This document shows positions 1 through 64,000 of a stretch of 64,000 bases of DNA, piece by piece; position 1 is the first letter of the stretch; each line of letters opens with the position of its first letter. The notes beneath the pieces were generated by a model. The model did not search any database. It was not told the origin of the DNA and saw only the letters and a program-made list of their open reading frames with translations. A program made the translations under genes and the position numbers. The stretch is from Planktosalinus lacus (lineage in GTDB: Bacteria > Bacteroidota > Bacteroidia > Flavobacteriales > Flavobacteriaceae): assembly GCF_014640155.1 (NCBI RefSeq), contig NZ_BMGK01000008.1, forward strand, positions 1 through 64,000, written 5' to 3'.

Positions 1-447
1 CTAACCCCTAACCCCTAATCACTAGTTACTAGTTACTATTTATTGGTGGATAAACTAAAATTTTTTTTACAACAATCCCCCCTAATTACTAATTACTAAT
101 TACTAGTTACTAGTTACTAGTTACTATTTATTGATGGATGAATTAAAAATTAATAATGAAGAATTATAAATGGTCAACCTATATCAGGGAAGTTCATGGT
201 GATTAGTGATTGGTGATTTGTGATTAGTTTTCTAACCCTAACCCCTAATCACCAGTTACTAGTTACTATTTATTGGTGGATAAACTAAAATTTTTTTTAC
301 AACAATCCCCCCTAATTACTAATTACTAATTACTAATTACTAATTACTAATTACTAATTACTAGTTACTAGTTACTATTTATTGATGGATGAATTAAAAA
401 TTAATAATGAAGAATTAAAAACGGTCAACCTATATCAGGGAAGTTCA
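1..447. repeat. Tandem duplication of a low-complexity intergenic repeat
   Basis: Two direct copies of a roughly 200-235 bp unit (about 1-196 and 236-446) each end in the same 20-base core, ggtcaacctatatcaggg plus flanks, which is the reverse complement of the core found in at least ten other intergenic regions. Inside each copy is a 7-base tandem array: CTAATTA x3 then CTAGTTA x3 in the first copy, CTAATTA x7 then CTAGTTA x2 in the second. No gene is visible. Confidence 0.85.
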
Positions 448-467
448 AAGTCCCTGAGATACGTTGA

Positions 468-1046
468 TTAGTATTCATTCTTCAACTGAACGCTCACATT
501 CAACTTCCTGGCAGCTCCATAAATTAAGGTACCCAGCAGCGCGCCAATAACCATACCGGTGAGGGTGTCGAGCGGGTAGTGCACACCCACATAGATGCGA
601 CTGTAGCCCACAATTCCGGCATAGAAGAGAAGGATAAACGGCAGGTATTTATAGATGCGTCTAAACAGCAAGCCCAGAAATACAGCCAATGCCATCGAGC
701 TGGCAGCGTGGGCTGAAAAGTAACCAAAGCGTCCACAGCGCGGTGCAACATAACGGATGACCTCCTGAAGGTGTTCCACACGGCAGGGTCTTGGACGTTC
801 AAAACCATTTTTAAAAAGATTGGCAAGTTGGTCTGTTGCAGTAATGAGCACTGCCACCAATACCATAACAATCAGCGTGTTTTTAAGGCCGAAGTTTCGG
901 TACACCAGATACAGCAACAACGCATAGAAAGGAATCCATGAAAATTTATGGGTAATGAACAACCAAAGGGAGTCCCAGCGCTCAGAGCCCAGTGAATTGA
1001 GAAAGATAAACAGTTGTTCATCGAGTTGCAGCAGTTGTTCCAGCAT
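468..1046 (-). CDS. PAP2 family membrane phosphatase
   Basis: 192-residue integral membrane phosphatase of the PAP2/haloperoxidase superfamily, expected to dephosphorylate lipid pyrophosphates or phosphatidic acids at the membrane. The three superfamily motifs are present: the KxxxxxxRP motif as KNGFERPRP near residue 80, SAHAAS near 111 (equivalent to PSGH, with His at 113), and SRIYVGVHYPLD near 150 with the catalytic His. About five or six hydrophobic segments flank them. It starts 2 bp after the stop of the upstream 76-residue gene, so the two are probably cotranscribed. The exact substrate cannot be told from sequence; undecaprenyl pyrophosphate is one possibility. Confidence 0.9.
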   Translation of the reverse strand: MLEQLLQLDEQLFIFLNSLGSERWDSLWLFITHKFSWIPFYALLLYLVYRNFGLKNTLIVMVLVAVLITATDQLANLFKNGFERPRPCRVEHLQEVIRYVAPRCGRFGYFSAHAASSMALAVFLGLLFRRIYKYLPFILLFYAGIVGYSRIYVGVHYPLDTLTGMVIGALLGTLIYGAARKLNVSVQLKNEY

Positions 1047-1048
1047 CT

Positions 1049-1279
1049 TTATTCGTTTTCATAACGTCCCACTTCGCGGTCATAAAAAGCGGTCGCTTCT
1101 ACAATGAGACTTTCAGTTTCAGATTCAATTTCTTTTTGGTCATGAGCGTCAAACTCTTCCAGCCATTCCACTTCGTCGTTTTCAAGGTTGATGATAAACC
1201 GTGGAAATTCGGTGTGGATGACGTAAATGGCATTGGGAAAGTCGGTATTATCGCCTAAGATGTATTTAGGTAGTTCCAT
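1049..1279 (-). CDS. Small acidic conserved hypothetical protein
   Basis: 76-residue soluble, strongly acidic protein (many Glu/Asp in residues 30-60) with no signal peptide or membrane segment. I do not recognise a named domain. It is directly upstream of the PAP2 phosphatase gene with a 2 bp gap, so it is translationally linked to it. The ATG is the only reasonable start. The codon pattern and the tight linkage support a real gene of unknown function. Confidence 0.75.
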   Translation of the reverse strand: MELPKYILGDNTDFPNAIYVIHTEFPRFIINLENDEVEWLEEFDAHDQKEIESETESLIVEATAFYDREVGRYENE

Positions 1280-1338
1280 AGGTGTTGTTTACAAAGCTTT
1301 CATACAAAAATAGGATAACAAAACTAAACAGCTGAAAT

Positions 1339-2421
1339 TTATGACTCTTTTTCTGAAAAAAGACTGAACAATTGTTTGGCTGCTTCAAACGGACTGGTGG
1401 TATGTGTTTCTATGGCTTTTAAAAGTTCAGGAAGCGTTGCTTTGATTTTTGGGTGGGAATAAAAGTCGGTTTTAAGTTGCTCTTCGATGGTTTGGTGCAA
1501 CCAGAATTTGTTTTGTTGTATACGCTCGTGTTCAAAATAGCCATTTTCCTTAGTATGTTTTAGATAGGCTTGCACGATGTCCCAAATGGGTTCGATGCCT
1601 TCGTTTTTAAGGGCGCTGCAAGTGGCCGTTTGGGGAGTCCAACCACTTTCCTTGGGTGGAAAGAGGTGCAATGCTCTGTTAAACTCTACTTTGGCCTGTT
1701 GTGCTGCTTTGACGTTTTCGCCATCGGCTTTGTTGATGACAATCACATCGGCCATTTCCATAATACCTCGTTTGATGCCCTGCAGTTCATCACCGGCACC
1801 GGCCAGTTTGAGCAGTAAAAAGAAATCAGTCATAGAATGTACGGCGGTTTCGCTTTGTCCAACACCAACCGTTTCGATGAGGATCATATCAAATCCGGCG
1901 GCTTCACACAAAATGATACTTTCCCGTGTTTTTCTGGCCACTCCACCCAACGAATTTCCGGTAGCAGAAGGACGGATAAATGCACGATCTTCCTTGACCA
2001 ATTCTTCCATACGGGTTTTATCACCCAGAATGCTTCCGCCACTCAGGGTACTGCTAGGGTCTACAGCCAATACTGCCACCTTCTTACCTTTTTGAATGAG
2101 TAGTTTGCCAAACTGTTCAATAAAAGTGCTCTTCCCCACACCAGGCACTCCCGTAATGCCAATACGCACCGATTGGTTGGCATAGGGCAGGCAGCCTTCA
2201 ATGATTTGACGGGCTGCTTCACGATGCTTTTCGTTGGTACTTTCTATCAGGGTAATGGCGCGGCTCAAAGCTACCTGATTACCCTTGCGAATGTCTTGAA
2301 TCAACGAGTCACTGTCTGGTGTATTTTTGCGTTTGTTTTTGATGTATGCGGCAGCAGCGGCTTCGACCGACTTGGAAGGCTTCTCTTGCTTATGGTGTGT
2401 TGATGTTGGTTTTGCTGCCAT
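1339..2421 (-). CDS. meaB: MeaB/ArgK family GTPase, methylmalonyl-CoA mutase chaperone
   Basis: 360-residue P-loop GTPase of the MeaB/ArgK family, which protects and reactivates adenosylcobalamin-dependent methylmalonyl-CoA mutase. Visible are the Walker A/G1 loop GVPGVGKST near residue 92, the DPSS switch segment near 121, ETVGVGQSE (G3 region) near 183, and the NKAD specificity motif (G4) near 230. Length matches the family. The N-terminal 50 residues are a basic, Ala-rich extension common in Bacteroidota members. The mutase genes are not in this window. Assignment to MeaB rather than a G-protein fused to the mutase is secure from length and layout. Confidence 0.93.
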   Translation of the reverse strand: MAAKPTSTHHKQEKPSKSVEAAAAAYIKNKRKNTPDSDSLIQDIRKGNQVALSRAITLIESTNEKHREAARQIIEGCLPYANQSVRIGITGVPGVGKSTFIEQFGKLLIQKGKKVAVLAVDPSSTLSGGSILGDKTRMEELVKEDRAFIRPSATGNSLGGVARKTRESIILCEAAGFDMILIETVGVGQSETAVHSMTDFFLLLKLAGAGDELQGIKRGIMEMADVIVINKADGENVKAAQQAKVEFNRALHLFPPKESGWTPQTATCSALKNEGIEPIWDIVQAYLKHTKENGYFEHERIQQNKFWLHQTIEEQLKTDFYSHPKIKATLPELLKAIETHTTSPFEAAKQLFSLFSEKES

Positions 2422-2514
2422 TGAGCTAGTTTAAGACAAATTTAATAATATGAATTTGATATGCATTGTTTTCTCACGTATATTTAAAATTCTAATTTTA
2501 AAAAACAACAATTT

Positions 2515-2940
2515 ATGGAAACTTTGTACAAAACTGCTATCACCGCATCGGGAGCCAGGGCAGGGCATATTAAATCTGAAGACGGAAAAATTGATATGAA
2601 ATTGTCTGTACCCAAATCAATGGGGGGTGATGGTGGTGACGGGACCAATCCGGAGCAACTCTTTGGAGGGGCTTATTCGGCTTGTTTCGGTAGTGCATTA
2701 CTGGCAGCGGCCAAAGAACACAAAGTAGTGCTGGGCAACTTTACTGTTACAGCCAATGTCAAATTGAGTAAATCTGATGTAGACAAGCTGAACCTGAGTG
2801 TGGTAATGGACTGCTATTTACCCGGTCAGAGCATAGAAATGGGAGAAAAGCTAGTGAATGCTGCTCACGAGATTTGTCCGTTTTCAAGAGCCACCAGAGA
2901 CAATATTGATGTGACTTTAAACCTGTTACTGGATGAATAA
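2515..2940 (+). CDS. ohr: Organic hydroperoxide resistance protein, Ohr
   Basis: 141-residue OsmC/Ohr-superfamily thiol peroxidase that reduces organic hydroperoxides. The two redox cysteines are in the expected contexts: YSACFGSAL near residue 57 and ICPFSRAT near 121. The N-terminal LYKTxITASGARxG and the GGDGxGTNPEQLF segment are typical of Ohr rather than of OsmC. It is a single-gene unit followed at 3081 by a strong bidirectional terminator. No OhrR-type regulator is adjacent. Confidence 0.92.
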   Translation: METLYKTAITASGARAGHIKSEDGKIDMKLSVPKSMGGDGGDGTNPEQLFGGAYSACFGSALLAAAKEHKVVLGNFTVTANVKLSKSDVDKLNLSVVMDCYLPGQSIEMGEKLVNAAHEICPFSRATRDNIDVTLNLLLDE

Positions 2941-3080
2941 ATGCATTTAAAAATGACTTTGGTAGGGTTTTTGTATTATGTTTTGTTATAAAGATACATC
3001 CACTTTAAATGAAACATAAAGTAAATACTCCAAAAACCGGAGTATCCCTAAAAAGAAACATTTTGAGTATACTTACAATT

Positions 3081-3110
3081 AAAAAAGACCCGCGATACGG
3101 GTCTTTTTTA
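3081..3110. terminator. Bidirectional intrinsic terminator between ohr and sodC
   Basis: AAAAAAGACCCG-cgata-CGGGTCTTTTTT forms a perfect stem flanked by A and T tracts, so it can stop transcription of the convergent ohr (+) and sodC (-) genes. Confidence 0.92.
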
Positions 3111-3129
3111 GTTTGGTTTAGGTGGAAGA

Positions 3130-3720
3130 TTATTTGATAATCCCTCCACAACTTATACGACCTCCGGCATCACCGGTGGGTTGCGTGACAAAGTCGTCCA
3201 CTCCTTCGTGAACAATTACTGCTTTGCCAAGAATGTCTTTGGTGTCGTCACCACAGCCAATGCACCATTCGTCTGTTTTAAATTCTATGCTTCCATTTCC
3301 GTCAGCATCAGCTTCAAAGTTTCCGATATCGCCCTTGTGATAGCCGGCTTCGTCACCCCATTTTCCATGTTGGGCAAAAGTGGGGTTCCAGTGACCACCG
3401 GTCGAAGTACCATCGGGTGCTGAACAATCGGCTTTTTCGTGCAGGTGAATGGCGTGCATTCCGGGAGTAAGCCCTCTGAATTTAGCCATCATACTCACCG
3501 CTCCGTTTTCATCAACAAACTGAATTCTTCCCTGAGTGTTTGTTTCACTTTTGGGCTCCATCATTACTTTTACCATGACCCTTTCAGATTCCTGGTTTGC
3601 TTGTTTCATATCTTCTTGCGTTATGTCCTCTTCAACTACCGGATCGTCTTTTTTATCATTTTTACAGGCAGTGAATAAGGTGGCAAATGCCAATGTTGCA
3701 ATCAATGCATAATTTTTCAT
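3130..3720 (-). CDS. sodC: Cu/Zn superoxide dismutase lipoprotein
   Basis: 196-residue superoxide dismutase [Cu-Zn], probably exported and lipid-anchored: the signal peptide ends in the lipobox LFTAC (Cys near 19). Metal ligands are in family context: HAIHLHE near 86-90, GGHWNP near 107, HGKWGDE near 117, an Asp-rich loop, and IVHEG near 171. The disulfide pair (DC near 95 and SCGG near 191) is present. An acidic linker (residues 22-45) separates the lipid anchor from the barrel. An extra CIGC near 154 is not part of the standard family core. Confidence 0.92.
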   Translation of the reverse strand: MKNYALIATLAFATLFTACKNDKKDDPVVEEDITQEDMKQANQESERVMVKVMMEPKSETNTQGRIQFVDENGAVSMMAKFRGLTPGMHAIHLHEKADCSAPDGTSTGGHWNPTFAQHGKWGDEAGYHKGDIGNFEADADGNGSIEFKTDEWCIGCGDDTKDILGKAVIVHEGVDDFVTQPTGDAGGRISCGGIIK

Positions 3721-3827
3721 AAGGTGTTTATTTTGGTTAATGTTTCATTAAAGTTACAGCGGTCATATTAGAATGACAAAAGATTAACAAATGATTTTCA
3801 TTTTTTCTTAAAATCTCGTTATTTCTA

Positions 3828-5747
3828 TCAGGATGCAGGGGGTTCACTTTCACCATCATTTTCTTTGTCTTTTAAGTAGGTGTCCAGAAACTCCAGAATA
3901 CTTTCATAGGCCTTGATTTGGTTTTCCTTTTTTACAAAACCATGACCTTCATCTTCAAACAGGACATATTCTACCGGAACGTTGTTTTTGCGAACGTTTT
4001 CCACAATCTCATCAGACTCTATCTGCAGTACTCTCGGGTCTGTAGCTCCTTGTAACACCATCAATGGTTTGGTGACATTTTCAGCGTGAAATAAAGGGGA
4101 GATGCGACGCAGCCTGATACTATCCTCAGTATTGGGGTCTCCCATCTCCAGGTACAATGACTCTTTGAAGGCTTCCCACCAGGGCGGAATACTCTTGAGA
4201 GTGCGCAACCAGTTGGTTACACCGTAAATATTGACCCCCACATCAAATTCTTCTGGAGCGAAGGTCAGGGCCGCCATAGTCATATAACCACCATAAGACC
4301 CACCCATAATGCCAATGTTATTGCTGTCTATATCGGCTTGATCAGCCAGCCAGTTTTTACCTTCTATACAATCCTGCAAATCGGCTTCACCGTGGTTTTG
4401 ATCATCCATTTTGAAGAATGTTTTACCATAGCCACTACTACCGCGGTTGTTGACAGCCAGCACTGCATAACCATGGTTTACCAGATACTGAATCAACGAG
4501 CTGTAGTTTTGACGGGATTGACCTCCGGGTCCACCATGCACCCATACCATTGCCGGTACCGGGTTGTCGGCAGAGGCGTTGTGGGGTTTGTAATACACAG
4601 CGGGTATTTCAACACCATCAAAAGAAGGGTATCGAATGATTTCTGCAGCTACAAGATCCTCTGGGTTGATGGCATCGTTGAGCACATCGGTGAGCTTGGT
4701 ATGCTCTCCCGTTGCTAAATCATAGGCATACAAATTTGTAGGCATATGTGAACCACCCACATTGAGCAGGGCCCTGGATTCGTCCTTGGAAAACTGAATT
4801 CCGGTGATGTAGGCATTTTCAAATTCAGGCAAGTCGAGTTGTTCACCTGTTTCTGTATTGGTGATTTCAAGTACATTGGCCGCATCTTCATTGATAAAAA
4901 CGGTTTGGTAAGTACCGTCATGGCTAAAGCCAACCCCCCAAATGTCCCAGTCTTTTTCCAGTACTTTTTCAGAAGATTTATTGGCAATGTCATAGCGCAT
5001 AGCAGCAGCAAATTCTCCATCGGCATCGGTGGTATAATACAAATAGGCATCGTCTATCGAAAAGTCCTGAGGGGTATTGCCACTTTGGGTGCTGTTGATT
5101 TTTGTAAAACTTTCGTCATTTCGGTTGTAGAGAAACAAGTCGGAGTCGTTGGTATTAATCGATTTGGTTAAGGCGATGTAGTTACCGTTGTTAGAAACAC
5201 CTCCAAAATTATAGCCTTCAGAATTGTCAAATACCATTGTTGAAGTAAAGCTTTCCACATCCATTTCATACACATCGCTGAAACGTGGGTCACGTTCATT
5301 ACTGCCGTAATAGAACTTGTCACCCTCTTTTGACCACCCGTAAAACAGGGCCCGCACATTTTCAGCCGGGGTGAGACGGGTGATGGAGTCGTCCTCCATA
5401 ACAAACAGTTTGTAAATCTCATCACCGTCTCCATCCATTCTAAACAGGATACGCTCATCATTGGGAAAATAAGAGATAGAATACACTGATGACGAATCGG
5501 ATGTTGTAAGTGGGGTCATTTCACCTCCAGAAGAGGGCAGGGTGTACATATTGTAAATCCCTGAACGGTTACTGCTCACCAATACGGTGGAGTTGTCAGG
5601 AGAAAAGCCACTGCCAAAAACGGCTTCATTGTCCATAAACTGGGCAATGGTATAGGAACCGATGGCTTTTTCTTCCGGTTCTTTTTCCTTCTCACCACAC
5701 GCGGCGAGAAGGAACAGCAAAGCTGTTAAAATACTGAGTTGTTTCAT
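3828..5747 (-). CDS. S9 family prolyl oligopeptidase-type serine peptidase, lipoprotein
   Basis: 639-residue exported serine peptidase: signal peptide with lipobox LLAAC near residue 17, an N-terminal WD40/PD40-like beta-propeller (about 40-370), then an alpha/beta-hydrolase domain (about 390-630). The catalytic triad is visible as Ser in GGSYGG near 482, Asp in GATDPR near 569, and His in EDEGHGF near 600. The oxyanion segment VHGGPGG is near 405. Members cleave short peptides, often dipeptides or tripeptides from the N-terminus. An acidic C-terminal tail follows the hydrolase domain. It stands alone between sodC and the PepSY gene. Confidence 0.92.
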   Translation of the reverse strand: MKQLSILTALLFLLAACGEKEKEPEEKAIGSYTIAQFMDNEAVFGSGFSPDNSTVLVSSNRSGIYNMYTLPSSGGEMTPLTTSDSSSVYSISYFPNDERILFRMDGDGDEIYKLFVMEDDSITRLTPAENVRALFYGWSKEGDKFYYGSNERDPRFSDVYEMDVESFTSTMVFDNSEGYNFGGVSNNGNYIALTKSINTNDSDLFLYNRNDESFTKINSTQSGNTPQDFSIDDAYLYYTTDADGEFAAAMRYDIANKSSEKVLEKDWDIWGVGFSHDGTYQTVFINEDAANVLEITNTETGEQLDLPEFENAYITGIQFSKDESRALLNVGGSHMPTNLYAYDLATGEHTKLTDVLNDAINPEDLVAAEIIRYPSFDGVEIPAVYYKPHNASADNPVPAMVWVHGGPGGQSRQNYSSLIQYLVNHGYAVLAVNNRGSSGYGKTFFKMDDQNHGEADLQDCIEGKNWLADQADIDSNNIGIMGGSYGGYMTMAALTFAPEEFDVGVNIYGVTNWLRTLKSIPPWWEAFKESLYLEMGDPNTEDSIRLRRISPLFHAENVTKPLMVLQGATDPRVLQIESDEIVENVRKNNVPVEYVLFEDEGHGFVKKENQIKAYESILEFLDTYLKDKENDGESEPPAS

Positions 5748-5890
5748 AAAAATGGAGTTTATTCAAATCAAAGGAACAGTCGGTTGCGTTTTTTAAATGC
5801 ATTCCGATTGGTACACTTCGGTTTGGACTGGTTATTAATGGTACTAAGGTAGTGAAAAATACAGTATAAGGTATCGTTGGAAACGATTTG

Positions 5891-6472
5891 TTAATGTGTG
5901 CTTTGCCTTTTTTTCCTCTTGATACGCTTCGGGTTCAACCAAAGATAAAAACCGGTGACCGAGAGAATCATCAGGCCAAGACAGGTAAGCGTCACATAAG
6001 TTTTCTTTACCTGATCGCTTGAGGTTTTAAAGAAAAAGTCAATGATTGACCCATCGTGAATTTGCTCAATAATATCTGAAGTACGCGTTTTCACCGAAAG
6101 GATTTTACCACTGTAGATGCCCACTTGTACTTCGCTGTAATGGTTTTCAAAACGCACCTTGGCAGCTCCCTTATTAAAACGAATATCAATGCGATTGATT
6201 TCAGGGTCTAGATCAGTGTTTTCAAGGATGTAAGTTTGAGCGATCTCTGCAATTTGTTCAATAGGCAATGTCGAAGCTGTTGAGACATCGGTTTGAGTGG
6301 GGGGTATAAAATCAAAATCCTTTTTCCAAGCCAGCAATAAACCGGAGGCGGCGATTACAAACATAAAAACACATAAAGATAACCCTAAATACTTGTGGAA
6401 CTTACGGAACTTACGGGTAGCCTGTGCTAATTTTTTTGTGGATTTACTCAATGTTTTTTTTTCGAACCCCAA
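5891..6472 (-). CDS. PepSY domain membrane protein
   Basis: 193-residue protein with an N-terminal basic stretch, a transmembrane segment (about 30-50), a periplasmic PepSY-like domain (about 70-130, including VQVGIYSGKIL), and a second transmembrane helix (about 160-178) followed by a Lys/Arg-rich tail. It resembles half-length PepSY-associated TM proteins found next to iron-uptake or reductase genes. No TonB receptor is next to it. Function is unknown beyond membrane localisation. Confidence 0.8.
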   Translation of the reverse strand: MGFEKKTLSKSTKKLAQATRKFRKFHKYLGLSLCVFMFVIAASGLLLAWKKDFDFIPPTQTDVSTASTLPIEQIAEIAQTYILENTDLDPEINRIDIRFNKGAAKVRFENHYSEVQVGIYSGKILSVKTRTSDIIEQIHDGSIIDFFFKTSSDQVKKTYVTLTCLGLMILSVTGFYLWLNPKRIKRKKRQSTH

Positions 6473-6522
6473 AAATAATCAAATACTCAACACATCCTAA
6501 AAATTATATGTTAATCATCACT

Positions 6523-6530
6523 TATCTTTG
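6523..6530 (+). promoter_or_regulatory. Bacteroidota -7 promoter box TATCTTTG
   Basis: An exact TAnnTTTG match ends 18 bp before the ATG at 6549. The position rules out the TTG inside the box as the start codon and supports the downstream ATG for the FAD oxidoreductase. Confidence 0.7.
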
Positions 6531-6548
6531 CTGTGTATAAAAAACGGT

Positions 6549-8093
6549 ATGCCCAAAGAATATAGTTTTCAGGTTTCCCCCGAAACAGCTGCCAATGCAG
6601 TAGCTCTCAAATTGTTTGTTTCCCGTAAAACAGGGATTTCAATTGATGAGCTCACGCATATTGAAATCCTCAAGCGCAGCATTGACGCCCGCCAAAAGAC
6701 GATTAAAATCAACTTAAAACTTGCGGTCTATGTCAATGAAGATTTTGAAGAACTGCCGGTACTGAAACCCGCTTATCAAGACGTATCAGCACAAGAGCCC
6801 GTGTTGATTGTAGGTGCCGGGCCTGCAGGATTGTTTGCCGCATTACGCTGTATTGAATTGGGTAAAAAACCTGTTGTCATCGAACGAGGCAAAGATGTTC
6901 GGGCCCGCCGCCGTGATTTAAAAAAGTTGAATATTGAACACCTGGTGAATGAAGACTCCAATTATTGTTTTGGAGAAGGCGGAGCAGGCACCTATTCAGA
7001 TGGAAAGCTTTACACGCGAAGCAAAAAACGAGGTGATGTGCAACGTATATTGGAGTTGTTGGTTGCTTTTGGTGCGACCCAACAAATTTTAGTAGAAGCA
7101 CACCCCCACATAGGAACGAATAAACTTCCGGGAATCATACAGGATATTACGGCGACGATACTTGAATATGGAGGCGAAGTGCATTTTAACAGTCGGGTAG
7201 TGGATATACTCATTAAAAATAATGCTGTGCAAGGCGTCTCGCTTCACAATGGTGTTCAGCTAGAGGCAAAGAAACTTATTCTGGCGACAGGTCATTCTGC
7301 TCGTGATATTTTTCAATTGTTGCACCACAAAGGCATTGCCATCGAAGCAAAACCATTTGCACTGGGCGTGCGTGTTGAACATCCCCAGGAATTAATAGAC
7401 AGCATACAATATAAATGTGACTACCGTGGTGCGTTTTTACCACCGGCTCCATACAGTATCGTAAGACAGGTGGATGGGAGAGGGGTCTATTCGTTTTGTA
7501 TGTGTCCGGGTGGAATTATAGCGCCCTGCGCAACCTCACCGGGTGAGGTGGTTACCAACGGCTGGTCACCCAGTAAACGCGATCAGGCCACGGCTAATTC
7601 AGGGATTGTGGTAGAAGTGGGACCTAAAGACTTTAAAACATTTGGAGATTCGCCTTTGGCCGCCATGTACTTTCAGCAGCAGGTCGAACAAAAAGCCTGG
7701 CTGGAAGGGGGCAAAACCCAAACCGCTCCTGCACAGCGGCTGGTAGATTTTAGTGAAGGCAAACTATCAAAAGATTTACCGGTAACTTCCTATACACCCG
7801 GAGTGCGATCGGTGGAGCTTGCCCGTGTGCTGCCTGAATTTATCTACACCCGACTTCAAAAAGGGTTTGTGGAATTCAATAAGAGCATGAAAGGCTTCTA
7901 TACGAATGAGGCCGTGGTGCACGCCACTGAGTCGCGCACTTCTTCACCGGTGCGTATTCCCAGAAACCCACTTACTTTAGAACACATTCAAATCAAAGGA
8001 TTGTATCCCTGCGGGGAAGGCGCCGGTTATGCCGGAGGAATTGTTTCGGCAGCGATTGATGGAGAGCAATGTGCGGAAATGGCGGTGAAATAA
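6549..8093 (+). CDS. NAD(P)/FAD-dependent oxidoreductase (COG2509-type)
   Basis: 514 residues from the ATG at 6549; an in-frame TTG seven codons upstream lies inside the promoter box and is rejected. The FAD-binding Rossmann motif VGAGPAGLFAALR is near residue 85, followed by the second half VIERGKDVRARR. GEGGAGTYSDGKL near 140 and the C-terminal PCGEGAGYAGGIVSAAIDG near 490 are hallmarks of the uncharacterised FAD-dependent dehydrogenase family. The N-terminal 70 residues form the small family-specific domain before the FAD fold. Substrate unknown. Confidence 0.9.
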   Translation: MPKEYSFQVSPETAANAVALKLFVSRKTGISIDELTHIEILKRSIDARQKTIKINLKLAVYVNEDFEELPVLKPAYQDVSAQEPVLIVGAGPAGLFAALRCIELGKKPVVIERGKDVRARRRDLKKLNIEHLVNEDSNYCFGEGGAGTYSDGKLYTRSKKRGDVQRILELLVAFGATQQILVEAHPHIGTNKLPGIIQDITATILEYGGEVHFNSRVVDILIKNNAVQGVSLHNGVQLEAKKLILATGHSARDIFQLLHHKGIAIEAKPFALGVRVEHPQELIDSIQYKCDYRGAFLPPAPYSIVRQVDGRGVYSFCMCPGGIIAPCATSPGEVVTNGWSPSKRDQATANSGIVVEVGPKDFKTFGDSPLAAMYFQQQVEQKAWLEGGKTQTAPAQRLVDFSEGKLSKDLPVTSYTPGVRSVELARVLPEFIYTRLQKGFVEFNKSMKGFYTNEAVVHATESRTSSPVRIPRNPLTLEHIQIKGLYPCGEGAGYAGGIVSAAIDGEQCAEMAVK

Positions 8094-8700
8094 ATTTTAA
8101 GCACCAAAATCCAAAGTACCAAAATCCAAGTACCAAGCACCAAGCACCATGCACCAAATTCCAAAATATTATTAAGTATTAAGACTGACTGTCGTCCCTG
8201 ATATAGGTTGACCATTTTAATTCTTCATTATTAATTTTTCATTCATCCAACAATCCTTTGCGCTTTCTTTGCGAATATCTTGGCGATCTTTGCGAGAACC
8301 CCCGGTTGAGTAAGCAACCCGAGATTAGTAACTAGTAATTAGGGGTTAGTGTTAGAAAAAAATCCAAGTACCAAATTCCAAGTACCCAACCTACAGTAAA
8401 CTTTCCGCCTTGCTCCGCCAAAAGGCGGATTCAGGGCGCCTACGCTATTCACCTTCTCCGCCTCAGGCGGATTCGGAGGATAAAAAGCTTCTGCGACAGC
8501 GTGCGACGAAGCGGTTGGCGAGGCAAATTCCAAAATCCAAGTACCAAAATCCAAGTACCAAAATCCAAGTACCAAATTCCAAGTACCCAACCTACAGTAA
8601 ACTTTCGGTTGGCGAGGCAAATTCCAAGTACCAAATTTCAAGTATCAAATTTCCAGGGATCAAATTCCAAAGGTCAGAATAGAATAATTGAAGAAAATTA
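8094..8700. repeat. Mosaic of intergenic repeats
   Basis: No gene. The stretch contains variants of a 14-base unit ccaagtaccaaaatccaa (7+7), one copy of the core tccctgatataggttgacca (8195-8214), heptad-phased TTAATTC/TTCATTA tracts, and long and short forms of the hairpin element described at 8384. Open frames through it are repeat translations. Confidence 0.85.
8384..8526. repeat. Long-form hairpin repeat, inverted copy of 28586-28728
   Basis: About 143 bp, reverse complement of 28586-28728 with two mismatches seen by eye. It holds two internal palindromes, one built on CGCCaaaaGGCGG and the other TCCGCCT-c-AGGCGGA. A short form lacking the middle of about 115 bp follows at 8590-8623. Confidence 0.85.
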
Positions 8701-8835
8701 TTAGTGTATTGATTGATAAACGTACTATCTGATATGGTTGTACCACAGGGAATATACCTAGTTACACAGAAAAAATGAATACTTTTTTTTAAACTAATAT
8801 CTACCCTCTTATAGCCTATTTGGAATTTGGAGCTT

Positions 8836-9837
8836 TTAGGATTTCACTTCCTCACGCCCATCTGCGTGAATGGCAAAACGCCCTTTATTAGCGGCGTGTA
8901 CATTTTCATAACTCTCCCATGGCCAGCCTCCAAACTGGTCTTTTTGATACTGTGAGATGGCCTCCTGTATTCCCTGATGTGAATTGGCCACAAAAGGACC
9001 TTGCTGTACAACCGGCTCACCAATGGGTTTGCCTTGAAGGAATAACAACTCTGCAGGAGCTTCTCCGTTTTTAATGGTTATTGATTTTGTTGGGAACAAA
9101 TCCAGTGAATGCTCTTTAGGAATCGTGAATCCTTCCGTTTCTATTTCATGGCCGTTATAAAAGAAGAGGGTTCTGTTTGTACCTTCAGAAGCTGTGGGTA
9201 TTTCCAATTGCGCTCCGGGTTCCATTTTTATAGTCCAAATAGCCACTTCATTAGCAGGGTCAGCAGCCCATGAATTGGGAGTTGGGGCTGCGGCCTGGGT
9301 ACCTTTGTAGTTTCCGGCAACGATTTTTAAGCGTACACCGTTTTCGTTTACTATGGGGATTTCTTCATTCCAAAGCATTCTGAAGTAGGGGTCTACTCCC
9401 TTACTTTTCTTAGGGAGGTTAAGCCATAGCTGAAATAACAAAAAGGGATTTTCTTTTTCTTGATTCAATAATGGAAACATCTCACAATGCATCACCCCTT
9501 TACCGGCGGTCATCCATTGCACATCGCCGTTTCCAAAACGCCCGGCGGCACCCAGTGAGTCACTGTGGTCTGCAAAGCCTTTTTCTACCAGTGTAACGGT
9601 TTCAAAACCACTGTGAGGATGGGCGGGGAATCCTGGAACACGTTGGCCGTGATACATGCGCCAGCCGTCTTTAATCGTAAAATCCTGACCAATATTCCTC
9701 CCCTGAAGTAAAGTGGGATCAGGTCCCAGGTGTTCATTGCCTTTGGGGAATTGATCTTTGTGATAGGCACAAAATAAAAAAGGGTCTTGTGTTTCCCAAT
9801 GAAATCCGAGTTGTTTTACTTTTTTGATTGCTGTCAT
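8836..9837 (-). CDS. Pirin family bicupin protein
   Basis: 333-residue pirin-family protein with two cupin domains. The N-terminal domain carries the metal site: FPAHPHSGFETVT near residue 75 (His, His, Glu) and GVMHCE near 115. Family members are quercetin 2,3-dioxygenase-like or redox-sensing proteins; the role here is unknown. C-terminal residues 190-290 form the second cupin. A perfect 16-bp palindrome lies 18 bp upstream of the start (9855-9870). It is followed by repeats, not by another gene. Confidence 0.9.
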   Translation of the reverse strand: MTAIKKVKQLGFHWETQDPFLFCAYHKDQFPKGNEHLGPDPTLLQGRNIGQDFTIKDGWRMYHGQRVPGFPAHPHSGFETVTLVEKGFADHSDSLGAAGRFGNGDVQWMTAGKGVMHCEMFPLLNQEKENPFLLFQLWLNLPKKSKGVDPYFRMLWNEEIPIVNENGVRLKIVAGNYKGTQAAAPTPNSWAADPANEVAIWTIKMEPGAQLEIPTASEGTNRTLFFYNGHEIETEGFTIPKEHSLDLFPTKSITIKNGEAPAELLFLQGKPIGEPVVQQGPFVANSHQGIQEAISQYQKDQFGGWPWESYENVHAANKGRFAIHADGREEVKS

Positions 9838-9854
9838 AGTTTAGTGTCTGTTTG

Positions 9855-9870
9855 ATTGTAAAATTACAAT
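9855..9870. promoter_or_regulatory. Palindrome upstream of the pirin gene
   Basis: ATTGTAA-aa-TTACAAT has perfect 7-base arms and a 2-base spacer, 18-33 bp before the pirin ATG. It is a plausible operator; no adjacent regulator gene is present to assign it to. Confidence 0.45.
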
Positions 9871-9902
9871 AAATCTAAAACTACTTTTATTAACAAATTG
9901 AT

Positions 9903-9931
9903 AAAAAAAAGAGTCCCGGTGATCAGGACTC
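9903..9931 (-). terminator. Terminator of the LysM gene
   Basis: On the minus strand, stem GAGTCC/GGACTC with a 9-base loop is followed by a run of eight T, 25 bp after the LysM gene stop. Confidence 0.8.
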
Positions 9932-9956
9932 TATTGCATTGAGGATGTAAGGTGTC

Positions 9957-10334
9957 TTAAGGATTGGGTATTTTCAATACTTGTCCGGGATGAATCATAT
10001 CGGGGTTTTTGAGTTGGTCTGTATTCGCTTTAAAAATAACGGTGTATTTATTGGCATCCCCATAATAGTGTTTGGCTATCTTTGATAAGGATTCGCCACT
10101 TTTCACCTGGTGGGTTGCATAGACTGTGGTGTCGTCAACTTTGATGTCTGCCATAATATCGGAAGGGTTTTCACCACCGATGCGTTTGATTTCATCCCAC
10201 AACAGGTTCTTTTCGTATTGGTTTTTGGTAGTGCCCCATAGTTTAAGCACACCGTTTTCCTCTTTTACATCGCCGTTTTGCACCTGAAGCTTTTCACCCA
10301 AGTCCAAAACAGATTGATATTTTGCTTTGACCAT
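9957..10334 (-). CDS. LysM domain protein, Kbp/YgaU-like
   Basis: 125 residues: an N-terminal BON-like segment (about 10-70, VQNGDVKEENGVLKLWGTT) followed by a C-terminal LysM domain (about 77-124, VKSGESLSKIAKHYYGD and HPGQVLKIP). This order is that of the E. coli potassium-binding protein Kbp (YgaU). There is no signal peptide, as in Kbp. A single gene with its own terminator. Potassium binding is by family analogy only. Confidence 0.85.
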   Translation of the reverse strand: MVKAKYQSVLDLGEKLQVQNGDVKEENGVLKLWGTTKNQYEKNLLWDEIKRIGGENPSDIMADIKVDDTTVYATHQVKSGESLSKIAKHYYGDANKYTVIFKANTDQLKNPDMIHPGQVLKIPNP

Positions 10335-10492
10335 AATTAATTGTTTTAATATTTCTACTTAAAGATAAGGGTTTTTCTTGATTCTTAAAACCGTTTTATC
10401 AAATTACTGGTATATAAGAGTAGGTTGTCTTGTACAAGTTTTGAGAGCAGACAATTTTTTTTGAAAAAGGTGTTCTAATTCAAAATAATTAT

Positions 10493-10512
10493 TAACTTTG
10501 AATCGCAAAGTA
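10493..10512 (+). promoter_or_regulatory. Promoter overlapped by an inverted-repeat operator
   Basis: The -7 box TAACTTTG (10493-10500) overlaps ACTTTG-aatcg-CAAAGT (10495-10511). The same palindrome with one more base pair occurs at 11459-11477 before creD. The overlap with the -7 box suggests repression, most likely by the winged-helix protein encoded at 11142. Confidence 0.65.
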
Positions 10513-10518
10513 CTTTTT

Positions 10519-11145
10519 ATGAAAACAGAAGAAGAATACATTCAGGACATCTCACAAATCCGTTCCATGATGGAGCGCTCCACCCGGTTTCTATCACTTA
10601 CCGGATGGTCAGGTATATTGGCCGGGGTATATGCCCTGGCAGGCGCTTACTGGGCTTACCGGACCTATTATGTAGCCGGGGAAAGTTTGTTGTACAATAC
10701 GCTTGACACGCCCCAATTGTATGCCCCTGCACAACCTTTTTTCTTGTTGGCCACAAGTATTTTAGTATTGGCCGTTGGAACAGCAGTGCTTCTTTCGTGG
10801 AAACGAGCCCGTACAAAAGGCGAACAATTATGGAATCCTGCAGCACGCCGGTTGGTTATTAACCTGGCGATTCCGTTAGTAACAGGAGGTGTATTTGTAT
10901 TGCTGTTGTTTGCAAAGGGATTGGTGGGACTCATTGCACCGGCAACCCTTATTTTTTATGGACTGGCCCTGGTCAATGCCGGTAAGTTTACTTTTGAGGA
11001 AGTCAAATATTTCGGTATTATTGAAATCCTTTTGGGACTTTTGGCGATGTACTTTATTGGATACGGACTTTTATTCTGGGCGATTGGTTTTGGGTTGTTG
11101 CACATTGTATATGGGGTCTATATGCATATCAAATATGAGCGATGA
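10519..11145 (+). CDS. Multi-pass membrane protein of the HTH-CreD operon
   Basis: 208 residues from the ATG at 10519 (an upstream in-frame TTG lies in the promoter box). An N-terminal cytoplasmic stretch rich in Glu/Ser/Arg (about 1-28) is followed by about six hydrophobic helices. I recognise no named domain. Its stop overlaps the start of the regulator gene by four bases (ATGA), so the two are translationally coupled. The link with the regulator and creD suggests a role in envelope homeostasis. Confidence 0.85.
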   Translation: MKTEEEYIQDISQIRSMMERSTRFLSLTGWSGILAGVYALAGAYWAYRTYYVAGESLLYNTLDTPQLYAPAQPFFLLATSILVLAVGTAVLLSWKRARTKGEQLWNPAARRLVINLAIPLVTGGVFVLLLFAKGLVGLIAPATLIFYGLALVNAGKFTFEEVKYFGIIEILLGLLAMYFIGYGLLFWAIGFGLLHIVYGVYMHIKYER

Positions 11146-11441
11146 AAAAACTAGACGGTCAATTCCACAAAGCTTTTGAAAACAGAATCCGTCTGGGAAT
11201 CATGTCGGCCCTGGCTGTTAATGATACACTTGATTTCAGTGCGTTGAAAGACTATTTAGAGGTTACAGACGGCAATTTAGCGAGCCACTTAAAGGCACTG
11301 GAAAAGGAAGCCTTTGTGGGGGTGAGCAAAACCTTTGTAGACCGAAAACCCAATACCAAATACAGTATCACAATGGCCGGTAAAAAAGCCTTTGAGGCAC
11401 ACCTGAATGCCCTGGAGCAATTAATCAAATCACATAAATAA
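11142..11441 (+). CDS. Winged-helix transcriptional regulator (HTH_34 type)
   Basis: 99-residue DNA-binding protein with an ArsR/MarR-like winged helix: the recognition helix is near LEVTDGNLASHLKALEKEA (about 42-62), the wing near KPNTKYSITMAGKKAF (about 70-85). It lacks ArsR metal cysteines. Such regulators commonly sit beside creD in Bacteroidota. Two nearly identical palindromes, before the operon and before creD, are the likely binding sites, which implies autoregulation. Confidence 0.88.
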   Translation: MKKLDGQFHKAFENRIRLGIMSALAVNDTLDFSALKDYLEVTDGNLASHLKALEKEAFVGVSKTFVDRKPNTKYSITMAGKKAFEAHLNALEQLIKSHK

Positions 11442-11458
11442 CTATTTTTTTAACCCTT

Positions 11459-11477
11459 TACTTTGAAATACAAAGTA
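11459..11477 (+). promoter_or_regulatory. Second operator, upstream of creD
   Basis: TACTTTG-aaata-CAAAGTA is a perfect 7-base inverted repeat 17 bp after the regulator stop and 16 bp before the creD ATG. It matches the operator at 10495-10511 including the downstream CAAAGTACTTTT context. Confidence 0.65.
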
Positions 11478-11493
11478 CTTTTAAAATCTAACT

Positions 11494-12843
11494 ATGGAAA
11501 GAGAAAACAAAAATTACTTCGAGCGGTTAGGCCGGTCAATCAAGGCTTCTGTAACTTTAAAATTACTGTCAATATTTATATTGATGTTACTGCTGCTCAT
11601 TCCGTTATCATTTGTGGAATCATTGATAAAAGAGCGGGAAAGCCTCAGGCAACAAACGGTCACCGAGGTAAGCAGTAAATGGGCCAACAGTCAGGAAATT
11701 TACGGTCCAATACTCACCATACCCGTTCAAAAAAGGGTGCAGCCGGAAGACGGCAGTAAACTATTCAAAGATGAAATTCACATCCTTCCATCCCAGTTAA
11801 ACATTCAGGGGATCGTGACACCCCGAAAATTGAAACGCGGTATCTATGAGGTGGTGGTTTATGATGCTGAGGTATCGTTTTCAGGGAATTTTGACAGTAT
11901 TCAAAAAGTGCTGGATCAATGGAGCGATTATGAGGTTGCCCTGGAAGAGGCCTTTTTAACCATCCATATATCAGACCTGCGCGGGATCAGGGAAAAAGTG
12001 ACTTTGCAATGGAATGACCTGAGTAAGCAGGTGAGTCCCGGTTCTGCGATACCCGTGCTCATTCCTTCAGGAATTACTGTGAAAGACCTTGAAACAATAC
12101 AACCGGATGCCTCCAATGCATTTGCTTTTGATTTGCAATTGCAAGGCAGTGAGCATTTAGGGTTTGTACCTCTTGGAAAAGAGACTACAGTAATGATTTC
12201 TTCCAACTGGCAGGATCCGAGCTTTTCAGGTGCTTTTCTACCCGTTGACCGCAGTGTAACAGAAGCAGGGTTTGAAGCTGAATGGAAAGTGCTGGAGCTC
12301 AACCGCAACTATCCGCAGTTTTGGTTGGGCAATGCACATACACAGCCCCTGAAGACTTCAGCTTTTGGGGTAGACCTGTTGTTGCCCGCCACAGATTATC
12401 AAAAGGCGATGCGTTCAGCAAAATATGGGTTGTTGGCAATTTCGCTTACGTTTCTGACCTTTTTTCTGGTAGAAATATTTAATAAACGTAAACTGCACCC
12501 GTTTCAGTACATCCTGATTGGTCTGGCACTGGTGCTTTTCTATACCTTGCTGGTCTCAATTTCAGAACATACTACTTTTAATAGTGCCTATCTGATTTCG
12601 AGTGGCATCATCATCGGAATGATTGCTCTTTATGCCAAGGCGATTTTGCAAAGTATTCTACAGACCCTGGTGCTGGTCATCATACTTTGTTTTACCTATG
12701 CCTTTGTTTTCGTTACCCTGCAGCTTCAGGATTATGCACTGCTGATTGGCAGTGTTGGTTTAACGGCGATACTGGCTTTTACGATGTACATCACCCGTAA
12801 AATCAACTGGTATGCCCTGAGTTCAGAAAAATCAACTACCTAA
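11494..12843 (+). CDS. creD: Inner membrane protein CreD family
   Basis: 449-residue CreD-family inner membrane protein. One N-terminal transmembrane helix (about 22-42) with the family sequence LLLIPLSFVESLIKERE is followed by a large periplasmic domain (about 50-310) and five or six C-terminal helices (about 315-440). In proteobacteria CreD is induced by CreBC and affects envelope integrity and colicin or beta-lactam tolerance. Here it is linked to a winged-helix regulator instead of CreBC. Length is normal. Confidence 0.92.
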   Translation: MERENKNYFERLGRSIKASVTLKLLSIFILMLLLLIPLSFVESLIKERESLRQQTVTEVSSKWANSQEIYGPILTIPVQKRVQPEDGSKLFKDEIHILPSQLNIQGIVTPRKLKRGIYEVVVYDAEVSFSGNFDSIQKVLDQWSDYEVALEEAFLTIHISDLRGIREKVTLQWNDLSKQVSPGSAIPVLIPSGITVKDLETIQPDASNAFAFDLQLQGSEHLGFVPLGKETTVMISSNWQDPSFSGAFLPVDRSVTEAGFEAEWKVLELNRNYPQFWLGNAHTQPLKTSAFGVDLLLPATDYQKAMRSAKYGLLAISLTFLTFFLVEIFNKRKLHPFQYILIGLALVLFYTLLVSISEHTTFNSAYLISSGIIIGMIALYAKAILQSILQTLVLVIILCFTYAFVFVTLQLQDYALLIGSVGLTAILAFTMYITRKINWYALSSEKSTT

Positions 12844-12872
12844 TGTTTAAATCAATTTAAAACTTTAAGACT

Positions 12873-13211
12873 ATGACCACTTCAAACACTTCCTCACCTT
12901 TTTTATTTCACACCCCATCACTCCTCAAGCATGCATTGAATGGTGCTCTCATTGCTTTTGCATTGATGGCTTTCTTTATATCAGGAGTAGACGAGCCGCA
13001 TCCTGACTGGCCCACTTACTGGATGTTGCGACCCTTATTGGTCGTGTCTGTTGCCGGAGCAATTGGAGGGGCTTTTTTCTCCATCATGAAGCCTTTGCGG
13101 CAAAAACCGGACTGGAGTGGCTTTGCAGCCTATTTTGTTTGTTTTTTGGTGTATGTTATCGGCTTGTGGATGGGTTCTGTAGTTGGTTTGGATGGAACCC
13201 TGTGGGATTAA
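12873..13211 (+). CDS. Small three-helix membrane protein
   Basis: 112 residues with three hydrophobic helices (about 18-38, 52-72, 90-108). Similar short proteins in flavobacteria are often labelled potassium transporter KefB-like, but no KefB ion-transport domain is visible and that name is not supported here. It begins 29 bp after creD on the same strand, so it is probably the last gene of the operon. Confidence 0.75.
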   Translation: MTTSNTSSPFLFHTPSLLKHALNGALIAFALMAFFISGVDEPHPDWPTYWMLRPLLVVSVAGAIGGAFFSIMKPLRQKPDWSGFAAYFVCFLVYVIGLWMGSVVGLDGTLWD

Positions 13212-13340
13212 GGATAAATCCATATAAAGGGTTCCCTGTTTTGGGAATGAAGCATATCAGGGTGAATTCAAAAAACAATTTGAATCTGCAATTGATCAGG
13301 TATCTGCGGACATGCTCGATTTGACCAGTCCATTGAGGCT

Positions 13341-13706
13341 TTAACCTTTGCGCAGTATTTTTTCCATCTTCCTCCCTTTGGCCAGTTCATCTACCAGTTT
13401 GTCTAAATAGCGCACTTGTCGTGTGAGTGGGGTTTCTATTTCTTCTATACGGTAACCGCAGATCATTCCGGTGATGAGGGAGGCGTTGGGGTGTAGGCTT
13501 GCTTTTTGAAAGAACCTTTGAAAGGTTGCTTTCTCATCGATGAGTGTTTGCAGTGTGCTTTCATCAAATCCTGTGAGCCAGGTGATTACTTCATGAAGCT
13601 CTTCTTTGGTACGGCCTTTTTTCTCCACTTTGGTAACATAATGTGGATATACCGAAGCAAAAGTCATGGTTGCCATTCGTTGATCGTGTTCCGGTGTTGT
13701 ACTCAT
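13341..13706 (-). CDS. DUF2200 domain protein
   Basis: 121-residue soluble protein matching the DUF2200 pattern: [20 protein letters not shown] near residue 14, an EVITWLTGF segment near 40, and a C-terminal helix with [16 protein letters not shown] near 96. No function is established for the family. It is a single gene; the upstream region contains TACCTTAG, a near match to the -7 box. Confidence 0.85.
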
Positions 13707-13849
13707 TGTTGAAGCTTTTAAGGGTTTTTCTTGTTGTTTTAACTGGCTTACTAAGGTACGATTTTTGTTTATTTCGTGGAAAACAGAATGGACACCGTGG
13801 GTCAGAGGTTTATTATTTATGAGGAACTGTTGAACGTTTTTTTAATTGT

Positions 13850-14281
13850 TTATGAGACGGAGGAAAAGCTATAGTTGTTTTTCAAATCGCTTAGAAAATT
13901 TTTGGTAATTGGTTTTTCCTTCATGGCTATAATGTTTTCATCTCTTTTGGCTTTCGCCTTGTCTCGCTTGTCAATTGATGAGGAAATAATGAAAACGCTG
14001 CATTGTTTTTTTAGGGCAGGAGGAAATTTATCATAAGCTGCCATAAATTCAAACCCTGACATGCCCGGCATGTATATATCCACAAAAATCACATTGGGCA
14101 AGAGGGCGGTGTTATTCTGATTTTCCTGTAAATAATTGATTGCTTCTATCGCAGAGGTGTACTGCAGTACTTTACTTCCAAAATTACTTTTGGTAATCAG
14201 GCGTGCTACAATATAGAGGTCGATCAGGTTATCGTCAATGATCATAACGTTTTCAAAACTTGTGTGGTGTTCGTCTATCAT
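13850..14281 (-). CDS. CheY-like response regulator
   Basis: 143-residue stand-alone receiver domain: acidic pair IIDDN near residue 16, phospho-acceptor Asp in FVDIYMPG near 66, Ser in IISSS near 101, and Lys in KEKPIT near 122. There is no output domain, as in Rcp1-type regulators that work with PAS kinases. Its start overlaps the end of the kinase gene by four bases, so it is the likely partner of that kinase. Confidence 0.92.
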   Translation of the reverse strand: MIDEHHTSFENVMIIDDNLIDLYIVARLITKSNFGSKVLQYTSAIEAINYLQENQNNTALLPNVIFVDIYMPGMSGFEFMAAYDKFPPALKKQCSVFIISSSIDKRDKAKAKRDENIIAMKEKPITKNFLSDLKNNYSFSSVS

Positions 14282-16626
14282 GGTTTTAAATTTTTAAGTT
14301 TAATGGAAAAGGTAGTTCCTTCTCCTATTTCTGATTGAATTTCAATACTTCCCTGCAGTTTTTCGATGGCTTCTTTTACAATATACAGCCCCAATCCCGA
14401 GCCTTCAGTTTTACCGGGCAGACGATAAAACATATTGAATATTTTATCGTGATAGTTAGGGTCTATACCCATGCCATTGTCTGCAATGCAGAGTGTCAAT
14501 TCTTTTTTAGTTGAGGTACCGCTTATTTTCAGATACCTTCCTGAAGCCTTAGTTGTATGGTACTTGATGGCATTGGAAATAAGATTTTCAAGAATGGTAT
14601 TGAAACGTTTCCGGTCAGAATGAAAGGGAAGCCGATCGTCAATATCAATCTGAAACGAGATCCCGGCAGCCATTTTGATGTTTCGCACTGAATCTACAAT
14701 TTCATGGATGGCTTTTGCGATGGGAATTTGCTGTATTTCCAGATCCATACGGTTGTTTTGGGAGTAACTCAAAATGTTTTTAATAAAACCGTCCAGGCGG
14801 GTAATACTGTTGTGAATCATTTTTACCTGTTCAAGGGTTTCGGGTTCTTTGCTGTCTTCTTCAATTATAGAAATAAGGCCCAAAACAGAGGTGAGCGGCG
14901 AGCGTAAATCATGAGAAACACTATAAACAAAGCGATCCAGTTCCCTGTTTGTTTTAATTAGTTTCCTGTTTGAAATTCTTAATTCTTTGGTTCGTTTTTC
15001 TTTTTCTTCATTTTGGTCAGCGAGTTTTTTGTTAAGGGACTTGAGTTTCTCATCGGTGATTTTTTGTGCGGATATATCGGTCACCATGGCCAGACTTCCT
15101 TTATAGGCACCTTCTTCATCAAAAAGCGGATTTGTTGAAATATGGGTCCAGACTTCTTTGCCGGATTTTGAAATGTATTTAAACTGTAATTTATCAGAAT
15201 AGCCTTCGTTTTTATTTTCCATCAATGAGATTGCCAATTGCCTGGCCTCTTCGTCCATAAAATAGAAGATGTTTTTTCCCATCATCTCGTTCCGGGTATA
15301 CTCAAGAATCTCACAGAGTTTATTATTGACAAAAGTGGTTTTATTTTCTTTATCTATCAGCCAGATTCCTTCCTGAGCAGTTTCAACAATTTGCCGGTAT
15401 TTCTTTTCACTTTCACTGATGATTTTTTCTGCTTTTTTACTTTCCGTAATGTCAATCAAGACACTGACTACCTCGGTCATCTCACCGGAGTCATTGGTAA
15501 AAGGCACCGGATAGGGCCTTACATTTCTCTTTTGTCCATTGGGGCGCTCCACGATGATTTCCTTGTAGTTGATGTTATTGCTTTTTTTTGCGGCAATCGC
15601 CACCGGCCACAGGTCGACCGGCAATGGTTTGCCATCTTTGCTGTAAATCTTCCAGGATCCGCACCATTTTTTTCCAATATCCGGTTCTTTTCCCCATAAA
15701 GTGACAGCCGCTTTGTTATAAAACAGCAGGGTTCCCTCAAGGTTACAGGAATAAGTAGCCACCGGTAGATTTTGAATAAGCTCTTTATAGCGGCTTTCAC
15801 TTTCTTCAATTTTTTTACGCGCCTCAACCAGCTCGGTCACATCAGTGGCAAAGAATAAGATGCCATCTATCACGCCTTCGTGATCTCGATTTGCCTGATA
15901 AATATAGTTCAGGTACCTGTCTGTGAGTTTACCGTTTCCATTTTGATCAAATTTCACAAGCATTTCATCGGCAGCAACCGTTTCGCCGGTTTTATAGACT
16001 TTGTCAAGGTATTCAAAGATGCCCTGTGCTTCCAGTTCGGGCAGGACTTCTTTTACGGTCTTTCCAATCACTTCTTTTACACCTATGAGCTCCAGATAAA
16101 GCGGATTTGCCAATTCATACACATAGTCAGGACCTTTTAACCTCCCCATGCAGGAAGGTGCCTGATCGTATAACTCATTGAATCGTTGTTTTTCACTTTC
16201 AAGTGATGCTTCTATTTTTTTTAAAACTGTTACATCCTCTATGGAGTGTAAGATATGAGTGATTTTATTGTGCTCATCTTTTATGGGAATATTCTGAATG
16301 GTAGCATACTTGACTTTAAACCCGGAAGGATTGCGAATGGGAATGTCATATTTTTGAAGTGGCATGGTGTCGGGTGCTTTGGTGTCAACGACATTCATCA
16401 GGGAGTTTCTTAGGTTCTCAACGCCTTTTGAAAGCCTGTCTTCAGGATTTTCTGGAAAGGCTTCAAAGATTCCTTTTCCTATCAACTCCTTTTCGGGAGT
16501 ATTTACTATATCCAAATAGCAATCGTTGGCTGCTACTATCGTAAATTTTGGAGCATCGGGCAACAAAACGACACTGGGAGCAGACATGCATTGAAAAATC
16601 GGTCTGAATTGATGATGATGGTGCAT
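14278..16626 (-). CDS. Multi-PAS sensor histidine kinase
   Basis: 782-residue cytoplasmic kinase with no clear transmembrane helix. Four PAS units are recognisable (about 10-130, 140-265, 275-395, 400-525), then a coiled coil (525-560), HisKA with the phospho-acceptor in VYSVSHDLRSPL near 570, and HATPase_c with N-box LISNAIKYH near 680, G1 DNGMGID near 718 and GSGLGL near 746. The PAS units probably sense redox, light or small molecules, but no cofactor residues can be assigned. It is coupled to the receiver gene downstream. Confidence 0.93.
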   Translation of the reverse strand: MHHHHQFRPIFQCMSAPSVVLLPDAPKFTIVAANDCYLDIVNTPEKELIGKGIFEAFPENPEDRLSKGVENLRNSLMNVVDTKAPDTMPLQKYDIPIRNPSGFKVKYATIQNIPIKDEHNKITHILHSIEDVTVLKKIEASLESEKQRFNELYDQAPSCMGRLKGPDYVYELANPLYLELIGVKEVIGKTVKEVLPELEAQGIFEYLDKVYKTGETVAADEMLVKFDQNGNGKLTDRYLNYIYQANRDHEGVIDGILFFATDVTELVEARKKIEESESRYKELIQNLPVATYSCNLEGTLLFYNKAAVTLWGKEPDIGKKWCGSWKIYSKDGKPLPVDLWPVAIAAKKSNNINYKEIIVERPNGQKRNVRPYPVPFTNDSGEMTEVVSVLIDITESKKAEKIISESEKKYRQIVETAQEGIWLIDKENKTTFVNNKLCEILEYTRNEMMGKNIFYFMDEEARQLAISLMENKNEGYSDKLQFKYISKSGKEVWTHISTNPLFDEEGAYKGSLAMVTDISAQKITDEKLKSLNKKLADQNEEKEKRTKELRISNRKLIKTNRELDRFVYSVSHDLRSPLTSVLGLISIIEEDSKEPETLEQVKMIHNSITRLDGFIKNILSYSQNNRMDLEIQQIPIAKAIHEIVDSVRNIKMAAGISFQIDIDDRLPFHSDRKRFNTILENLISNAIKYHTTKASGRYLKISGTSTKKELTLCIADNGMGIDPNYHDKIFNMFYRLPGKTEGSGLGLYIVKEAIEKLQGSIEIQSEIGEGTTFSIKLKNLKP

Positions 16627-17144
16627 ACTTCTTTTTGGTTAAACAGCGTATAATAAAATGGGGAGTGTGTAATCGAAGTAATTGATCTTACTTGATTTTT
16701 ATAAAATTCAAATCATTAAAAAGAATAGAGGAGAGTAAAAAATTTGTAGGGGAGTGGTCAATCATTTCACGAATGATTTCCTTTTTATTTCTGTAAAGAC
16801 ACACATTTTGTAGCTGTCTATTTCAATCAAAAAAGGATTGACCGGTATAAAAACAAACTCAAACGTACTACAATTAAATGTAATTAGTACGCTTCCAGAT
16901 ATTTATTATTCTAAATTATGAAAATTTTGTGTAATAAGTGGGTGTTTGCGATAAACTTTAACAAAAGCGCAATTTGTTGAAGCCGATTGAAATCTAGTCT
17001 TTCTTCCTATATTTTAAAGGTTTTGTGAACGCGATTAATGTCAGTATCGGCAGGCTTTGAGCAAAGAGTTGAATATATTCTCACTTTAAAAAATCAAGTC
17101 ATTACTACTTAGAAATCTGTGATTTATGTAACATTTATCAGGAT
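16627..17144. other. AT-rich intergenic region
   Basis: No convincing gene on either strand. It holds one inverted repeat, CGTACTA (16864-16870) with TAGTACG (16885-16891), and the upstream part of the shared stress promoter. Confidence 0.5.
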
Positions 17145-17184
17145 TTGTGTAACACCTGTTAACACTACAGGAACCATCTTTGTA
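17145..17184 (+). promoter_or_regulatory. Shared stress-type promoter, copy 1
   Basis: GTAACA (17149-17154), exactly 20 bases, then CATCTTTGTA (17175-17184). The same elements with the same spacing precede the genes at 24888 and 62007. Homology to the 61.9 kb copy extends upstream (AATCTGT-rATTTATGTAA, TTGTGTAACA). It excludes the ATG at 17184 as the start codon. Confidence 0.75.
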
Positions 17185-17222
17185 TGATTGCAATTAGAGA
17201 CCACCAAAAAAATAATACAGTT

Positions 17223-17456
17223 ATGGAAGCAAGTAGCGAAAACGGAACGAATATGAGCGCTATATTTATAATTAGAGGTGACTGGAACAAGCAATCGAAT
17301 GCCTTAAAAATAAATTATCCGCATCTTACGAATGAGGATGTGAATTACGAAGTCGGTAAAGAATCAGAACTATTTAACAGACTTGAAAGCAAATTGGGCA
17401 AAAACAGAAATGAAGTAATTGGGATTTTAAAAAGTACCCAAGAGCGGGTTTTTTAA
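17223..17456 (+). CDS. CsbD-like stress protein
   Basis: 77 residues from the ATG at 17223; the upstream ATG at 17184 lies in the promoter. Residues 20-70 match the CsbD/YjbJ pattern: GDWNKQSNALKINYPHLTNEDV, GKESELFNRLESKLGK, then EVIGIL. CsbD proteins are small hydrophilic general-stress proteins of unknown mechanism. The first 15 residues are an extension. A terminator follows closely. A second start at 17253 (MSAIF) is possible. Confidence 0.82.
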   Translation: MEASSENGTNMSAIFIIRGDWNKQSNALKINYPHLTNEDVNYEVGKESELFNRLESKLGKNRNEVIGILKSTQERVF

Positions 17457-17478
17457 AGTTAGTTTAGTTTGAATGTTA

Positions 17479-17513
17479 AAAGGGAGCCTTTGGGGAAGGG
17501 CTCTCTTTTTTTG
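17479..17513 (+). terminator. Terminator of the CsbD-like gene
   Basis: AGGGAGCC / GGGCTCTCT stem then a T tract. It is homologous to the terminators at 25168 and 62258, which share the ctttgggga loop. Confidence 0.85.
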
Positions 17514-17519
17514 TTTTAT

Positions 17520-17539
17520 ATCCCCGCGAATGCGGGGAT
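17520..17539. repeat. Short perfect hairpin
   Basis: ATCCCCGC-gaat-GCGGGGAT, perfect 8-base arms, lacking a T tract. Possibly a mobile-type hairpin rather than a terminator. Confidence 0.5.
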
Positions 17540-17646
17540 CTCTTCATTTAAATGCACTAACATAAATTCAAATCAAAAAGCTCAATAATGCGGGGTTACC
17601 CATCTCACCCAATCCCCACGACCTTGCCCTCCAAAAATGAAAACCT

Positions 17647-17683
17647 AAAACCCATGAAGTGTTTTAAACACTTCATGGGTTTT
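17647..17683. terminator. Perfect 18-base inverted repeat between convergent genes
   Basis: AAAACCCATGAAGTGTTT and its exact reverse complement are separated by one base. The arms end in A and T runs, so it can act as a bidirectional terminator between the CsbD-like gene and the metallophosphatase gene that ends at 17758. Confidence 0.75.
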
Positions 17684-17757
17684 GGTTGACTTTGAAGTTT
17701 TCTTAATTTGAACGCTCACTTTAATTAATTGCCTCGATGGGTAAGGCTTATGAAAAC

Positions 17758-19380
17758 TTACTCAAACCGATAATCCCCCTTCTTCATTTGAGAAAATGCT
17801 TGCGGGCCTAAATCTTTTGCCACTGCCCTGCTGTCCAGGGTGGGGTGGATGGTTCCTTTTTCCTTGAGATAGGCTTCAACAGCATCGTGCAGGGTGTACT
17901 CCTGAATTTCCACATCCCTGGCATTCTTCATTCTACACATATTGGTATGTGGTTCGCCAGTGCGGTTGCAGGAGGCCATGGTATAGATTCTGTCTAGTTT
18001 AAGGGGCTCCCCTTGAATGGTGATGCTTTCAATGCGCTCTCCTTTTGCTTTGGAGCTGTCAAACACCAGTGTCAAGCCGGAAAAACGCACTAACCAGCCG
18101 CCAAATCGCTCACTATAGTTTGTTGCAAAAGCGTTGTTGATTTCCTGTTCCAGCCAGTTGTGTATTTGGCGGCCGCTCACTTTTCCAATTTTCATATGCT
18201 CATCCACCGGCAGCATCCGCCAAAGGTCTGCTTTGGTGATGGGTGCTTTTCCACCGGCCTCCGGGATGATGGGCACCCCAAAACGGAATCCGTTGGAGGT
18301 GGCAAAATCGGCACCGGTTTTCCACAACAGGGCATCGGTGATAAAATTATCCATTGGGTTTTCAACCACCAGATAGCGATAGAGGGGTGCGGTGGTATAG
18401 CCCAGCACGGTTTCCATTTCAGCGCGATAGGGTTCCAGTTGTGTGTCAATCACGCGCTGTACTGTGGCATCTGCTTTGTATTTTTCGGGGTCTACTTCGA
18501 TGAGTTCATAGCTGTAATCCACAATCTTTTTGTCTTTTACTTTCAGGTCGAGGCGACCCAGGAAGGAACCAAATGCACCGGGTTCCACCACCTTGGCATA
18601 GTTGCCTTCTATGGGTTTACGGATGCGCTCGTGGGTATCATTCCCCAGGATAAAATCCACACCTTCCACGGCGGGATGATCAGCCAGTAACACCTGCTTG
18701 GAGATACCCAGGTGGGTGGTGAGAAACAGGATGTCTACACCTTTCTCTGTTTTGAGTTGGGCAATTAGTTCTTTCAGGTTTTCTTCCACGGGAGTAAACC
18801 GCATGCCTTTACTGTATCCGGGATTTTGACGGATGGGTACTTCAGGGTCGTTGTAGGCAATAAAACCGATTTTTATTCCTTTCTTTTCGGTAATCCAATA
18901 AGGCGGGAACAACGATTCCTCGGTTTCTGAATCAAACATATTGGCCGCAATCACCTGCGTGTTGTAGCCTTTCATCACTTCGAGCATGAGGTCTTTGCCG
19001 TAAATCACTTCCCAGTTACCTGGAATGAGCAGGTCATATTCCATCGCCCGTACAATGGGTGGAAAAATCTTTCCCTGAGAGCGCATACTGGCACCGCTAC
19101 CCTGAATGAGGTCGCCGCCGTCGATCAGCAGGGTGCCTTCGGGATTTTGTGCCTTGATGCTGTCGGCCAGTGTTTTGATGTGTGCCAGACCACCGGCTTT
19201 TCTGAAAACTATACCGTCTTCTTCTAAAAACAATTCGTTATGCGGATTCAGATAGGCATGAATGTCTGCGGTTTGAAGGATGGTGATGGTTTCTTCGTTT
19301 GTTTGAGCCGTTGCTTTGTTAGTGACACTTAGCGTCAGTAGTGTTATTCCGGCTGTCATAAGTATGTTTTTCATTTTCAA
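17758..19380 (-). CDS. SoxB-like periplasmic metallophosphatase / 5'-nucleotidase
   Basis: 540 residues with a signal peptide cleaved after NKATAQ (about 26), a metallophosphatase domain (about 30-270) and a 5'-nucleotidase C-terminal domain (about 325-500). Metal-site motifs are TADIHAYL, DGGDLIQGSG, IPGNWEVIYG, TTHLG and LGNDTHE. The GNHE motif of nucleotidases is GNWE, as in the GHWEFTYG of SoxB thiosulfohydrolases, and LFPPYWITEKKGIKIGFI is also SoxB-like. The first His of the usual GHTH motif is Asp. Genes upstream (DsrE-like, DoxX-like) support a sulfur role, but a nucleotidase cannot be excluded. Confidence 0.85.
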   Translation of the reverse strand: MKMKNILMTAGITLLTLSVTNKATAQTNEETITILQTADIHAYLNPHNELFLEEDGIVFRKAGGLAHIKTLADSIKAQNPEGTLLIDGGDLIQGSGASMRSQGKIFPPIVRAMEYDLLIPGNWEVIYGKDLMLEVMKGYNTQVIAANMFDSETEESLFPPYWITEKKGIKIGFIAYNDPEVPIRQNPGYSKGMRFTPVEENLKELIAQLKTEKGVDILFLTTHLGISKQVLLADHPAVEGVDFILGNDTHERIRKPIEGNYAKVVEPGAFGSFLGRLDLKVKDKKIVDYSYELIEVDPEKYKADATVQRVIDTQLEPYRAEMETVLGYTTAPLYRYLVVENPMDNFITDALLWKTGADFATSNGFRFGVPIIPEAGGKAPITKADLWRMLPVDEHMKIGKVSGRQIHNWLEQEINNAFATNYSERFGGWLVRFSGLTLVFDSSKAKGERIESITIQGEPLKLDRIYTMASCNRTGEPHTNMCRMKNARDVEIQEYTLHDAVEAYLKEKGTIHPTLDSRAVAKDLGPQAFSQMKKGDYRFE

Positions 19381-19386
19381 TGTTTT

Positions 19387-19830
19387 TTAAAGAATGATTG
19401 TTTTAAATCCTTGTTCCTGCAGCCCCAACATATAAATCAGGCCGTTTTGGGTCACGGGTGTTTCGACCGGGAGCAGGGTGGTGTCCACCTCAAATTGCTC
19501 AATCGACAAACCGCACACCAGGATGTTTAATCCGTGATCATTGACGGCCGATTTAATTAAGTTTTGCAATTCGGGGTTGGTTGAGATTTCTTTGACCAGT
19601 TTTCCGCAGGTGACGATATGAACATCGATGGCAGTGCTTTTGGCTTTAACCGTTTTTCCGGTTTTGATTGCGGCTTTCAGATGTTGTGGGTTCATCACCA
19701 GGATGCCGTACTTACCTTCAGCCTTAATGGACTGTTCGGTGGTGGTGATGGCGGCTTCGGTTTGTGCCTGAGACATGGTTGTACCTGTTAAGGCAATTAA
19801 AAGGATCAAGATAAATTTATATGTTTTCAT
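19387..19830 (-). CDS. Exported DsrE-like protein
   Basis: 147 residues from the ATG at 19830; the longer frame to 19932 runs into the DoxX-like gene and adds unlike sequence. A signal peptide (about 1-22, cleaved near SQAQ) precedes a DsrE/DsrF-like alpha/beta domain: residues VHIVTCGKLVKEIS (about 70-83) and ILVCGLSIEQF (about 102-112) carry two Cys. DsrE-family proteins carry sulfane sulfur. It lies 6 bp upstream of the SoxB-like gene and overlaps the DoxX-like gene by 14 bp. Confidence 0.78.
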   Translation of the reverse strand: MKTYKFILILLIALTGTTMSQAQTEAAITTTEQSIKAEGKYGILVMNPQHLKAAIKTGKTVKAKSTAIDVHIVTCGKLVKEISTNPELQNLIKSAVNDHGLNILVCGLSIEQFEVDTTLLPVETPVTQNGLIYMLGLQEQGFKTIIL

Positions 19831-20239
19831 AGTTCTTTTTTTTAGAGTGATATAAACAATAGGTATTTGGATTGTTGATGATAAAGAAAAGGAGGCCTCC
19901 AAACAGTGCCACATTTTTCCAGAGCGGTCCATGCATCAGACCGTTACCCATTTGAATGGTGATGGTGATGGGGACCAACACGACTAGGAGCAAGAGCGCT
20001 GCCTGACGGGTATACACACCCAGTAATAATGTAAATCCGCCAATAAGCAAGGCAATTCCTGAGAGAATCCCCATGATATAGGGGTCGCCCAAGAATGGGG
20101 TAAAGGCTGTTGCCTCGATGCGGAGGGTTATGAGTTCGGGTTTGATCAGGTGGGTGAGTCCCGCCGAAATAAAGATACCGCTCAATAACACGCGCAGGAT
20201 AAAAACGGACGTTCCGTTTACTTCAATTGATTTGTTCAT
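19817..20239 (-). CDS. DoxX family membrane protein
   Basis: 140 residues from the ATG at 20239. Four hydrophobic helices (about 13-32, 50-72, 75-95, 105-122) with the DoxX-like features LLSGIFISAGLTHLIKPE at the start and GNGLMHGPLWKNVALFGGLL at the end. DoxX is a subunit of thiosulfate:quinone oxidoreductase in some archaea, and the family also holds electron-transfer proteins of unknown function. Its 3' end overlaps the DsrE-like gene by 14 bp, so the operon is tight. Confidence 0.82.
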   Translation of the reverse strand: MNKSIEVNGTSVFILRVLLSGIFISAGLTHLIKPELITLRIEATAFTPFLGDPYIMGILSGIALLIGGFTLLLGVYTRQAALLLLVVLVPITITIQMGNGLMHGPLWKNVALFGGLLFFIINNPNTYCLYHSKKKNYENI

Positions 20240-20293
20240 GATGATGTATTTGAATTGATACGCAATTAACACTTCGGGGAAAAGTGCAGGCAA

Positions 20294-20635
20294 TCAAATC
20301 AAAAACTGTCCGAAGACAAGGTGGGAAGGTATTTTTTCTTTGTAGTCGTTGTAAAAGTCAGGCAGGAGGAGGGGTTGTCCCGGATCCATCCGGCTGACAG
20401 TTTGAGTTGTAGTAGCTAAAGGGCGTAATTTTTTTTCAGCCTGTATTTTTTGTGAGTGTTCCTTAAGTTCCTGATAGGTGGTGCAGACACTCTTGGATTT
20501 TGCACTGTTTGAAGTAGCAGCCGATTCGATATTTAGCAGCTGTTTGGTATTTTGTTTCACCGTGCAGGGCACGGCCAGCAGCATAGCTAAAGCCAGTACC
20601 AGAAAGTTGCTGTATGATGATTGGAATAGAAACAT
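20294..20635 (-). CDS. Small exported hypothetical protein, first gene of the SoxB-like operon
   Basis: 113 residues from the ATG at 20635 (an upstream TTG is rejected). A hydrophobic N-terminus (about 10-25) is followed by a Ser/Thr/Lys-rich hydrophilic region with two Cys (near 24 and 51). TATATTTG, a -7 box match, lies at 20642-20649 on the minus strand just before the ATG, so the true start could also be further in. I do not recognise a family. It ends 54 bp before the DoxX-like gene. Confidence 0.6.
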   Translation of the reverse strand: MFLFQSSYSNFLVLALAMLLAVPCTVKQNTKQLLNIESAATSNSAKSKSVCTTYQELKEHSQKIQAEKKLRPLATTTQTVSRMDPGQPLLLPDFYNDYKEKIPSHLVFGQFLI

Positions 20636-20819
20636 GAAATGCAAATATATAGTTTGTTATGCACCCGCTTTGTAACATATGTCACATTGAGGGTCTCGAT
20701 ACAAATTTGCTTTTTGCTTTGTTTCGCTCTCAAAAATCAAATTCATCTTCCATCGGCTGACTGGCTTGACCTGACAGACGCGAGACACCACTGCCTCAGG
20801 CAAATTAAAAATTGAATAC

Positions 20820-21233
20820 TTATTCCTTCGGAGCTTCAATTTTCTTGATTCCTTTTAAAATAATAATACCAATCCTGGGTAAGATAAATGTGATACTCCC
20901 AAACAATGTTGTTAAGAATGATACTTTAAGTCCGCTACCCATCACGCTGATGTTCTCCAGGGCTTCCACCGTATCAAACGCCTCAATCAACCCGATGATG
21001 GAACCCAAAAGCCCAATCACCAATCCCAATATGCTCACTTCTGAGGTGAGGTTGATCATTTTGGCTGACTTCTGCGGGTTCTTTTTTAAATAAATAAAAC
21101 CCAGCACCAGGAAGACCAAGGCGAGTAGAAAACATATTAAAATAAGGGTCATAAAAAACGGTCCGCCTTCGCTAAACCGGTTGGCTAGTTCATTGAAAAT
21201 ACTTCTGTTTTGTACAAGTGGTAGTGCTGTCAT
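20820..21233 (-). CDS. MotA/TolQ/ExbB proton channel family protein
   Basis: 137 residues from the ATG at 21233; the longer frame to 21344 crosses the divergent promoter region. Three transmembrane helices (about 25-48, 68-92, 100-125) with the ExbB/TolQ-type central motif EVSILGLVIGLLGSIIGLIEAFD and a second GLKVSFLTTLFGSITF segment, which form the proton path in ExbB. It is shorter than ExbB and no ExbD gene follows. Divergent from the LytS-type kinase gene. Confidence 0.82.
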   Translation of the reverse strand: MTALPLVQNRSIFNELANRFSEGGPFFMTLILICFLLALVFLVLGFIYLKKNPQKSAKMINLTSEVSILGLVIGLLGSIIGLIEAFDTVEALENISVMGSGLKVSFLTTLFGSITFILPRIGIIILKGIKKIEAPKE

Positions 21234-21420
21234 ATCTTTGGTTTTAGTTAAACATACTACAAACCTACGTTTCATATCCCTTCTAAAAACAAAAATGCGA
21301 CAGATGACTTCTTTAGCAGGTTTTATAACAGGATGTAGAAACACCTGCTAATCCCGTCATTCGTCTACAAAATAGGCATGGGTGTAAAAAAAGCAGTACT
21401 ATTGTAAGAAGGGATCCTTT

Positions 21421-22473
21421 ATGATGGTAAAATTCATAGGAAAGAAACTAGGGCAACTCCTGCTGCATACCGTTTTTTGGTGTGGGGTATTGTTGTTTTA
21501 TACCTATTTTTTTGGTGTGGACAGCAGTGATTTTAATTACGTTCTATCCTTCTCCCTCTTTTTAATGCCTATCACCATTGCGACTACCTATGTCTCTATT
21601 TACAAGCTCATCCCGGAATATTTGATGACCAAACGGTATTTTCTTTTTGGCTTGTATTCTTTATACACATTGATTATTTCGAGCTATTTAATTGTCATAT
21701 CGGTTTTTTTCGGACTGGTGTATCTCTCCGGTTTTGAATATTCCAATATGGCTCCCATCAGCAGGAATATGGTGTTTGTAGCGGTTTCAGTGTATCTGGT
21801 GGTGCTCCTGGTAAGCGCTTTTAAGCTGTTACAACTCAACCTGAAACATACTGAAGAAACCAAGAGACTGGAACATCAAATTATAGAAACCCAACTCAAA
21901 CTAAAGGAGCAGGAGTTAAACTACTTAAAAATGCAAATCCACCCGCATTTTCTGTTCAATACCTTGAATACCATCTATGGTTTTGCTTTAAAAAAAGCCG
22001 ATGAAACCCCCGAAATGATCCTAAAACTTTCAAACCTGTTGGATTATTTACTGTATCAGGCAGACAAGCCTTTTGTTTCCTTACAAGAAGAACTCAACCA
22101 TATCCACGATTATATTGCGTTAGAGAAAATGCGCTTTCACGATACCTTGAGCATTTCCTTTACCTCCCAAAACATCCCGGATGATTTAAGAATAGCCCCC
22201 ATGTTATTGTTGCCATTTGTTGAAAACAGTTTCAAGCATGGTGTCATCAAAAAGGGTAAGCTCCATGTAAGCATGCATATACGCTGCGAAAACAAAATCC
22301 TTTGTTTTAATATTGAGAATACCCATTCCCGGGCGAACAGTCCTCAAAAAGGCATTGGCCTGGAAAATATTCAAAAGCGTCTGGATTTAGTATATTGTAA
22401 CCAATACACTTTAGCTATTGACGATACACACGAGAAGTTCAAAGTTGCTTTAACCTTAAACCTGAATGTATAG
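21421..22473 (+). CDS. LytS-type sensor histidine kinase
   Basis: 350 residues: four N-terminal transmembrane helices (about 12-135), a short coiled coil (140-170), then the His_kinase domain with phospho-acceptor in QIHPHFLFNTLN near 177, followed by an ATPase domain with PMLLLPFVENSFKHG near 260 and GIGLENIQKRL near 315. This is the LytS/YehU class, which pairs with LytTR regulators. The stop overlaps the next start by one base. Confidence 0.93.
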   Translation: MMVKFIGKKLGQLLLHTVFWCGVLLFYTYFFGVDSSDFNYVLSFSLFLMPITIATTYVSIYKLIPEYLMTKRYFLFGLYSLYTLIISSYLIVISVFFGLVYLSGFEYSNMAPISRNMVFVAVSVYLVVLLVSAFKLLQLNLKHTEETKRLEHQIIETQLKLKEQELNYLKMQIHPHFLFNTLNTIYGFALKKADETPEMILKLSNLLDYLLYQADKPFVSLQEELNHIHDYIALEKMRFHDTLSISFTSQNIPDDLRIAPMLLLPFVENSFKHGVIKKGKLHVSMHIRCENKILCFNIENTHSRANSPQKGIGLENIQKRLDLVYCNQYTLAIDDTHEKFKVALTLNLNV

Positions 22474-23189
22474 TGCCACAAGATAATTCCATAAGCTGCA
22501 TCATTGTTGATGATGAATCCATTGCCAGGGAAATCATCGAGACACATCTGGCCAAAATACCGGGTGTTACCCTTATGGGAAGCTATAGCAATGCGATGGA
22601 TGCGTTAAACTGCTTGCGCGAACACACCATCGATTTGGTGTTTCTGGATATCAATATGCCCGATATATCAGGGATTTCCTTTGCCAAATCCATCAATAAA
22701 AACATCAAGATTATCTTTACGACCGCTTACAGGGAGTATGCCGTGGAAGGATTTGAGTTGCAGGCGGTAGACTATTTGCTCAAACCCATTTCGTTTGAGC
22801 GCATCTTAAAAGCCGTTACTATGTATCAGGAAATCTATGCGGGTGTTTCTAATAACGAACTAACAACAGTGCAGGAGCAGGGGTTTATGTTTGTGAGGGC
22901 CGACCGGAAAATGATCAAGATTGATTTTGATGCGATCCTCTATATTGAAAGCTATGGCGATTATCTTAAAATTCATTTAGCCGATGACACCATCGTTACC
23001 CGTGAAACCATTAGTGCCATTGAAGCAAAATTGCCTGCAAAAAAGTTTTTAAGGATTCATCGCTCCTTTATTATTGCCTTGAAACACATCACCTCTTTTA
23101 CCCATGAAGAAATCATTATCAATAACAAAGCCTTGTCAATCAGCAGGAGTTATAAAAAGGAGGTTTTGGATATTTTAGAAACGTTTTAG
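22473..23189 (+). CDS. LytTR family response regulator
   Basis: 238 residues starting at GTG (22473), which overlaps the kinase stop (TAGTG). The receiver domain (about 8-120) has IVDDE near 12, the phospho-acceptor Asp in LVFLDINMPD near 59 and Lys in YLLKPI near 109. The LytTR DNA-binding domain follows (about 140-236: FVRADRKMIKIDFDAILYIESYGDY, FLRIHRSFII). It acts with the kinase above; targets are unknown. Confidence 0.93.
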   Translation: MPQDNSISCIIVDDESIAREIIETHLAKIPGVTLMGSYSNAMDALNCLREHTIDLVFLDINMPDISGISFAKSINKNIKIIFTTAYREYAVEGFELQAVDYLLKPISFERILKAVTMYQEIYAGVSNNELTTVQEQGFMFVRADRKMIKIDFDAILYIESYGDYLKIHLADDTIVTRETISAIEAKLPAKKFLRIHRSFIIALKHITSFTHEEIIINNKALSISRSYKKEVLDILETF

Positions 23190-23437
23190 TTGCAAACAGC
23201 TGTCACTCCAAGCCTGCCTGTGGTAGCTTTTCAACCTCCGAAACCTACAGCGAAGGATGATGTTTGCAGAGGCACAAAGCAAGATGTACCGAGTTGGGAG
23301 ATGTGAGACTTTTTGAAAAATCCGTCTAAACCTCCCTTTCCCTAAAAGAGTAGGAGGATTGAAAAAAGTATATGGATACATCACTTAGTTATTGAGTATA
23401 TGAGCTGACAGTCATACATTTATTAGTTGTTTATTTC

Positions 23438-23833
23438 TTAAACCAACTTTACCGTGCCCTCCACGCGGCAACTTTTGGCAACAGTGTTGTAAATCGTGCC
23501 GAATTTTTGTAGGTTTTTCTTTAGCAAGTCTGTGTTGAGTTTGGGGTCATTGCTTTGGAGGGTAAGGGTATAAGTGAGTTGCTCAATGCGCGGTGGTTTT
23601 TCTTCGCGGGTGGCGGTGACTTCCACAGTGGCTTGATCATAATTGAAATGCATCATATCTGAGAAACGGGCAACATTTTTTAGCATACAGGCGGCAAAAG
23701 CACTGAGGAACACCTCTGCCGGATTGGCCAACTGAGGGCTTCCGGCTTCTGTGCCAAAGTGAATTTGGGTTTCCCGGATGTCGATGTGCCCGTTGGTTTC
23801 TTTGCCCGCTGTGGCTGTAATGTTGTAGTTCAT
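23438..23833 (-). CDS. OsmC family protein
   Basis: 131-residue OsmC-superfamily protein. The first active-site Cys is in FAACMLKN near 49 and the second in AKSCRVEG near 122. GSPQLANPAEVFLSAFAAC is the typical first-helix context. It differs from the Ohr at 2515 (lacks ICPFSRAT), so it belongs to a different OsmC subgroup. A single gene. Confidence 0.88.
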   Translation of the reverse strand: MNYNITATAGKETNGHIDIRETQIHFGTEAGSPQLANPAEVFLSAFAACMLKNVARFSDMMHFNYDQATVEVTATREEKPPRIEQLTYTLTLQSNDPKLNTDLLKKNLQKFGTIYNTVAKSCRVEGTVKLV

Positions 23834-24222
23834 GATGCTGGTTTAAAACATAAAGATACTTTGAATTGGAGTGTAAAACAATGAGGGGTGTCATTCTTTG
23901 GTGATTGGAGTGATAGGTGGGTACATTCTCTTTCGCTTACTTCATTTCGATGCGTAGTGAGGAATCGCATGAATCCAATAATGGAGTTGATGAATTATTT
24001 TTTTGAGTAGAGGAGCTGCACAGAATTTGAAAAATCACCTATATTTTTTCAATACACTGATTTATATATAGTTAAAATAAGGTATATTTGAAGTGTTTCC
24101 AAGATTTTTTAGGGTGAACAACATTTTTATAAATGCGAACTAGCTTGTATATCAGCCATAGAAATCAAATTATAACAGTTATCTCTAGGTTGGCATTCAT
24201 AAATCTTAAATTAGGATAAGAT
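23834..24222. other. Intergenic region without recognised features
   Basis: No gene with coding character on either strand; no hairpin or repeat family of this window was seen apart from AT-rich stretches before the membrane-protein gene at 24223. Confidence 0.5.
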
Positions 24223-24600
24223 ATGAGTAAATCAGCTAAAAGTGTTTTCATATATGGTCTCTATTTAGCACTTAACGGACTATTGCTTTTATGTGTCCCT
24301 AATCTGCTACTGAATTCCTTGGGTATCGAGCCTACTACTGAAGTTTGGGTTAGACTTGCGGGGATTTTATTAATGGCTATTTCCGTGTACTATTTCCTGG
24401 CAGCTAAATATGAGCTTGTTGTGATCATGAAGGCAACTGCTTTTATAAGATTCACCATCATTTTTTTCTTTACAGCGTTTGTATTCCTGAAATGGGTGTC
24501 TCCAAGCATAGTAATAATCTCCGTAATTGACTTTTTAGGAGGTGCTTGGACTTTCATAATGTTAAAAAAAGAAGGACATTTTGCACAAAAAATAAAATAG
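24223..24600 (+). CDS. Four-helix membrane protein, unknown function
   Basis: 125 residues with four hydrophobic helices (about 8-30, 42-60, 72-92, 98-116) and a short basic C-terminus. I recognise no named domain. Hydrophobic pattern and start (ATG preceded by an AT-rich leader) support a real gene. It is not linked to a neighbour within 250 bp. Confidence 0.7.
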   Translation: MSKSAKSVFIYGLYLALNGLLLLCVPNLLLNSLGIEPTTEVWVRLAGILLMAISVYYFLAAKYELVVIMKATAFIRFTIIFFFTAFVFLKWVSPSIVIISVIDFLGGAWTFIMLKKEGHFAQKIK

Positions 24601-24721
24601 TCCTGACATTACAACGGCGATTCGTTATTGCTTCTACCGGCTCACCCACTAAACTGGATGACTGGTGACAGGTAAATAATGATGGGTGAACTTTATTAAC
24701 TCCTAGTAACTATTTTCTGGG

Positions 24722-24790
24722 AGCACTGCACCCCCGCAAACCCGCACCCCCGCAACCCCGAAACCCCCTCAAACCCGAAAACCCCATAAA
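24722..24790. repeat. C-rich degenerate 8-base tandem repeat
   Basis: Units of the type CACCCCCG / CAAACCCG / CAACCCCG repeat with an 8-base period over about 65 bp. It lies directly before the shared stress promoter copy 2. Confidence 0.65.
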
Positions 24791-24814
24791 TATGTATGAT
24801 TTTTTCATAATTCC

Positions 24815-24850
24815 GTAACACTCAAATAATGTAGAAAAGCCATCTTTGTA
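24815..24850 (+). promoter_or_regulatory. Shared stress-type promoter, copy 2
   Basis: GTAACA (24815-24820), 20 bases, CATCTTTGTA (24841-24850): same elements and spacing as at 17149 and 61936. The TTG inside the box is excluded as a start. Confidence 0.72.
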
Positions 24851-24887
24851 TCAATGCAAAAAAGTACAGTTTAAATTCAAGAAGGCG

Positions 24888-25055
24888 ATGGACAGCAAGA
24901 GTAAGGAAAAGGGAAAAAGAAAGAGATTCAATGTAAATAACAGAATCATCAGTAATTGGAACAAACAGTTAAAAGTTTTTAAAGACAAAAACCCAAAGCT
25001 TATTTCTGAAGAGATGATTTTTGAATCAGAAAACGAAACACCTTTATTTATATAA
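24888..25055 (+). pseudogene. Shortened CsbD-like gene
   Basis: 55 residues from the ATG at 24888: a Lys-rich N-terminus, then NWNKQLKVFK..NPKLISEE..FESENETPLF, which aligns with the CsbD-like protein at 17223 up to its ESELF. The frame then stops. Just past that point the +1 frame reads YNKLKLD, a stop, and EKTSRELLIFD, which resembles the missing NRLESKLGKNRNEVIGIL. I infer a frameshifted, decaying paralogue, although the short protein may still be made: promoter and terminator are both intact. Confidence 0.6.
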
Positions 25056-25167
25056 CAAGCTTAAACTAGATTAAGAAAAAACCTCCAGGGAACTATTGAT
25101 TTTTGATTAAACCAATCATCCAAGGGTTTTTAAAAGCATTATCAATGCAGACACTTAATCTGGATTA

Positions 25168-25206
25168 AAAAAGGGGAGTCCTTTGGGGAGAGGCTCCCTT
25201 TTTTTA
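25168..25206 (+). terminator. Terminator of the shortened CsbD-like gene
   Basis: GGGAGTCC / GGCTCCC stem and T tract, homologous to the terminators at 17479 and 62258. Confidence 0.85.
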
Positions 25207-25284
25207 TGGTTTTGGCTGCAAGCTGTGAGCAACAAAAATTTTAATACTTTTTGCTCGACATGCACTACTATTCCTAATTCCAGA

Positions 25285-25884
25285 CTATTTTTTTAAAGAG
25301 TTTAAAACAGCCAAAAGCAGCGCACCGCTGATGCGTTGTTTGTAATTGGGGTTGATATAGGTAAACTCCACTTCACCTTGGGTATTGATGACCAGTAGTG
25401 TGGGCACCGGCATTACTTCAGAGATACGCCCCTGGGGGTTTTTGGAAGCAATATATCCTGAAAGCGTTTCAGGGGTTTTAAAAGCGACACCTATTTGTTT
25501 GATAAATTGCGACTGTGGGTCTGAAAACAACCGGTAACTCACTTGCTCATCGGTATCAGGACTAATTAAGTCCACCACTTCATCGGGACTGATGGCTATC
25601 AGTTGGTAACCCAGTAGTTGGATGTCCTTTTCCACTTCGTTCAGTGCTGCCAGATGGGTGCTGCAAAAGGGGCACCAGCCCCCGCGATAGACCACAAGCA
25701 CTGTGGGTTTTTCCTTAACCAGGTCCATAAGTTCAACCGATTGGTTGTTCAAATTGAGCAGGTTGACCTCCGGGATTTGTTGTCCCACCAGTATGGGACA
25801 TATCGCTTCTGCATTTTCAGGAATTTGAGCCGTTGTGGTCATTGTACTTGCAATTAAAAAGATGAATAAAAAGAACTGTTTCAT
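25285..25884 (-). CDS. Exported peroxiredoxin-like (AhpC/TSA) protein
   Basis: 199 residues from the ATG at 25884, which gives a clean signal peptide (KQFFLFIFLIASTMTTTAQ); the frame extends nine codons further up but adds nothing signal-like. The thioredoxin fold has YRGGWCPFCSTHLAAL near 75, a CxxC pair with the AhpC/TSA-like preceding Gly-Gly. DEVVDLISPDT and FSDPQSQFIKQIGVAF follow the family. The periplasmic location suggests thiol-dependent peroxide removal or a disulfide role. Confidence 0.85.
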   Translation of the reverse strand: MKQFFLFIFLIASTMTTTAQIPENAEAICPILVGQQIPEVNLLNLNNQSVELMDLVKEKPTVLVVYRGGWCPFCSTHLAALNEVEKDIQLLGYQLIAISPDEVVDLISPDTDEQVSYRLFSDPQSQFIKQIGVAFKTPETLSGYIASKNPQGRISEVMPVPTLLVINTQGEVEFTYINPNYKQRISGALLLAVLNSLKK

Positions 25885-26053
25885 AGTGTTGCTGTTTTTG
25901 GAGGGGTTCAAACCCCTTGGTCGTAAAAAAACCTAAAACTTAACAAAGCGTATTTATTGGGTTTTAAATGGAAGCTTAGCGATAAGGTGTATGCAACGAC
26001 CAATTTCTCACTACGCAATACTGTACGTCTAGCGTGGCCGTGCTTGTGAACCC

Positions 26054-27010
26054 TTATTGATTGGAGGCATGTTTGTTTAAAAAGGTCACTACTTTTTCAT
26101 TTACTGTCGCTGCCTGATCAATGGATAGAAAATGACCTGCATTTTGTATCACCTCACCCTTTCCGTTTGGTAACTTATTTGCAATTTCAACGGTTTTTTG
26201 TTCATTGATGAGATCATCATCGCCTATTAGAACCAACACAGGCATTTGTAAGGACATTAGTTCTTTATTAGAAAAGGGTTGCATACTGCTTACAAATTTG
26301 TTGTCAGAATTTTTTTCTAAACCCAATTGATATTGTTTTATGTAAACTTCGCTGATATTAGCGGGATTACTGGATAAACTTTCCAGGCTTTGTGTGAGCT
26401 GTTGATCCTTTGAAGAAAACAGGGAGGCAATATTTTTAAATAAACCCACACTGGGTCTGATCCACATAAACGTTTGAGCCGGACTTAATAATACCAGGCT
26501 TTTTACCTTGTTCTGATTGTTTAATGCAAAATGCACAGCCATCCAGCCGCCCCGGGAGGCACCCATCAAATGAAAGCTGTCTACTTCCAATACAGCAAGT
26601 ACTTCCTCATACCAATCGGTTACGTTTTCTATGCTTTCGATATCGTTATTCAAAAATGATTTTCCCGGTTCCAAAATAAAATCAATGGCAAACACACGAT
26701 GGTTTTTAATGAGGGACGCCATATTGGGGTACCACATTGTTGAACTGGCATTCATTCCGTGCAGCAATACCAGCGGTGTTGCATTTTTAGGGCCACTTAC
26801 AATGACGTGTGCGGTACCGTTTGAAGTGGGGATATACAATTCTTCATAAGAGACCTTCCATAATTTTAAGGTTTCGTCATAGGCTTTATAGTAAGCTGAA
26901 TCCAGCCCCGATGCTTTGGTGATGTATTCCGGGGTGTTTGTATAAGCGTCATACTTATCAGCACAAGCCGTAACTAAAACAATACACGCAAGCAATAAAA
27001 ATAGCCTCAT
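26054..27010 (-). CDS. Alpha/beta hydrolase lipoprotein
   Basis: 318 residues: signal peptide with lipobox LVTAC near 16, then an alpha/beta-hydrolase fold with oxyanion motif LLHGMNAS near 83, nucleophile Ser in GASRGG near 150, Asp in GDDDLI near 268 and His in NAGHFLS near 295. Substrate unknown; the layout is that of esterases or C-C hydrolases. A single gene. Confidence 0.9.
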   Translation of the reverse strand: MRLFLLLACIVLVTACADKYDAYTNTPEYITKASGLDSAYYKAYDETLKLWKVSYEELYIPTSNGTAHVIVSGPKNATPLVLLHGMNASSTMWYPNMASLIKNHRVFAIDFILEPGKSFLNNDIESIENVTDWYEEVLAVLEVDSFHLMGASRGGWMAVHFALNNQNKVKSLVLLSPAQTFMWIRPSVGLFKNIASLFSSKDQQLTQSLESLSSNPANISEVYIKQYQLGLEKNSDNKFVSSMQPFSNKELMSLQMPVLVLIGDDDLINEQKTVEIANKLPNGKGEVIQNAGHFLSIDQAATVNEKVVTFLNKHASNQ

Positions 27011-27379
27011 AAAACAGATGTTAACAGTCGTTTCATAGCACCCCTAAGTTGTGACCCAATACAGGAGTGGTATCAATGTTGCACAAATATAGTCTAATTT
27101 AAGGACGCGTTGTTAAATGCTTGCAGCGAGACAACAATTAGCTATAAGCTCTAAGCAGCAGTGCAGGTTTCTCGCAAATCTACCTACCGGTAGGCAGGGT
27201 CGCTAAGCCGAAAAGCTAGCTTTAACCCCCATAACTAATAATTTTAAATACCCTCCTTCAATTCTTATTACTATTTTAGCGTTTACAAATAAGACCCTGA
27301 AACCATACAAAGGCGAAAATTTATCAGAAATACCAGCCATAGAGGACTGGGGCTGGTAGCAGTTTCTCCGGTTTTTGGG

Positions 27380-28288
27380 ATGAAATCCACCATAAACCCT
27401 CAGCTCATGAAGAAATCGACACCTATAAGTATAGCCACCTGGAATTTTCCCAAAGCCACTATCAAAGCGGGGGAAATGCTGGAAAAAGGAGCCTCAGCCC
27501 TGGATGCCGTTGAGCAGGGTGTGATGGTGGAAGAAGCCAGGTTGAAGAATACGACTGTGGGAAAAGGCGGAAGACCGGACAGGGAAGGGAACGTTACTTT
27601 AGATGCCTGTATCATGTCCTCTAAGGGCGACGCAGGAGCGGTCGCATATTTAAAGAATAATACCCACGCAGTATCCGTGGCCCGTAAAGTGATGGAGGAA
27701 ACCCCTCACGTAATGCTGGTAGGTCAGGGTGCAGATAAATTTGCACAAGAACAGGGATTTGATAAAGAAGAACTTCTAACAGAAGATTCCAAAGAAGCGT
27801 ATCTGAAATGGCTCGAGAATAAAGAATACAAACCCCTCATTAACATTGAGAATCACGATACTATAGGAATGCTGTGTATGGATAAAAAAGGGGATATTTC
27901 GGGAGCTTGCACCAGCTCAGGCCTCTCTTACAAAATGAACGGCCGTGTGGGTGATTCACCTATAGTGGGTTCCGGGCTTTTTGTGGACAATGCGATAGGC
28001 GGAGCCGTTGCCACCGGAATGGGGGAAGCCATCATGAAAAGTGTGGGAAGTTTCCTGATCGTGGAACTGATGCGACAGGGCAAGTCACCGCAGGATGCCT
28101 GCGAAACCGCCCTGATGCGAATCGTCAAAAACAATGTGAATTATAAGGAATTTCAGGTAGCCTTTATCGCTTTGAACAAAGCCGGGGAGGTTGGTTCCTA
28201 CTGTATCCAAAAAGGTTTTTCTTACGTCAAATATAAAAACGGAAGAAATTCGGAAACGAAAAGCAAGTATTTTATAGAGAAGCAATAG
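27380..28288 (+). CDS. N4-(beta-N-acetylglucosaminyl)-L-asparaginase / isoaspartyl peptidase family (Ntn hydrolase)
   Basis: 302 residues from the first ATG. The autocatalytic Thr is in NHDTIGMLC near 163, and GDSPIVGSGLFVDN and ATGMGEAIM are family signatures of aspartylglucosaminidases. Upstream in the same frame, 27305-27379 encodes QRRKFIRNTSHRGLGLVAV and more, a textbook twin-arginine signal, but its first codon is ATA (27305). Either ATA is used as a start, or an ATG to ATA change has removed the export signal. Without the extension the enzyme would stay in the cytoplasm. Confidence 0.88.
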   Translation: MKSTINPQLMKKSTPISIATWNFPKATIKAGEMLEKGASALDAVEQGVMVEEARLKNTTVGKGGRPDREGNVTLDACIMSSKGDAGAVAYLKNNTHAVSVARKVMEETPHVMLVGQGADKFAQEQGFDKEELLTEDSKEAYLKWLENKEYKPLINIENHDTIGMLCMDKKGDISGACTSSGLSYKMNGRVGDSPIVGSGLFVDNAIGGAVATGMGEAIMKSVGSFLIVELMRQGKSPQDACETALMRIVKNNVNYKEFQVAFIALNKAGEVGSYCIQKGFSYVKYKNGRNSETKSKYFIEKQ

Positions 28289-28440
28289 ATTTTTTTTCGT
28301 TTTTCCCCAACTCCAGTGACAAGCATGGGACAAGCTCTAAAAGGAGTCGAAAAAGCCTCTGATATGGAGGTGCTAAATGCCAATAGCTGTATACTGAAGG
28401 CTAACTCAATTGCTTCATCTTTTCACTATCGTTTGAGTCT

Positions 28441-29215
28441 TTGTACTTCTAACATCTAACTTCATTTTGTCTTTTTTCTCTCCTCTATTTTCTTTTTTCT
28501 TATTTCTTATTTTGGAATATAGCTAACGCTCAGTTCGGCCTGTGGCCTCGTGTGGTGCTTGAGTTTTTGGAATTTCCTTTGGATTTTGCCTCGCCAACCG
28601 CTTCGTCGCACGCTGTCGCAGAAGCTTTTTATCCTCCGAATCCGCCTGAGGCGGAGAGGGTGAATAGCGTAGGCGCCCTGAATCCGCCTTTTGGCGGAGC
28701 AAGGCAGAAAGTTTACTGTAGGTTGGGTGCTTATAATTTGGAATTTTTTGTCCTACGTCTTAAGTCCTGTTGTCCTAAGTCAATAATTAGCTCTAAGCTT
28801 TAGGCAGTATGCTATAAGTCATAAACAAACCTTTGTACTTCTAACTTCATTTTGTCTCTTTTCTCTTCTCTATTTTCTTTTTTCTTATTTTGGATTTTAG
28901 CTAACGCTCAGTTCGGCCTGTGGCCTCGTGTGGTGCTTGAGTTTTTGGAATTTCCTTTGGATTTTGCCTCGCCAACCATAAGTTTACTGTAGGTTGGGTG
29001 CTTATAATTTGGAATTTTTTGTCCTACGTCTTAAGTCCTGTTGTCCTAAGTCAATAATTAGCTCTAAGCTTTAGGCAGTAGGCTATAAGTCATAAACAAA
29101 CCTTTGTACTTCTAACTTCATTTGTCTCTTTTCTCTTCTCTATTTTCTTTTTTCTTATTTTGGATTTTAGCTAACGCTCAGTTCGGCCTGTGGCCTCGTG
29201 TGGTGCTTGCTGATT
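28441..29215. repeat. Block of partly duplicated intergenic repeats
   Basis: Three direct, shortening copies of a unit that starts near ctaacgctcagttcggcctg (28523, 28901 and 29170) alternate with TCTCTTT/TCTATTT heptad tracts and taagctc/taggcag tracts. The first copy carries the 143-bp hairpin element, the second its short form. No gene. Confidence 0.85.
28586..28728. repeat. Long-form hairpin repeat (inverted partner of 8384-8526)
   Basis: About 143 bp. At 28969-28999 the same flanks (gcctcgccaacc and agtttactgtagg) are joined with only a few bases between them, so the middle of about 115 bp behaves as a separable module. Confidence 0.85.
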
Positions 29216-29433
29216 GTAATTTTCACAAAACAAAGAAATCCATAAAATGGATTCATTGACCTGATTTATATTTGTTTGGATGGTTTGTTAAAAAAAGATT
29301 TATATTTGAGGAAGCCCCTGGGTCGTTGTTATGATTGGGATGATGACTCCTTTATTTTTTAAATATCCTATTGTTTATGTCACTTATAGGATATGTAAAC
29401 AACTTAGATTTAATTATTGAAAGTACATTCAAA

Positions 29434-30381
29434 ATGGAAAGAGCAATTAGTATAAGAACATCAGTCATCGCATTCACCTTAATCATCCTTGCTTTTGGTT
29501 GTGATGAAGCATCAAACAAAAAAGTAGCGCAAGAAGGAAAAACCGAAACCATTGCTTCTTCTACAAAAGAGCAACAATGGACGCAAGACCAAGCAGATGT
29601 AAAAGCTATGATTGAGCATTTCCTGATAGTAGCGGGCAATTATGACCTCGATGCCATGGATGCTATGATTTTGGATAAAGCAAACGTTGGAAGCATCAGA
29701 CTCATTGACGGAGCGTGGAAAACTTCTACAATAACCATTGCAGAATACTTTGAAAAAAGCAGCAACAATGAGTTGAAACCCTATTTTGAACCGGTAAGAG
29801 ATTGGGACATTAAAATCAGTAAGGGACAACTCGCATTTGTAGAAGCCGATGCCATATTGCACAGTTATGGGGTTCCGCGAAGAAACAATGTTGACTTTTT
29901 TACGCTTATCAAAGAGGAGGGCGACTGGAAGATTTTTAATGTTACGTTTACCTCTACTGCATTGCCCGATGACGAAAAAAAACTCAATATGGAAACTTTC
30001 GCCAGAAGCTATGCACAAGTCTGGAGCGGCGTGCGTCCCGAGTTTGTTGCTATGTTCTTTGAAGAAAATGGAGTATTGCAAGTGAACGAAAGCAAACCTG
30101 CAGAGGGAAGAGCACAAATTGCAGAAGTGGCACAAGGCTTCATGCGCGACCTTCCTGATATGGTAGTGAGGTATGACAGTCTTGTAACTAAACCAACGGG
30201 AACTGAATTTCATTGGACACTAACGGCCACACATTCCGGCCCTGCAGGCACAGGCAACAAAGTAGAAGTAAGTGGATATGAGCTATGGCAAATGGGTGAC
30301 AACAACCGCATCTTAAAATCCCAGGGACATTTCCCAACCGAGGAGTACAATCGCCAACTGGGAATTGAAATAGAAAATTAA
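29434..30381 (+). CDS. Lipoprotein with two SnoaL/NTF2-like domains
   Basis: 315 residues from the ATG at 29434; the longer frame from 29371 adds a region without signal character. The signal peptide ends in LAFGC (Cys near 23). Two similar alpha+beta units of about 120 residues follow (about 50-170 and 185-310), each with the NTF2/SnoaL look (helix, YDLDAMDAM, FFTLIKEEGDWKIFNVTF; then FEENGVLQV and WTLTATHSG). Such domains bind small hydrophobic ligands or serve as polyketide-cyclase-like folds. Function unknown. Confidence 0.8.
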   Translation: MERAISIRTSVIAFTLIILAFGCDEASNKKVAQEGKTETIASSTKEQQWTQDQADVKAMIEHFLIVAGNYDLDAMDAMILDKANVGSIRLIDGAWKTSTITIAEYFEKSSNNELKPYFEPVRDWDIKISKGQLAFVEADAILHSYGVPRRNNVDFFTLIKEEGDWKIFNVTFTSTALPDDEKKLNMETFARSYAQVWSGVRPEFVAMFFEENGVLQVNESKPAEGRAQIAEVAQGFMRDLPDMVVRYDSLVTKPTGTEFHWTLTATHSGPAGTGNKVEVSGYELWQMGDNNRILKSQGHFPTEEYNRQLGIEIEN

Positions 30382-30472
30382 ATACGACCACTTACAGTGT
30401 ATCTTACTAAAAATGAGCAGGGGAGTAGTGATGTTTGGGTTTGTAACCAGATTGAATATTCACGCAAACAAC

Positions 30473-30480
30473 TAGGTTTG
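30473..30480 (+). promoter_or_regulatory. -7 promoter box TAGGTTTG
   Basis: Exact TAnnTTTG match 47 bp before the ATG at 30528 of the interrupted esterase gene. Confidence 0.55.
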
Positions 30481-30527
30481 TGCTTCGAAATCTCCTACTT
30501 TTCATATACTTAACCTTAGGTTCCACT

Positions 30528-31817
30528 ATGAAAACTAAAATAAGAATGATTAAAGACACTACAATGACCAATAGATTAAAGATAGTCTTGGCAATAGGGT
30601 TTATTATGTTGTTTCAACAATTTGTAACAGCACAGGAACACCAAAAGCAACAGTTTTTACAATAAGTTGGTGTTTTGGATAGTCTCTATTCCAACATACT
30701 GAACGAGTCAAGAAAGATCTATATTCAATTACCCGACAGCTATAACCCTGAGAAAAATCAAAAATATCCTGTAGTTTTTATTTTAGATGGAGAGCTATTT
30801 CTTCCAACACTTAGCGATGTGCATTCATATTATAGTGGCGGTTTTATGCCCGAAATGGTACTGGTGGGCATCTCTAATGATAAAAACAGGCTAAGAGACT
30901 TAACCACTTCAACCATAACCACTAATTATGGGATGCCTTTTAATGAAAAAAATGGGGAAGCTCATCATTTTAGAAAATTTATCGAAACAGAACTGATCCC
31001 TTTTATTGAAAAAAAGTACCCGATTACTAATTATAGAACCTTAATCGGTCATTCTTATGGAGGCTTGTTTACTATTTCCACGTTAATCCATCAACCCGGT
31101 TTATTTGCGAATTATTTAGCCATTGACCCAAGTCTGGACTGGGATGACCAAAAACTATTAAAAGACGCACAAGAATTATTTGCTACCCGTACTTATGAAA
31201 ACAAGGCTTTATTTATCTCATTAAGTGGGCAATTGCACATGCAGAACTCTCAAATAACGATTGACAATGTAATGCAAGACACTTCAGATTTTACCTTGTT
31301 CGCCCGTTCAAACATTGCCTTTTCAAACACGGTAAAGCAAAATGCTAAAAACGGTTTGACTTTTGAATGGAAATTTTACCCCAAAGATCTCCATGGCACA
31401 ATTCCTTTTCCATCTATGATGGACGGTTTAATTTCACTTTTTGAATGGTATCAAATGGAAAACACAGATCAAATAAATTCATTTGACACCCCAAAAGAAG
31501 AGCTTTTGAGCATAATCAAATACAGAGAAGAGAAGCTCAAAGAACACTTTGGATATTTTGAACCACCTTACCCTGAAGAACTTTTAAATATGTCAGGTTA
31601 TATGAATATGGATATGCAACAACCGGCAAAGGCGAAAATGTACTTTGAACTTGCGATGGAGTATTATCCTGAAAGCGCAAATGCTTATGACTCTATGGCC
31701 GACTATTATGAAGCACAAGGTGACTACCCTAATGCCATTAAATATGTAACGAAAGCTTTTGAATTAAATGGCAATGATTTCTACAAAAAAAGAATCGAAG
31801 CACTTAAAAGAAAATAA
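30528..31817 (+). pseudogene. Esterase (alpha/beta hydrolase) with C-terminal TPR, interrupted by an in-frame stop
   Basis: One reading frame runs from the ATG at 30528 to 31817 except for a single TAA at 30663-30665. Before the stop is a signal peptide (RLKIVLAIGFIMLFQQFVTAQ, from ATG 30564); after it the mature enzyme begins at once (DSLYSNILNESRKIYIQLPDSY). The enzyme has FILDGE, nucleophile Ser in GHSYGG near residue 137 of the downstream part, DPSLDW, and a C-terminal TPR pair (ANAYDSMADYYEAQGDYPNAIKYV). Either it is a fresh nonsense mutant, or a cytoplasmic form starts at TTG 30675. Confidence 0.75.
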
Positions 31818-31970
31818 CTGAGGCTAATTTTTATAAAATATATGGCAGTTGATGTAGTTACTATCAAGATGAGTGCCCTGCTCAAGTTGAGTAGCGCTTT
31901 GACAGGAAAGTACCATTCAAACAGCCACTACTTGACCAATTTACCGTTGTAAGCCATTTGAACAAAACCT

Positions 31971-32492
31971 ATGAGAAAATCGCTTTTAAACATATCAATA
32001 CTCATTTCAATGCTTTATAGCTGTCAAACAGAAAAAAAATCCGGCGAAAAAGGCGACTATTTGCGTTGGGTTGGAGACATTGAGCAAAATGATCAAATCG
32101 ACCCACCGGAGTTTAAAATTTGTAATGGAGATGACAATATTTTTCAGTATTTTAATATAGGAGAAGGGCCGGTTTATCATGGAGAAAAATCAAAAATCGT
32201 ACACACCTTCCACTCAAAATACAACCCCATAACAGGCAACAATGAAAACGGATTCATTCGAATACGGTTTGTTGTAAACTGTGAGGGAACAGCCGGCAGG
32301 TTCAGGGTTTTACAATCAGATGACACCTATCAGGAAACTGAATTTGATCAAGCAATCGTTTCTCAACTTTTAAACATCACGAAAGGGTTTGAAAATTGGG
32401 AAGTCCTTAAAATAAATGAAACAGTTGTTGATTATTATATGTATTTAATTTTCAAAATAGCAGACGGACAATTAATAGAAATTTTACCTTGA
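31971..32492 (+). CDS. Lipoprotein with TonB C-terminal-like domain
   Basis: 173 residues with a signal peptide ending in LYSC (Cys near 18). Residues 100-150 (GFIRIRFVVNCEGTAGRFRVLQ, then a helix and a tryptophan) resemble the C-terminal domain of TonB-type proteins, but there is no membrane anchor plus proline spacer. The stop overlaps the next gene's ATG by one base, so the two are coupled. Confidence 0.7.
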   Translation: MRKSLLNISILISMLYSCQTEKKSGEKGDYLRWVGDIEQNDQIDPPEFKICNGDDNIFQYFNIGEGPVYHGEKSKIVHTFHSKYNPITGNNENGFIRIRFVVNCEGTAGRFRVLQSDDTYQETEFDQAIVSQLLNITKGFENWEVLKINETVVDYYMYLIFKIADGQLIEILP

Positions 32493-33352
32493 TGAAGCAT
32501 ATTTTCATACTAGCAGTGTTTTTATCATCTTCTATGGCTTTCACACAAAATTGCGAGGCTTACAAATATTATGGAGATACCTTAAAATACAAAGCGTGCA
32601 ACAAAGCAAAAGAAGCGGCAGGGCACTATCAATTCAGTAAAGAATACCAAATAGCTTTGGATGAATCATTAGAAATTGACCCCACTTTTGACCACGCATA
32701 TTTTGCAAAATCTATTGCTTATTTAAAAAGCGGGGATTTTGTGACCTGGAAAAGACTCATCGATCAGGCCGTTCAATACAATCCAAAAGAACACCTGGGG
32801 TATAGAGGTTGGTGTCGCTATCAATTTTTTAGAGATTACAAAGGCGCAATCAGAGACATTGAAAAGCTGGATCGTTTAGTAGACTACGATATAGGGCAGT
32901 CTCAAAATGGAACCTATCATTTGAATATTGCTAAAGGCTTATGTTATAAAGCAATTGGAGAAAAAGACAAAGCCATAGAAATCATAGAAAAACAAATCAA
33001 ACTCAACGAAGAAGAGAATTTTGTTGGAGCTTATGACTATGTACATCTTGGGGTGCTCTATTTAGAAACCGGAAAATTTGAAAAAGCCATAGAGACGTTC
33101 AAGAAACAAACGCACTATAATGAATTGGCTGAAAATCAATATTATTTAGCGTTAACGCATCAAAAGCTGGGAAACAAAAATGAGTCCCTAGCTTGTCTAA
33201 AAAAAGCAAAGGAGCTTTATATTGGTAAAAGAAGAATGTTTGACACCTATTCAAACCCTATGGACAAAATATATTTAGAGGATATTGAAAATAAATTAAA
33301 AACGCCTTTCAACCCTCCCGATGGCAGGAGTCCTGCAGTCCTAAGTCAATAA
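32492..33352 (+). CDS. Exported TPR protein with repeat-derived C-terminus
   Basis: 286 residues from the ATG at 32492 (the TTG codon before it is rejected because the ATG overlaps the previous stop). A signal peptide (about 1-18) is followed by about six TPR units (30-250: SKEYQIALDESLEIDPTFDHAYF, GKFEKAIETFKKQ and others). The last 10 residues (after FNPPDG) are encoded by intergenic repeat DNA that continues past the stop, so the native C-terminus seems replaced. Confidence 0.82.
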   Translation: MKHIFILAVFLSSSMAFTQNCEAYKYYGDTLKYKACNKAKEAAGHYQFSKEYQIALDESLEIDPTFDHAYFAKSIAYLKSGDFVTWKRLIDQAVQYNPKEHLGYRGWCRYQFFRDYKGAIRDIEKLDRLVDYDIGQSQNGTYHLNIAKGLCYKAIGEKDKAIEIIEKQIKLNEEENFVGAYDYVHLGVLYLETGKFEKAIETFKKQTHYNELAENQYYLALTHQKLGNKNESLACLKKAKELYIGKRRMFDTYSNPMDKIYLEDIENKLKTPFNPPDGRSPAVLSQ

Positions 33353-33870
33353 ATTAGCTGTAAGCTCTAAGCTTTAGGCAGTATGCTATAAGCATAAACA
33401 AAGCTTTGTACTTCTAACTTCATTTTGTCTCTTTTCTCTTCTCTCTTTTCTCTTTTCTCTATTCTAAACCCCGTCTTACGTCCTAAGTCCTGCTGTCCTA
33501 AGTCAATAAATTAGCTCTAAGCTTTAGGCAGTAGGCTATAAGCATAAACAAAGCTTTGTACTTCTAACTTCATTCTGTCTCTTTTCTCTTCTCTATTTTC
33601 TCTATTCTATACCCCCGTCCTACGTCTTACGTCCTGCAGTCCTATGTCTTAATACTTAATACTTTATACTTAATACTATTTTTATTAGTCTCTTTTCTCT
33701 TCTCTATTTTCTCTATTCTAAGACCCCGTCCTAAGTCAATAAATTAGCTGTAAGCTCTAAGCTTTAGGCAGTAAGCGGTAAGTCATAAAAAATCTTTGTA
33801 CTTCTAACTTCTAACTTCATTTTGTCTCTTTTCTCTTCTCTATTTTCTCTCTTCTAAACCAAGGGTGAGC
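33325..33870. repeat. Heptad-phased intergenic repeat block
   Basis: Three to four copies of a module: TAAGCTC/TAAGCTT/TAGGCAG units, then cttctaacttc, then TCTCTTT/TCTCTTC/TCTATTT units, then GTCCTAC/GTCTTAC units and TACTTAA units. Each segment has a 7-base period with occasional 6- or 8-base units. No gene. Confidence 0.85.
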
Positions 33871-34115
33871 GACACTTTATCCCTTTTTTCTCAACATTGG
33901 ACGAAAACTTGAACACCCTTTTTTAATTTTCCCTATTTTTAATAAAGAATGACAGAGTGATGTTGGGTTATTTTTCATCATTCTGTTTTTTCTAGCCTAC
34001 TCCTCAAAACTCATCCACCTATACTGTAGCTTCCCGAAGCGGGTAAGTTCTTTTATATATACGGATTTATTAACCAGTTATATTTTTATTAACCAATTCT
34101 AAATTTTGTTTTATT

Positions 34116-34670
34116 ATGAAAAAAGTGATGAGTATTTTGAGCAGGCTTGGCCTTCTGGCTTTAGCAACAGGTTTTATGGTCGTGTTTTCCGGCTGTCAAA
34201 AAGAGGATATAGATGTCCAAAGTGAAAGTTTGGTAATCAAGTCTTCCGCAACAATGACCATGGCCAGTGGTCAGGGAACTTTAGTTCTCGAAGACACCCC
34301 GATTAGCGGGGAGGGTTTTCGGCATTTTACTTTCCAGGCTAGGGTAAAACCGAACGGAAGCGTAGATGGTAGCGGTATCCTTACCCATATTGGTGGTGTC
34401 CGAAATGCAAGTTTTGATATTGACTGCTTATCAGTCAACGAAAATCATGCTATTTTGTCGGGTGTTATCACCCGGGATAACCAGTTTCCCTCAAATGAAG
34501 GAGGACTTATCTGGTTTGAAGTATTTGATAACGGGGAAGGCGCCAATGCAGATCCTGATCAAATATCAGTAGCGTACTTGGGAACAAATCCTGCAACCTA
34601 CAACTGTGCCAACGATTTTGATGTCCCGAGCTATGAGATATTAGGAGGCAATATACAGGTGAGAGAATAA
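34116..34670 (+). CDS. Lipoprotein, unknown function
   Basis: 184 residues with a signal peptide and lipobox VFSGC (Cys near 27). The mature part is beta-rich (LVLEDTPISGEGFRHFTFQARV, GSVDGSGILTHIGG, HAILSGVIT), with a pair of Cys near 110 and 169. I recognise no family. Followed at once by a strong terminator, so it is a single-gene unit. Confidence 0.75.
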   Translation: MKKVMSILSRLGLLALATGFMVVFSGCQKEDIDVQSESLVIKSSATMTMASGQGTLVLEDTPISGEGFRHFTFQARVKPNGSVDGSGILTHIGGVRNASFDIDCLSVNENHAILSGVITRDNQFPSNEGGLIWFEVFDNGEGANADPDQISVAYLGTNPATYNCANDFDVPSYEILGGNIQVRE

Positions 34671-34687
34671 CAAACTTAAAACTTGAG

Positions 34688-34718
34688 AAAAAAACCCGTC
34701 GTAATGATGGGTTTTTTT
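34688..34718 (+). terminator. Terminator after the lipoprotein gene
   Basis: AAAAAAACCCGTC-gtaa-tGATGGGTTTTTTT stem with A and T tracts, 18 bp after the stop. Confidence 0.85.
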
Positions 34719-34769
34719 ATCGCTTTAACTAAAAACAGACTGTTGCTGGGGTATAAAATCCGGCTAAAA

Positions 34770-34860
34770 ATTGAAGGTAAGTCATAAAAAATCTTTGTAC
34801 TTCTAACTTCAAAACTTCATTTTGTCTCTTTTCTCTTCTCTATTTTCTCTCTTCTAAACC
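34770..34860. repeat. Single heptad-phased repeat module
   Basis: Same module as in 33325-33870 (gtaagtcataaaaaatctt, cttctaacttc, TCTCTTT and TCTATTT units). Its right end runs into a truncated gene on the minus strand. Confidence 0.75.
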
Positions 34861-34959
34861 CCCGGTGTCAAGAATGTCAAATGTTGCTGGATCGTCGCTT
34901 TCACATTGAAAAGCCGTTAAACATGGAAATAACATTAGTAAAAAAAGATGTTTTTTCAT
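34840..34959 (-). pseudogene. 5' remnant of a lipoprotein gene
   Basis: Thirty-nine codons: a signal peptide with lipobox LTAFQC (Cys near 19), then ESDDPATFDILDT, after which the frame enters the intergenic repeat (GGLEERK) and stops. The normal lipoprotein would be much longer, so the remainder has been lost at the repeat boundary. Confidence 0.6.
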
Positions 34960-35045
34960 AGCACTTATTTTTATAATAAAAATAAAATTTAAACTGGTAT
35001 TACTTGTGAATTCTCTGTTATTAAAATGTTATATACAAATGATGC

Positions 35046-35444
35046 TTACTCAATATCTTTAGTTTTTATTTCATATTTGTACTTAAATACTCTTTTCATA
35101 GGTTCACTACCAATCCAATCATCATTGACATTGTAGATGTTCTTTCCAGGACTATTCTCTTTATAAATTTTCAGAATCGCTTGGGAAGAATTTCGAACAA
35201 CTACAGAATCATAGTCTGTCAGTGATGGTTGCAAGAAGGTATTGCCAACATCGAAGACCTCTTGAAAAAGTGCAGATTCATTTGGTTGAATCTGAAGTGA
35301 TTTGTTTAAAGATTCATCGAATGAAATAAAATCAATTTTAAGTTCTTGAGTGGTCAGGTTTTCAATATTTGCCTCCATATCAGATACAGGATCACAACTC
35401 ACAAACAAAAATATCATAATAGTAATGGACAAATGATTTTTCAT
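35046..35444 (-). CDS. Small lipoprotein, unknown function (possible cassette gene)
   Basis: 132 residues from the ATG at 35444. Signal peptide with lipobox FVSC (Cys near 17) and a beta-rich mature part (LTTQELKIDFISF, VVVRNSSQAILKIYKEN). No family recognised. It lies between a half-site at about 35030 (atatacaaatgatgctta) and the site at 35502, so it may be the last, edge-truncated unit of the cassette array. Confidence 0.7.
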   Translation of the reverse strand: MKNHLSITIMIFLFVSCDPVSDMEANIENLTTQELKIDFISFDESLNKSLQIQPNESALFQEVFDVGNTFLQPSLTDYDSVVVRNSSQAILKIYKENSPGKNIYNVNDDWIGSEPMKRVFKYKYEIKTKDIE

Positions 35445-35501
35445 ACTGTTTTGTTTTTTTACGTGAAGATGAAAAAAACTCGAAAAGGTTGCGTCAAAAT
35501 G

Positions 35502-35845
35502 AAGCACAACATTAGTTTATAAGAACATCAGTTTCTTATTGTTGATATATTCCATTTCTGTTTAATTCAACAATACCATTTTATAGATGATATACACCCA
35601 TAAAGGCGTATATACAAATAGTATTTTATTTAGTGGGGATATTGCCGGTTATATTGATGTCAAGTTGACCGGCACCACCAAATATATAAAAAAATGTTAA
35701 AACCCCTTTTAATAGATAAGAGAATAAAGAAAATAGAGAAGAGACCACGCCCGTGAATACAATACATAACACGCGATGCAATCGCTCGGGAGCGAAGGAC
35801 ACTCTGTTCCTATTTAGGGGCGAAGCCGTCTACTCGATTGGGCTT
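35502..35845 (-). repeat. attC-like site S1 (copy A of a 320-340 bp site)
   Basis: Boundaries by core complementarity: TTGGGCTT (35838-35845) starts the toxin/antitoxin unit and AAGCCCAAC (36437-36445) ends it; AAGCACAAC (35502-35510) faces the lipoprotein unit. The site begins about 10 bp after the toxin stop. Positions 35507-35839 are nearly repeated at 38349-38666 (S3), and the two copies diverge just after CTACTCGATT. Confidence 0.7.
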
Positions 35846-35854
35846 TCGTACTTT

Positions 35855-36155
35855 TTAATTAATGTCCTTTTTTAACTTGTCAGGATTTTGTCTTGTGTCA
35901 AAGATTGTAATTATTTCTATTTCTTTTCGTTCGGCTATTATTCTGTAGAAAAATGTCGTTTGCTTTGTTACAACACATTTGTAAAGATTATTAAATTCCG
36001 ATGATTTTGGACAACTATCAGGTTGATTTGATATTTGTTTTATCATTTAGTTTAGAAAGAAACTTGTCACGAGTTTTTAAGTTCCACTCTTCTAGTAAAT
36101 ATTGGGATAGCTTTAGAAGTTTTGATTCAGCAAGTTCGGATAAGAATACTTTCAT
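35855..36155 (-). pseudogene. ParE/RelE-type toxin gene with a frameshift
   Basis: Starts at ATG 36155, overlapping the antitoxin stop by one base, and reads MKVFLSELAESKLLKLSQYLLEEW, typical of the ParE/RelE superfamily; the frame then shifts near 36046 and the C-terminal half continues as IKQISNQPDSCPKS, VVTKQTTFFYRI, IEIITIFDTRQNP. The 301-bp span is one base more than 100 codons, so one inserted base explains it. The toxin is probably inactive, although the antitoxin is intact. Confidence 0.8.
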
Positions 36156-36373
36156 TAAGAAATTTTCTTTAGGAATGACTCGTAGGAAACCCTTTTGCCT
36201 TTATCCAATTCCTCAATGCCTTGCTTTATTTCAGATTGCTCTGGCAAAGTCAATTCGTCCCAAAAATCAACTTTCTCTTTTTTTACAAAGTCAGCTACCT
36301 TCTGGATGAAATCAGTATTTTCAGTCTCCAAAATCGTTTTGAGCAGTTCAAGTTTTGTTGTTCGAATATCCAT
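36155..36373 (-). CDS. Antitoxin of a ParE/RelE-type module
   Basis: 72 residues from the ATG at 36373 (seven codons into the longer frame). It is a short, charged helical protein (MDIRTTKLELLKTILETENTDFI, VKKEKVDFWDELTLPEQSEIKQGIEELDKGK) of the type paired with ParE/RelE toxins in Bacteroidota. The C-terminal YESFLKKIS is typical. It precedes the toxin with a one-base overlap. The pair occupies one cassette of the array; toxin/antitoxin pairs are common in integron arrays. Confidence 0.82.
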   Translation of the reverse strand: MDIRTTKLELLKTILETENTDFIQKVADFVKKEKVDFWDELTLPEQSEIKQGIEELDKGKRVSYESFLKKIS

Positions 36374-36436
36374 TATAAAAATTCTTTTAATCAAATGTAC
36401 AAAAAATATGATTCAGTTCCATTTTTTGTCAGTATG

Positions 36437-36571
36437 AAGCCCAACGTTTAGTATATGAAAAGTAGGCGATTTCGAAGCACTAAACTTTCAGTTAAGCACA
36501 AAGTTTGATACGAGCCAAAACCTTTGATTTTACTATTGTTTCGCCTATTTTTTATATACATTGTTACCCAC
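36437..36571 (-). repeat. attC-like site S2
   Basis: The clearest hairpin site. Left arm AACgtttaGTATATg..TAGGCGA pairs with right arm TCGCCTAtttttTATATACattGTT, with extra bases on one side as in attC bulges. GTTACCCAC (36563-36571) starts the SulP unit and is exactly complementary to GTGGGTAAC (38344-38352) at its other end. The minus-strand end reads GTTGGGC, a perfect GTTRRRY integron core. Confidence 0.78.
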
Positions 36572-36605
36572 TGGCTTTTTTCTTTTTTTAAGTCAGATTT
36601 TTTAT

Positions 36606-36613
36606 TACTTTTG
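36606..36613 (+). promoter_or_regulatory. -7 promoter box TACTTTTG for sulP
   Basis: Exact TAnnTTTG match inside the cassette, about 175 bp before the sulP ATG. It would give this inverted gene its own promoter. Confidence 0.45.
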
Positions 36614-36756
36614 CAACTTCAAAAAATGACGAGTACAAATATAGCATATAATTTTCTCCTGCCTGCGGTAACTCCGCCCTGAATTGCTGTATTCAATCAA
36701 TTCCTTGTTCTCTTTAGAACAGTCTCAATAGTCAATTTTAATACAAACACATTTAA

Positions 36757-36776
36757 ACAAATGGATGTCCATTTGT
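36757..36776. promoter_or_regulatory. 20-base palindrome before sulP
   Basis: ACAAATGGA-tg-TCCATTTGT has perfect 9-base arms and ends 12 bp before the ATG at 36789. Candidate operator or mRNA hairpin that would also mask the ATGs at 36761 and 36765. Confidence 0.55.
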
Positions 36777-36788
36777 AACAGAAAAATT

Positions 36789-38318
36789 ATGAAGAAATAT
36801 TTAAACTTATTCGATTTTAAACAAAAAGTAGATTATAAAACAGAAGTCTTATCAGGTCTTACAGTTGCTCTAGCTCTTATACCTGAAGCTGTAGCTTTTG
36901 CCTTAATTGCGGGCTTGTCTCCATTGACAGGTCTTTATGCAGCATTTGTAGTAGGTTTGGTTACATCTATTTTAGGTGGTCGACCTGGAATGATATCAGG
37001 TGCTACTGGTGCAGTTGCTGTTGTCATTGTCGCTTTGGCAATTTCTCACGGTCCTGAATATATTTTTGCCACAGTTGTTTTGGCAGGTATTATTCAAATG
37101 TTAGCTGGATTCTTAAGGTTAGGAAAATTGATGCGATTAGTGCCACATCCTGTTATTTTCGGATTTGTTAATGGTTTGGCTATTATCATATTTATGTCAC
37201 AGCTTGACCAATTTAAAGATTCATCTGGAAATTGGCTATCAGGTCAAGCTTTATACACTATTCTTGGTTTAGTAGTTTTAACAATGTTGATTATATGGGG
37301 GTTACCTAAACTAACAAAAGCAATACCTGCATCCTTAATCGCAATTTTAGCCGTTTTTGGAATTGTTGTTGCTTTTGGAATTGACACAAAAACTGTTGGC
37401 GATATTGCTTCAATCCAAGGTGGTTTTCCACCCTTTCATATTCCTAATGTGCCGTTAAATTTTGAAACCTTGGCATTAATATTTCCTTATGCTGCAATTA
37501 TGGCTGGTGTTGGTTTAATTGAAAGTTTGTTAACATTGAATATTATTGATGAAATTACAGAAACTCGTGGAAGAGGAAACAAGGAAGCCGTTGCTCAAGG
37601 TGCTGCAAATATCTTATCAGGTGTTTTCTCTGGAATGGGTGGTTGTGCTATGTTGGGTCAAAGTCTAATCAATATTTCTTCCGGTGCAAGAGCGAGGCTT
37701 TCTGGAATTGTTGCTGCTGTGGCACTATTAATTTTCGTAATGTTTGGAGCAGGTTTGATTGAACAACTACCGATGGCAGCTTTAACGGGATTGATGATGA
37801 TGGTGGCAATAGGAACTTTTGAATGGGCAAGTATAAAAACTTTTAATAAAATGCCAAAATCCGACATCTTCGTTATGGTTGTTGTTACGCTGGTTACTGT
37901 AGTCCTGCACAATTTGGCTTTAGCAGTTATTGTCGGTGTTATTATTGCAGCTTTAGTTTTTGCTTGGGATAATGCGAAGCGTATTCGTGCAAGAAAGTCC
38001 GTTGATGAGCACGGAATAAAACATTATGAAATATACGGTCCATTATTTTTCGGTTCTGTAACTGCGTTTAATGAAAAGTTTGATATTCTAAACGACCCTG
38101 ATGAAGTTATCATTGATTTTAAAGAAAGTCGGGTTGTTGATATGTCAGCAATAGAAGCACTAAACAAAATAACAGAACGCTATTTAAAAGTCGGGAAAAA
38201 AGTCCATTTGCGTCATTTGAGTACTGACTGTCAAAAGTTACTCCAAAATGCCGATAGAATCATTGATGTCAATGTCATAGAAGACCCAACTTATAAAGTC
38301 GCAGTCGATAAGGTTTAA
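36789..38318 (+). CDS. SulP family anion transporter with STAS domain
   Basis: 509 residues from the ATG at 36789; an ATG at 36765 lies within a palindrome. About 12 hydrophobic helices (20-400) with the SulP signature LIPEAVAFALIAGLSPLTGLYAAF near 28, followed by a C-terminal STAS domain (about 430-505, VIIDFKESRVVDMSAIEALNKI). SulP carriers move sulfate, bicarbonate or other anions; specificity is not evident. It faces opposite to the other units of the cassette array and has its own promoter. Confidence 0.92.
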   Translation: MKKYLNLFDFKQKVDYKTEVLSGLTVALALIPEAVAFALIAGLSPLTGLYAAFVVGLVTSILGGRPGMISGATGAVAVVIVALAISHGPEYIFATVVLAGIIQMLAGFLRLGKLMRLVPHPVIFGFVNGLAIIIFMSQLDQFKDSSGNWLSGQALYTILGLVVLTMLIIWGLPKLTKAIPASLIAILAVFGIVVAFGIDTKTVGDIASIQGGFPPFHIPNVPLNFETLALIFPYAAIMAGVGLIESLLTLNIIDEITETRGRGNKEAVAQGAANILSGVFSGMGGCAMLGQSLINISSGARARLSGIVAAVALLIFVMFGAGLIEQLPMAALTGLMMMVAIGTFEWASIKTFNKMPKSDIFVMVVVTLVTVVLHNLALAVIVGVIIAALVFAWDNAKRIRARKSVDEHGIKHYEIYGPLFFGSVTAFNEKFDILNDPDEVIIDFKESRVVDMSAIEALNKITERYLKVGKKVHLRHLSTDCQKLLQNADRIIDVNVIEDPTYKVAVDKV

Positions 38319-38343
38319 TGTTGACGGTCGTTTTTTTCCGCTT

Positions 38344-38673
38344 GTGGGTAACATTAGTATATAAGAAATAACAGGGTACTTATTACTGACATATTAATTC
38401 AAGTCAATTTTTTAATAGCTGATATACACCTATTTAAGGGTATATATAAATGTTTTTTAATTGTGGGGATAATACCGGTTGTGTTGTTATCAAGTTGACC
38501 GGCACCACCAAATATATAAAAAAATGTTAAAACCCCTTTTAATAGATAAGAGAATAAAGAAAATAGAGAAGAGACGCCCGTGAATACAATACATAACACG
38601 CGATGCAATCGCCCGGGAGCGAAGGACACTCTGTTCCTATTTAGGGGCGAAGCCGTCTACTCGATTATAGGCA
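38344..38673 (-). repeat. attC-like site S3 (copy B)
   Basis: Near-identical to S1 over most of its length. TAGGCA (38668-38673) starts the DinB/nitrilase unit and pairs with TGCCTA (40110-40115) at its end. The divergence from S1 begins exactly after CTACTCGATT, as expected at a cassette crossover point. Confidence 0.7.
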
Positions 38674-38681
38674 TTTTTTTA

Positions 38682-39167
38682 TTATAGAGATGCTTTAATT
38701 TTGCCTAAGTGATGAAAACTGTGTCGAAGAGCATGATCCTCAATAAAAAACTGAGCAGTTAAAGGAGCATCATGATACAATGATACTGGAGCAGAATTAT
38801 CTAATTCCTCATCCGTAAATTCCCTTATTGCATTGGCAGCATTTTCACTATTGGTTCTCAGTAAATCCAATGTTTTCTGTCTGTCAGCCTGTTCGTTTTC
38901 AGTGGCATGTTCAGCATTCATTTTATCAATTGCTTCTTTGGTAACTTCTGTAATTGGGTTTCCTTTGCCAAGAATTTTCGCTAACTCAACTTCTACAGGG
39001 TAGACGCTTGCTACATGATGAACAACGACACCGATGGATCTACCATCTCCTAAAACAGGTGTATCCCATTCTGAATCTGATAATCCTTCTGCGAATTTGG
39101 CAAGTTTCATAGCCCCTAAAATTAGACGATCAGCGAGTGCGTTAGCACGGTTGTTTGAATTAGACAT
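38682..39167 (-). CDS. DinB-like protein
   Basis: 161-residue four-helix protein of the DinB/YfiT-like superfamily. Candidate metal-binding His residues are in VVVHHVAS near 50 and in FIEDHALRHSFHHLGKI near 140-152, spaced as in DinB folds. Members are metal-dependent thiol or small-molecule transferases. It starts 7 bp after the nitrilase stop and shares its cassette, so the two may act in one pathway. Confidence 0.8.
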   Translation of the reverse strand: MSNSNNRANALADRLILGAMKLAKFAEGLSDSEWDTPVLGDGRSIGVVVHHVASVYPVEVELAKILGKGNPITEVTKEAIDKMNAEHATENEQADRQKTLDLLRTNSENAANAIREFTDEELDNSAPVSLYHDAPLTAQFFIEDHALRHSFHHLGKIKASL

Positions 39168-39174
39168 CGTATAT

Positions 39175-40092
39175 TTATTTAGTTGGTTTTATTGAAAAAT
39201 TAAAAACATCTGGTCGAGAATAGTGTCCCACAACATCGAACATTCGTTTAGCTTCCGTAATCGTGTTTAAGTCTATTTCTGCGTATAGAATGCCTTCTTC
39301 AGCTTCTAGTGGACCTGCAATAATTTGACCTTTTGGATCAATGATACAGCTATTTCCAGTATTGACCCATTCTCTTCCTTCGGGATAAAGAGTTTTGAAA
39401 TTATATTCTTTCGGGATATCGTCCATTCGAAGCGCCATGCAAGTGCTGATTACAAAAAGGCCTCCTTCACGAGCAATGTGTTGCATTGATTGTAACCAAT
39501 TTGGACTTTTATCCCATGTTGGTGCAGCCAGAATCTGTGCACCAGTTTCATAAACAGCATTTCTTGCTAACGGCATGTAGTTTTCCCAGCAGATCAAACC
39601 GGCTACTTTACCTGCAGTCGTATCGTAAGAATGAAACGTTGAGCCATCTCCTTGTGCCCAGATAAGACGTTCTCCACCTGTGGGTATTAGTTTACGGTGT
39701 TTTCCTGTTATTACACCTTCCTGATTAATGAAGAGCAGGCTATTAAATAAACTTGTTCCACTTGTTTCTGAATTCCGTTCATGCATTCCCATAACAACAC
39801 TTATTCCTGCTTGTCTTGCTGCATGACAGAGTTTTTTTGTTGAATCATCCGGAACAGAAATAGCATTATCCACTAATTTCACATATAATTCATTTAACTC
39901 TGCTCCTTTACTGTTTGGGATTAACCATACCCAATCAGGATAACCTGAAATGAAAGCTTCGGGGAATACGATCAGCTTGGCTTCCTTTTCTCCAGCTTCC
40001 AAAATTGCATTACATGCTTTTTCTATTGTTCTTTCTTTGTCCAGAAAAACAGGGGTTAGTTGGGCTGATGCTATTCTAAAAATTTTAGACAT
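39175..40092 (-). CDS. Nitrilase / carbon-nitrogen hydrolase
   Basis: 305-residue nitrilase-superfamily enzyme. The Glu-Lys-Cys triad is visible: Glu in VFPEAFISGYPDW near 46, Lys in GKHRKLIPTGGERL near 130, Cys in GLICWENYMPLAR near 165. The sequence around Cys (CWENYMP) is that of true nitrilases rather than of amidases, so nitriles are the likely substrate. It is soluble and the first gene of a two-gene cassette whose core site lies about 18 bp before its start. Confidence 0.9.
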   Translation of the reverse strand: MSKIFRIASAQLTPVFLDKERTIEKACNAILEAGEKEAKLIVFPEAFISGYPDWVWLIPNSKGAELNELYVKLVDNAISVPDDSTKKLCHAARQAGISVVMGMHERNSETSGTSLFNSLLFINQEGVITGKHRKLIPTGGERLIWAQGDGSTFHSYDTTAGKVAGLICWENYMPLARNAVYETGAQILAAPTWDKSPNWLQSMQHIAREGGLFVISTCMALRMDDIPKEYNFKTLYPEGREWVNTGNSCIIDPKGQIIAGPLEAEEGILYAEIDLNTITEAKRMFDVVGHYSRPDVFNFSIKPTK

Positions 40093-40109
40093 AATCTTTT
40101 CTTTTTAAT

Positions 40110-40242
40110 TGCCTACGTCCCGTATAAAAACAGTGCTTGCTAGCAAGCTTGATTGTCCGCAGGACAATCCGCTAAGCAAGCGAGCAGGAAATTTCGATTT
40201 GAGACTGTGTTAAGCATAGTTTTTATATACATTATTAGCTGT
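40110..40242 (-). repeat. attC-like site S4
   Basis: TGCCTA (40110-40115) pairs with the start of the DinB/nitrilase unit. TTAGCTGT (40235-40242) pairs with ACAGCTAA (41348-41355). GTATAAAAACagTGCTT and AAGCAtaGTTTTTATATAC form the stem, close to the S2 arms. A GCTTGC/GCAAGC pair and TGTCC-gca-GGACA lie inside. It begins about 6 bp after the propeller gene stop. Confidence 0.75.
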
Positions 40243-40248
40243 TGCCTT

Positions 40249-41313
40249 TTATTTATTCCTTCTTGTCATATCAGTAACTACTTCTCCGTCATATTTCCAA
40301 AATCCATTTGTTCCACCAAACCAAATGTTGTCTTCTTTATCTCCGACTATAAAGACTATCCGTTCGTAAGTAACATTTTTATCATCAACAAATCGAGTAA
40401 ATTCCTTTCCGTTATAGATACAAAATCCTTGCATTCCACCAACCCATAAATTACCTTGGGTGTCTTCATAAATTGCTCTGACATTTTTGGTGCAAAGTCC
40501 GTCTTTCTCTGTAAAGGTTTGAAATGAATTACCGTTAAAGGATGTCAGGCCACTTTCTCTATTACCATTGAAACCAAACCAAATAATTCCCTTACTGTCA
40601 ACAATAATTGTTCTTACTTGGTCGTCACTTAATCCATCTTTCGGCATATATTGAGTAAAGGTTTTTCCGTCAAATTTGTGAACTCCACCGTGAGACATTG
40701 AGGCGAACCATAAGTTTCCGTAATTATCTTCTGTAATTCTTTGAATAACGTTGTGATAAAGTCGATCAGGCATAGTATCGCCAATTTCTGATAAGTGGTT
40801 CGTGAATGATTTGCCATCGTAACGATATGCTCCGGCACCATTTGTTCCTATCCAATACATTCCATTTTTATCTTGAACAATAGATTGTACTTCATTTGGA
40901 TTGACCATCGGATATGATTTTTTAAGCCAATCGGTTGAGATTTTATATTCTGGAATTTTTAAGTGCGTAAACTTTGTTCCATTAAAAATGGAAATTCCGT
41001 TTGCTGTTCCAAACCATAAATCGCCATTATCAACTTGATAAATACAAGATATTTTATTGTTAGAAAGCCCGTCTTTTTCTGTAAAATGAACAAAATTTGA
41101 ACCGTCAAATTTATAAACACCATCGTTGGTAGTTCCAAACCAAAGATTGTCGTCTTTATCTAAAAAACCGCAATAAACATTTCCATTTGGGTTTTCTATT
41201 TTTCCTGTCGTTATATTATCTTCAATTTTCTTTTGCTTGACCTGTCCATTACAAGAAGACAAAATACATATCAAGCCTACAAGTGTAAAATATTTTGGTA
41301 AGATTAATTTCAT
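40249..41313 (-). CDS. Propeller lipoprotein (two-component-regulator propeller repeats)
   Basis: 354 residues: signal peptide with lipobox LSSC (Cys near 21), then a beta-propeller of about six to seven Reg_prop units (for example DNLWFGTTNDGVYKFDGSNFVHFTEKDGLSNNKI) ending at the C-terminus. This is the sensor part of hybrid two-component systems without a membrane helix or kinase. It is related to the 43107 protein and to the N-terminus of the 52490 kinase. Sole gene of its cassette. Confidence 0.88.
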   Translation of the reverse strand: MKLILPKYFTLVGLICILSSCNGQVKQKKIEDNITTGKIENPNGNVYCGFLDKDDNLWFGTTNDGVYKFDGSNFVHFTEKDGLSNNKISCIYQVDNGDLWFGTANGISIFNGTKFTHLKIPEYKISTDWLKKSYPMVNPNEVQSIVQDKNGMYWIGTNGAGAYRYDGKSFTNHLSEIGDTMPDRLYHNVIQRITEDNYGNLWFASMSHGGVHKFDGKTFTQYMPKDGLSDDQVRTIIVDSKGIIWFGFNGNRESGLTSFNGNSFQTFTEKDGLCTKNVRAIYEDTQGNLWVGGMQGFCIYNGKEFTRFVDDKNVTYERIVFIVGDKEDNIWFGGTNGFWKYDGEVVTDMTRRNK

Positions 41314-41347
41314 ATGCTTCCCTATTGGTTTTTGGTTTGTTTAGGTT

Positions 41348-41486
41348 ACAGCTAACGGTTCACGGCTATGAGCTGTGGCGTGGTTTGAGCAACTAATGTA
41401 GCAAACAAAACCCAGACCTGAGGAAAATCCGAGAGGATTTTCGTGAGTAGGCTTTAACTAGCAATTGTTTATGGGCGGTGTTGGCA
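41348..41486 (-). repeat. attC-like site S5
   Basis: ACAGCTAA (41348-41355) closes the propeller unit; GTTGGCA (41480-41486) opens the T9SS-protein unit and pairs with TGCCAAC (42963-42969). A perfect inner hairpin, GAAAATCC-gag-aGGATTTTC type, lies near 41430. The site begins about 7 bp after the stop at 41493. Confidence 0.75.
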
Positions 41487-41492
41487 AATCGT

Positions 41493-42920
41493 TTATTTTT
41501 TTAGTATCTTTTCAATTATAGAGCCACCATTAGTGTTTAACTTAAGAAAGTACAATCCTTTTGGTAGTTTATTAAGATTTAGTTTAAGCTTAGTTGTATT
41601 TGAATAGTTAAACTTCATAATCTCTTGACCTAATGTGTTTAAGACTTCAATGTTCAGGTTCTCAAAAGCTTTGTTTAAATTAATAAATAAATAATCAGAA
41701 ACTGGATTTGGATATATTTCAAAAGAATCCTCATCATACTCTTTAATGTTTAATGGTTGACAAAAATCATAGGTGTCAAATTCATTGAAATAATTGTCAA
41801 TATAGTTAGGCAAACCTAATCGAGAATCTTGTCCATTCAATGATAATCCATCCAAAATGAAATCACAGTTTTGACCCAATAGATTGGGATTGTTAATAAC
41901 ACCTAAAAATGCTTCATTCCATCTTGCAAGATAAATTTTACCATCAGGAGCTATTTGTAAACTCCCAAATGGATTTGTAACAGCTCCTGAACCTGGAAAA
42001 GTTTCGGTGAAAACAGTAAATTGGGATTGAGGTATATCTGTACTTTCTAAATTATATTGATACAGTCTATTAAATGCTCCATCTGTTTGTATATTATATA
42101 AAGTTGATATGTATAACTTTGAACTATTAGGAGAAAAAGAAATGCCGTATTGGGTTTCATTTGTAGCTGTATTGCGAGGAAGAGTAGAATGAAAAAATAG
42201 TTCTCCGGTTAGGTTATTAAACGTAAATAATTTAGAGTCGCCTCCGCTACTAGAATTACTATTAGTGTATGCCAGCCAATTTCCATCAGGTGAAAATTTC
42301 ATTAGTTCACAGCAGGTGGCAAATATTGAATGATTTATTGGTGTTATTTCCGGAGTAGATATTCCAGTATTTGTTATTAAATAATTATAAAATGAAGTTG
42401 AAGAAATATTCATAGTTAGCAACCAAATTCCAGTTTTATCAGCATTATAGGTCGCTGCCATTCTTTCTGAAGCGTTATTATGCAGTAAGGTGTTTTTGGT
42501 AGCTGATTTGATATCTCCTAAACCTCCATTTAGATTTGTATCAAATTCGGAATACCGAAGCCCATTAACGCCACCTTCAAAATCAGAATAAATAATAAAA
42601 TAATTAGTTTCTGTTTGTGGAATTATAAGAATCTGACTTGTGGAGATATGTCCTAAAAGGCCCTCTCCGTTAGGAGTGATAGTATGAGTAGAATCCCATA
42701 CATTTATTCCATTTGTATAGAATAGTAAATTTCCTGCACAATCTGAAATAGATGCACTAGCTTCAAATCCGTCCATTGAGCTATTTAATAGAATTGAAGG
42801 AACTCCAGTTGAAAAGTCTATTCCTACTTGTTCACCAAAATACCAAATATCGGCTCTACCTTGACTAAACATTATTTGTGTAAAAAACAGAGGAATAAAA
42901 TAGAGTAAAGTTTTCTTCAT
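41493..42920 (-). CDS. T9SS type A sorting domain protein with PD40-like propeller
   Basis: 475 residues: signal peptide (about 1-19), a propeller-like domain (about 20-385, with SPDGNWLAYTNSN, SPNSSKLYIST, APDGKIYLARWN) and a C-terminal type IX secretion sorting domain (about 400-475: YPNPVSDYLFIN, GQEIMKFN, LPKGLYFLKL). It is predicted to be secreted and attached to the cell surface through T9SS. Sole gene of its cassette. Confidence 0.9.
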   Translation of the reverse strand: MKKTLLYFIPLFFTQIMFSQGRADIWYFGEQVGIDFSTGVPSILLNSSMDGFEASASISDCAGNLLFYTNGINVWDSTHTITPNGEGLLGHISTSQILIIPQTETNYFIIYSDFEGGVNGLRYSEFDTNLNGGLGDIKSATKNTLLHNNASERMAATYNADKTGIWLLTMNISSTSFYNYLITNTGISTPEITPINHSIFATCCELMKFSPDGNWLAYTNSNSSSGGDSKLFTFNNLTGELFFHSTLPRNTATNETQYGISFSPNSSKLYISTLYNIQTDGAFNRLYQYNLESTDIPQSQFTVFTETFPGSGAVTNPFGSLQIAPDGKIYLARWNEAFLGVINNPNLLGQNCDFILDGLSLNGQDSRLGLPNYIDNYFNEFDTYDFCQPLNIKEYDEDSFEIYPNPVSDYLFINLNKAFENLNIEVLNTLGQEIMKFNYSNTTKLKLNLNKLPKGLYFLKLNTNGGSIIEKILKK

Positions 42921-42962
42921 TATTTTAAATGTGGTTTTAAGTAAAAAGTCTCAAAAATGTCA

Positions 42963-43096
42963 TGCCAACGGTCTCAACTATGGCTAGTGCAGGATTTTAA
43001 AGTACTTTTTTTTCCGTTTAGCAGTTAGTTTGTTTAATTTAATTGCTTTCATATCAGCATTTTTACCCGCATTATGTATAGCCATTGATGTGCGTT
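42963..43096 (-). repeat. attC-like site S6
   Basis: TGCCAAC (42963-42969) closes the T9SS-protein unit exactly; the right end (tgatgtgcgtt, 43087-43096) only partly matches the AAGCACA core at 44206. AACGGTCTC near the left end recurs in S7. It begins about 11 bp after the stop at 43107. Confidence 0.65.
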
Positions 43097-43106
43097 TGCA
43101 TTTCTT

Positions 43107-44183
43107 TTACCAAGGGCCATTCTTGGTTACATTCATAAAGATACCGTTTTCTAATCTAAAAGCACCACCAAATCCAACGAACCAAAGCCTGTTGGCTTGG
43201 TCTTTAAATAGTTGAAAAACTACCGGGCCTTTATTATCTTCTGATGGTTGGAATTCTATGAGTTCATTGCCATCATACGTATACAAATAGTGTTGATTGG
43301 AAACAAACCATAGATTGCCGTCTTTGTCTTCTGCTATACTTCCTATCCCTTTTCCTGTTTCAATGTTCCCTTTTGTTATATTTTCAGCCTTATTCTCTGT
43401 TAAATGATAGAGTCCTTTTTTTGTTGACACCCATAATTCACCCTGTTTATCTTCGAATATTTCATTGACAAAGTTCGTTTCAATTCCTGCTTTCTCAGAA
43501 ACATTTATAAGTGAATGATTGGCGTATGAAAACAGACCAGCATTTGAACTAAACCATAATGTGCCATTACTATCTTCAAATATACTATGCACCATTTTTG
43601 CACTTGAAATACCCCGGGTAGCATCTGCTTGTCCTTCGGGAAGTTCAAATGTTGTGAACTCCTGACCATCCAAAACACACACACCGGCTATAGTTCCAAT
43701 CCAGATCCTGCCATTTTTATCAGCAGCAACAGACCACACATCATTGCTAATTAATCCGTCAGATTCATAATAATTTCTCACAGTATCTCCATCAATACTG
43801 CTTATTCCATCTGAATGTCCTAACCATATTTTACCATCCTTGCTTTCTGTAATTTCTTTTATTGTTACACCTTTTCCCGACTCACTAATGATTTTATCAA
43901 TATGAATTAATGAGTCCCCAACAACTTTAAATGCTCCGTTTTGTGTTCCAAACCAAATAATCCCTTTGCTGTCTTGAAAAATGGTCCTTACAACTTGACT
44001 AATTTGATCATGAATAACTGAATGAAACAAAGAGCGTTCATTGTTGTAAGGATTTTGCTTATGCTCTTCTGGTTTTTTTTCTGAGTTTATAGATTGTTCT
44101 ATCTCTATCTTGCTTTTTTGTTCACTACAAGTATTTAAAAAAAGCGACAGAGCTAGGGCAGTAAATAACTTAATTTTTATCAT
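43107..44183 (-). CDS. Propeller lipoprotein, second copy
   Basis: 358 residues: lipobox LNTC (Cys near 19), acidic linker, then Reg_prop repeats (FQDSKGIIWFGTQNGAFKV, DGKIWLGHSDGISSIDG, NGRIWIGTIAGVCVLDG, DSNGTLWFSSNAGLFS, KQGELWVSTKKGLYHL). It is a diverged paralogue of the 40249 protein with the same architecture. It has no kinase or DNA-binding part. It is alone in the cassette at the upstream (right) end of the array. Confidence 0.87.
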   Translation of the reverse strand: MIKIKLFTALALSLFLNTCSEQKSKIEIEQSINSEKKPEEHKQNPYNNERSLFHSVIHDQISQVVRTIFQDSKGIIWFGTQNGAFKVVGDSLIHIDKIISESGKGVTIKEITESKDGKIWLGHSDGISSIDGDTVRNYYESDGLISNDVWSVAADKNGRIWIGTIAGVCVLDGQEFTTFELPEGQADATRGISSAKMVHSIFEDSNGTLWFSSNAGLFSYANHSLINVSEKAGIETNFVNEIFEDKQGELWVSTKKGLYHLTENKAENITKGNIETGKGIGSIAEDKDGNLWFVSNQHYLYTYDGNELIEFQPSEDNKGPVVFQLFKDQANRLWFVGFGGAFRLENGIFMNVTKNGPW

Positions 44184-44205
44184 CAGCGGTTTTCAATCAT
44201 ATTTG

Positions 44206-44250
44206 AAGCACAATGGTCTCGGCTCGTATGTTTATACAATGTTTAATTTA
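44206..44250 (-). repeat. Partial attC-like site S7, right edge of the array
   Basis: AAGCACAATGGTCTC (44206-44220) resembles S6 (AACGGTCTC) and S1 (AAGCACAAC), then GTATgtttATAC. The remaining part is missing or unrecognisable before the intergenic repeats. Confidence 0.5.
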
Positions 44251-44330
44251 TTAAACATAAATATAGTAGTTTTCCATTTAATACTAAGCGCTAAAATAGA
44301 AGGGACAGAGAGTTTCCCGGCTAGATAGAA

Positions 44331-44660
44331 TTAGTGATTAGTAAATAGTGATTAGTAATTAGGGGGGGGAGTGTTGTAAAAAAAACTGAACTTCCCTGAT
44401 ATAGGTTGACCAAATAAGTAAGTAGTGATTAGTGACTAGTAATTAGTGAACCCTTCGATAAACTCAGGGCAGGCAGGCTCAGGGTGACAGATTTGCCCTT
44501 CGGCAGGCTCAGGGTGACAGATTTGCCCTTCGGCAGGCTCAGGGTGACAGATTTGGAATTTGGTGCTTGGAATTTGGTACTTGGAATTTGGTACTTGGAA
44601 TTTGGTACTTGGAATTTGGTACTTGGAATTTGGTGCTTTATACATCCCTAAATAACGTTG
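44331..44660. repeat. Composite R1-R2-R3 repeat array
   Basis: R1 (tccctgatataggttgacca with GTGATTA/GTAATTA heptads), R2 (three copies of cttcg..ggctcagggtgacag) and R3 (GGAATTT GGTACTT, 14-base unit, about five copies). Frames running through it are not genes. Confidence 0.85.
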
Positions 44661-44841
44661 ACCCAATTTGACAATATTTTATTATTATTTCTACTTTTAA
44701 AATTTAGTAGATGATGATGATTTTATGTTGATTCCGGGAAATTATAACTTTAGTTTTTTAGCACCTTGAATACTTATGGCAAGAATATCAATAGCTAAAT
44801 ATAATTTGAGCTGCTTCTTGCAGAAACAGCCCAAATATACT

Positions 44842-47800
44842 TTAATCATTATTTTTTGTCGCTAATTGATAGACACAAGGAATCACAATTAAATTCAAAA
44901 TGGTTGCTGAAAGTAGTCCGCCAAGGATAACCACAGCCATTGGGCTTTGTATTTCACTACCGGGTTGTCCGCCTTTTAAAGCTAGCGGAATCAATGCCAA
45001 ACCTGTGGTGAAAGCGGTCATTAAAATAGGGTTTAAACGGTCTAATGCTCCTAACTTAATGAGGTTGATTCCGCTTTTGCCTTCTTTTCTTAAGTCTTCA
45101 TACCGAGACACCAACAGTATACCGTTTCGGGTGGCAATACCAAATAAACTGATAAAACCAATGGTTGCTGCAATGCTTACAATTCCTGAAGTAAAGTAGA
45201 CTATCAAGATTCCACCTATCAAGGCCAACGGTAAATTAATCAAGACTATAAATGCCAGTTTTACGTTTTTAAATTCGTAAAACAACAACAGGAAAATAAC
45301 GCCAATAGCCAAAAAAGCTGTAATCAATAAGAGTTGTGATGCTTTGGATTCGCTTTCAAACTGCCCGCCATATTGTATGCGATATCCATCGGGCAGGTTG
45401 ATGGTGTTATTTATTACTTCTTTAATTTCGTTTACGGCACTGCGCAAATCTCTACCCTGAACATTGGCAGCCACTACAATTTTGCGTTGAACATCTTCCC
45501 GACTTATGGTGTTTGGACTGCTCACAGAAGCGATGGTTGCCAGTTCACCCAATACGGTTTGTCCGCCATTGGGTAAACTAATGAGTGTGTTTTTAAAGGT
45601 TTCGATATTATCACGAAACGGTTTTTCGTAACGAACTACCAATTCGAAATACTGTTGCCCTTCATAAATTTCACCCACTTCTTCACCTGCAAAGGCAATG
45701 TCTATTTGTGTCATCAAATCGCCTACAGTCATACCATAGGCTGCCAAAATTTGGCGTTTGGGTTGAATGCGAATTTGAGGCACTTCAATTTGTTGATCAA
45801 CGGCAACGTCTGCCAGCCCGTCAATGGATTGAATGTTTTGCTCTACTTGTTTACCCAATTCAAACAAGCGTTGTAAATCTGAACCAAAAATCTTAATGGC
45901 AATGTTGGCACGTGTACCTGACAACATATGGTCTATGCGGTGTGCTATGGGTTGCCCCAGCGTGATGTTTACTCCCGGAACGATGCTTAACTTTGTGCGT
46001 ACTTCTTCAAAAAATTCCTCTTTGGATGTATCTTCCAGGGTAAAAGGGACATCAATTTCTGCGGCATTTACCCCTTGGGCGTGCTCGTCTAACTCTGCAC
46101 GGCCTTGTCTGCGGGTTACCACATCTACTTCGGGCATTTCTAGTAACAAGGTTTCTACTTGTTTTCCTGTTTTGTTGCTTTCTTCCAACGACATTCCCGG
46201 TGGGCCCACCACGCTTAAAACTAACGAACCTTCATTAAATTCAGGTAAAAAGCTTCTTCCCAATTGGGTTGCAAACGCCAAACTTAAAATAAAGACAAGA
46301 ACGGTAATGCCAATGATGGTTTTTGGAATTTTAACGGCTTTATCCAAGGTACCGGCATACTGTTTTTGAAGCCATCGTTCTACTTGGGTGCCTTCGGCCT
46401 GTTTGTTAAGTAGTTTTTCATTGTTCAGTAAATAGGAACACAAAATGGGTGTTACGGTTATGGCCACGATCAAAGAGGTTAATACTGCTGTTACAAAAGC
46501 AATACCCAGTGGTTGCAGCAATCTGCCTTCCATACCGCTTAAAAAGAATAAAGGCACGAAAGATACAATGATGATGAGTGTCGCTATGATAATGGAACTA
46601 CGAATTTCAATCGAAGCATCTCTAACCACTGTAATAACTGATTGCTGTTCGGCTTTTGGCAAGCGGTTGTTTTCGCGCAAGCGTTTATAGACATTTTCGA
46701 CATCGATAATGGCATCATCTACCAAGGCACCAATAGCGATGGCCATACCACCTAAGCTCATCGTGTTTATGGTATATCCTAACCATTTCAAAATAATGAT
46801 GGACACCAATAATGAAATGGGAATTGCCAATAGGGAAATCAGGGTTGTACGCCAATTCATCAGGAAAATAAAGAGGATAACCACTACAAAAAATGCACCT
46901 TCTAAAAGGGTTTCATTGAGATTGCTGATAGAGGCTTCAATAAAGTCTGCTTGCCTAAAGATGTGACTTTTGATTTCTACCCCTTTTGGCAAGGTGTTTT
47001 GTAAATCGGCAATGGCTTCATCCAATTGTTCGGTCAACCTTAGGGTGTTGACATCAGGTTGCTTTGAAATGGTTAAAATGACGGAAGGTTTCCCGTTTAA
47101 AGAACCATCACCAATTTTGTCTGAAGCACCTATTTGCACCGTTGCGACATCTTTTATTTTGATGGTTTGCCCGTTGATTTGTTTTACCACTGCTTCCTCT
47201 AAATCTTCCAAAGCATAGGCCCGACCGCTTCCTTTGATGATGTATTGGTTGCCGTATTGATTGACAACGCCACCCGGTGCATTGACATTGGCTTGCTTGA
47301 CTTTTTCTACCAATTCAGAAAGACTCACGTTGTAATGTTTCATCTTTTCAGGGTTGGCAAATACTTGGTATTGTTTGTAGTCTCCACCTATGACTACCAC
47401 ATTGGCAATGCCGCCAATGGCTTTGATGCGTGGGCGAATGGTCCAGTCAGAAAGTGTTCTTAATTCCATTGGTGACAAACTATCTGAAGTCACGCCCAAC
47501 AGCATTATCTCGCCCATAATGGATGAGATGGGTGCCATCGTGGGTGCACCTATACCTTCAGGCAGGTTTTCGCGTACCATTGGGATGCGTTCACTTACAA
47601 TTTGGCGTGCCCGATAAATATCGGTTCCCCATTCGAATTCAACCCAAACTATGGAAATTCCCGCTGCCGACGATGAGCGAATACGCCTTACATTTGGCGA
47701 ACCGTTTAAGGCAGTTTCTAGCTGATATGTGACCAGTTTTTCCACTTCTTCCGATTCCATTCCGTGGGCTTCGGTGAGAATAGTAACCGTGGGTGCCGTA

Positions 47801-47925
47801 AGGTCCGGAAATACATCCACGTTCATCGTTTTTGCATAATAGACACCCAACACACTTAGCACCACCGCTCCTAACAGGATAAGCAATCTGTTATGAAGAG
47901 CCAGATTTAATATTTTAGTTAACAT
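44842..47925 (-). CDS. Heavy-metal efflux RND transporter, CusA/CzcA family
   Basis: 1027-residue inner-membrane RND pump of the heavy-metal-efflux subfamily. Twelve helices: one N-terminal, a group near 335-525, and a group near 855-1015. The TM4 motif GALVDDAIIDVENVYKRL near 398, the central GSLVLSVVGPPGMSLEE near 565 and the periplasmic loops are present. Members export Cu(I)/Ag(I) or Co/Zn/Cd; the specificity cannot be read here. Downstream partner of the adaptor and outer-membrane genes on the same strand, separated from the adaptor by a heptamer array. Confidence 0.95.
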   Translation of the reverse strand: MLTKILNLALHNRLLILLGAVVLSVLGVYYAKTMNVDVFPDLTAPTVTILTEAHGMESEEVEKLVTYQLETALNGSPNVRRIRSSSAAGISIVWVEFEWGTDIYRARQIVSERIPMVRENLPEGIGAPTMAPISSIMGEIMLLGVTSDSLSPMELRTLSDWTIRPRIKAIGGIANVVVIGGDYKQYQVFANPEKMKHYNVSLSELVEKVKQANVNAPGGVVNQYGNQYIIKGSGRAYALEDLEEAVVKQINGQTIKIKDVATVQIGASDKIGDGSLNGKPSVILTISKQPDVNTLRLTEQLDEAIADLQNTLPKGVEIKSHIFRQADFIEASISNLNETLLEGAFFVVVILFIFLMNWRTTLISLLAIPISLLVSIIILKWLGYTINTMSLGGMAIAIGALVDDAIIDVENVYKRLRENNRLPKAEQQSVITVVRDASIEIRSSIIIATLIIIVSFVPLFFLSGMEGRLLQPLGIAFVTAVLTSLIVAITVTPILCSYLLNNEKLLNKQAEGTQVERWLQKQYAGTLDKAVKIPKTIIGITVLVFILSLAFATQLGRSFLPEFNEGSLVLSVVGPPGMSLEESNKTGKQVETLLLEMPEVDVVTRRQGRAELDEHAQGVNAAEIDVPFTLEDTSKEEFFEEVRTKLSIVPGVNITLGQPIAHRIDHMLSGTRANIAIKIFGSDLQRLFELGKQVEQNIQSIDGLADVAVDQQIEVPQIRIQPKRQILAAYGMTVGDLMTQIDIAFAGEEVGEIYEGQQYFELVVRYEKPFRDNIETFKNTLISLPNGGQTVLGELATIASVSSPNTISREDVQRKIVVAANVQGRDLRSAVNEIKEVINNTINLPDGYRIQYGGQFESESKASQLLLITAFLAIGVIFLLLFYEFKNVKLAFIVLINLPLALIGGILIVYFTSGIVSIAATIGFISLFGIATRNGILLVSRYEDLRKEGKSGINLIKLGALDRLNPILMTAFTTGLALIPLALKGGQPGSEIQSPMAVVILGGLLSATILNLIVIPCVYQLATKNND

Positions 47926-47958
47926 TTTTTTTAATTTTTAATTTTTAATAGACCCCAT

Positions 47959-48063
47959 ATTCAACATTCAACATTCAAAATTCAACATTCAACATTCAAA
48001 ATTCAAAATTCAAAATTCAACATTCAACATTCAACATTCAACATTCAAAATTCAAAATTCAAA
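47959..48063. repeat. Heptanucleotide tandem array between cus genes
   Basis: Fifteen contiguous copies of ATTCAAM (M is A or C) in the 145-bp gap between the adaptor stop and the pump start. Confidence 0.92.
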
Positions 48064-48069
48064 ATTTCA

Positions 48070-49575
48070 TCAGTGTTCGTGTCCGTGAGCGGGTGTTGAG
48101 CCCGACATAGAAGCCATTTTTACTTGGTATGCTCCTGTGGTTACGACGACATCGCCGAGCTGTAAACCTTTAAGGACCTCCACGTTTTTACCATTGCGTT
48201 TACCAATAGAAATGGGGCGTCTTTCAAAACTTTCACCAGAGAGTTGCAGCATCACCGAATAGTTGCCATAATCTTCCAATAAAGCAGATTGGGGCACTAG
48301 GGTTGCTTGTTCTGCATCACCCATTGCTATTTGTACTTGGGTTAAACTGCCATCGGGTAAGTTTATAGCATCGTTAACTTTAGCGTATACCGAAATTAAC
48401 GGACTGTTGCGTTCTACATCTTTTGATATGGATAGTATTTCACCTTCTGAATCTGAAATGCTTTTCCAATCGCCTTTTTCGGTTTGATACCAAACGTTTT
48501 TAATGTTTTGCATCGTTAATCCATACGTTGGTGCTATTTGTGATTTTAGCACTTTGGATTCTTCAGTTGCTACACTAATCAAAACAGCACCTTGATTTAC
48601 ATAGTCGCCATTGGCCACATTGATTGTTCTTATAAAACCATCAAACGGTGCCCGTATTTGTTTACTGCCACCCGAAACACCCGATGCAATGGATTGATAC
48701 TGCGATTTTGCAATGGTGTAGTTGCTCTCCACTTTTTCAAATTCGGATTTTGGAATGATTTTGCTTTCGTAGAGTTCTTTCTTTCTGTTGTACTCTGATG
48801 TGGCTTGGTCAAAATTTGCTTTGGCTTTGGCGACATCTGCACTTAAATTATTGTTTGCCAAGCCTTGACTGCTAACATTCATCAGCAATTGGCCTTGTTT
48901 TACTTCTGTTCCTTCTGTGAGGTTTGTAGCGGCAAAATTTATGGCACCATTGGCCGTAGCTACCAGTGTTTTTACAGAACCCTGTGCCGGTTGCCACACA
49001 CCGGAGGTTTTAATAACATCGAAAATTTCGCCTTTAACCACCGGTGCGGTTTGAAACTCAATCTTCCAAGCCTGTTCTTTTAAAAAGGAAATGGAGCCAT
49101 CTTCACCGGCTTCTCCCATTGCTTTTTTGGCTTCCTCCAGACTGGCATAGACCATCACCTGTTCAATCACAATTTTGTCAGAGTATTGTGGGGTAGAAAG
49201 GTGGAATACCAATTGTTGCAATCCTGCTTCTTTTGGCTGGATGATGGGTGAAAATATGCCCGGTGATGATGGAGCTTCTGCAGTGGCACGAATGCCTTTA
49301 TCACCTTTAATTAAACTCACCGTAACCGAACCTTCGCGCACGGGCTGGTGCTTGTCCATTTCTGTAAAATGGGCTGCAAACTTGCCGGGTTGCCCCACAA
49401 TAAGTACGGGGAATTCAACAAACAATTCGGTTTTGTCTGTCCAAATGGTATAATCTAAGCGTGGAATTTCATCGCCCACGTGACTGCCGTCAGGATTATG
49501 AGCGTGGTTATCTTCATTATTTTGTTTACAAGCTATTGCCATAAAGGCAAGCACAATTATTAAATAGGTCTTCAT
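48070..49575 (-). CDS. CusB/CzcB-type efflux RND periplasmic adaptor
   Basis: 501-residue membrane-fusion protein: lipobox FMAIAC (Cys near 16), an N-terminal beta-rich part (about 25-150), then lipoyl/barrel-sandwich halves around a coiled-coil hairpin (about 230-310) and a beta-barrel (from about 325). The C-terminus ends in HGHEH and the N-terminus has an HAHNPDGSH stretch, both plausible metal contacts. It bridges the pump (44842) and the outer-membrane protein (49900). Confidence 0.93.
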   Translation of the reverse strand: MKTYLIIVLAFMAIACKQNNEDNHAHNPDGSHVGDEIPRLDYTIWTDKTELFVEFPVLIVGQPGKFAAHFTEMDKHQPVREGSVTVSLIKGDKGIRATAEAPSSPGIFSPIIQPKEAGLQQLVFHLSTPQYSDKIVIEQVMVYASLEEAKKAMGEAGEDGSISFLKEQAWKIEFQTAPVVKGEIFDVIKTSGVWQPAQGSVKTLVATANGAINFAATNLTEGTEVKQGQLLMNVSSQGLANNNLSADVAKAKANFDQATSEYNRKKELYESKIIPKSEFEKVESNYTIAKSQYQSIASGVSGGSKQIRAPFDGFIRTINVANGDYVNQGAVLISVATEESKVLKSQIAPTYGLTMQNIKNVWYQTEKGDWKSISDSEGEILSISKDVERNSPLISVYAKVNDAINLPDGSLTQVQIAMGDAEQATLVPQSALLEDYGNYSVMLQLSGESFERRPISIGKRNGKNVEVLKGLQLGDVVVTTGAYQVKMASMSGSTPAHGHEH

Positions 49576-49585
49576 TTGTTCTTTT

Positions 49586-49834
49586 TTAGTGGTCTTGGTG
49601 TTCTTCGCCGTTATCGTGTGTGTGTGTGTTCTCTTCAGATTTAATGGAATCCTTACCCATGGTAAATTCTTCTTGTTTTACTTCTTCGTGCTCGTGTGAG
49701 TGGTCAGATCCTTCATCGTGTGAGTGACCGTGGTCATCTTGTGTTTGTTCTTTTTTTGTGTCCCGGCATCCGGTAAGGTTTATCGCTATGATTACCATAA
49801 ATGCCATTAAAAGTTTTGATACTGTTTTACTCAT
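49586..49834 (-). CDS. His-rich small lipoprotein of the metal efflux locus
   Basis: 82 residues from the ATG at 49834 (the longer frame from 49879 adds unlikely sequence). Signal peptide with lipobox NLTGC (Cys near 22), followed by a His/Asp/Glu-rich mature region (DDHGHSHDEGSDHSHEHEE, then NTHTHDNGEEHQDH) with at least eleven His. Probably binds metal in the periplasm. It lies 10 bp before the adaptor gene, in the operon. Confidence 0.82.
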   Translation of the reverse strand: MSKTVSKLLMAFMVIIAINLTGCRDTKKEQTQDDHGHSHDEGSDHSHEHEEVKQEEFTMGKDSIKSEENTHTHDNGEEHQDH

Positions 49835-49899
49835 AATGAGTTTATTTGTTTTAAGGTGTTCGTGAATCTTTGATTTCATTGTCTTAGGTTTTTAAATTG

Positions 49900-51084
49900 T
49901 TATAATTGATGTATTAATAATTGTGCTTGTAAAAGCTGTAATTCTTTTTCCATTTGCAGCATTTTGCCGGTGGCATCCCGATAAAACTGCACTTCCATAT
50001 AGTATTCCAAAAAGGAATATTCGCCCAAACTATAGGCTTTAAAAAGCAACTCTTCGCTGTTTAGGTTTTCTATGGTATTTTGATATTCGGTGTATTTGTC
50101 CAGCAACACTTGATATTGATTATATTGCTGCAGTAGCTCTGCATACAAATGTTGTTTAGCTACTTGCGAGTCCGATTGTTGGTATTCATAATTTGCCTGT
50201 GCTGCTTTTACTTTGTTTTTACTGTTCCAAAGAGGAATGGACAAACCGCCGTAGATTCCTGAATGATTATTGCCGTTTACCCCTTGGTAATTGTAACCCA
50301 AATCGATGTTGGGCAATCGCTTATTTTTTTCGAGTTTTACGTTTTGTAGTGCTGTAGCTTCATTGGCATGTAATTCCAAAAGTTTGGGGTCTTTAGCCAA
50401 TTTTTCATTCCAAAGGGTTTCAACCGATTGCAGTTCAAAAGGCATTTCTACTCGCAGCTTGTTTAACTCAAGCAATTGTCCGCCGTTTAAATTTTGCAGC
50501 ACCGTTATTTGGTTTTGGATGTCTGCCTGTAGTTGTTCTACGACAAACTGATCTTGTATCCAGGCTACTTTTGCTTTGTTGAGGTCCAAAATGCCTACTT
50601 GCTCCTTCTTAAACAGTTCTTGCATTTGCTCATACACTTGTTGGCTTTGCAGCTTTCTATCATCTTCAATGTCTTTTTTCTTTTGAAGTATATAAAGATT
50701 GATGAAACCCTGTTTTGCTTTTAAGAGTACTTCCTGTCTTTTTTTGGTGAATTGGGCCTGTAGCTGATCTTTTTTTAGGGTATTCCATTTACTGCGGGCT
50801 ACATACACGGTTGGAAATTCAAACGCTTGTGAAATTTCAAACTCGGTATAATCGCCGCTTTGGTGATCGCCAAATGGCAAATAGTAACCCGAAAGCTGAG
50901 GATTTGGTAAATTATTCCCGCTTATATTTTGCAGGTTTTGCCCATCAATAAATTGTTGATAGGCTTTTAGTTCTGTATTATTCTGTTCTATTTGGTTCAG
51001 TAATTCGTCAATTGTTGTAGTTTGAGAAAAGACTTTACCAACAAACAGGCATACGACTAAAGCGCATACTGATTTTATGTTCAT
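49900..51084 (-). CDS. TolC family outer membrane efflux protein
   Basis: 394-residue TolC/CusC-type protein: signal peptide (about 1-20), two long coiled-coil outer membrane efflux repeats (about 25-200 and 215-390) with alternating hydrophobic residues and many Gln. It is the outer-membrane channel of the tripartite metal pump and the upstream gene of the adaptor and pump genes. Length is normal for this subfamily. Confidence 0.92.
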   Translation of the reverse strand: MNIKSVCALVVCLFVGKVFSQTTTIDELLNQIEQNNTELKAYQQFIDGQNLQNISGNNLPNPQLSGYYLPFGDHQSGDYTEFEISQAFEFPTVYVARSKWNTLKKDQLQAQFTKKRQEVLLKAKQGFINLYILQKKKDIEDDRKLQSQQVYEQMQELFKKEQVGILDLNKAKVAWIQDQFVVEQLQADIQNQITVLQNLNGGQLLELNKLRVEMPFELQSVETLWNEKLAKDPKLLELHANEATALQNVKLEKNKRLPNIDLGYNYQGVNGNNHSGIYGGLSIPLWNSKNKVKAAQANYEYQQSDSQVAKQHLYAELLQQYNQYQVLLDKYTEYQNTIENLNSEELLFKAYSLGEYSFLEYYMEVQFYRDATGKMLQMEKELQLLQAQLLIHQL

Positions 51085-51163
51085 AATGATGTTGTTTTAG
51101 GTTTATTAAAATAGAATAACAGGGTCATTTTTGTCTCTACTGACAAAAACCCTGTATACCTTA

Positions 51164-51598
51164 TTAACCTAAACTTGGCGGACCCCGAAGGGAACAATTG
51201 GGGAAATAGGTGTTTTGAAGATTATCAGGAGGATGATATCCGTTTTCGATAAAGGTCTCTTCTTCTAAGGTTGTAAGCTCAACAATTTCAGCAAGCAGCG
51301 TTTTTACAGCTCCCTTTTCTAGGGTAATCTTTTTAGCAGTTTCTTGTCTCAATACCAGCACATCGGTTGTAACATTGGTATGAATGTGCATATCGGTAAA
51401 CCAGTCAAAAAAGCCATTTTTAGAATTGTCTTTTTCGGGTTTTTCGTGATGGTGCTTGTGATTGTGTGAATGTGCTACTTCACTATGCTGATGTTCTTCT
51501 TGATGCTGATGATGCCAATGGGGTACTACCTGGTGTAACAGTAACATACTGAAAATGACCAGGAAAAAGAGTGCCTTTATGTTTTGGTGTTTATGCAT
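51164..51598 (-). CDS. His-rich membrane-associated protein, unknown
   Basis: 144 residues: one N-terminal hydrophobic helix (about 9-27) followed by a dense His cluster (HWHHQHQEEHQHSEVAHSHN, then HKHHHE; about 16 His in residues 28-56), then an unrelated helical part. Probably metal-binding in the periplasm. It is the first gene of the cus locus. I recognise no family name; flavobacterial relatives are likely. Confidence 0.8.
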   Translation of the reverse strand: MHKHQNIKALFFLVIFSMLLLHQVVPHWHHQHQEEHQHSEVAHSHNHKHHHEKPEKDNSKNGFFDWFTDMHIHTNVTTDVLVLRQETAKKITLEKGAVKTLLAEIVELTTLEEETFIENGYHPPDNLQNTYFPNCSLRGPPSLG

Positions 51599-51623
51599 TC
51601 AAGACAAAAGTAGGGATTTCAGT

Positions 51624-51797
51624 TTAATTAATTATTACGATTGTTTCAAATTTGTTTTCATCTACATGTTCCTTCTGAGCTTTGTGCAATCGTAATTTTA
51701 TTTGGTCAATAGCCTTGTTGACGGTTTGTGCGTGAAACGATGATCCATTAACAGAAGCTGACTTATTACCCACTGTTTTAAAAGGACTTCGTGTTTA
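51624..51797 (-). pseudogene. C-terminal remnant of an unidentified gene
   Basis: An open frame of about 58 codons (SPFKTVGNKSASVNG, FHAQTVNKAIDQIKLRL, EHVDENKFETIVIIN) with coding-like composition but no ATG; the 5' side ends against the R1 repeat that starts near 51810. A GTG start is possible (VGNKSAS). Family not recognised. Confidence 0.45.
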
Positions 51798-51809
51798 ATA
51801 CGGTGTACG

Positions 51810-52442
51810 TCCCTGATATAGGTTGACCATATAAGTAAGTAGTGATTAGTGATTAGTAAGTAGTGATTAGTGACTAGTAATTAGTGAACCCTTCGATAAA
51901 CTCAGGGCAGGCAGGCTCAGGGTGACAGATTTGCCCTTCGACCCTTCGATAAACTCAGGGCAGGCAGGCTCAGGGTGACAGATTTGCCCTTCGACAGGCT
52001 CAGGGTGACAGATTTGGTGCTTGGAATTTGGTACTTTTTACATCCCTGATATAGGTTGACCAAATAAGTAAGTAGTGATTAGTGACTAGTAATTAGTGAA
52101 CCCTTCGATAAACTCAGGGCAGGCAAGCTCAGGGTGACAGATTTAGAATTTGCCCTTCGACCCTTCGATAAACTCAGGGCAGGCAAGCTCAGGGTGACAG
52201 ATTTGCCCTTCGACCCTTCGATAAACTCAGGGCAGGCAGGCTCAGGGTGACAGATTTGGAATTTGCCCTTCGGCAGGCTCAGGGTGACAGATTTGGTGCT
52301 TGGGATTTGGTGCTTGGAATTTGGTGCTTGGGATTTGGTACTTGGAATTTGGTACTTGGAATTTGGTACTTTGTACGTTGTACATCCCTGATATAGGTTG
52401 ACCAAATAAGTAAGTAGTGATTAGTGACTAGTAATTAGTGAA
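51810..52442. repeat. Composite R1-R2-R3 repeat array, three units
   Basis: The order R1, R2 (several), R3 is repeated with R1 at 51810, 52043 and 52385. Frames through it (for example on the minus strand 52079-52405) are repeat translations. Confidence 0.9.
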
Positions 52443-52489
52443 CACGATGAGCATGCCTGAATAAGGTAGACTTTAATGTGATCTCCATT

Positions 52490-55400
52490 TTAACGTTCCT
52501 TTTTTGCTGTTACTGAATATCCTTTTGCAGTAATAACTTGTTCATTTTCGGCTATGTTCGTTTTTGAAATTGTAAAATAAAACGTTGTGCCTTCGCCTAG
52601 TTTAGAATTTAACCAAATTCTTCCTCCTAAAAACTCAACACTTCTTTTTGCTACTGACAAACCGATACCTGTCCCATCATAAGCCTCTCTATTATGCAGG
52701 CGTTGAAAGATAATAAATATTTTATCATAAAATTGAGGATCTATACCTATGCCATTATCTCCTATAGCAAATTCCCATTCTTTATCCTTTTCAACTGCTG
52801 TGATTTTTATAACGGGAGTTCTATCTTTTTTTGAATATTTCAATGCATTATCCAAAATTGAATGAAAGATTTGTGTTATGGGCGCTTTGTGTGTGTTAAT
52901 TTCAGGTAGTTGTTCATATTCAATTATAGCATTTTTTTCTTTAATAAGTTTATCTCTTAGTTGCTTGAAATCTGACAATATATCATTTAAATTTACTACT
53001 TCTAAAACTTCTGAAGGCTTATTTGCGCGGGAATATAGCAGTAAATCTAAAATGATTTGTTTCATTCTTTTTGCTCCATCTGAGGCGAAATGAATATATT
53101 GGAGTGCCTTATCATCCAACTGATCAACATATTTCAGTCTCAATTTGTCCATAAAGCTGGAAATCATCCGCAGGGGCTCCTGCAAATCATGCGAGCTGAT
53201 AAAGGCAAATTGCTCCAACTCTTCATTGGAACGCTTCAGGTCTTTGAGTAAAACCTCAAGTGTTTGATTTCTCTCTTGTAACTCCTTTGTTTTTTCATCT
53301 ACTTCCTTCTTTAGTTCTTTGCCCTTCTGTGACTTTGAGTAAAAAAGACGAACAAAATAACCGGCCATAAACAATCCTGTCAAGAGTAAGGCAGTAAACC
53401 ACCAGGTTTGGTAAAAAAAAGGTTCAACATCAAAAGAAACGGATGCAATTTCAGATTCTATACCAAACTGTTCCGCTTTAACTTCAAATGTATAACTCCC
53501 CGGATTTAAAAAAGTAAAGTATGCTACACTTCTGTTTCCGACAGATTGCCATTCATCACTCAGTTCATTCACCCTATATTTATAGTTTATTGTGTGAGGT
53601 TTTTTGTAATCAAAGCTCACAAAGTGAATCTCTAAATTATGAACACCGGGGGGTATTGCTATATTTTCTAAATCACTAAACTCATTTTCACCAAAACGCA
53701 TCGATAAAATATGTACTTCATTTTCTTTTTGAGTTTCATTAAACAATGAAGGGTTTATTTTTGCGATTCCTTGAATAGTTGGGAACCAAATCTCTCCATT
53801 ATCCATCTGCCAGCCGGCCGGAAATACTCCTCCGTTTGCCTCACGATTAGCCATTCCATCAGAAATATCGAGCAATCTTGCTTTGATTCTTTTTTCATTC
53901 GTTTGATCATGTTTTATTGCCAGCAGATCGTCTACGTTCATTCTCTGAATTCCAAAATTACCGCTTGCCCATAGGTAACCGTGATTGTCTTCAATCATTC
54001 TGAATATTCCATTGAATTGCAAGCCATGGCTTCGATTAAACAACTTGAACTGATTATCTATTAATACTAAGAGCCCTTCATTTGTACCGGCCCAGATTGA
54101 ACCTTCAGGATCCTCATAGAGGCTCAATACCCTTTCGGATGATTGTCCATCGTACATAGAATAACCAGTTGCATTATCATTTCTGTCCAGTTTTAGAATT
54201 CCAACTGATGTTGTACTGAACCACATGTTACCGCTACTGTCTTCAAGAATGGTGATAAATTCTGCATTCTTAAATAAATCAGGGACTTCTATTCTTTCCA
54301 ACTCGGCATGATTATGCAGCCTGTGAATACCTCCACCTCTTGATGTAACCCATACAATACCAAGACTATCCTGATAAATAGCTTGTACAATATTGCTTGC
54401 AAGACCATCATCAGTTGTAAATGTTCGATCAATCTTCTTAACAAGTGGATTATACCGATATAATCCATTGCCGGTTGCGAAATATATATAATCATCCACT
54501 CCATAAATACCCAAAACCACACCCGTTTTCATACCTGCTTCAGGAGTAATATGAGTTATCTCTCCATTTTCAATTCTGTTTACTCCTGCACCTGCGGTAC
54601 CTGTCCATATTACACCGTTACGATCTTGATAAATGGCGAGTGTTACCTCATAGGAAAGGCCGTCTTCCTCTCTCAACATTTTTATATCTGCCGGAATCAT
54701 CTGTATGATGCCATAGCCCGTGGCAGATAACCAAATATTTCCGGATTTAGAAATATAAATATCATTTACTTCATTGTAGCTAAATTCTATTTCTCTGAGT
54801 GTTACAATTTCATTTCTGGTAATTATTTGTACACCGCCCGTACCCATTCCGGCCCAGATACGCCCGTCATCAGCTAACTGTAATACATTTACCCGATTGT
54901 CGACCAAACCATTTGATTTATCGATTACGATTAATGAGTCCTGAAGCTGATGAAGAATACCACTATTTATGGTGCCAGCCCAAATTTCTCCTGTTTTGGA
55001 TTCTGTAGCAGTCCTGATTTCAAATCCAGAGAACTCAGGAATTTCCACAATATCACCAGATTCGAAATAATATTTATGAAGGCCGGTTTGGGTACCGATC
55101 AGTAAACCATCCGAAACTCGATTCAAAGTCATTACGGAACCTTTTCCTTTTCTACTCCAAGCTTTCACCTCTAGTACTTCACCATTCATCAAAATAAGTA
55201 GATTCCCATTTTGAGTACCGGCCCACACATTTCCTTGATCATCTTCTGATATACTGGTAATCCATGATCCCTGAACAAACTCTCTCGCATCAAATACCTC
55301 TATTTTATTTTTGAAGGCGTGCACAATTGAATTTGCATTGGCTGCCCATATCCCTCCCGAGGAGGATACAGCAAGGTCATAAAAATATGGGGATACAATT

Positions 55401-55759
55401 TCCGAGACATTCTCTTGATTAAAAATGGTAAAATTTCTACCATCAAGCCGAACAAGACCTTCTTCAGTTGCTGCCCAGAGAAAACCGGTTTCATCTTTTA
55501 ATATACTGTAAATGGCATTTACAGGTAAACCTTTTGTGTTATCCCAATTTTTTGATACATATTGCTGATCTGACAATCTCACATTTACAGATTGTGCATG
55601 TACATCCAGCATTCCATTTATGATAATAATTAAGAATGAAAGTAAGAGCAGAATGTTTTTTTTGGCTCTAGTTCTATTCTTCAATTTCATTAACCTACCG
55701 GGACTTTGATATGGAAAAGGAAAAGTGCTGCCTTCAGCTAGTTTTGGAGATTGTTTCAT
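52490..55759 (-). CDS. Propeller-Y_Y_Y sensor histidine kinase
   Basis: 1089 residues (an alternative ATG at 55690 gives a cleaner signal peptide). Periplasmic part: about 13 Reg_prop units (60-640), then the Y_Y_Y domain (about 690-760, YKYRVNELSDEWQSVG). A transmembrane helix near 775 precedes a coiled coil (795-840), HisKA with phospho-acceptor in FISSHDLQEPLR near 857, and HATPase_c with ILDNALKYS near 970, DNGIGID near 1005 and GIGLSVAK near 1038. Unlike polysaccharide-utilisation hybrid systems it has no receiver or AraC domain. No partner regulator is adjacent. Confidence 0.93.
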   Translation of the reverse strand: MKQSPKLAEGSTFPFPYQSPGRLMKLKNRTRAKKNILLLLSFLIIIINGMLDVHAQSVNVRLSDQQYVSKNWDNTKGLPVNAIYSILKDETGFLWAATEEGLVRLDGRNFTIFNQENVSEIVSPYFYDLAVSSSGGIWAANANSIVHAFKNKIEVFDAREFVQGSWITSISEDDQGNVWAGTQNGNLLILMNGEVLEVKAWSRKGKGSVMTLNRVSDGLLIGTQTGLHKYYFESGDIVEIPEFSGFEIRTATESKTGEIWAGTINSGILHQLQDSLIVIDKSNGLVDNRVNVLQLADDGRIWAGMGTGGVQIITRNEIVTLREIEFSYNEVNDIYISKSGNIWLSATGYGIIQMIPADIKMLREEDGLSYEVTLAIYQDRNGVIWTGTAGAGVNRIENGEITHITPEAGMKTGVVLGIYGVDDYIYFATGNGLYRYNPLVKKIDRTFTTDDGLASNIVQAIYQDSLGIVWVTSRGGGIHRLHNHAELERIEVPDLFKNAEFITILEDSSGNMWFSTTSVGILKLDRNDNATGYSMYDGQSSERVLSLYEDPEGSIWAGTNEGLLVLIDNQFKLFNRSHGLQFNGIFRMIEDNHGYLWASGNFGIQRMNVDDLLAIKHDQTNEKRIKARLLDISDGMANREANGGVFPAGWQMDNGEIWFPTIQGIAKINPSLFNETQKENEVHILSMRFGENEFSDLENIAIPPGVHNLEIHFVSFDYKKPHTINYKYRVNELSDEWQSVGNRSVAYFTFLNPGSYTFEVKAEQFGIESEIASVSFDVEPFFYQTWWFTALLLTGLFMAGYFVRLFYSKSQKGKELKKEVDEKTKELQERNQTLEVLLKDLKRSNEELEQFAFISSHDLQEPLRMISSFMDKLRLKYVDQLDDKALQYIHFASDGAKRMKQIILDLLLYSRANKPSEVLEVVNLNDILSDFKQLRDKLIKEKNAIIEYEQLPEINTHKAPITQIFHSILDNALKYSKKDRTPVIKITAVEKDKEWEFAIGDNGIGIDPQFYDKIFIIFQRLHNREAYDGTGIGLSVAKRSVEFLGGRIWLNSKLGEGTTFYFTISKTNIAENEQVITAKGYSVTAKKER

Positions 55760-55922
55760 ACTTTGATATTTGGAGTTAATGCGTCAAAATGTAACCCTTT
55801 TTGTTGTATACATTCTTGCAAGTAAAATTTTATAAAAGTATTATTTAATATTACATTTAGTGTTGTATGGAATATTTTTTAGAGAAGTTAAAAAAAAACA
55901 AGATAAGCTTTTTTATTTAATA

Positions 55923-56165
55923 CTGAACTTCCCTGATTAGAGTTGACCAAATAAGTAAGTAGTGATTAGTGACTAGTAATTAGTGAATCCTTCGATAAAC
56001 TCAGGGCAGGCAGGCTCAGGGTGACAGATTTGGAATTTGGAGCTTGGAATTTGGTACTTTGTACATCCCTGATATAGGTTGATCATATAAGTGATTAGTA
56101 AATAGTGATTAGTAATTAGGGGGGGAGTGTTGTAAAAAACCAGTCACTAATCACCAATTACTATT
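55923..56165. repeat. Composite repeat array
   Basis: R1 variant (tccctgattagagttgacc), R2 and R3 parts, second R1 near 56065 and a GTGATTA/GTAATTA heptad tract ending in a G run. Confidence 0.85.
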
Positions 56166-56180
56166 AAACCAGTCCACCAC

Positions 56181-57374
56181 TTAACTCAGCTTAACTTTTT
56201 TGTCTGAAAGGTTTTGATGCAGGTTTTTATATTTTGAGGGAGCCATGCCGGTTTGTTGTTTGAAGACCCTGTTGAAGCTGGCTTTGGAGGGAAAGCCGCA
56301 TTCATAGGCCAAGGCGATGAGGGTGTATTTTTCATTTTCGCTTTGGGTGATTTTCTGTTTGAATTCGTTTACACGGCAGGTATTGATGAGGTTGTAAAAA
56401 CTGGTGTTGAGGTGTTTGTTGAGTAATTCTGAGAGTTCTTTATTGTTGATTCCCATTTCGTCAGCCAGTTCGGTTAAGCTCAGGGAGTCACTCAAATAGG
56501 GCTTTTTTTGTTCCAGGATGGTTTGTAATTTTTGAATGAGTTGGTCAATTTCAGTATCAGGCAGTCCATCCAACCTACCCGTATAGGCTTTTTTGGAGTC
56601 TGATTCCAAAAAAGAGGCTGCCGTACTTGCTTCGGGTTCGGATGCCAGAAAATCGGGCAGCAGGATTTTGGCCTGAAACATTCCTTTGTATCCTAAAATG
56701 GAGTAGAGGGCGATGAATGTAAAAGCGATGATGGTCCCGATGTTCCAGGAATAGACCGGTGCAAACAATTCGTATATGGAAAACAGGCTGTCCAGCACAA
56801 TGATAGAAAGCAGTCCAATGACCAGCACACCAAACCAGTTTAGGTTGTTTTTTTCCAGGGAGGAGTAGTGGTTTTCACAGGCTTTCTGTATGCGTTTGAG
56901 TAGCCTTAGTGACAGTAGAATGTACACAATAAAAAAGGTGTTCTCAACCAGGTTTAAATAATCGGCGATACCGGCATAGGCTTTTCCATAGGCGGTTGTT
57001 TCTTCAGAGAAAATACTGTAAGCGACGGGAATAGAAATCAGCACAAAGGAAGCTGCAAAGGGTATGAGGTGTTTTACAAAAGGCTTGAGTGTTTTTCTTT
57101 TGGGCTGAACGAGTGCTTTCAGGTAGAAGAGCAGGGCAGGGCCCAGGAGGTAGCCTGTACCGTTGCCAAACAGGAAGGCGATGCCCCCCAGTATTTTTGC
57201 CCGGTGAATGAAGGCATAATAATACAGCAGGAAGAAAAAGGCATTGATAAAGAAAAGGATCAGTATTTTTTTTGAAAAATCGGTTTTTGATTTCAACAGA
57301 AACACACTGATCAGGAAGAGCAAAGCCATTCCTGAAATCATTAAAAAATCTACAAACATGCGCCAGTTTTCCAT
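56181..57374 (-). CDS. AraC family regulator with membrane N-terminus
   Basis: 397 residues: about seven hydrophobic helices (8-235), then a cytoplasmic linker and a C-terminal AraC-type domain with two helix-turn-helix units (about 290-385: SLTELADEMGINNKELSELLN and LIALAYECGFPSKASFNRVFKQQTGMAPSKY). It is a membrane-bound regulator of a type common in flavobacteria and may respond to an envelope or lipid signal. A single gene. Confidence 0.9.
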   Translation of the reverse strand: MENWRMFVDFLMISGMALLFLISVFLLKSKTDFSKKILILFFINAFFFLLYYYAFIHRAKILGGIAFLFGNGTGYLLGPALLFYLKALVQPKRKTLKPFVKHLIPFAASFVLISIPVAYSIFSEETTAYGKAYAGIADYLNLVENTFFIVYILLSLRLLKRIQKACENHYSSLEKNNLNWFGVLVIGLLSIIVLDSLFSIYELFAPVYSWNIGTIIAFTFIALYSILGYKGMFQAKILLPDFLASEPEASTAASFLESDSKKAYTGRLDGLPDTEIDQLIQKLQTILEQKKPYLSDSLSLTELADEMGINNKELSELLNKHLNTSFYNLINTCRVNEFKQKITQSENEKYTLIALAYECGFPSKASFNRVFKQQTGMAPSKYKNLHQNLSDKKVKLS

Positions 57375-57435
57375 AGTGCGAAAATTAGCACATAATTTGT
57401 AGATTTACAAGAATTGATTTTTTTTGAGGTGCTGA

Positions 57436-59127
57436 CTAACGTATCAGCAACTTAACAGGGTTTGATTCAGCTACTTTAATAAAATACAAACCTGTTTCCA
57501 GTGTGCTTACATCAATGGATTGGTCGGGACCCATACTACCGGAACGCAGCAAACGCCCTTTGACATCAGTTAGTTGATATTCCTGAGCAATTTCCCGGCT
57601 TAAGCCTTTAACATAGACCTTATCACTGGCAGGGTTGGGATATACACTTAGCTGCGGACCCGTCACATCGGGGTTTGAAAGGGAGCCATTAAGCAGTTTA
57701 ATGATGTAATTGTCCCTAAAGTCTACAGCTACAGTTGGAAGTTCGTCATCGGGAAGGGGATTGAGATCCACGGTAGTTTCAAAATGGGCCGCGGTATAGA
57801 TGTTGTTTTGGGCATCGACCCCCACACTGTTGGCATCCATAAAGTTGACGCCTCCAAATTGAAAGGCATTGATAAAGTTTCCGTCTGTATCCAGTATGCT
57901 CAGGTACGCATCGGTGGCGTTCCCGGACTGATGGGTCAATGAGAATTCGCCGGAAGAAGGGTCAAAATCGGCAGTATCAGTAAAGAAGCCCACGGATACT
58001 ACCTCTCCTTCCCCGGTTACATCCACATCATAGCCCATAAGGAAATCGTTGCATTCCAGGTGTTTGGCCCAGGCCACATTCCCAAAGGGGTCTACTTTCA
58101 TGACAAAGCCGTTGTATTGGGTGGCAGAGGTATAATTTATGGGAGTTCCATTGGGGTCGTGGTTAAAGTTTACAGTTCCTGAAAAGTATCCTGAAACATA
58201 GATATTGTCCATTTGGTCAACGGCAATACCATTATTGAACGTTTCTCCCCCGTGGGTGATGCCCGCTTTTACAAATTCGCCGGCATTGTTTAAATGGAGC
58301 ACATATCCCGCAAATCCACTTCCGGTTGCCGTCAGGATGTATTCCTCCACGGCATCCGGATCCATGTCGGCTGCATCGGTAAAGTAACCCGTGATAAAGA
58401 GGTCTCCGGCTGCATTGACTGTCATATCAATGGCCAGGTCCATACCGGTCCCGCCATATTGCTGTGCTGAAATAAAGTCACCGTCCTCATCCAATCGCAG
58501 AATGAAGGTATCACTCAATCCCTCACTGGTCATAATGAATTCGTCCACACCCGGATCGAGGTCAATGGGTTCATAAAAGAAGCCTGAGAGGATCACTTGT
58601 CCGTTGGGGCTGTATACAATGGACAGGGCTTCTTCAAAATCAACACCTCCCACACTCTTGGCCCACACAAAATCACCGTTGCTGTCCAGTTTTAAGATAA
58701 AAATATCCTGAGCCCCGGCAGAGGTAATCTCGAAGCCGGCCCCTTCAGGGTCAAAGTCTACTGTGCCTTCATAATTTCCTGTGATGTAAACATTGCCTGC
58801 ATCATCAGCGGTGATGGCACCTCCATGTTCAAACATTTCTGAGCCGAAATTTTTTGCCCAAAGAAAATTCCCTTGAGAATCTGTCTTTTGAACAAAGGCA
58901 TCATAAAAACCATTTGATGTGAGTTCGAAGCTGCCGTTGATGTCAAAATTGGCCGTATCAGTAAAATAACCGGTGGTGTAAACGTTGCCCTCTGAATCGA
59001 CATGAGTGGCTTTAATAACATCTTCACCATTCCCACCAAAGCTGCCGCCCCAGCCAAATTCCTGTGCATTGATTTGAAAACTGAATGCAATCAGACTGCA
59101 TACGATAAAATACTTTTTAAAATTCAT
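57436..59127 (-). CDS. T9SS type A sorting domain protein with SBBP-like beta-propeller
   Basis: 563 residues from the ATG at 59127. Signal peptide (about 1-21), then nine or ten degenerate propeller/SBBP units (such as DAFVQKTDSQGNFLWAKNFG, DNIYVSGYFSGTVNF) to about 470, and a C-terminal sorting domain (about 495-563: VYPNPASDKVYV, GRLLRSG, ETGLYFIKV). Predicted secreted surface protein. The repeats contain Asp-rich loops (DFDPEGAG, DMDPDAVEE) that may bind calcium. Confidence 0.9.
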   Translation of the reverse strand: MNFKKYFIVCSLIAFSFQINAQEFGWGGSFGGNGEDVIKATHVDSEGNVYTTGYFTDTANFDINGSFELTSNGFYDAFVQKTDSQGNFLWAKNFGSEMFEHGGAITADDAGNVYITGNYEGTVDFDPEGAGFEITSAGAQDIFILKLDSNGDFVWAKSVGGVDFEEALSIVYSPNGQVILSGFFYEPIDLDPGVDEFIMTSEGLSDTFILRLDEDGDFISAQQYGGTGMDLAIDMTVNAAGDLFITGYFTDAADMDPDAVEEYILTATGSGFAGYVLHLNNAGEFVKAGITHGGETFNNGIAVDQMDNIYVSGYFSGTVNFNHDPNGTPINYTSATQYNGFVMKVDPFGNVAWAKHLECNDFLMGYDVDVTGEGEVVSVGFFTDTADFDPSSGEFSLTHQSGNATDAYLSILDTDGNFINAFQFGGVNFMDANSVGVDAQNNIYTAAHFETTVDLNPLPDDELPTVAVDFRDNYIIKLLNGSLSNPDVTGPQLSVYPNPASDKVYVKGLSREIAQEYQLTDVKGRLLRSGSMGPDQSIDVSTLETGLYFIKVAESNPVKLLIR

Positions 59128-59358
59128 TGTTGTTTGTTTTAATTGATTGATAAAGCACAAAACAACGGTTTTTTTTATTTTAAAAAGACTTATTGGAAGC
59201 AGTGAGACGTATTTTATTCATAAAAAGGGCGCTTTGTTGACCGTCATTGTTTCAATACCGGAAACCTTAAAAAAGGGATTCTTATTGAACGTATTTTTTT
59301 TGATTAATACTATATTTGTTTTGAAGGAACCCAGAGCTTCTCGCTCATTAAACCAAAG

Positions 59359-59898
59359 ATGAATACACTTAAAAGAATCAGGGAACAACGCAATTTGACC
59401 CAGGAAGAACTGGCTGATTTGTCCGGTATTTCCGTAAGAACCTTGCAGCGCATTGAAGCAGGAACCGATCCCAAAGGACAAACGCTCAAAATATTGGCCA
59501 AAACACTTGAAGTAAAAGAACGTGAACTCGTGAATGACCCTGAGAGTCCACCCCCTGTAAACCTTCCCCTGATCAAAGTCATCAATCTTTCTTCGCTGCC
59601 TTTTACTGTTTTTCCACCACTTAATATTTTATGTCCCCTTTTGATAATGGCGCTCAAAAAAGAATTTACCCCCCTAACGCGGCAACTCGTTTCCGTACAA
59701 ATTTTATGGACCATCCTTGGGGTCATCGTTTTTATGCTGGCTGCTTTTATGAAGAATTGGTTCTCATTGGGAAATGAGTTTACCTTGGTCGTGATGATTG
59801 TACTGGTGTTGTCAAATGTGTTTATCATCCTTAGGAATGCCGCAGCAATTGACAAAAAACAACAGCTGCGCTTTCGTTTAAATTTCAGTTTTATATAA
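59359..59898 (+). CDS. XRE family regulator with membrane C-terminus
   Basis: 179 residues: N-terminal helix-turn-helix (about 5-58, LKRIREQRNLTQEELADLSGISVRTLQRIEAG), then two or three hydrophobic segments (about 80-100, 112-130, 140-160) in a DUF4870-like layout. The combination suggests a membrane-anchored regulator. It is followed 97 bp later by the serine hydrolase gene on the same strand. Confidence 0.87.
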   Translation: MNTLKRIREQRNLTQEELADLSGISVRTLQRIEAGTDPKGQTLKILAKTLEVKERELVNDPESPPPVNLPLIKVINLSSLPFTVFPPLNILCPLLIMALKKEFTPLTRQLVSVQILWTILGVIVFMLAAFMKNWFSLGNEFTLVVMIVLVLSNVFIILRNAAAIDKKQQLRFRLNFSFI

Positions 59899-59995
59899 GC
59901 TTACCCTCTGCTGTCGTGGGATTGGCGGGTAATTGGCGGGCAATTTTCAAGGCTGTTAAGGGTCCTTGCCACATCTTTGTGGGAAACTAATTAAA

Positions 59996-61456
59996 ATGAA
60001 CAAACAACTCGTCGCAAGCCTACTCATTGCAGTAGCATCTATGCTAACTGTTAAGGCACAAGTAGCAAAAAACTCAGCATTATTTAAAACCCTAAAAGCA
60101 CAAGACAGTGTGTTCTTTGAGCGGGGGTTTAACCAATGTGATTTGGAGTTTCTCGAAAAACATATTTCCCCAGATTTAAAATTCTACCACGACCATGGCG
60201 GACTTCAGGATAAAAAAACATTCTTTGAAAACACGAAAAAATACATTTGTACCAATCAAGATAAAAAACCCATCAGAAAATTGGAAGCAGGCAGTTTGAG
60301 CGTTTTTCCACTCTATAACAACGGGGTCCTTTACGGTGCTATTCAAAGTGGGGTGCATCACTTTTATATAAGGGAAAAAGGAAAACCCGACCTATGGACA
60401 AGTACGGCAAAATTCACTACCGTTTGGATTTTAAAGGAAGAAGTTTGGATCATGAGTGATGTTTTAAGTTATGACCATCACGATCCTGTGGTTGATACGC
60501 CAAAAAATGATATTGAAAGGGTACTTAAAGACCACAAGGTACCGGCCTTGGGTCTTGGCATCATAGAAAATGGAAAACTGACCCGGGTGGAGGTCTATGG
60601 AACCCTTGACAAGCAAACCACGGCACCTTACAATACCATTTTCAAGGTCGCATCCTTAACCAAACCCATTGTGGCATTAACTACACTAAAACTTATCGAC
60701 AAAGGCATGCTGGGTTTAGAGGAACCTTTGTATACCCATTGGATAGACCCTGATATTGAACAGGATGAACGCCATAAAAAATTGACCCCAAAACTGGTGT
60801 TAACCCATCAGACAGGCTTCCCAAACTGGCGGTATATGAACAAAACAAATACCCTTGCTTTTGAATTTGAGCCGGGAACCACCTATCAGTATTCGGGTGA
60901 AGGCTTTGAATACCTGAGAAAAGCAATCGAACATAAATTCGGGAAAAGCATTGAAGAACTGGCAGAAAAACTGGTGTTTGCCCCGGCAGGAATGACCGAT
61001 ACCAGATTTTGGTGGGATGCCGCCATGGATGAAACCCGCTATGCCCAAAACTATGATAAGCAAGGTGAAAAGATCCCCACACACAAATATTATGAAGCAA
61101 ACGCAGCAGCAAACCTGTTAACGACGGTGGAAGACTACGGGAACTTTTTAGCCTATGTGATCAACGGTGCGGAGCTTTCAGAGAACCTCTTTCAGGAGAT
61201 GCTCAAACATCAGGTAACCCTGAAAGAAAATGACTTTTTTGGTTTGGGATGGGAGATTTTAACGGGTTTTAGCGATACTGAATATGCTGTGTTACATACT
61301 GGGAAAGACCCGGGGGTGAGCTCCCTGGCATTATTTTTCCCCCATTCAAAAAATGGCTACCTGATATTTTTAAACGGCGACAATGTGGAGGCCATCTATG
61401 AAGAACTTTTGACAAACCACCTGTATCGGGGTAAAGAATTGTGGGATCAACGTTAG
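59996..61456 (+). CDS. Serine hydrolase (beta-lactamase/DD-peptidase fold) with N-terminal SnoaL-like domain
   Basis: 486 residues from the ATG at 59996. Signal peptide (about 1-20), a SnoaL/DUF4440-like domain (about 25-155, FNQCDLEFLEKHISPDLKFYHDHGG), then a serine hydrolase domain with SxxK as SLTK near 221, Tyr-Ser-Gly near 298 and HTG near 437. The N-terminal fusion is less common than the hydrolase alone. The substrate may be a peptide, ester or beta-lactam. A CATCTTTG promoter-like box (59972-59979) precedes it, but without the GTAACA element. Confidence 0.88.
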   Translation: MNKQLVASLLIAVASMLTVKAQVAKNSALFKTLKAQDSVFFERGFNQCDLEFLEKHISPDLKFYHDHGGLQDKKTFFENTKKYICTNQDKKPIRKLEAGSLSVFPLYNNGVLYGAIQSGVHHFYIREKGKPDLWTSTAKFTTVWILKEEVWIMSDVLSYDHHDPVVDTPKNDIERVLKDHKVPALGLGIIENGKLTRVEVYGTLDKQTTAPYNTIFKVASLTKPIVALTTLKLIDKGMLGLEEPLYTHWIDPDIEQDERHKKLTPKLVLTHQTGFPNWRYMNKTNTLAFEFEPGTTYQYSGEGFEYLRKAIEHKFGKSIEELAEKLVFAPAGMTDTRFWWDAAMDETRYAQNYDKQGEKIPTHKYYEANAAANLLTTVEDYGNFLAYVINGAELSENLFQEMLKHQVTLKENDFFGLGWEILTGFSDTEYAVLHTGKDPGVSSLALFFPHSKNGYLIFLNGDNVEAIYEELLTNHLYRGKELWDQR

Positions 61457-61931
61457 TTAGCCTGTTTTGAAATCCCCCCTGGCCAGCATTCCTCTAAAGA
61501 TGAAGTTAATTTTAATTTTGCTATCAGCTATCAGCTATCAGCTATCAGCTATCAGTAATATGCTATAGCAATAACTCACAGTCTTCTTTGCGTTTTCTTT
61601 GCGATAACTTTTGCGAACTTTGCGTGAACCCCACCTATGAGTCAGCAGCAACTAGTGAATAGGCTAAAGGAAATAACTCGTCAACCCGCTAACCCGTTTC
61701 CAAAAAATAGTATTAAGACTAAGAATTAGAAAAGAGAGCATAGAGTAGAGAGAAATGTAAGTTGTACGTACCTGAAATAGGTTGATCAATTTTCATTTTT
61801 CATTATTAACTTTTCATTTGTCCACCTTTCACCCTCCGTATCCGCCTGAGGCGGAGAAGGAGGGAGTCCACCATTCCACAGTCTATCTGTAATTTTGAAA
61901 ATCTGTAATTTATGTAAACTTGTTCAGGACT
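61457..61931. repeat. Intergenic repeats including GCTATCA heptamers
   Basis: Five exact copies of GCTATCA (61520-61554), a tract tctttgcgttttctttgcg also seen near 8258, TTTTCAT heptads (about 61790-61815) with a diverged R1 core near 61768, and the palindrome TCCGCCT-g-AGGCGGA. No gene. Confidence 0.8.
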
Positions 61932-61971
61932 TGTGTAACAAGCAATAAAGCTTAAGAGCTCATCTTTGTAC
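61932..61971 (+). promoter_or_regulatory. Shared stress-type promoter, copy 3
   Basis: GTAACA (61936-61941), 20 bases, CATCTTTGTA (61962-61971), with additional identity upstream to the 17.1 kb copy. Confidence 0.75.
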
Positions 61972-62006
61972 CGGTATAATGAAGTACTACTTAAATAAAA
62001 AATGTT

Positions 62007-62159
62007 ATGGAACACAAGAATAAGAAAGAGGAAAAAGGGAACAGTAACAAACCCGAACAGAAAACACAAGCTGCACAAACTAAAAAAGGCGGTGTTTCAA
62101 AAGATCAAACCTCAAAGCCCACCAATAAATCCGGCGGTGAGAGTCAAAAAAAGAAGTAG
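62007..62159 (+). CDS. Small Lys-rich hydrophilic protein
   Basis: 50 residues from the ATG at 62007, in a different frame from the ATG at 62002 that gives a 79-residue basic protein. The 50-residue product has a low-complexity Lys/Gln/Gly/Ser composition (MEHKNKKEEKGNSNKPEQ, KKGGVSKDQTSKPTNK) typical of small disordered stress proteins. It shares promoter and terminator with the two CsbD-like loci. I cannot exclude the other frame. Confidence 0.55.
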   Translation: MEHKNKKEEKGNSNKPEQKTQAAQTKKGGVSKDQTSKPTNKSGGESQKKK

Positions 62160-62257
62160 TTTCAATACTAGTGAAAACAGATTAGAAAACAACCGAATTG
62201 AACACATTGGAATTTTGAAAACCAATCAAAATAAGGTTTAATAATAGTCTGAATATA

Positions 62258-62294
62258 AAAAGGGAGTTCTTTGAGGAGAGGCTCCCTTTTTTTG
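62258..62294 (+). terminator. Terminator of the Lys-rich gene
   Basis: GGGAGTTC / GAGGCTCCC stem with a T tract, homologous to the terminators at 17479 and 25168. Confidence 0.85.
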
Positions 62295-62336
62295 TTTTAT
62301 CACCTCTTGAGCAGCCCACGTTTGAGTAAGTGTACA

Positions 62337-62765
62337 TCCCTGATATAGGTTGACCAAATAAGTAAGTAGTGATTAGTGACTAGTAATTAGTGAACCCTTC
62401 GATAAACTCAGGGCAGGCAGGCTCAGGGTGACAGATTTGCCCTTCGACAGGCTCAGGGTGACAGATTTGGAATTTGCCCTTCGACAGGCTCAGGGTGACA
62501 GATTTGGTGCTTGGAATTTGGTACTTTGTACGTTCCTGATATAGGTTGACCAAATAAGTAATTAGTGACTAGTAATTAGTGAACACGGTTATGTCCTGAT
62601 ATAGGTTGACCAAATAAGTAAGTAGTGATTAGTGACTAGTAATTAGTGAACCCTTCGATAAACTCAGGGCAGGCAGGCTCAGGGTGACAGATTTGGAATT
62701 TGGTACTTGGAATTTGGTACTTGGTGCTTGGAATTTTGGTACTTGGTACTTGGAATTTTGGTACC
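62337..62765. repeat. Composite R1-R2-R3 repeat array
   Basis: R1 at about 62337, 62534 and 62593, each followed by heptads; R2 and R3 modules between. Ends 100 bp before the hutI gene. Confidence 0.88.
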
Positions 62766-62796
62766 CATATTAATTTTATTCTTTCACTTCAATTTC

Positions 62797-62804
62797 TACC
62801 TTTG
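62797..62804 (+). promoter_or_regulatory. -7 promoter box TACCTTTG for hutI
   Basis: Exact TAnnTTTG match 58 bp before the hutI ATG, outside the repeats. Confidence 0.6.
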
Positions 62805-62862
62805 CAGGAATGCGCTATAGTTTGTATATTCATTCCGGTTTATCGCGCCACGTATTAATTCT

Positions 62863-64000
62863 ATGAAACACTTAATTACCAACATCAAAGAGCTCATCGG
62901 TATCAATTCAAACCCTATTTTGATTGGGAGTGAAATGAAAGAGTTGCACACCATCAAAAATGCTTACCTGCTTATTGAAGACGGATTGATAGCCGATTTT
63001 GGCGAAATGACCGCACTTTCAGAGACCGATTATGATAAGGTAACCGATGCCTCCACTTCGCATGTGTTGCCCGCCTGGTGTGACTCTCATACCCATATTG
63101 TCTATGCCGGAAACCGCGAGCAGGAATTTGTGGACCGTATCAACGGACTCACCTATGAAGAGATTGCCAATCGGGGAGGGGGTATTTTGAATTCCGCTAA
63201 AAAACTGCAGGAAACCGATGAAGAAGAACTGTACCGTCAAAGTGCAGTGCGCCTGGAAGAAGTGATGCAGATGGGAACCGGTGCCATTGAAATTAAAAGC
63301 GGCTACGGACTGACCACTGAAGCAGAATTGAAAATGCTGCGCGTTATCAAGCGTTTAAAAGAAAACTACCCCGTTACCATTAAAGCAACATTTTTGGGAG
63401 CCCACGCCATTCCCGCTGAATATGGGAAAAAACGTGACAAGTACATTGATTTATTAATTGAGGAGATGTTGCCTCAAATAGCAGATCAAAAACTGGCAGA
63501 CTACATCGATGTGTTTTGTGAAACCGGTTATTTTACGGTCGATGAAACCATTAAACTGATGCAGGCAGGAAAAGAATACGGTTTAAAATCAAAGTTACAC
63601 GTCAATCAGTTTACGGCCATCGGCGGCATACGGGCGGCGGTGGAGCACGGCGCGCTCAGTGTTGATCATCTGGAGGTGTTGTTGCCCGAAGACATTGAAA
63701 TGCTTACCAAAGGAGCGACCATCCCGGTGGCCTTACCGTCTTGTTCTTACTTTTTAAGCATTCCCTATACACCCGCACGCGAATTGATTGATGCCCAATT
63801 ACCCCTGGCCTTGGCGACAGATTACAACCCCGGTTCCACGCCCAGCGGCAATATGAATTTTGTGGTGGCCACGGCCTGCATCAAAATGAAACTAACGCCT
63901 GAAGAAGCTATTAATGCCGCCACTATTAACGGGGCAGCCGCGATGGAGCTGTCACAAACCCACGGCAGTATTGCCAAAGGAAAAGTGGCGAACTTTATCT
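62863..64000 (+). CDS. hutI: Imidazolonepropionase (5' part)
   Basis: The first 379 codons of HutI, the third enzyme of histidine degradation, which hydrolyses imidazolone propionate to N-formimino-L-glutamate. The gene runs off the window end. Metal ligands of the amidohydrolase fold are in CDSHTHIVYAGNRE (near 73-76), HVNQF near 246, and DHLEV near 269; the Asp in LATDYNPGS is near 325. The ATG at 62863 is preceded by an AT-rich leader. The other hut genes would be to the right. Confidence 0.95.
   Translation, partial: MKHLITNIKELIGINSNPILIGSEMKELHTIKNAYLLIEDGLIADFGEMTALSETDYDKVTDASTSHVLPAWCDSHTHIVYAGNREQEFVDRINGLTYEEIANRGGGILNSAKKLQETDEEELYRQSAVRLEEVMQMGTGAIEIKSGYGLTTEAELKMLRVIKRLKENYPVTIKATFLGAHAIPAEYGKKRDKYIDLLIEEMLPQIADQKLADYIDVFCETGYFTVDETIKLMQAGKEYGLKSKLHVNQFTAIGGIRAAVEHGALSVDHLEVLLPEDIEMLTKGATIPVALPSCSYFLSIPYTPARELIDAQLPLALATDYNPGSTPSGNMNFVVATACIKMKLTPEEAINAATINGAAAMELSQTHGSIAKGKVANFI

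Follow-up and report, generated by a model that had tools for sequence, protein, structure and literature searches.

The locus and its sites

The window (the whole stretch analysed, 64,000 nucleotides of the Planktosalinus lacus contig NZ_BMGK01000008.1, here C8) holds between 35 and 44 kb seven units that alternate with seven sites, all listed on the minus strand. R1 denotes a covariance model of the sites, described below, and C3, C10, C11 and C16 are further contigs.

35039..35510, minus: cassette U7, a small protein (35046-35444) without a Pfam match; far end degraded
35508..35839, minus: S1, an element of about 330 bp whose end is the exact attI pattern (35508-35548)
35838..36445, minus: cassette U6, short frames, putative toxin-antitoxin; ends GGGCTT/AAGCCC, 6/6
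36443..36565, minus: S2, attC-like site; R1 E 8e-13; 88% copy on C16
36563..38352, minus: cassette U5, a gene of the SulP sulfate-permease family that runs on the opposite strand (Pfam Sulfate_transp, STAS); ends ACCCAC/GTGGGT, 6/6
38350..38667, minus: S3, an element of about 320 bp, 85% like S1, with an attI-like end, TTATATACTAATG followed by TT, assigned by alignment with attI
38665..40116, minus: cassette U4, a DinB-family protein and a carbon-nitrogen hydrolase (Pfam DinB_2, CN_hydrolase); ends TAGGCA/TGCCTA, 6/6
40114..40236, minus: S4, attC-like site; R1 E 0.0027
40234..41356, minus: cassette U3, a propeller protein of 354 aa (Pfam Reg_prop); ends AGCTGT/ACAGCT, 6/6
41354..41482, minus: S5, attC-like site; R1 E 5e-10; relatives on C16, C11, C10 and C3
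41480..42969, minus: cassette U2, a type IX-secreted protein of 475 aa (Pfam Por_Secre_tail); ends GTTGGCA/TGCCAAC
42967..43089, minus: S6, attC-like site; R1 E 1e-5
43087..44214, minus: cassette U1, a two-component-regulator-type propeller protein of 358 aa (43107-44183; Pfam Reg_prop); ends match partly
44212..44330, minus: S7, a remnant of an attC-like site fused to the end of an IS110-type element

Over 6 nt, the ends of the five clean units match their own partners at 28 of 30 positions (the type IX-secretion unit reaches only 4/6), and among 120 re-pairings of these ends the true pairing alone attains 28, the next best reaching 23. This bears out an earlier sequence-only reading of the window, which had proposed integron-type cassettes with cores complementary within units. 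That reading also had the outer two units matching partly, which they do, but the core behind S1 lacks a convincing partner (score 1).

R1 was trained on 26 sites from six other Bacteroidota records, all of other genera and none of them from this genome, and recovers S2, S5, S6 and S4, all on the minus strand where hairpin sites had been expected; two more matches in the window (E 0.21 and 0.72) lie inside genes and were discarded. Seven sites had been counted between units, and these four stand as such, whereas S1 and S3, rejected as attC because R1 finds neither, are by their sequence attI-like rather than attC, and S7 is a remnant at an IS110-type end. The S7 sequence recurs at the end of C16, within C10 and next to IS110 transposase genes. 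IS1111-family elements that target attC are described (PMC11187229, in the portion cited), and here an IS110-type element ends inside attC-like sites. An Rfam scan of 33-46 kb gave zero matches at gathering score.

Taken alone, the four attC-like sites of the window fold moderately (-11.5 to -20.0 kcal/mol, gene strand). The sequence-only reading had named the lack of a common structure as a reason to give it up, and the sites do share a covarying hairpin, in which 11 of 14 pairs show two-sided changes, in training chains that had been given a bonus for folding. Three positions of the hairpins were inspected, and each shows a conserved A·C mismatch (G·T in the bottom strand) in place of the extrahelical bases of IntI sites. 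The cores diverge from the integron rule, as had been predicted: only 3 of 21 right cores of own-genome sites, judged by eye, fit GTTRRRY. When R1 matches were pooled across the genome (21 of 26 were used, giving 17 neighbouring pairs, of which at least three skip a site), cores of the same unit matched at 80 of 136 positions, above the maximum of 70 in 100,000 permutations, while pairs across one site averaged 2.57/8 and other pairs 2.42/8. These site-based tests replaced a simple scan for pairs of GTT..AAC cores that used no site information and had risen barely above shuffles.

An integrase on another contig

The 35-44 kb stretch had been described as an array without an integrase, and no Phage_integrase match lies on C8; contig C11 of the same genome, however, carries a tyrosine recombinase followed by attI and then a cassette array, so that the system is not integrase-less. 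The window does hold an attC cluster with no integrase nearby, as the name CALIN implies, but the sites are not of IntI type, S1 and S3 are attI-like and the integrase sits on C11. We read it, from sequence, as an array that 'CALIN with diverged cores' undersells: the kind was right, and the array would belong to a distinct integron type. The exact attI pattern has only two matches in the genome, S1 and the attI beside the integrase, and is absent from S3. The attI next to integrases of the C11 type is conserved between congeners up to GTT; the attI of this genome and that of relative G003 are 88% identical up to GTT and unlike beyond.

A tyrosine recombinase with an integron patch had been suggested as something to look for, and what was found is an integrase in which the patch, or I2 domain, is absent (21 profile positions, where IntI4 has 64 residues); the term 'integron' in the strict IntI sense therefore fails. 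From the Arg motif to HxLRH there are 93-95 residues in the measured Bacteroidota rows, with the exception of L068 (99), and 136 residues in four patch-bearing rows. All nine scored proteins missed the IntI model TIGR02249 (185-217 bits, cut-off 265 bits), and scores against the XerC and XerD models TIGR02224 and TIGR02225 (165-167 bits) lie below the cut-offs of 335 and 330. In sequence and fold, the nearest catalytic core is that of XerA-type recombinases (NF040815, 5hxy, 4a8e), which differ by lacking the extra domain and the cassette arrays seen here; the NF040815 model, which bears the name 'site-specific tyrosine recombinase/integron integrase', is passed at cut-off by three of eight named relatives, the protein of this genome falling below. 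In a tree of 73 recombinases the backbone is open and L117 forms a very long branch; L128, L133, L134 and L137, taken for IntI by spacing alone, form a clade with 100/100 support. The tree thus speaks neither for nor against a separate origin.

The C11-type recombinase carries an additional N-terminal domain that is predicted to be HARP/XPB-DRD-like. Pfam HARP (PF07443) matches 3 of 20 members (best E 6.8e-7) and none of the rest, a profile search gives a match to 4o66 at E 0.057, and the predicted fold agrees moderately with HARP, XPB-DRD and UvsW; an assignment to HARP by fold alone was judged too weak. The putative likeness in motif and predicted fold extends to the HARP domain of SMARCAL1, the damage-recognition domain of XPB and the N-terminal domain of T4 UvsW, which sit in helicase-type proteins, whereas in the present case it is a tyrosine recombinase that carries the domain as a fusion. 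UvsW and XPB act on branched DNA. HARP likewise belongs to proteins acting on branched DNA (PMC4035279, in the part cited), so the nearest folds are consistent with hairpin recognition.

Occurrence in Bacteroidota and possibly beyond

The order integrase-attI-array is repeated across Bacteroidota. In relative G385, 87 sites extend over 69 kb behind the integrase, on one strand throughout, and cassette ends match at 503 of 516 positions (best of 20,000 permutations 234); all six core bases are complementary in 75 of 86 cassettes and five in another 10, across 46 different cores. At freshly fetched integrase loci a first cassette scored at least 8 in 18 of 36 cases, as against 10 of 360 Markov sequences and 0 of 20 Xer genes. 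R1 matched 8 of 12 array candidates and none of 8 control loci among 20 further loci; the candidates L225, L083, L091 and L093 gave no match. Within the family, attC-like sites occur in 70 of 80 sampled genomes and the integrase domain in 53 of these 70, compared with 1 of the 10 genomes without sites.

Congeners hold the same cassettes behind other sites, and the switch point is GTT, which agrees with the junctions at RTT that had been foreseen; units that never move singly had been named as a second ground for abandoning the cassette reading, and single cassettes are found elsewhere in congeners. Some attCs are exchanged in congeners. Among three plasmid records, only L223 has clean cassettes, L224 having two R1 sites and no convincing first cassette, and L225 neither. 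Outside Bacteroidota, L083, L091, L115, L133 and L137 score at least 8 for a first cassette (null 8/180), an array-type signal that is suggestive only. As a separate observation, 45 phage records hold relatives, one of which covers 80% of the query.

Competing explanations

IntI integrons (mobile, sedentary chromosomal and superintegrons), a group known elsewhere for spreading antibiotic resistance, share with this system an integrase that adjoins attI, arrayed cassettes that come with hairpin sites, complementary cores at the two ends of each cassette, joints at GTT and toxin-antitoxin cassettes. They differ in that here (i) there is no IntI patch, the IntI model is not reached and an N-terminal domain is added, (ii) the integrase lies on the strand of the array, cores are free and attI-like copies are dispersed and (iii) A·C/G·T pairs take the place of extrahelical bases. 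The array could be an ordinary IntI-type remnant (CALIN) that lost its IntI, the C11 recombinase being merely an unrelated neighbour, which would suit a window that holds no integrase and the listing of Bacteroidota among phyla with integrons (PMC8618304, in the portion cited). This is very unlikely, as none of 60 relatives has an IntI over the TIGR02249 cut-off, arrays in many genomes begin directly behind the patch-less integrase and not behind Xer genes, and the sites follow neither the GTTRRRY rule nor the extrahelical pattern. That another cellular recombinase, XerC/D or an integrase of conjugative-transposon type, moves the cassettes is highly improbable: the genome does encode seven tyrosine recombinases that pass the cut-off of Pfam, but none of the 20 Xer genes heads an array at the score used above and it is beside the C11 type that attI is conserved between congeners. 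Hardly credible is a scheme without site-specific recombination, in which REP-like repeats spread or recombine by homology, or hairpins belong to Y1-type elements; the sites are repeated and hairpin-forming and some attCs are swapped, but homologous exchange does not render the ends of each cassette complementary across so many different cores, and the uniform orientation of the G385 sites and the joints at GTT also speak against it.

A further explanation keeps the same arrays and gives the N-terminal domain a role in dimerisation, attI binding or regulation, with a bare Xer-like core reading the sites via G·T pairs. We regard it as possible, if doubtful: the structural match of the domain is only moderate and hairpin reading by it is a prediction, but its nearest folds, UvsW, XPB and HARP, come from branched-DNA proteins, which fits hairpin recognition.

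Proposed model and outlook

It is very probable, from what the sequences display, that 35-44 kb carries seven integron-type cassettes, likely moved by the tyrosine recombinase of the other contig, which would cut between G and TT in predicted single-strand hairpins, lacks the IntI patch and has a predicted HARP/XPB-DRD-like N-terminal domain that would recognise these hairpins. A cassette would leave as a circle, its two ends pairing and rebuilding one arm of the site; the bottom strand would be the substrate, and the N-terminal domain would stand in for the IntI patch. The integrase encoded on C11 would use attI-like copies, S1 and S3 among them, in trans, and a single enzyme would thereby serve several arrays.

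On balance we favour, with some reserve, a wider view in which this is a second integron type whose evolution was separate from that of IntI, and in which the IntI patch and the extrahelical bases are replaced by a HARP/XPB-DRD-type domain and by conserved G·T wobbles of the bottom-strand hairpins. Such arrays would reach superintegron size and be present in the majority of the family's genera, elsewhere in Bacteroidota, perhaps in Spirochaetota and Bacillota, and also on a Chryseobacterium plasmid, with scattered attI copies and one integrase feeding several arrays in trans. A survey describes an integron-like subgroup of tyrosine recombinases whose insertion is not fully conserved, and its cited portion calls the insertion essential for integron function and mentions neither arrays nor a HARP-like domain (PMC8138268). 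Recombination of folded single-stranded cassette ends has been tied to the I2 domain of IntI, a domain that, according to the cited part of that source, has not been identified elsewhere (PMC4792948). Among the openly available papers searched by title and start of abstract, none dealt with patch-less or HARP-bearing Bacteroidota integrons.

In conclusion, a large survey gives, in its cited portion, one complete integron in Bacteroidetes proper, that of Salinibacter ruber (PMC9024848), in contrast to the sites in most sampled genomes of this family and an enzyme without the I2 patch. If that enzyme works, a large uncounted pool of cassettes would be added, and with it a second solution to hairpin recombination, the evolution of which would be directly testable.

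The cassette array and its relatives in the genome

Seven units with minus-strand sites fill 35.0-44.2 kb of the window, between two flanking genes:

34.1 kb, left flank: protein without a Pfam match
44.8-47.9 kb, right flank: AcrB-type transporter

The cassette array proposed by the sequence-only reading, with complementary cores (the bases beside GTT/AAC) at the two ends of each unit, is real and larger than that reading had stated. Its core pairs are present, the own-unit pairing of the five clean units reaching 28/30, the top of all 120 pairings (second best 23). Propeller proteins are encoded by two cassettes; the others encode a type IX-secreted protein, DinB with a carbon-nitrogen hydrolase, SulP (on the opposite strand) and a small protein of no known family, and one has short putative toxin-antitoxin frames, a label given by the earlier reading. 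CT-rich repeats lie near the array (33338-33870, 34776-34867, 35713-35745 and 38543-38575), an inverted copy lying within sites S1 and S3.

Used as DNA queries, the attC-like sites S2 and S5 matched contigs C16, C10, C11 and C3 of the same genome. C16 (9.5 kb) looks like cassettes over its whole length, C10 has toxin-antitoxin cassettes (YoeB, HI1420-type antidote, PemK/MazF, ParE), and C11 carries a tyrosine recombinase of 373 aa (P0001, the integrase), followed by 68 bp and then the first cassette. Locus L038 holds a cassette of ~250 bp (~1059-1309) with complementary ends and without a plausible gene.

A shared hairpin and its probable strand

The covariance model R1 was built from chains behind integrases of named genomes, picked for complementary ends plus a bonus for folding; of 31 sites extracted, 26 were aligned, their six source records being Winogradskyella, Flavobacteriaceae S0862, Seonamhaeicola, Algibacter, a Bacteroidetes MAG and Zunongwangia. 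These share a 14-pair hairpin with two-sided changes in 11 pairs, and pairing cells amount to 92% vs 70% in shuffles (25-50% in slid versions). In the own genome, R1 gave 26 matches at E<=1 (eight stretches) and 22 genome-wide at E<=0.1, 21 of them on C8 (the window's contig), C10, C11 and C16. Cores of neighbouring sites agree far above permutations, with no such agreement across a single site. A circular intermediate would predict this pattern, since the ends of a cassette would formerly have been one site.

Named loci supplied 59 cassettes, in which pairing at core positions 1-6 is 93-100% (selection had partly acted on positions 1-7). Position 8 pairs in 2%, A facing C in 47 cassettes, and pairing resumes at positions 9-11. 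The same profile is seen in the one-contig relative G385, where cassettes were taken without selection by cores (A·C at position 8 in 75/85). A·C also occurs at two places within the site (20/26 and 26/26 training sites), and these mismatches are G·T on the bottom strand. By DNA energies, that strand is the more stable in 50/51 modelled sites, by a mean of 4.2 kcal/mol, in 36/39 with the arms alone and in 3/4 window sites. In IntI attCs, strand choice is made by extrahelical bases read by the I2 domain (PMC4792948), whereas the present sites have the conserved A·C in their stead; by inference, it would be the G·T pairs that set the strands apart here.

IS110-type elements end within attC-like sites of C11, C10, C16, the congener G004 and the window, and assembly contigs break at these ends:

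Window, 44212-44330
L041, ~5388 and ~6490
L038, ~960-1060
L005, 9410-9519
L215, ~5640

They resemble in this the attC-targeting IS1111-family elements on record (PMC11187229), and by this analogy the insertions would be a second sign that the sites are attC-like.

Cassette movement and possible entry sites

An attC end (..CCAGAGAAC) shared by three congeners precedes GTT and three different cassettes. The own genome has two of these cassettes after different attCs, the sequences diverging at GTT. The attI regions of the own genome and the congener G003 are identical at 171/194 positions as far as ..TATATACTAATGTT and unlike beyond; a TPR-gene cassette is found on both C11 and C3 (95% identity), and the propeller cassette differs from its congener counterpart by one core base. 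By these comparisons, cassettes move, the joint being GTT. In propeller, toxin-antitoxin (one) and TPR cassette pairs, the body is kept with a different attC after AAC:

L005 5901 / L216 3645
L038 6507 / L216 4511
L041 5232 / L042 6050

The attCs themselves thus seem to have been exchanged, which could reflect top-strand use or exchange within sites.

Two exact copies of the attI pattern, ATATCAACAATAA..ACTAATGTT, are present in the own genome (S1 and the attI of C11); G003 has seven and the three other congeners searched have none, and the reversed control of the pattern was never found in the genomes searched. Because the contigs of G001 and G004 end at the integrase, their attI may be missing from the assembly. 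Attention is drawn to attI-like sequences distant from the integrase, on G003 contigs C13, C18, C59, C63, C71 and C82 and at S1 and S3 of the window, S3 being so classed from alignment alone. Three of the six far G003 copies lead a cassette with matching ends; no such cassette was found behind the other three (1500 bp readable) or behind S1. Since some attI-like copies head cassettes, arrays distant from the integrase may be entered through sites of their own.

Integrase-headed arrays in other Bacteroidota

In G385, 87 R1 sites (E<=0.01) span 69 kb, starting directly behind the integrase and all on its strand (placed by R1 alone, with one site end, at a piece border, set by script). All six core bases are complementary in 75 of 86 cassettes, five in 10 and three in one, a total of 503/516 against a permutation maximum of 234 (20,000 permutations); the mean match across one site is 2.02/6. 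The cores of 85 cassettes fall into 46 different sequences; the longest frame of a cassette follows the array strand in 70 cases, runs opposite to it in 1 and is <50 aa in 15. This array is a superintegron.

Among the best 80 of 589 confirmed integrase relatives in named genomes, chains of 5-14 cassettes lie behind the integrase in Rufibacter, Flavobacterium enshiense, Algibacter onchidii, Seonamhaeicola, Flavobacteriaceae S0862, Winogradskyella and a MAG. The first-cassette score, computed on 30 Bacteroidota loci with >350 bp downstream, was >=8 in 12 and >=7 in 15 (null windows 0/156 and 7/156). Of 40 freshly fetched integrase loci, 36 were testable, with 18 and 21 at these thresholds (Markov sequences 10/360 and 39/360); Xer genes as array heads gave 0/20 and 1/20. 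Same-type integrases with a possible first cassette downstream were also seen in a Spirochaetota MAG (L091), Bacillota MAGs (L083, L115) and Paenibacillus (L093).

In the family, R1 sites at E<=0.001 are present in 70/80 genomes, 66/80 having at least three (up to 44 sites scored per genome). The N-terminal (predicted HARP/XPB-DRD-like) domain of the integrase is found in 54/80, 17 of the 70 site-bearing genomes being without it and the 10 site-less ones giving one weak match, in a 41-aa frame; sites and domain co-occur (Fisher p 1e-4). Across the phylum, the domain matched in 61/296 genomes, some matches lying in longer frames that are maybe no integrases. A protein search with the integrase returned at least 8000 candidates (67-100% identity among the 120 matches listed), and a Chryseobacterium plasmid carries an integrase and at least two cassettes. 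Related recombinases in Marinilabiliaceae (L100, L101) have frames much longer than the others, at 720 and 676 aa. On Acinetobacter and other plasmids (H4-H15), a recombinase, named TnpF in one record, is ~51% identical to the own protein over residues 120-364, the match being without the N-terminal part.

A recombinase outside the IntI definition

The catalytic part of the integrase has XerA and IntI4 as nearest relatives, by sequence and fold. The IntI patch region is 64 residues in IntI4 vs 21 in the profile, and the first arginine motif lies 93-95 residues from HxLRH in measurable Bacteroidota rows (99 in L068) and 136 in four patch-bearing rows. None of nine scored integrases reached the IntI model cut-off. 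NF040815, named 'site-specific tyrosine recombinase/integron integrase', is passed by 3/8 named relatives and failed by the own protein; NCBI gives several relatives the same name, so the link to integrons is hinted at in databases, though just through naming.

The system differs from IntI integrons in (i) the patch, (ii) the IntI model, (iii) the core rule and (iv) extrahelical bases, and on sequence grounds it is like integrons in its anatomy and joints; we file it as a putative new variant within the integron kind.
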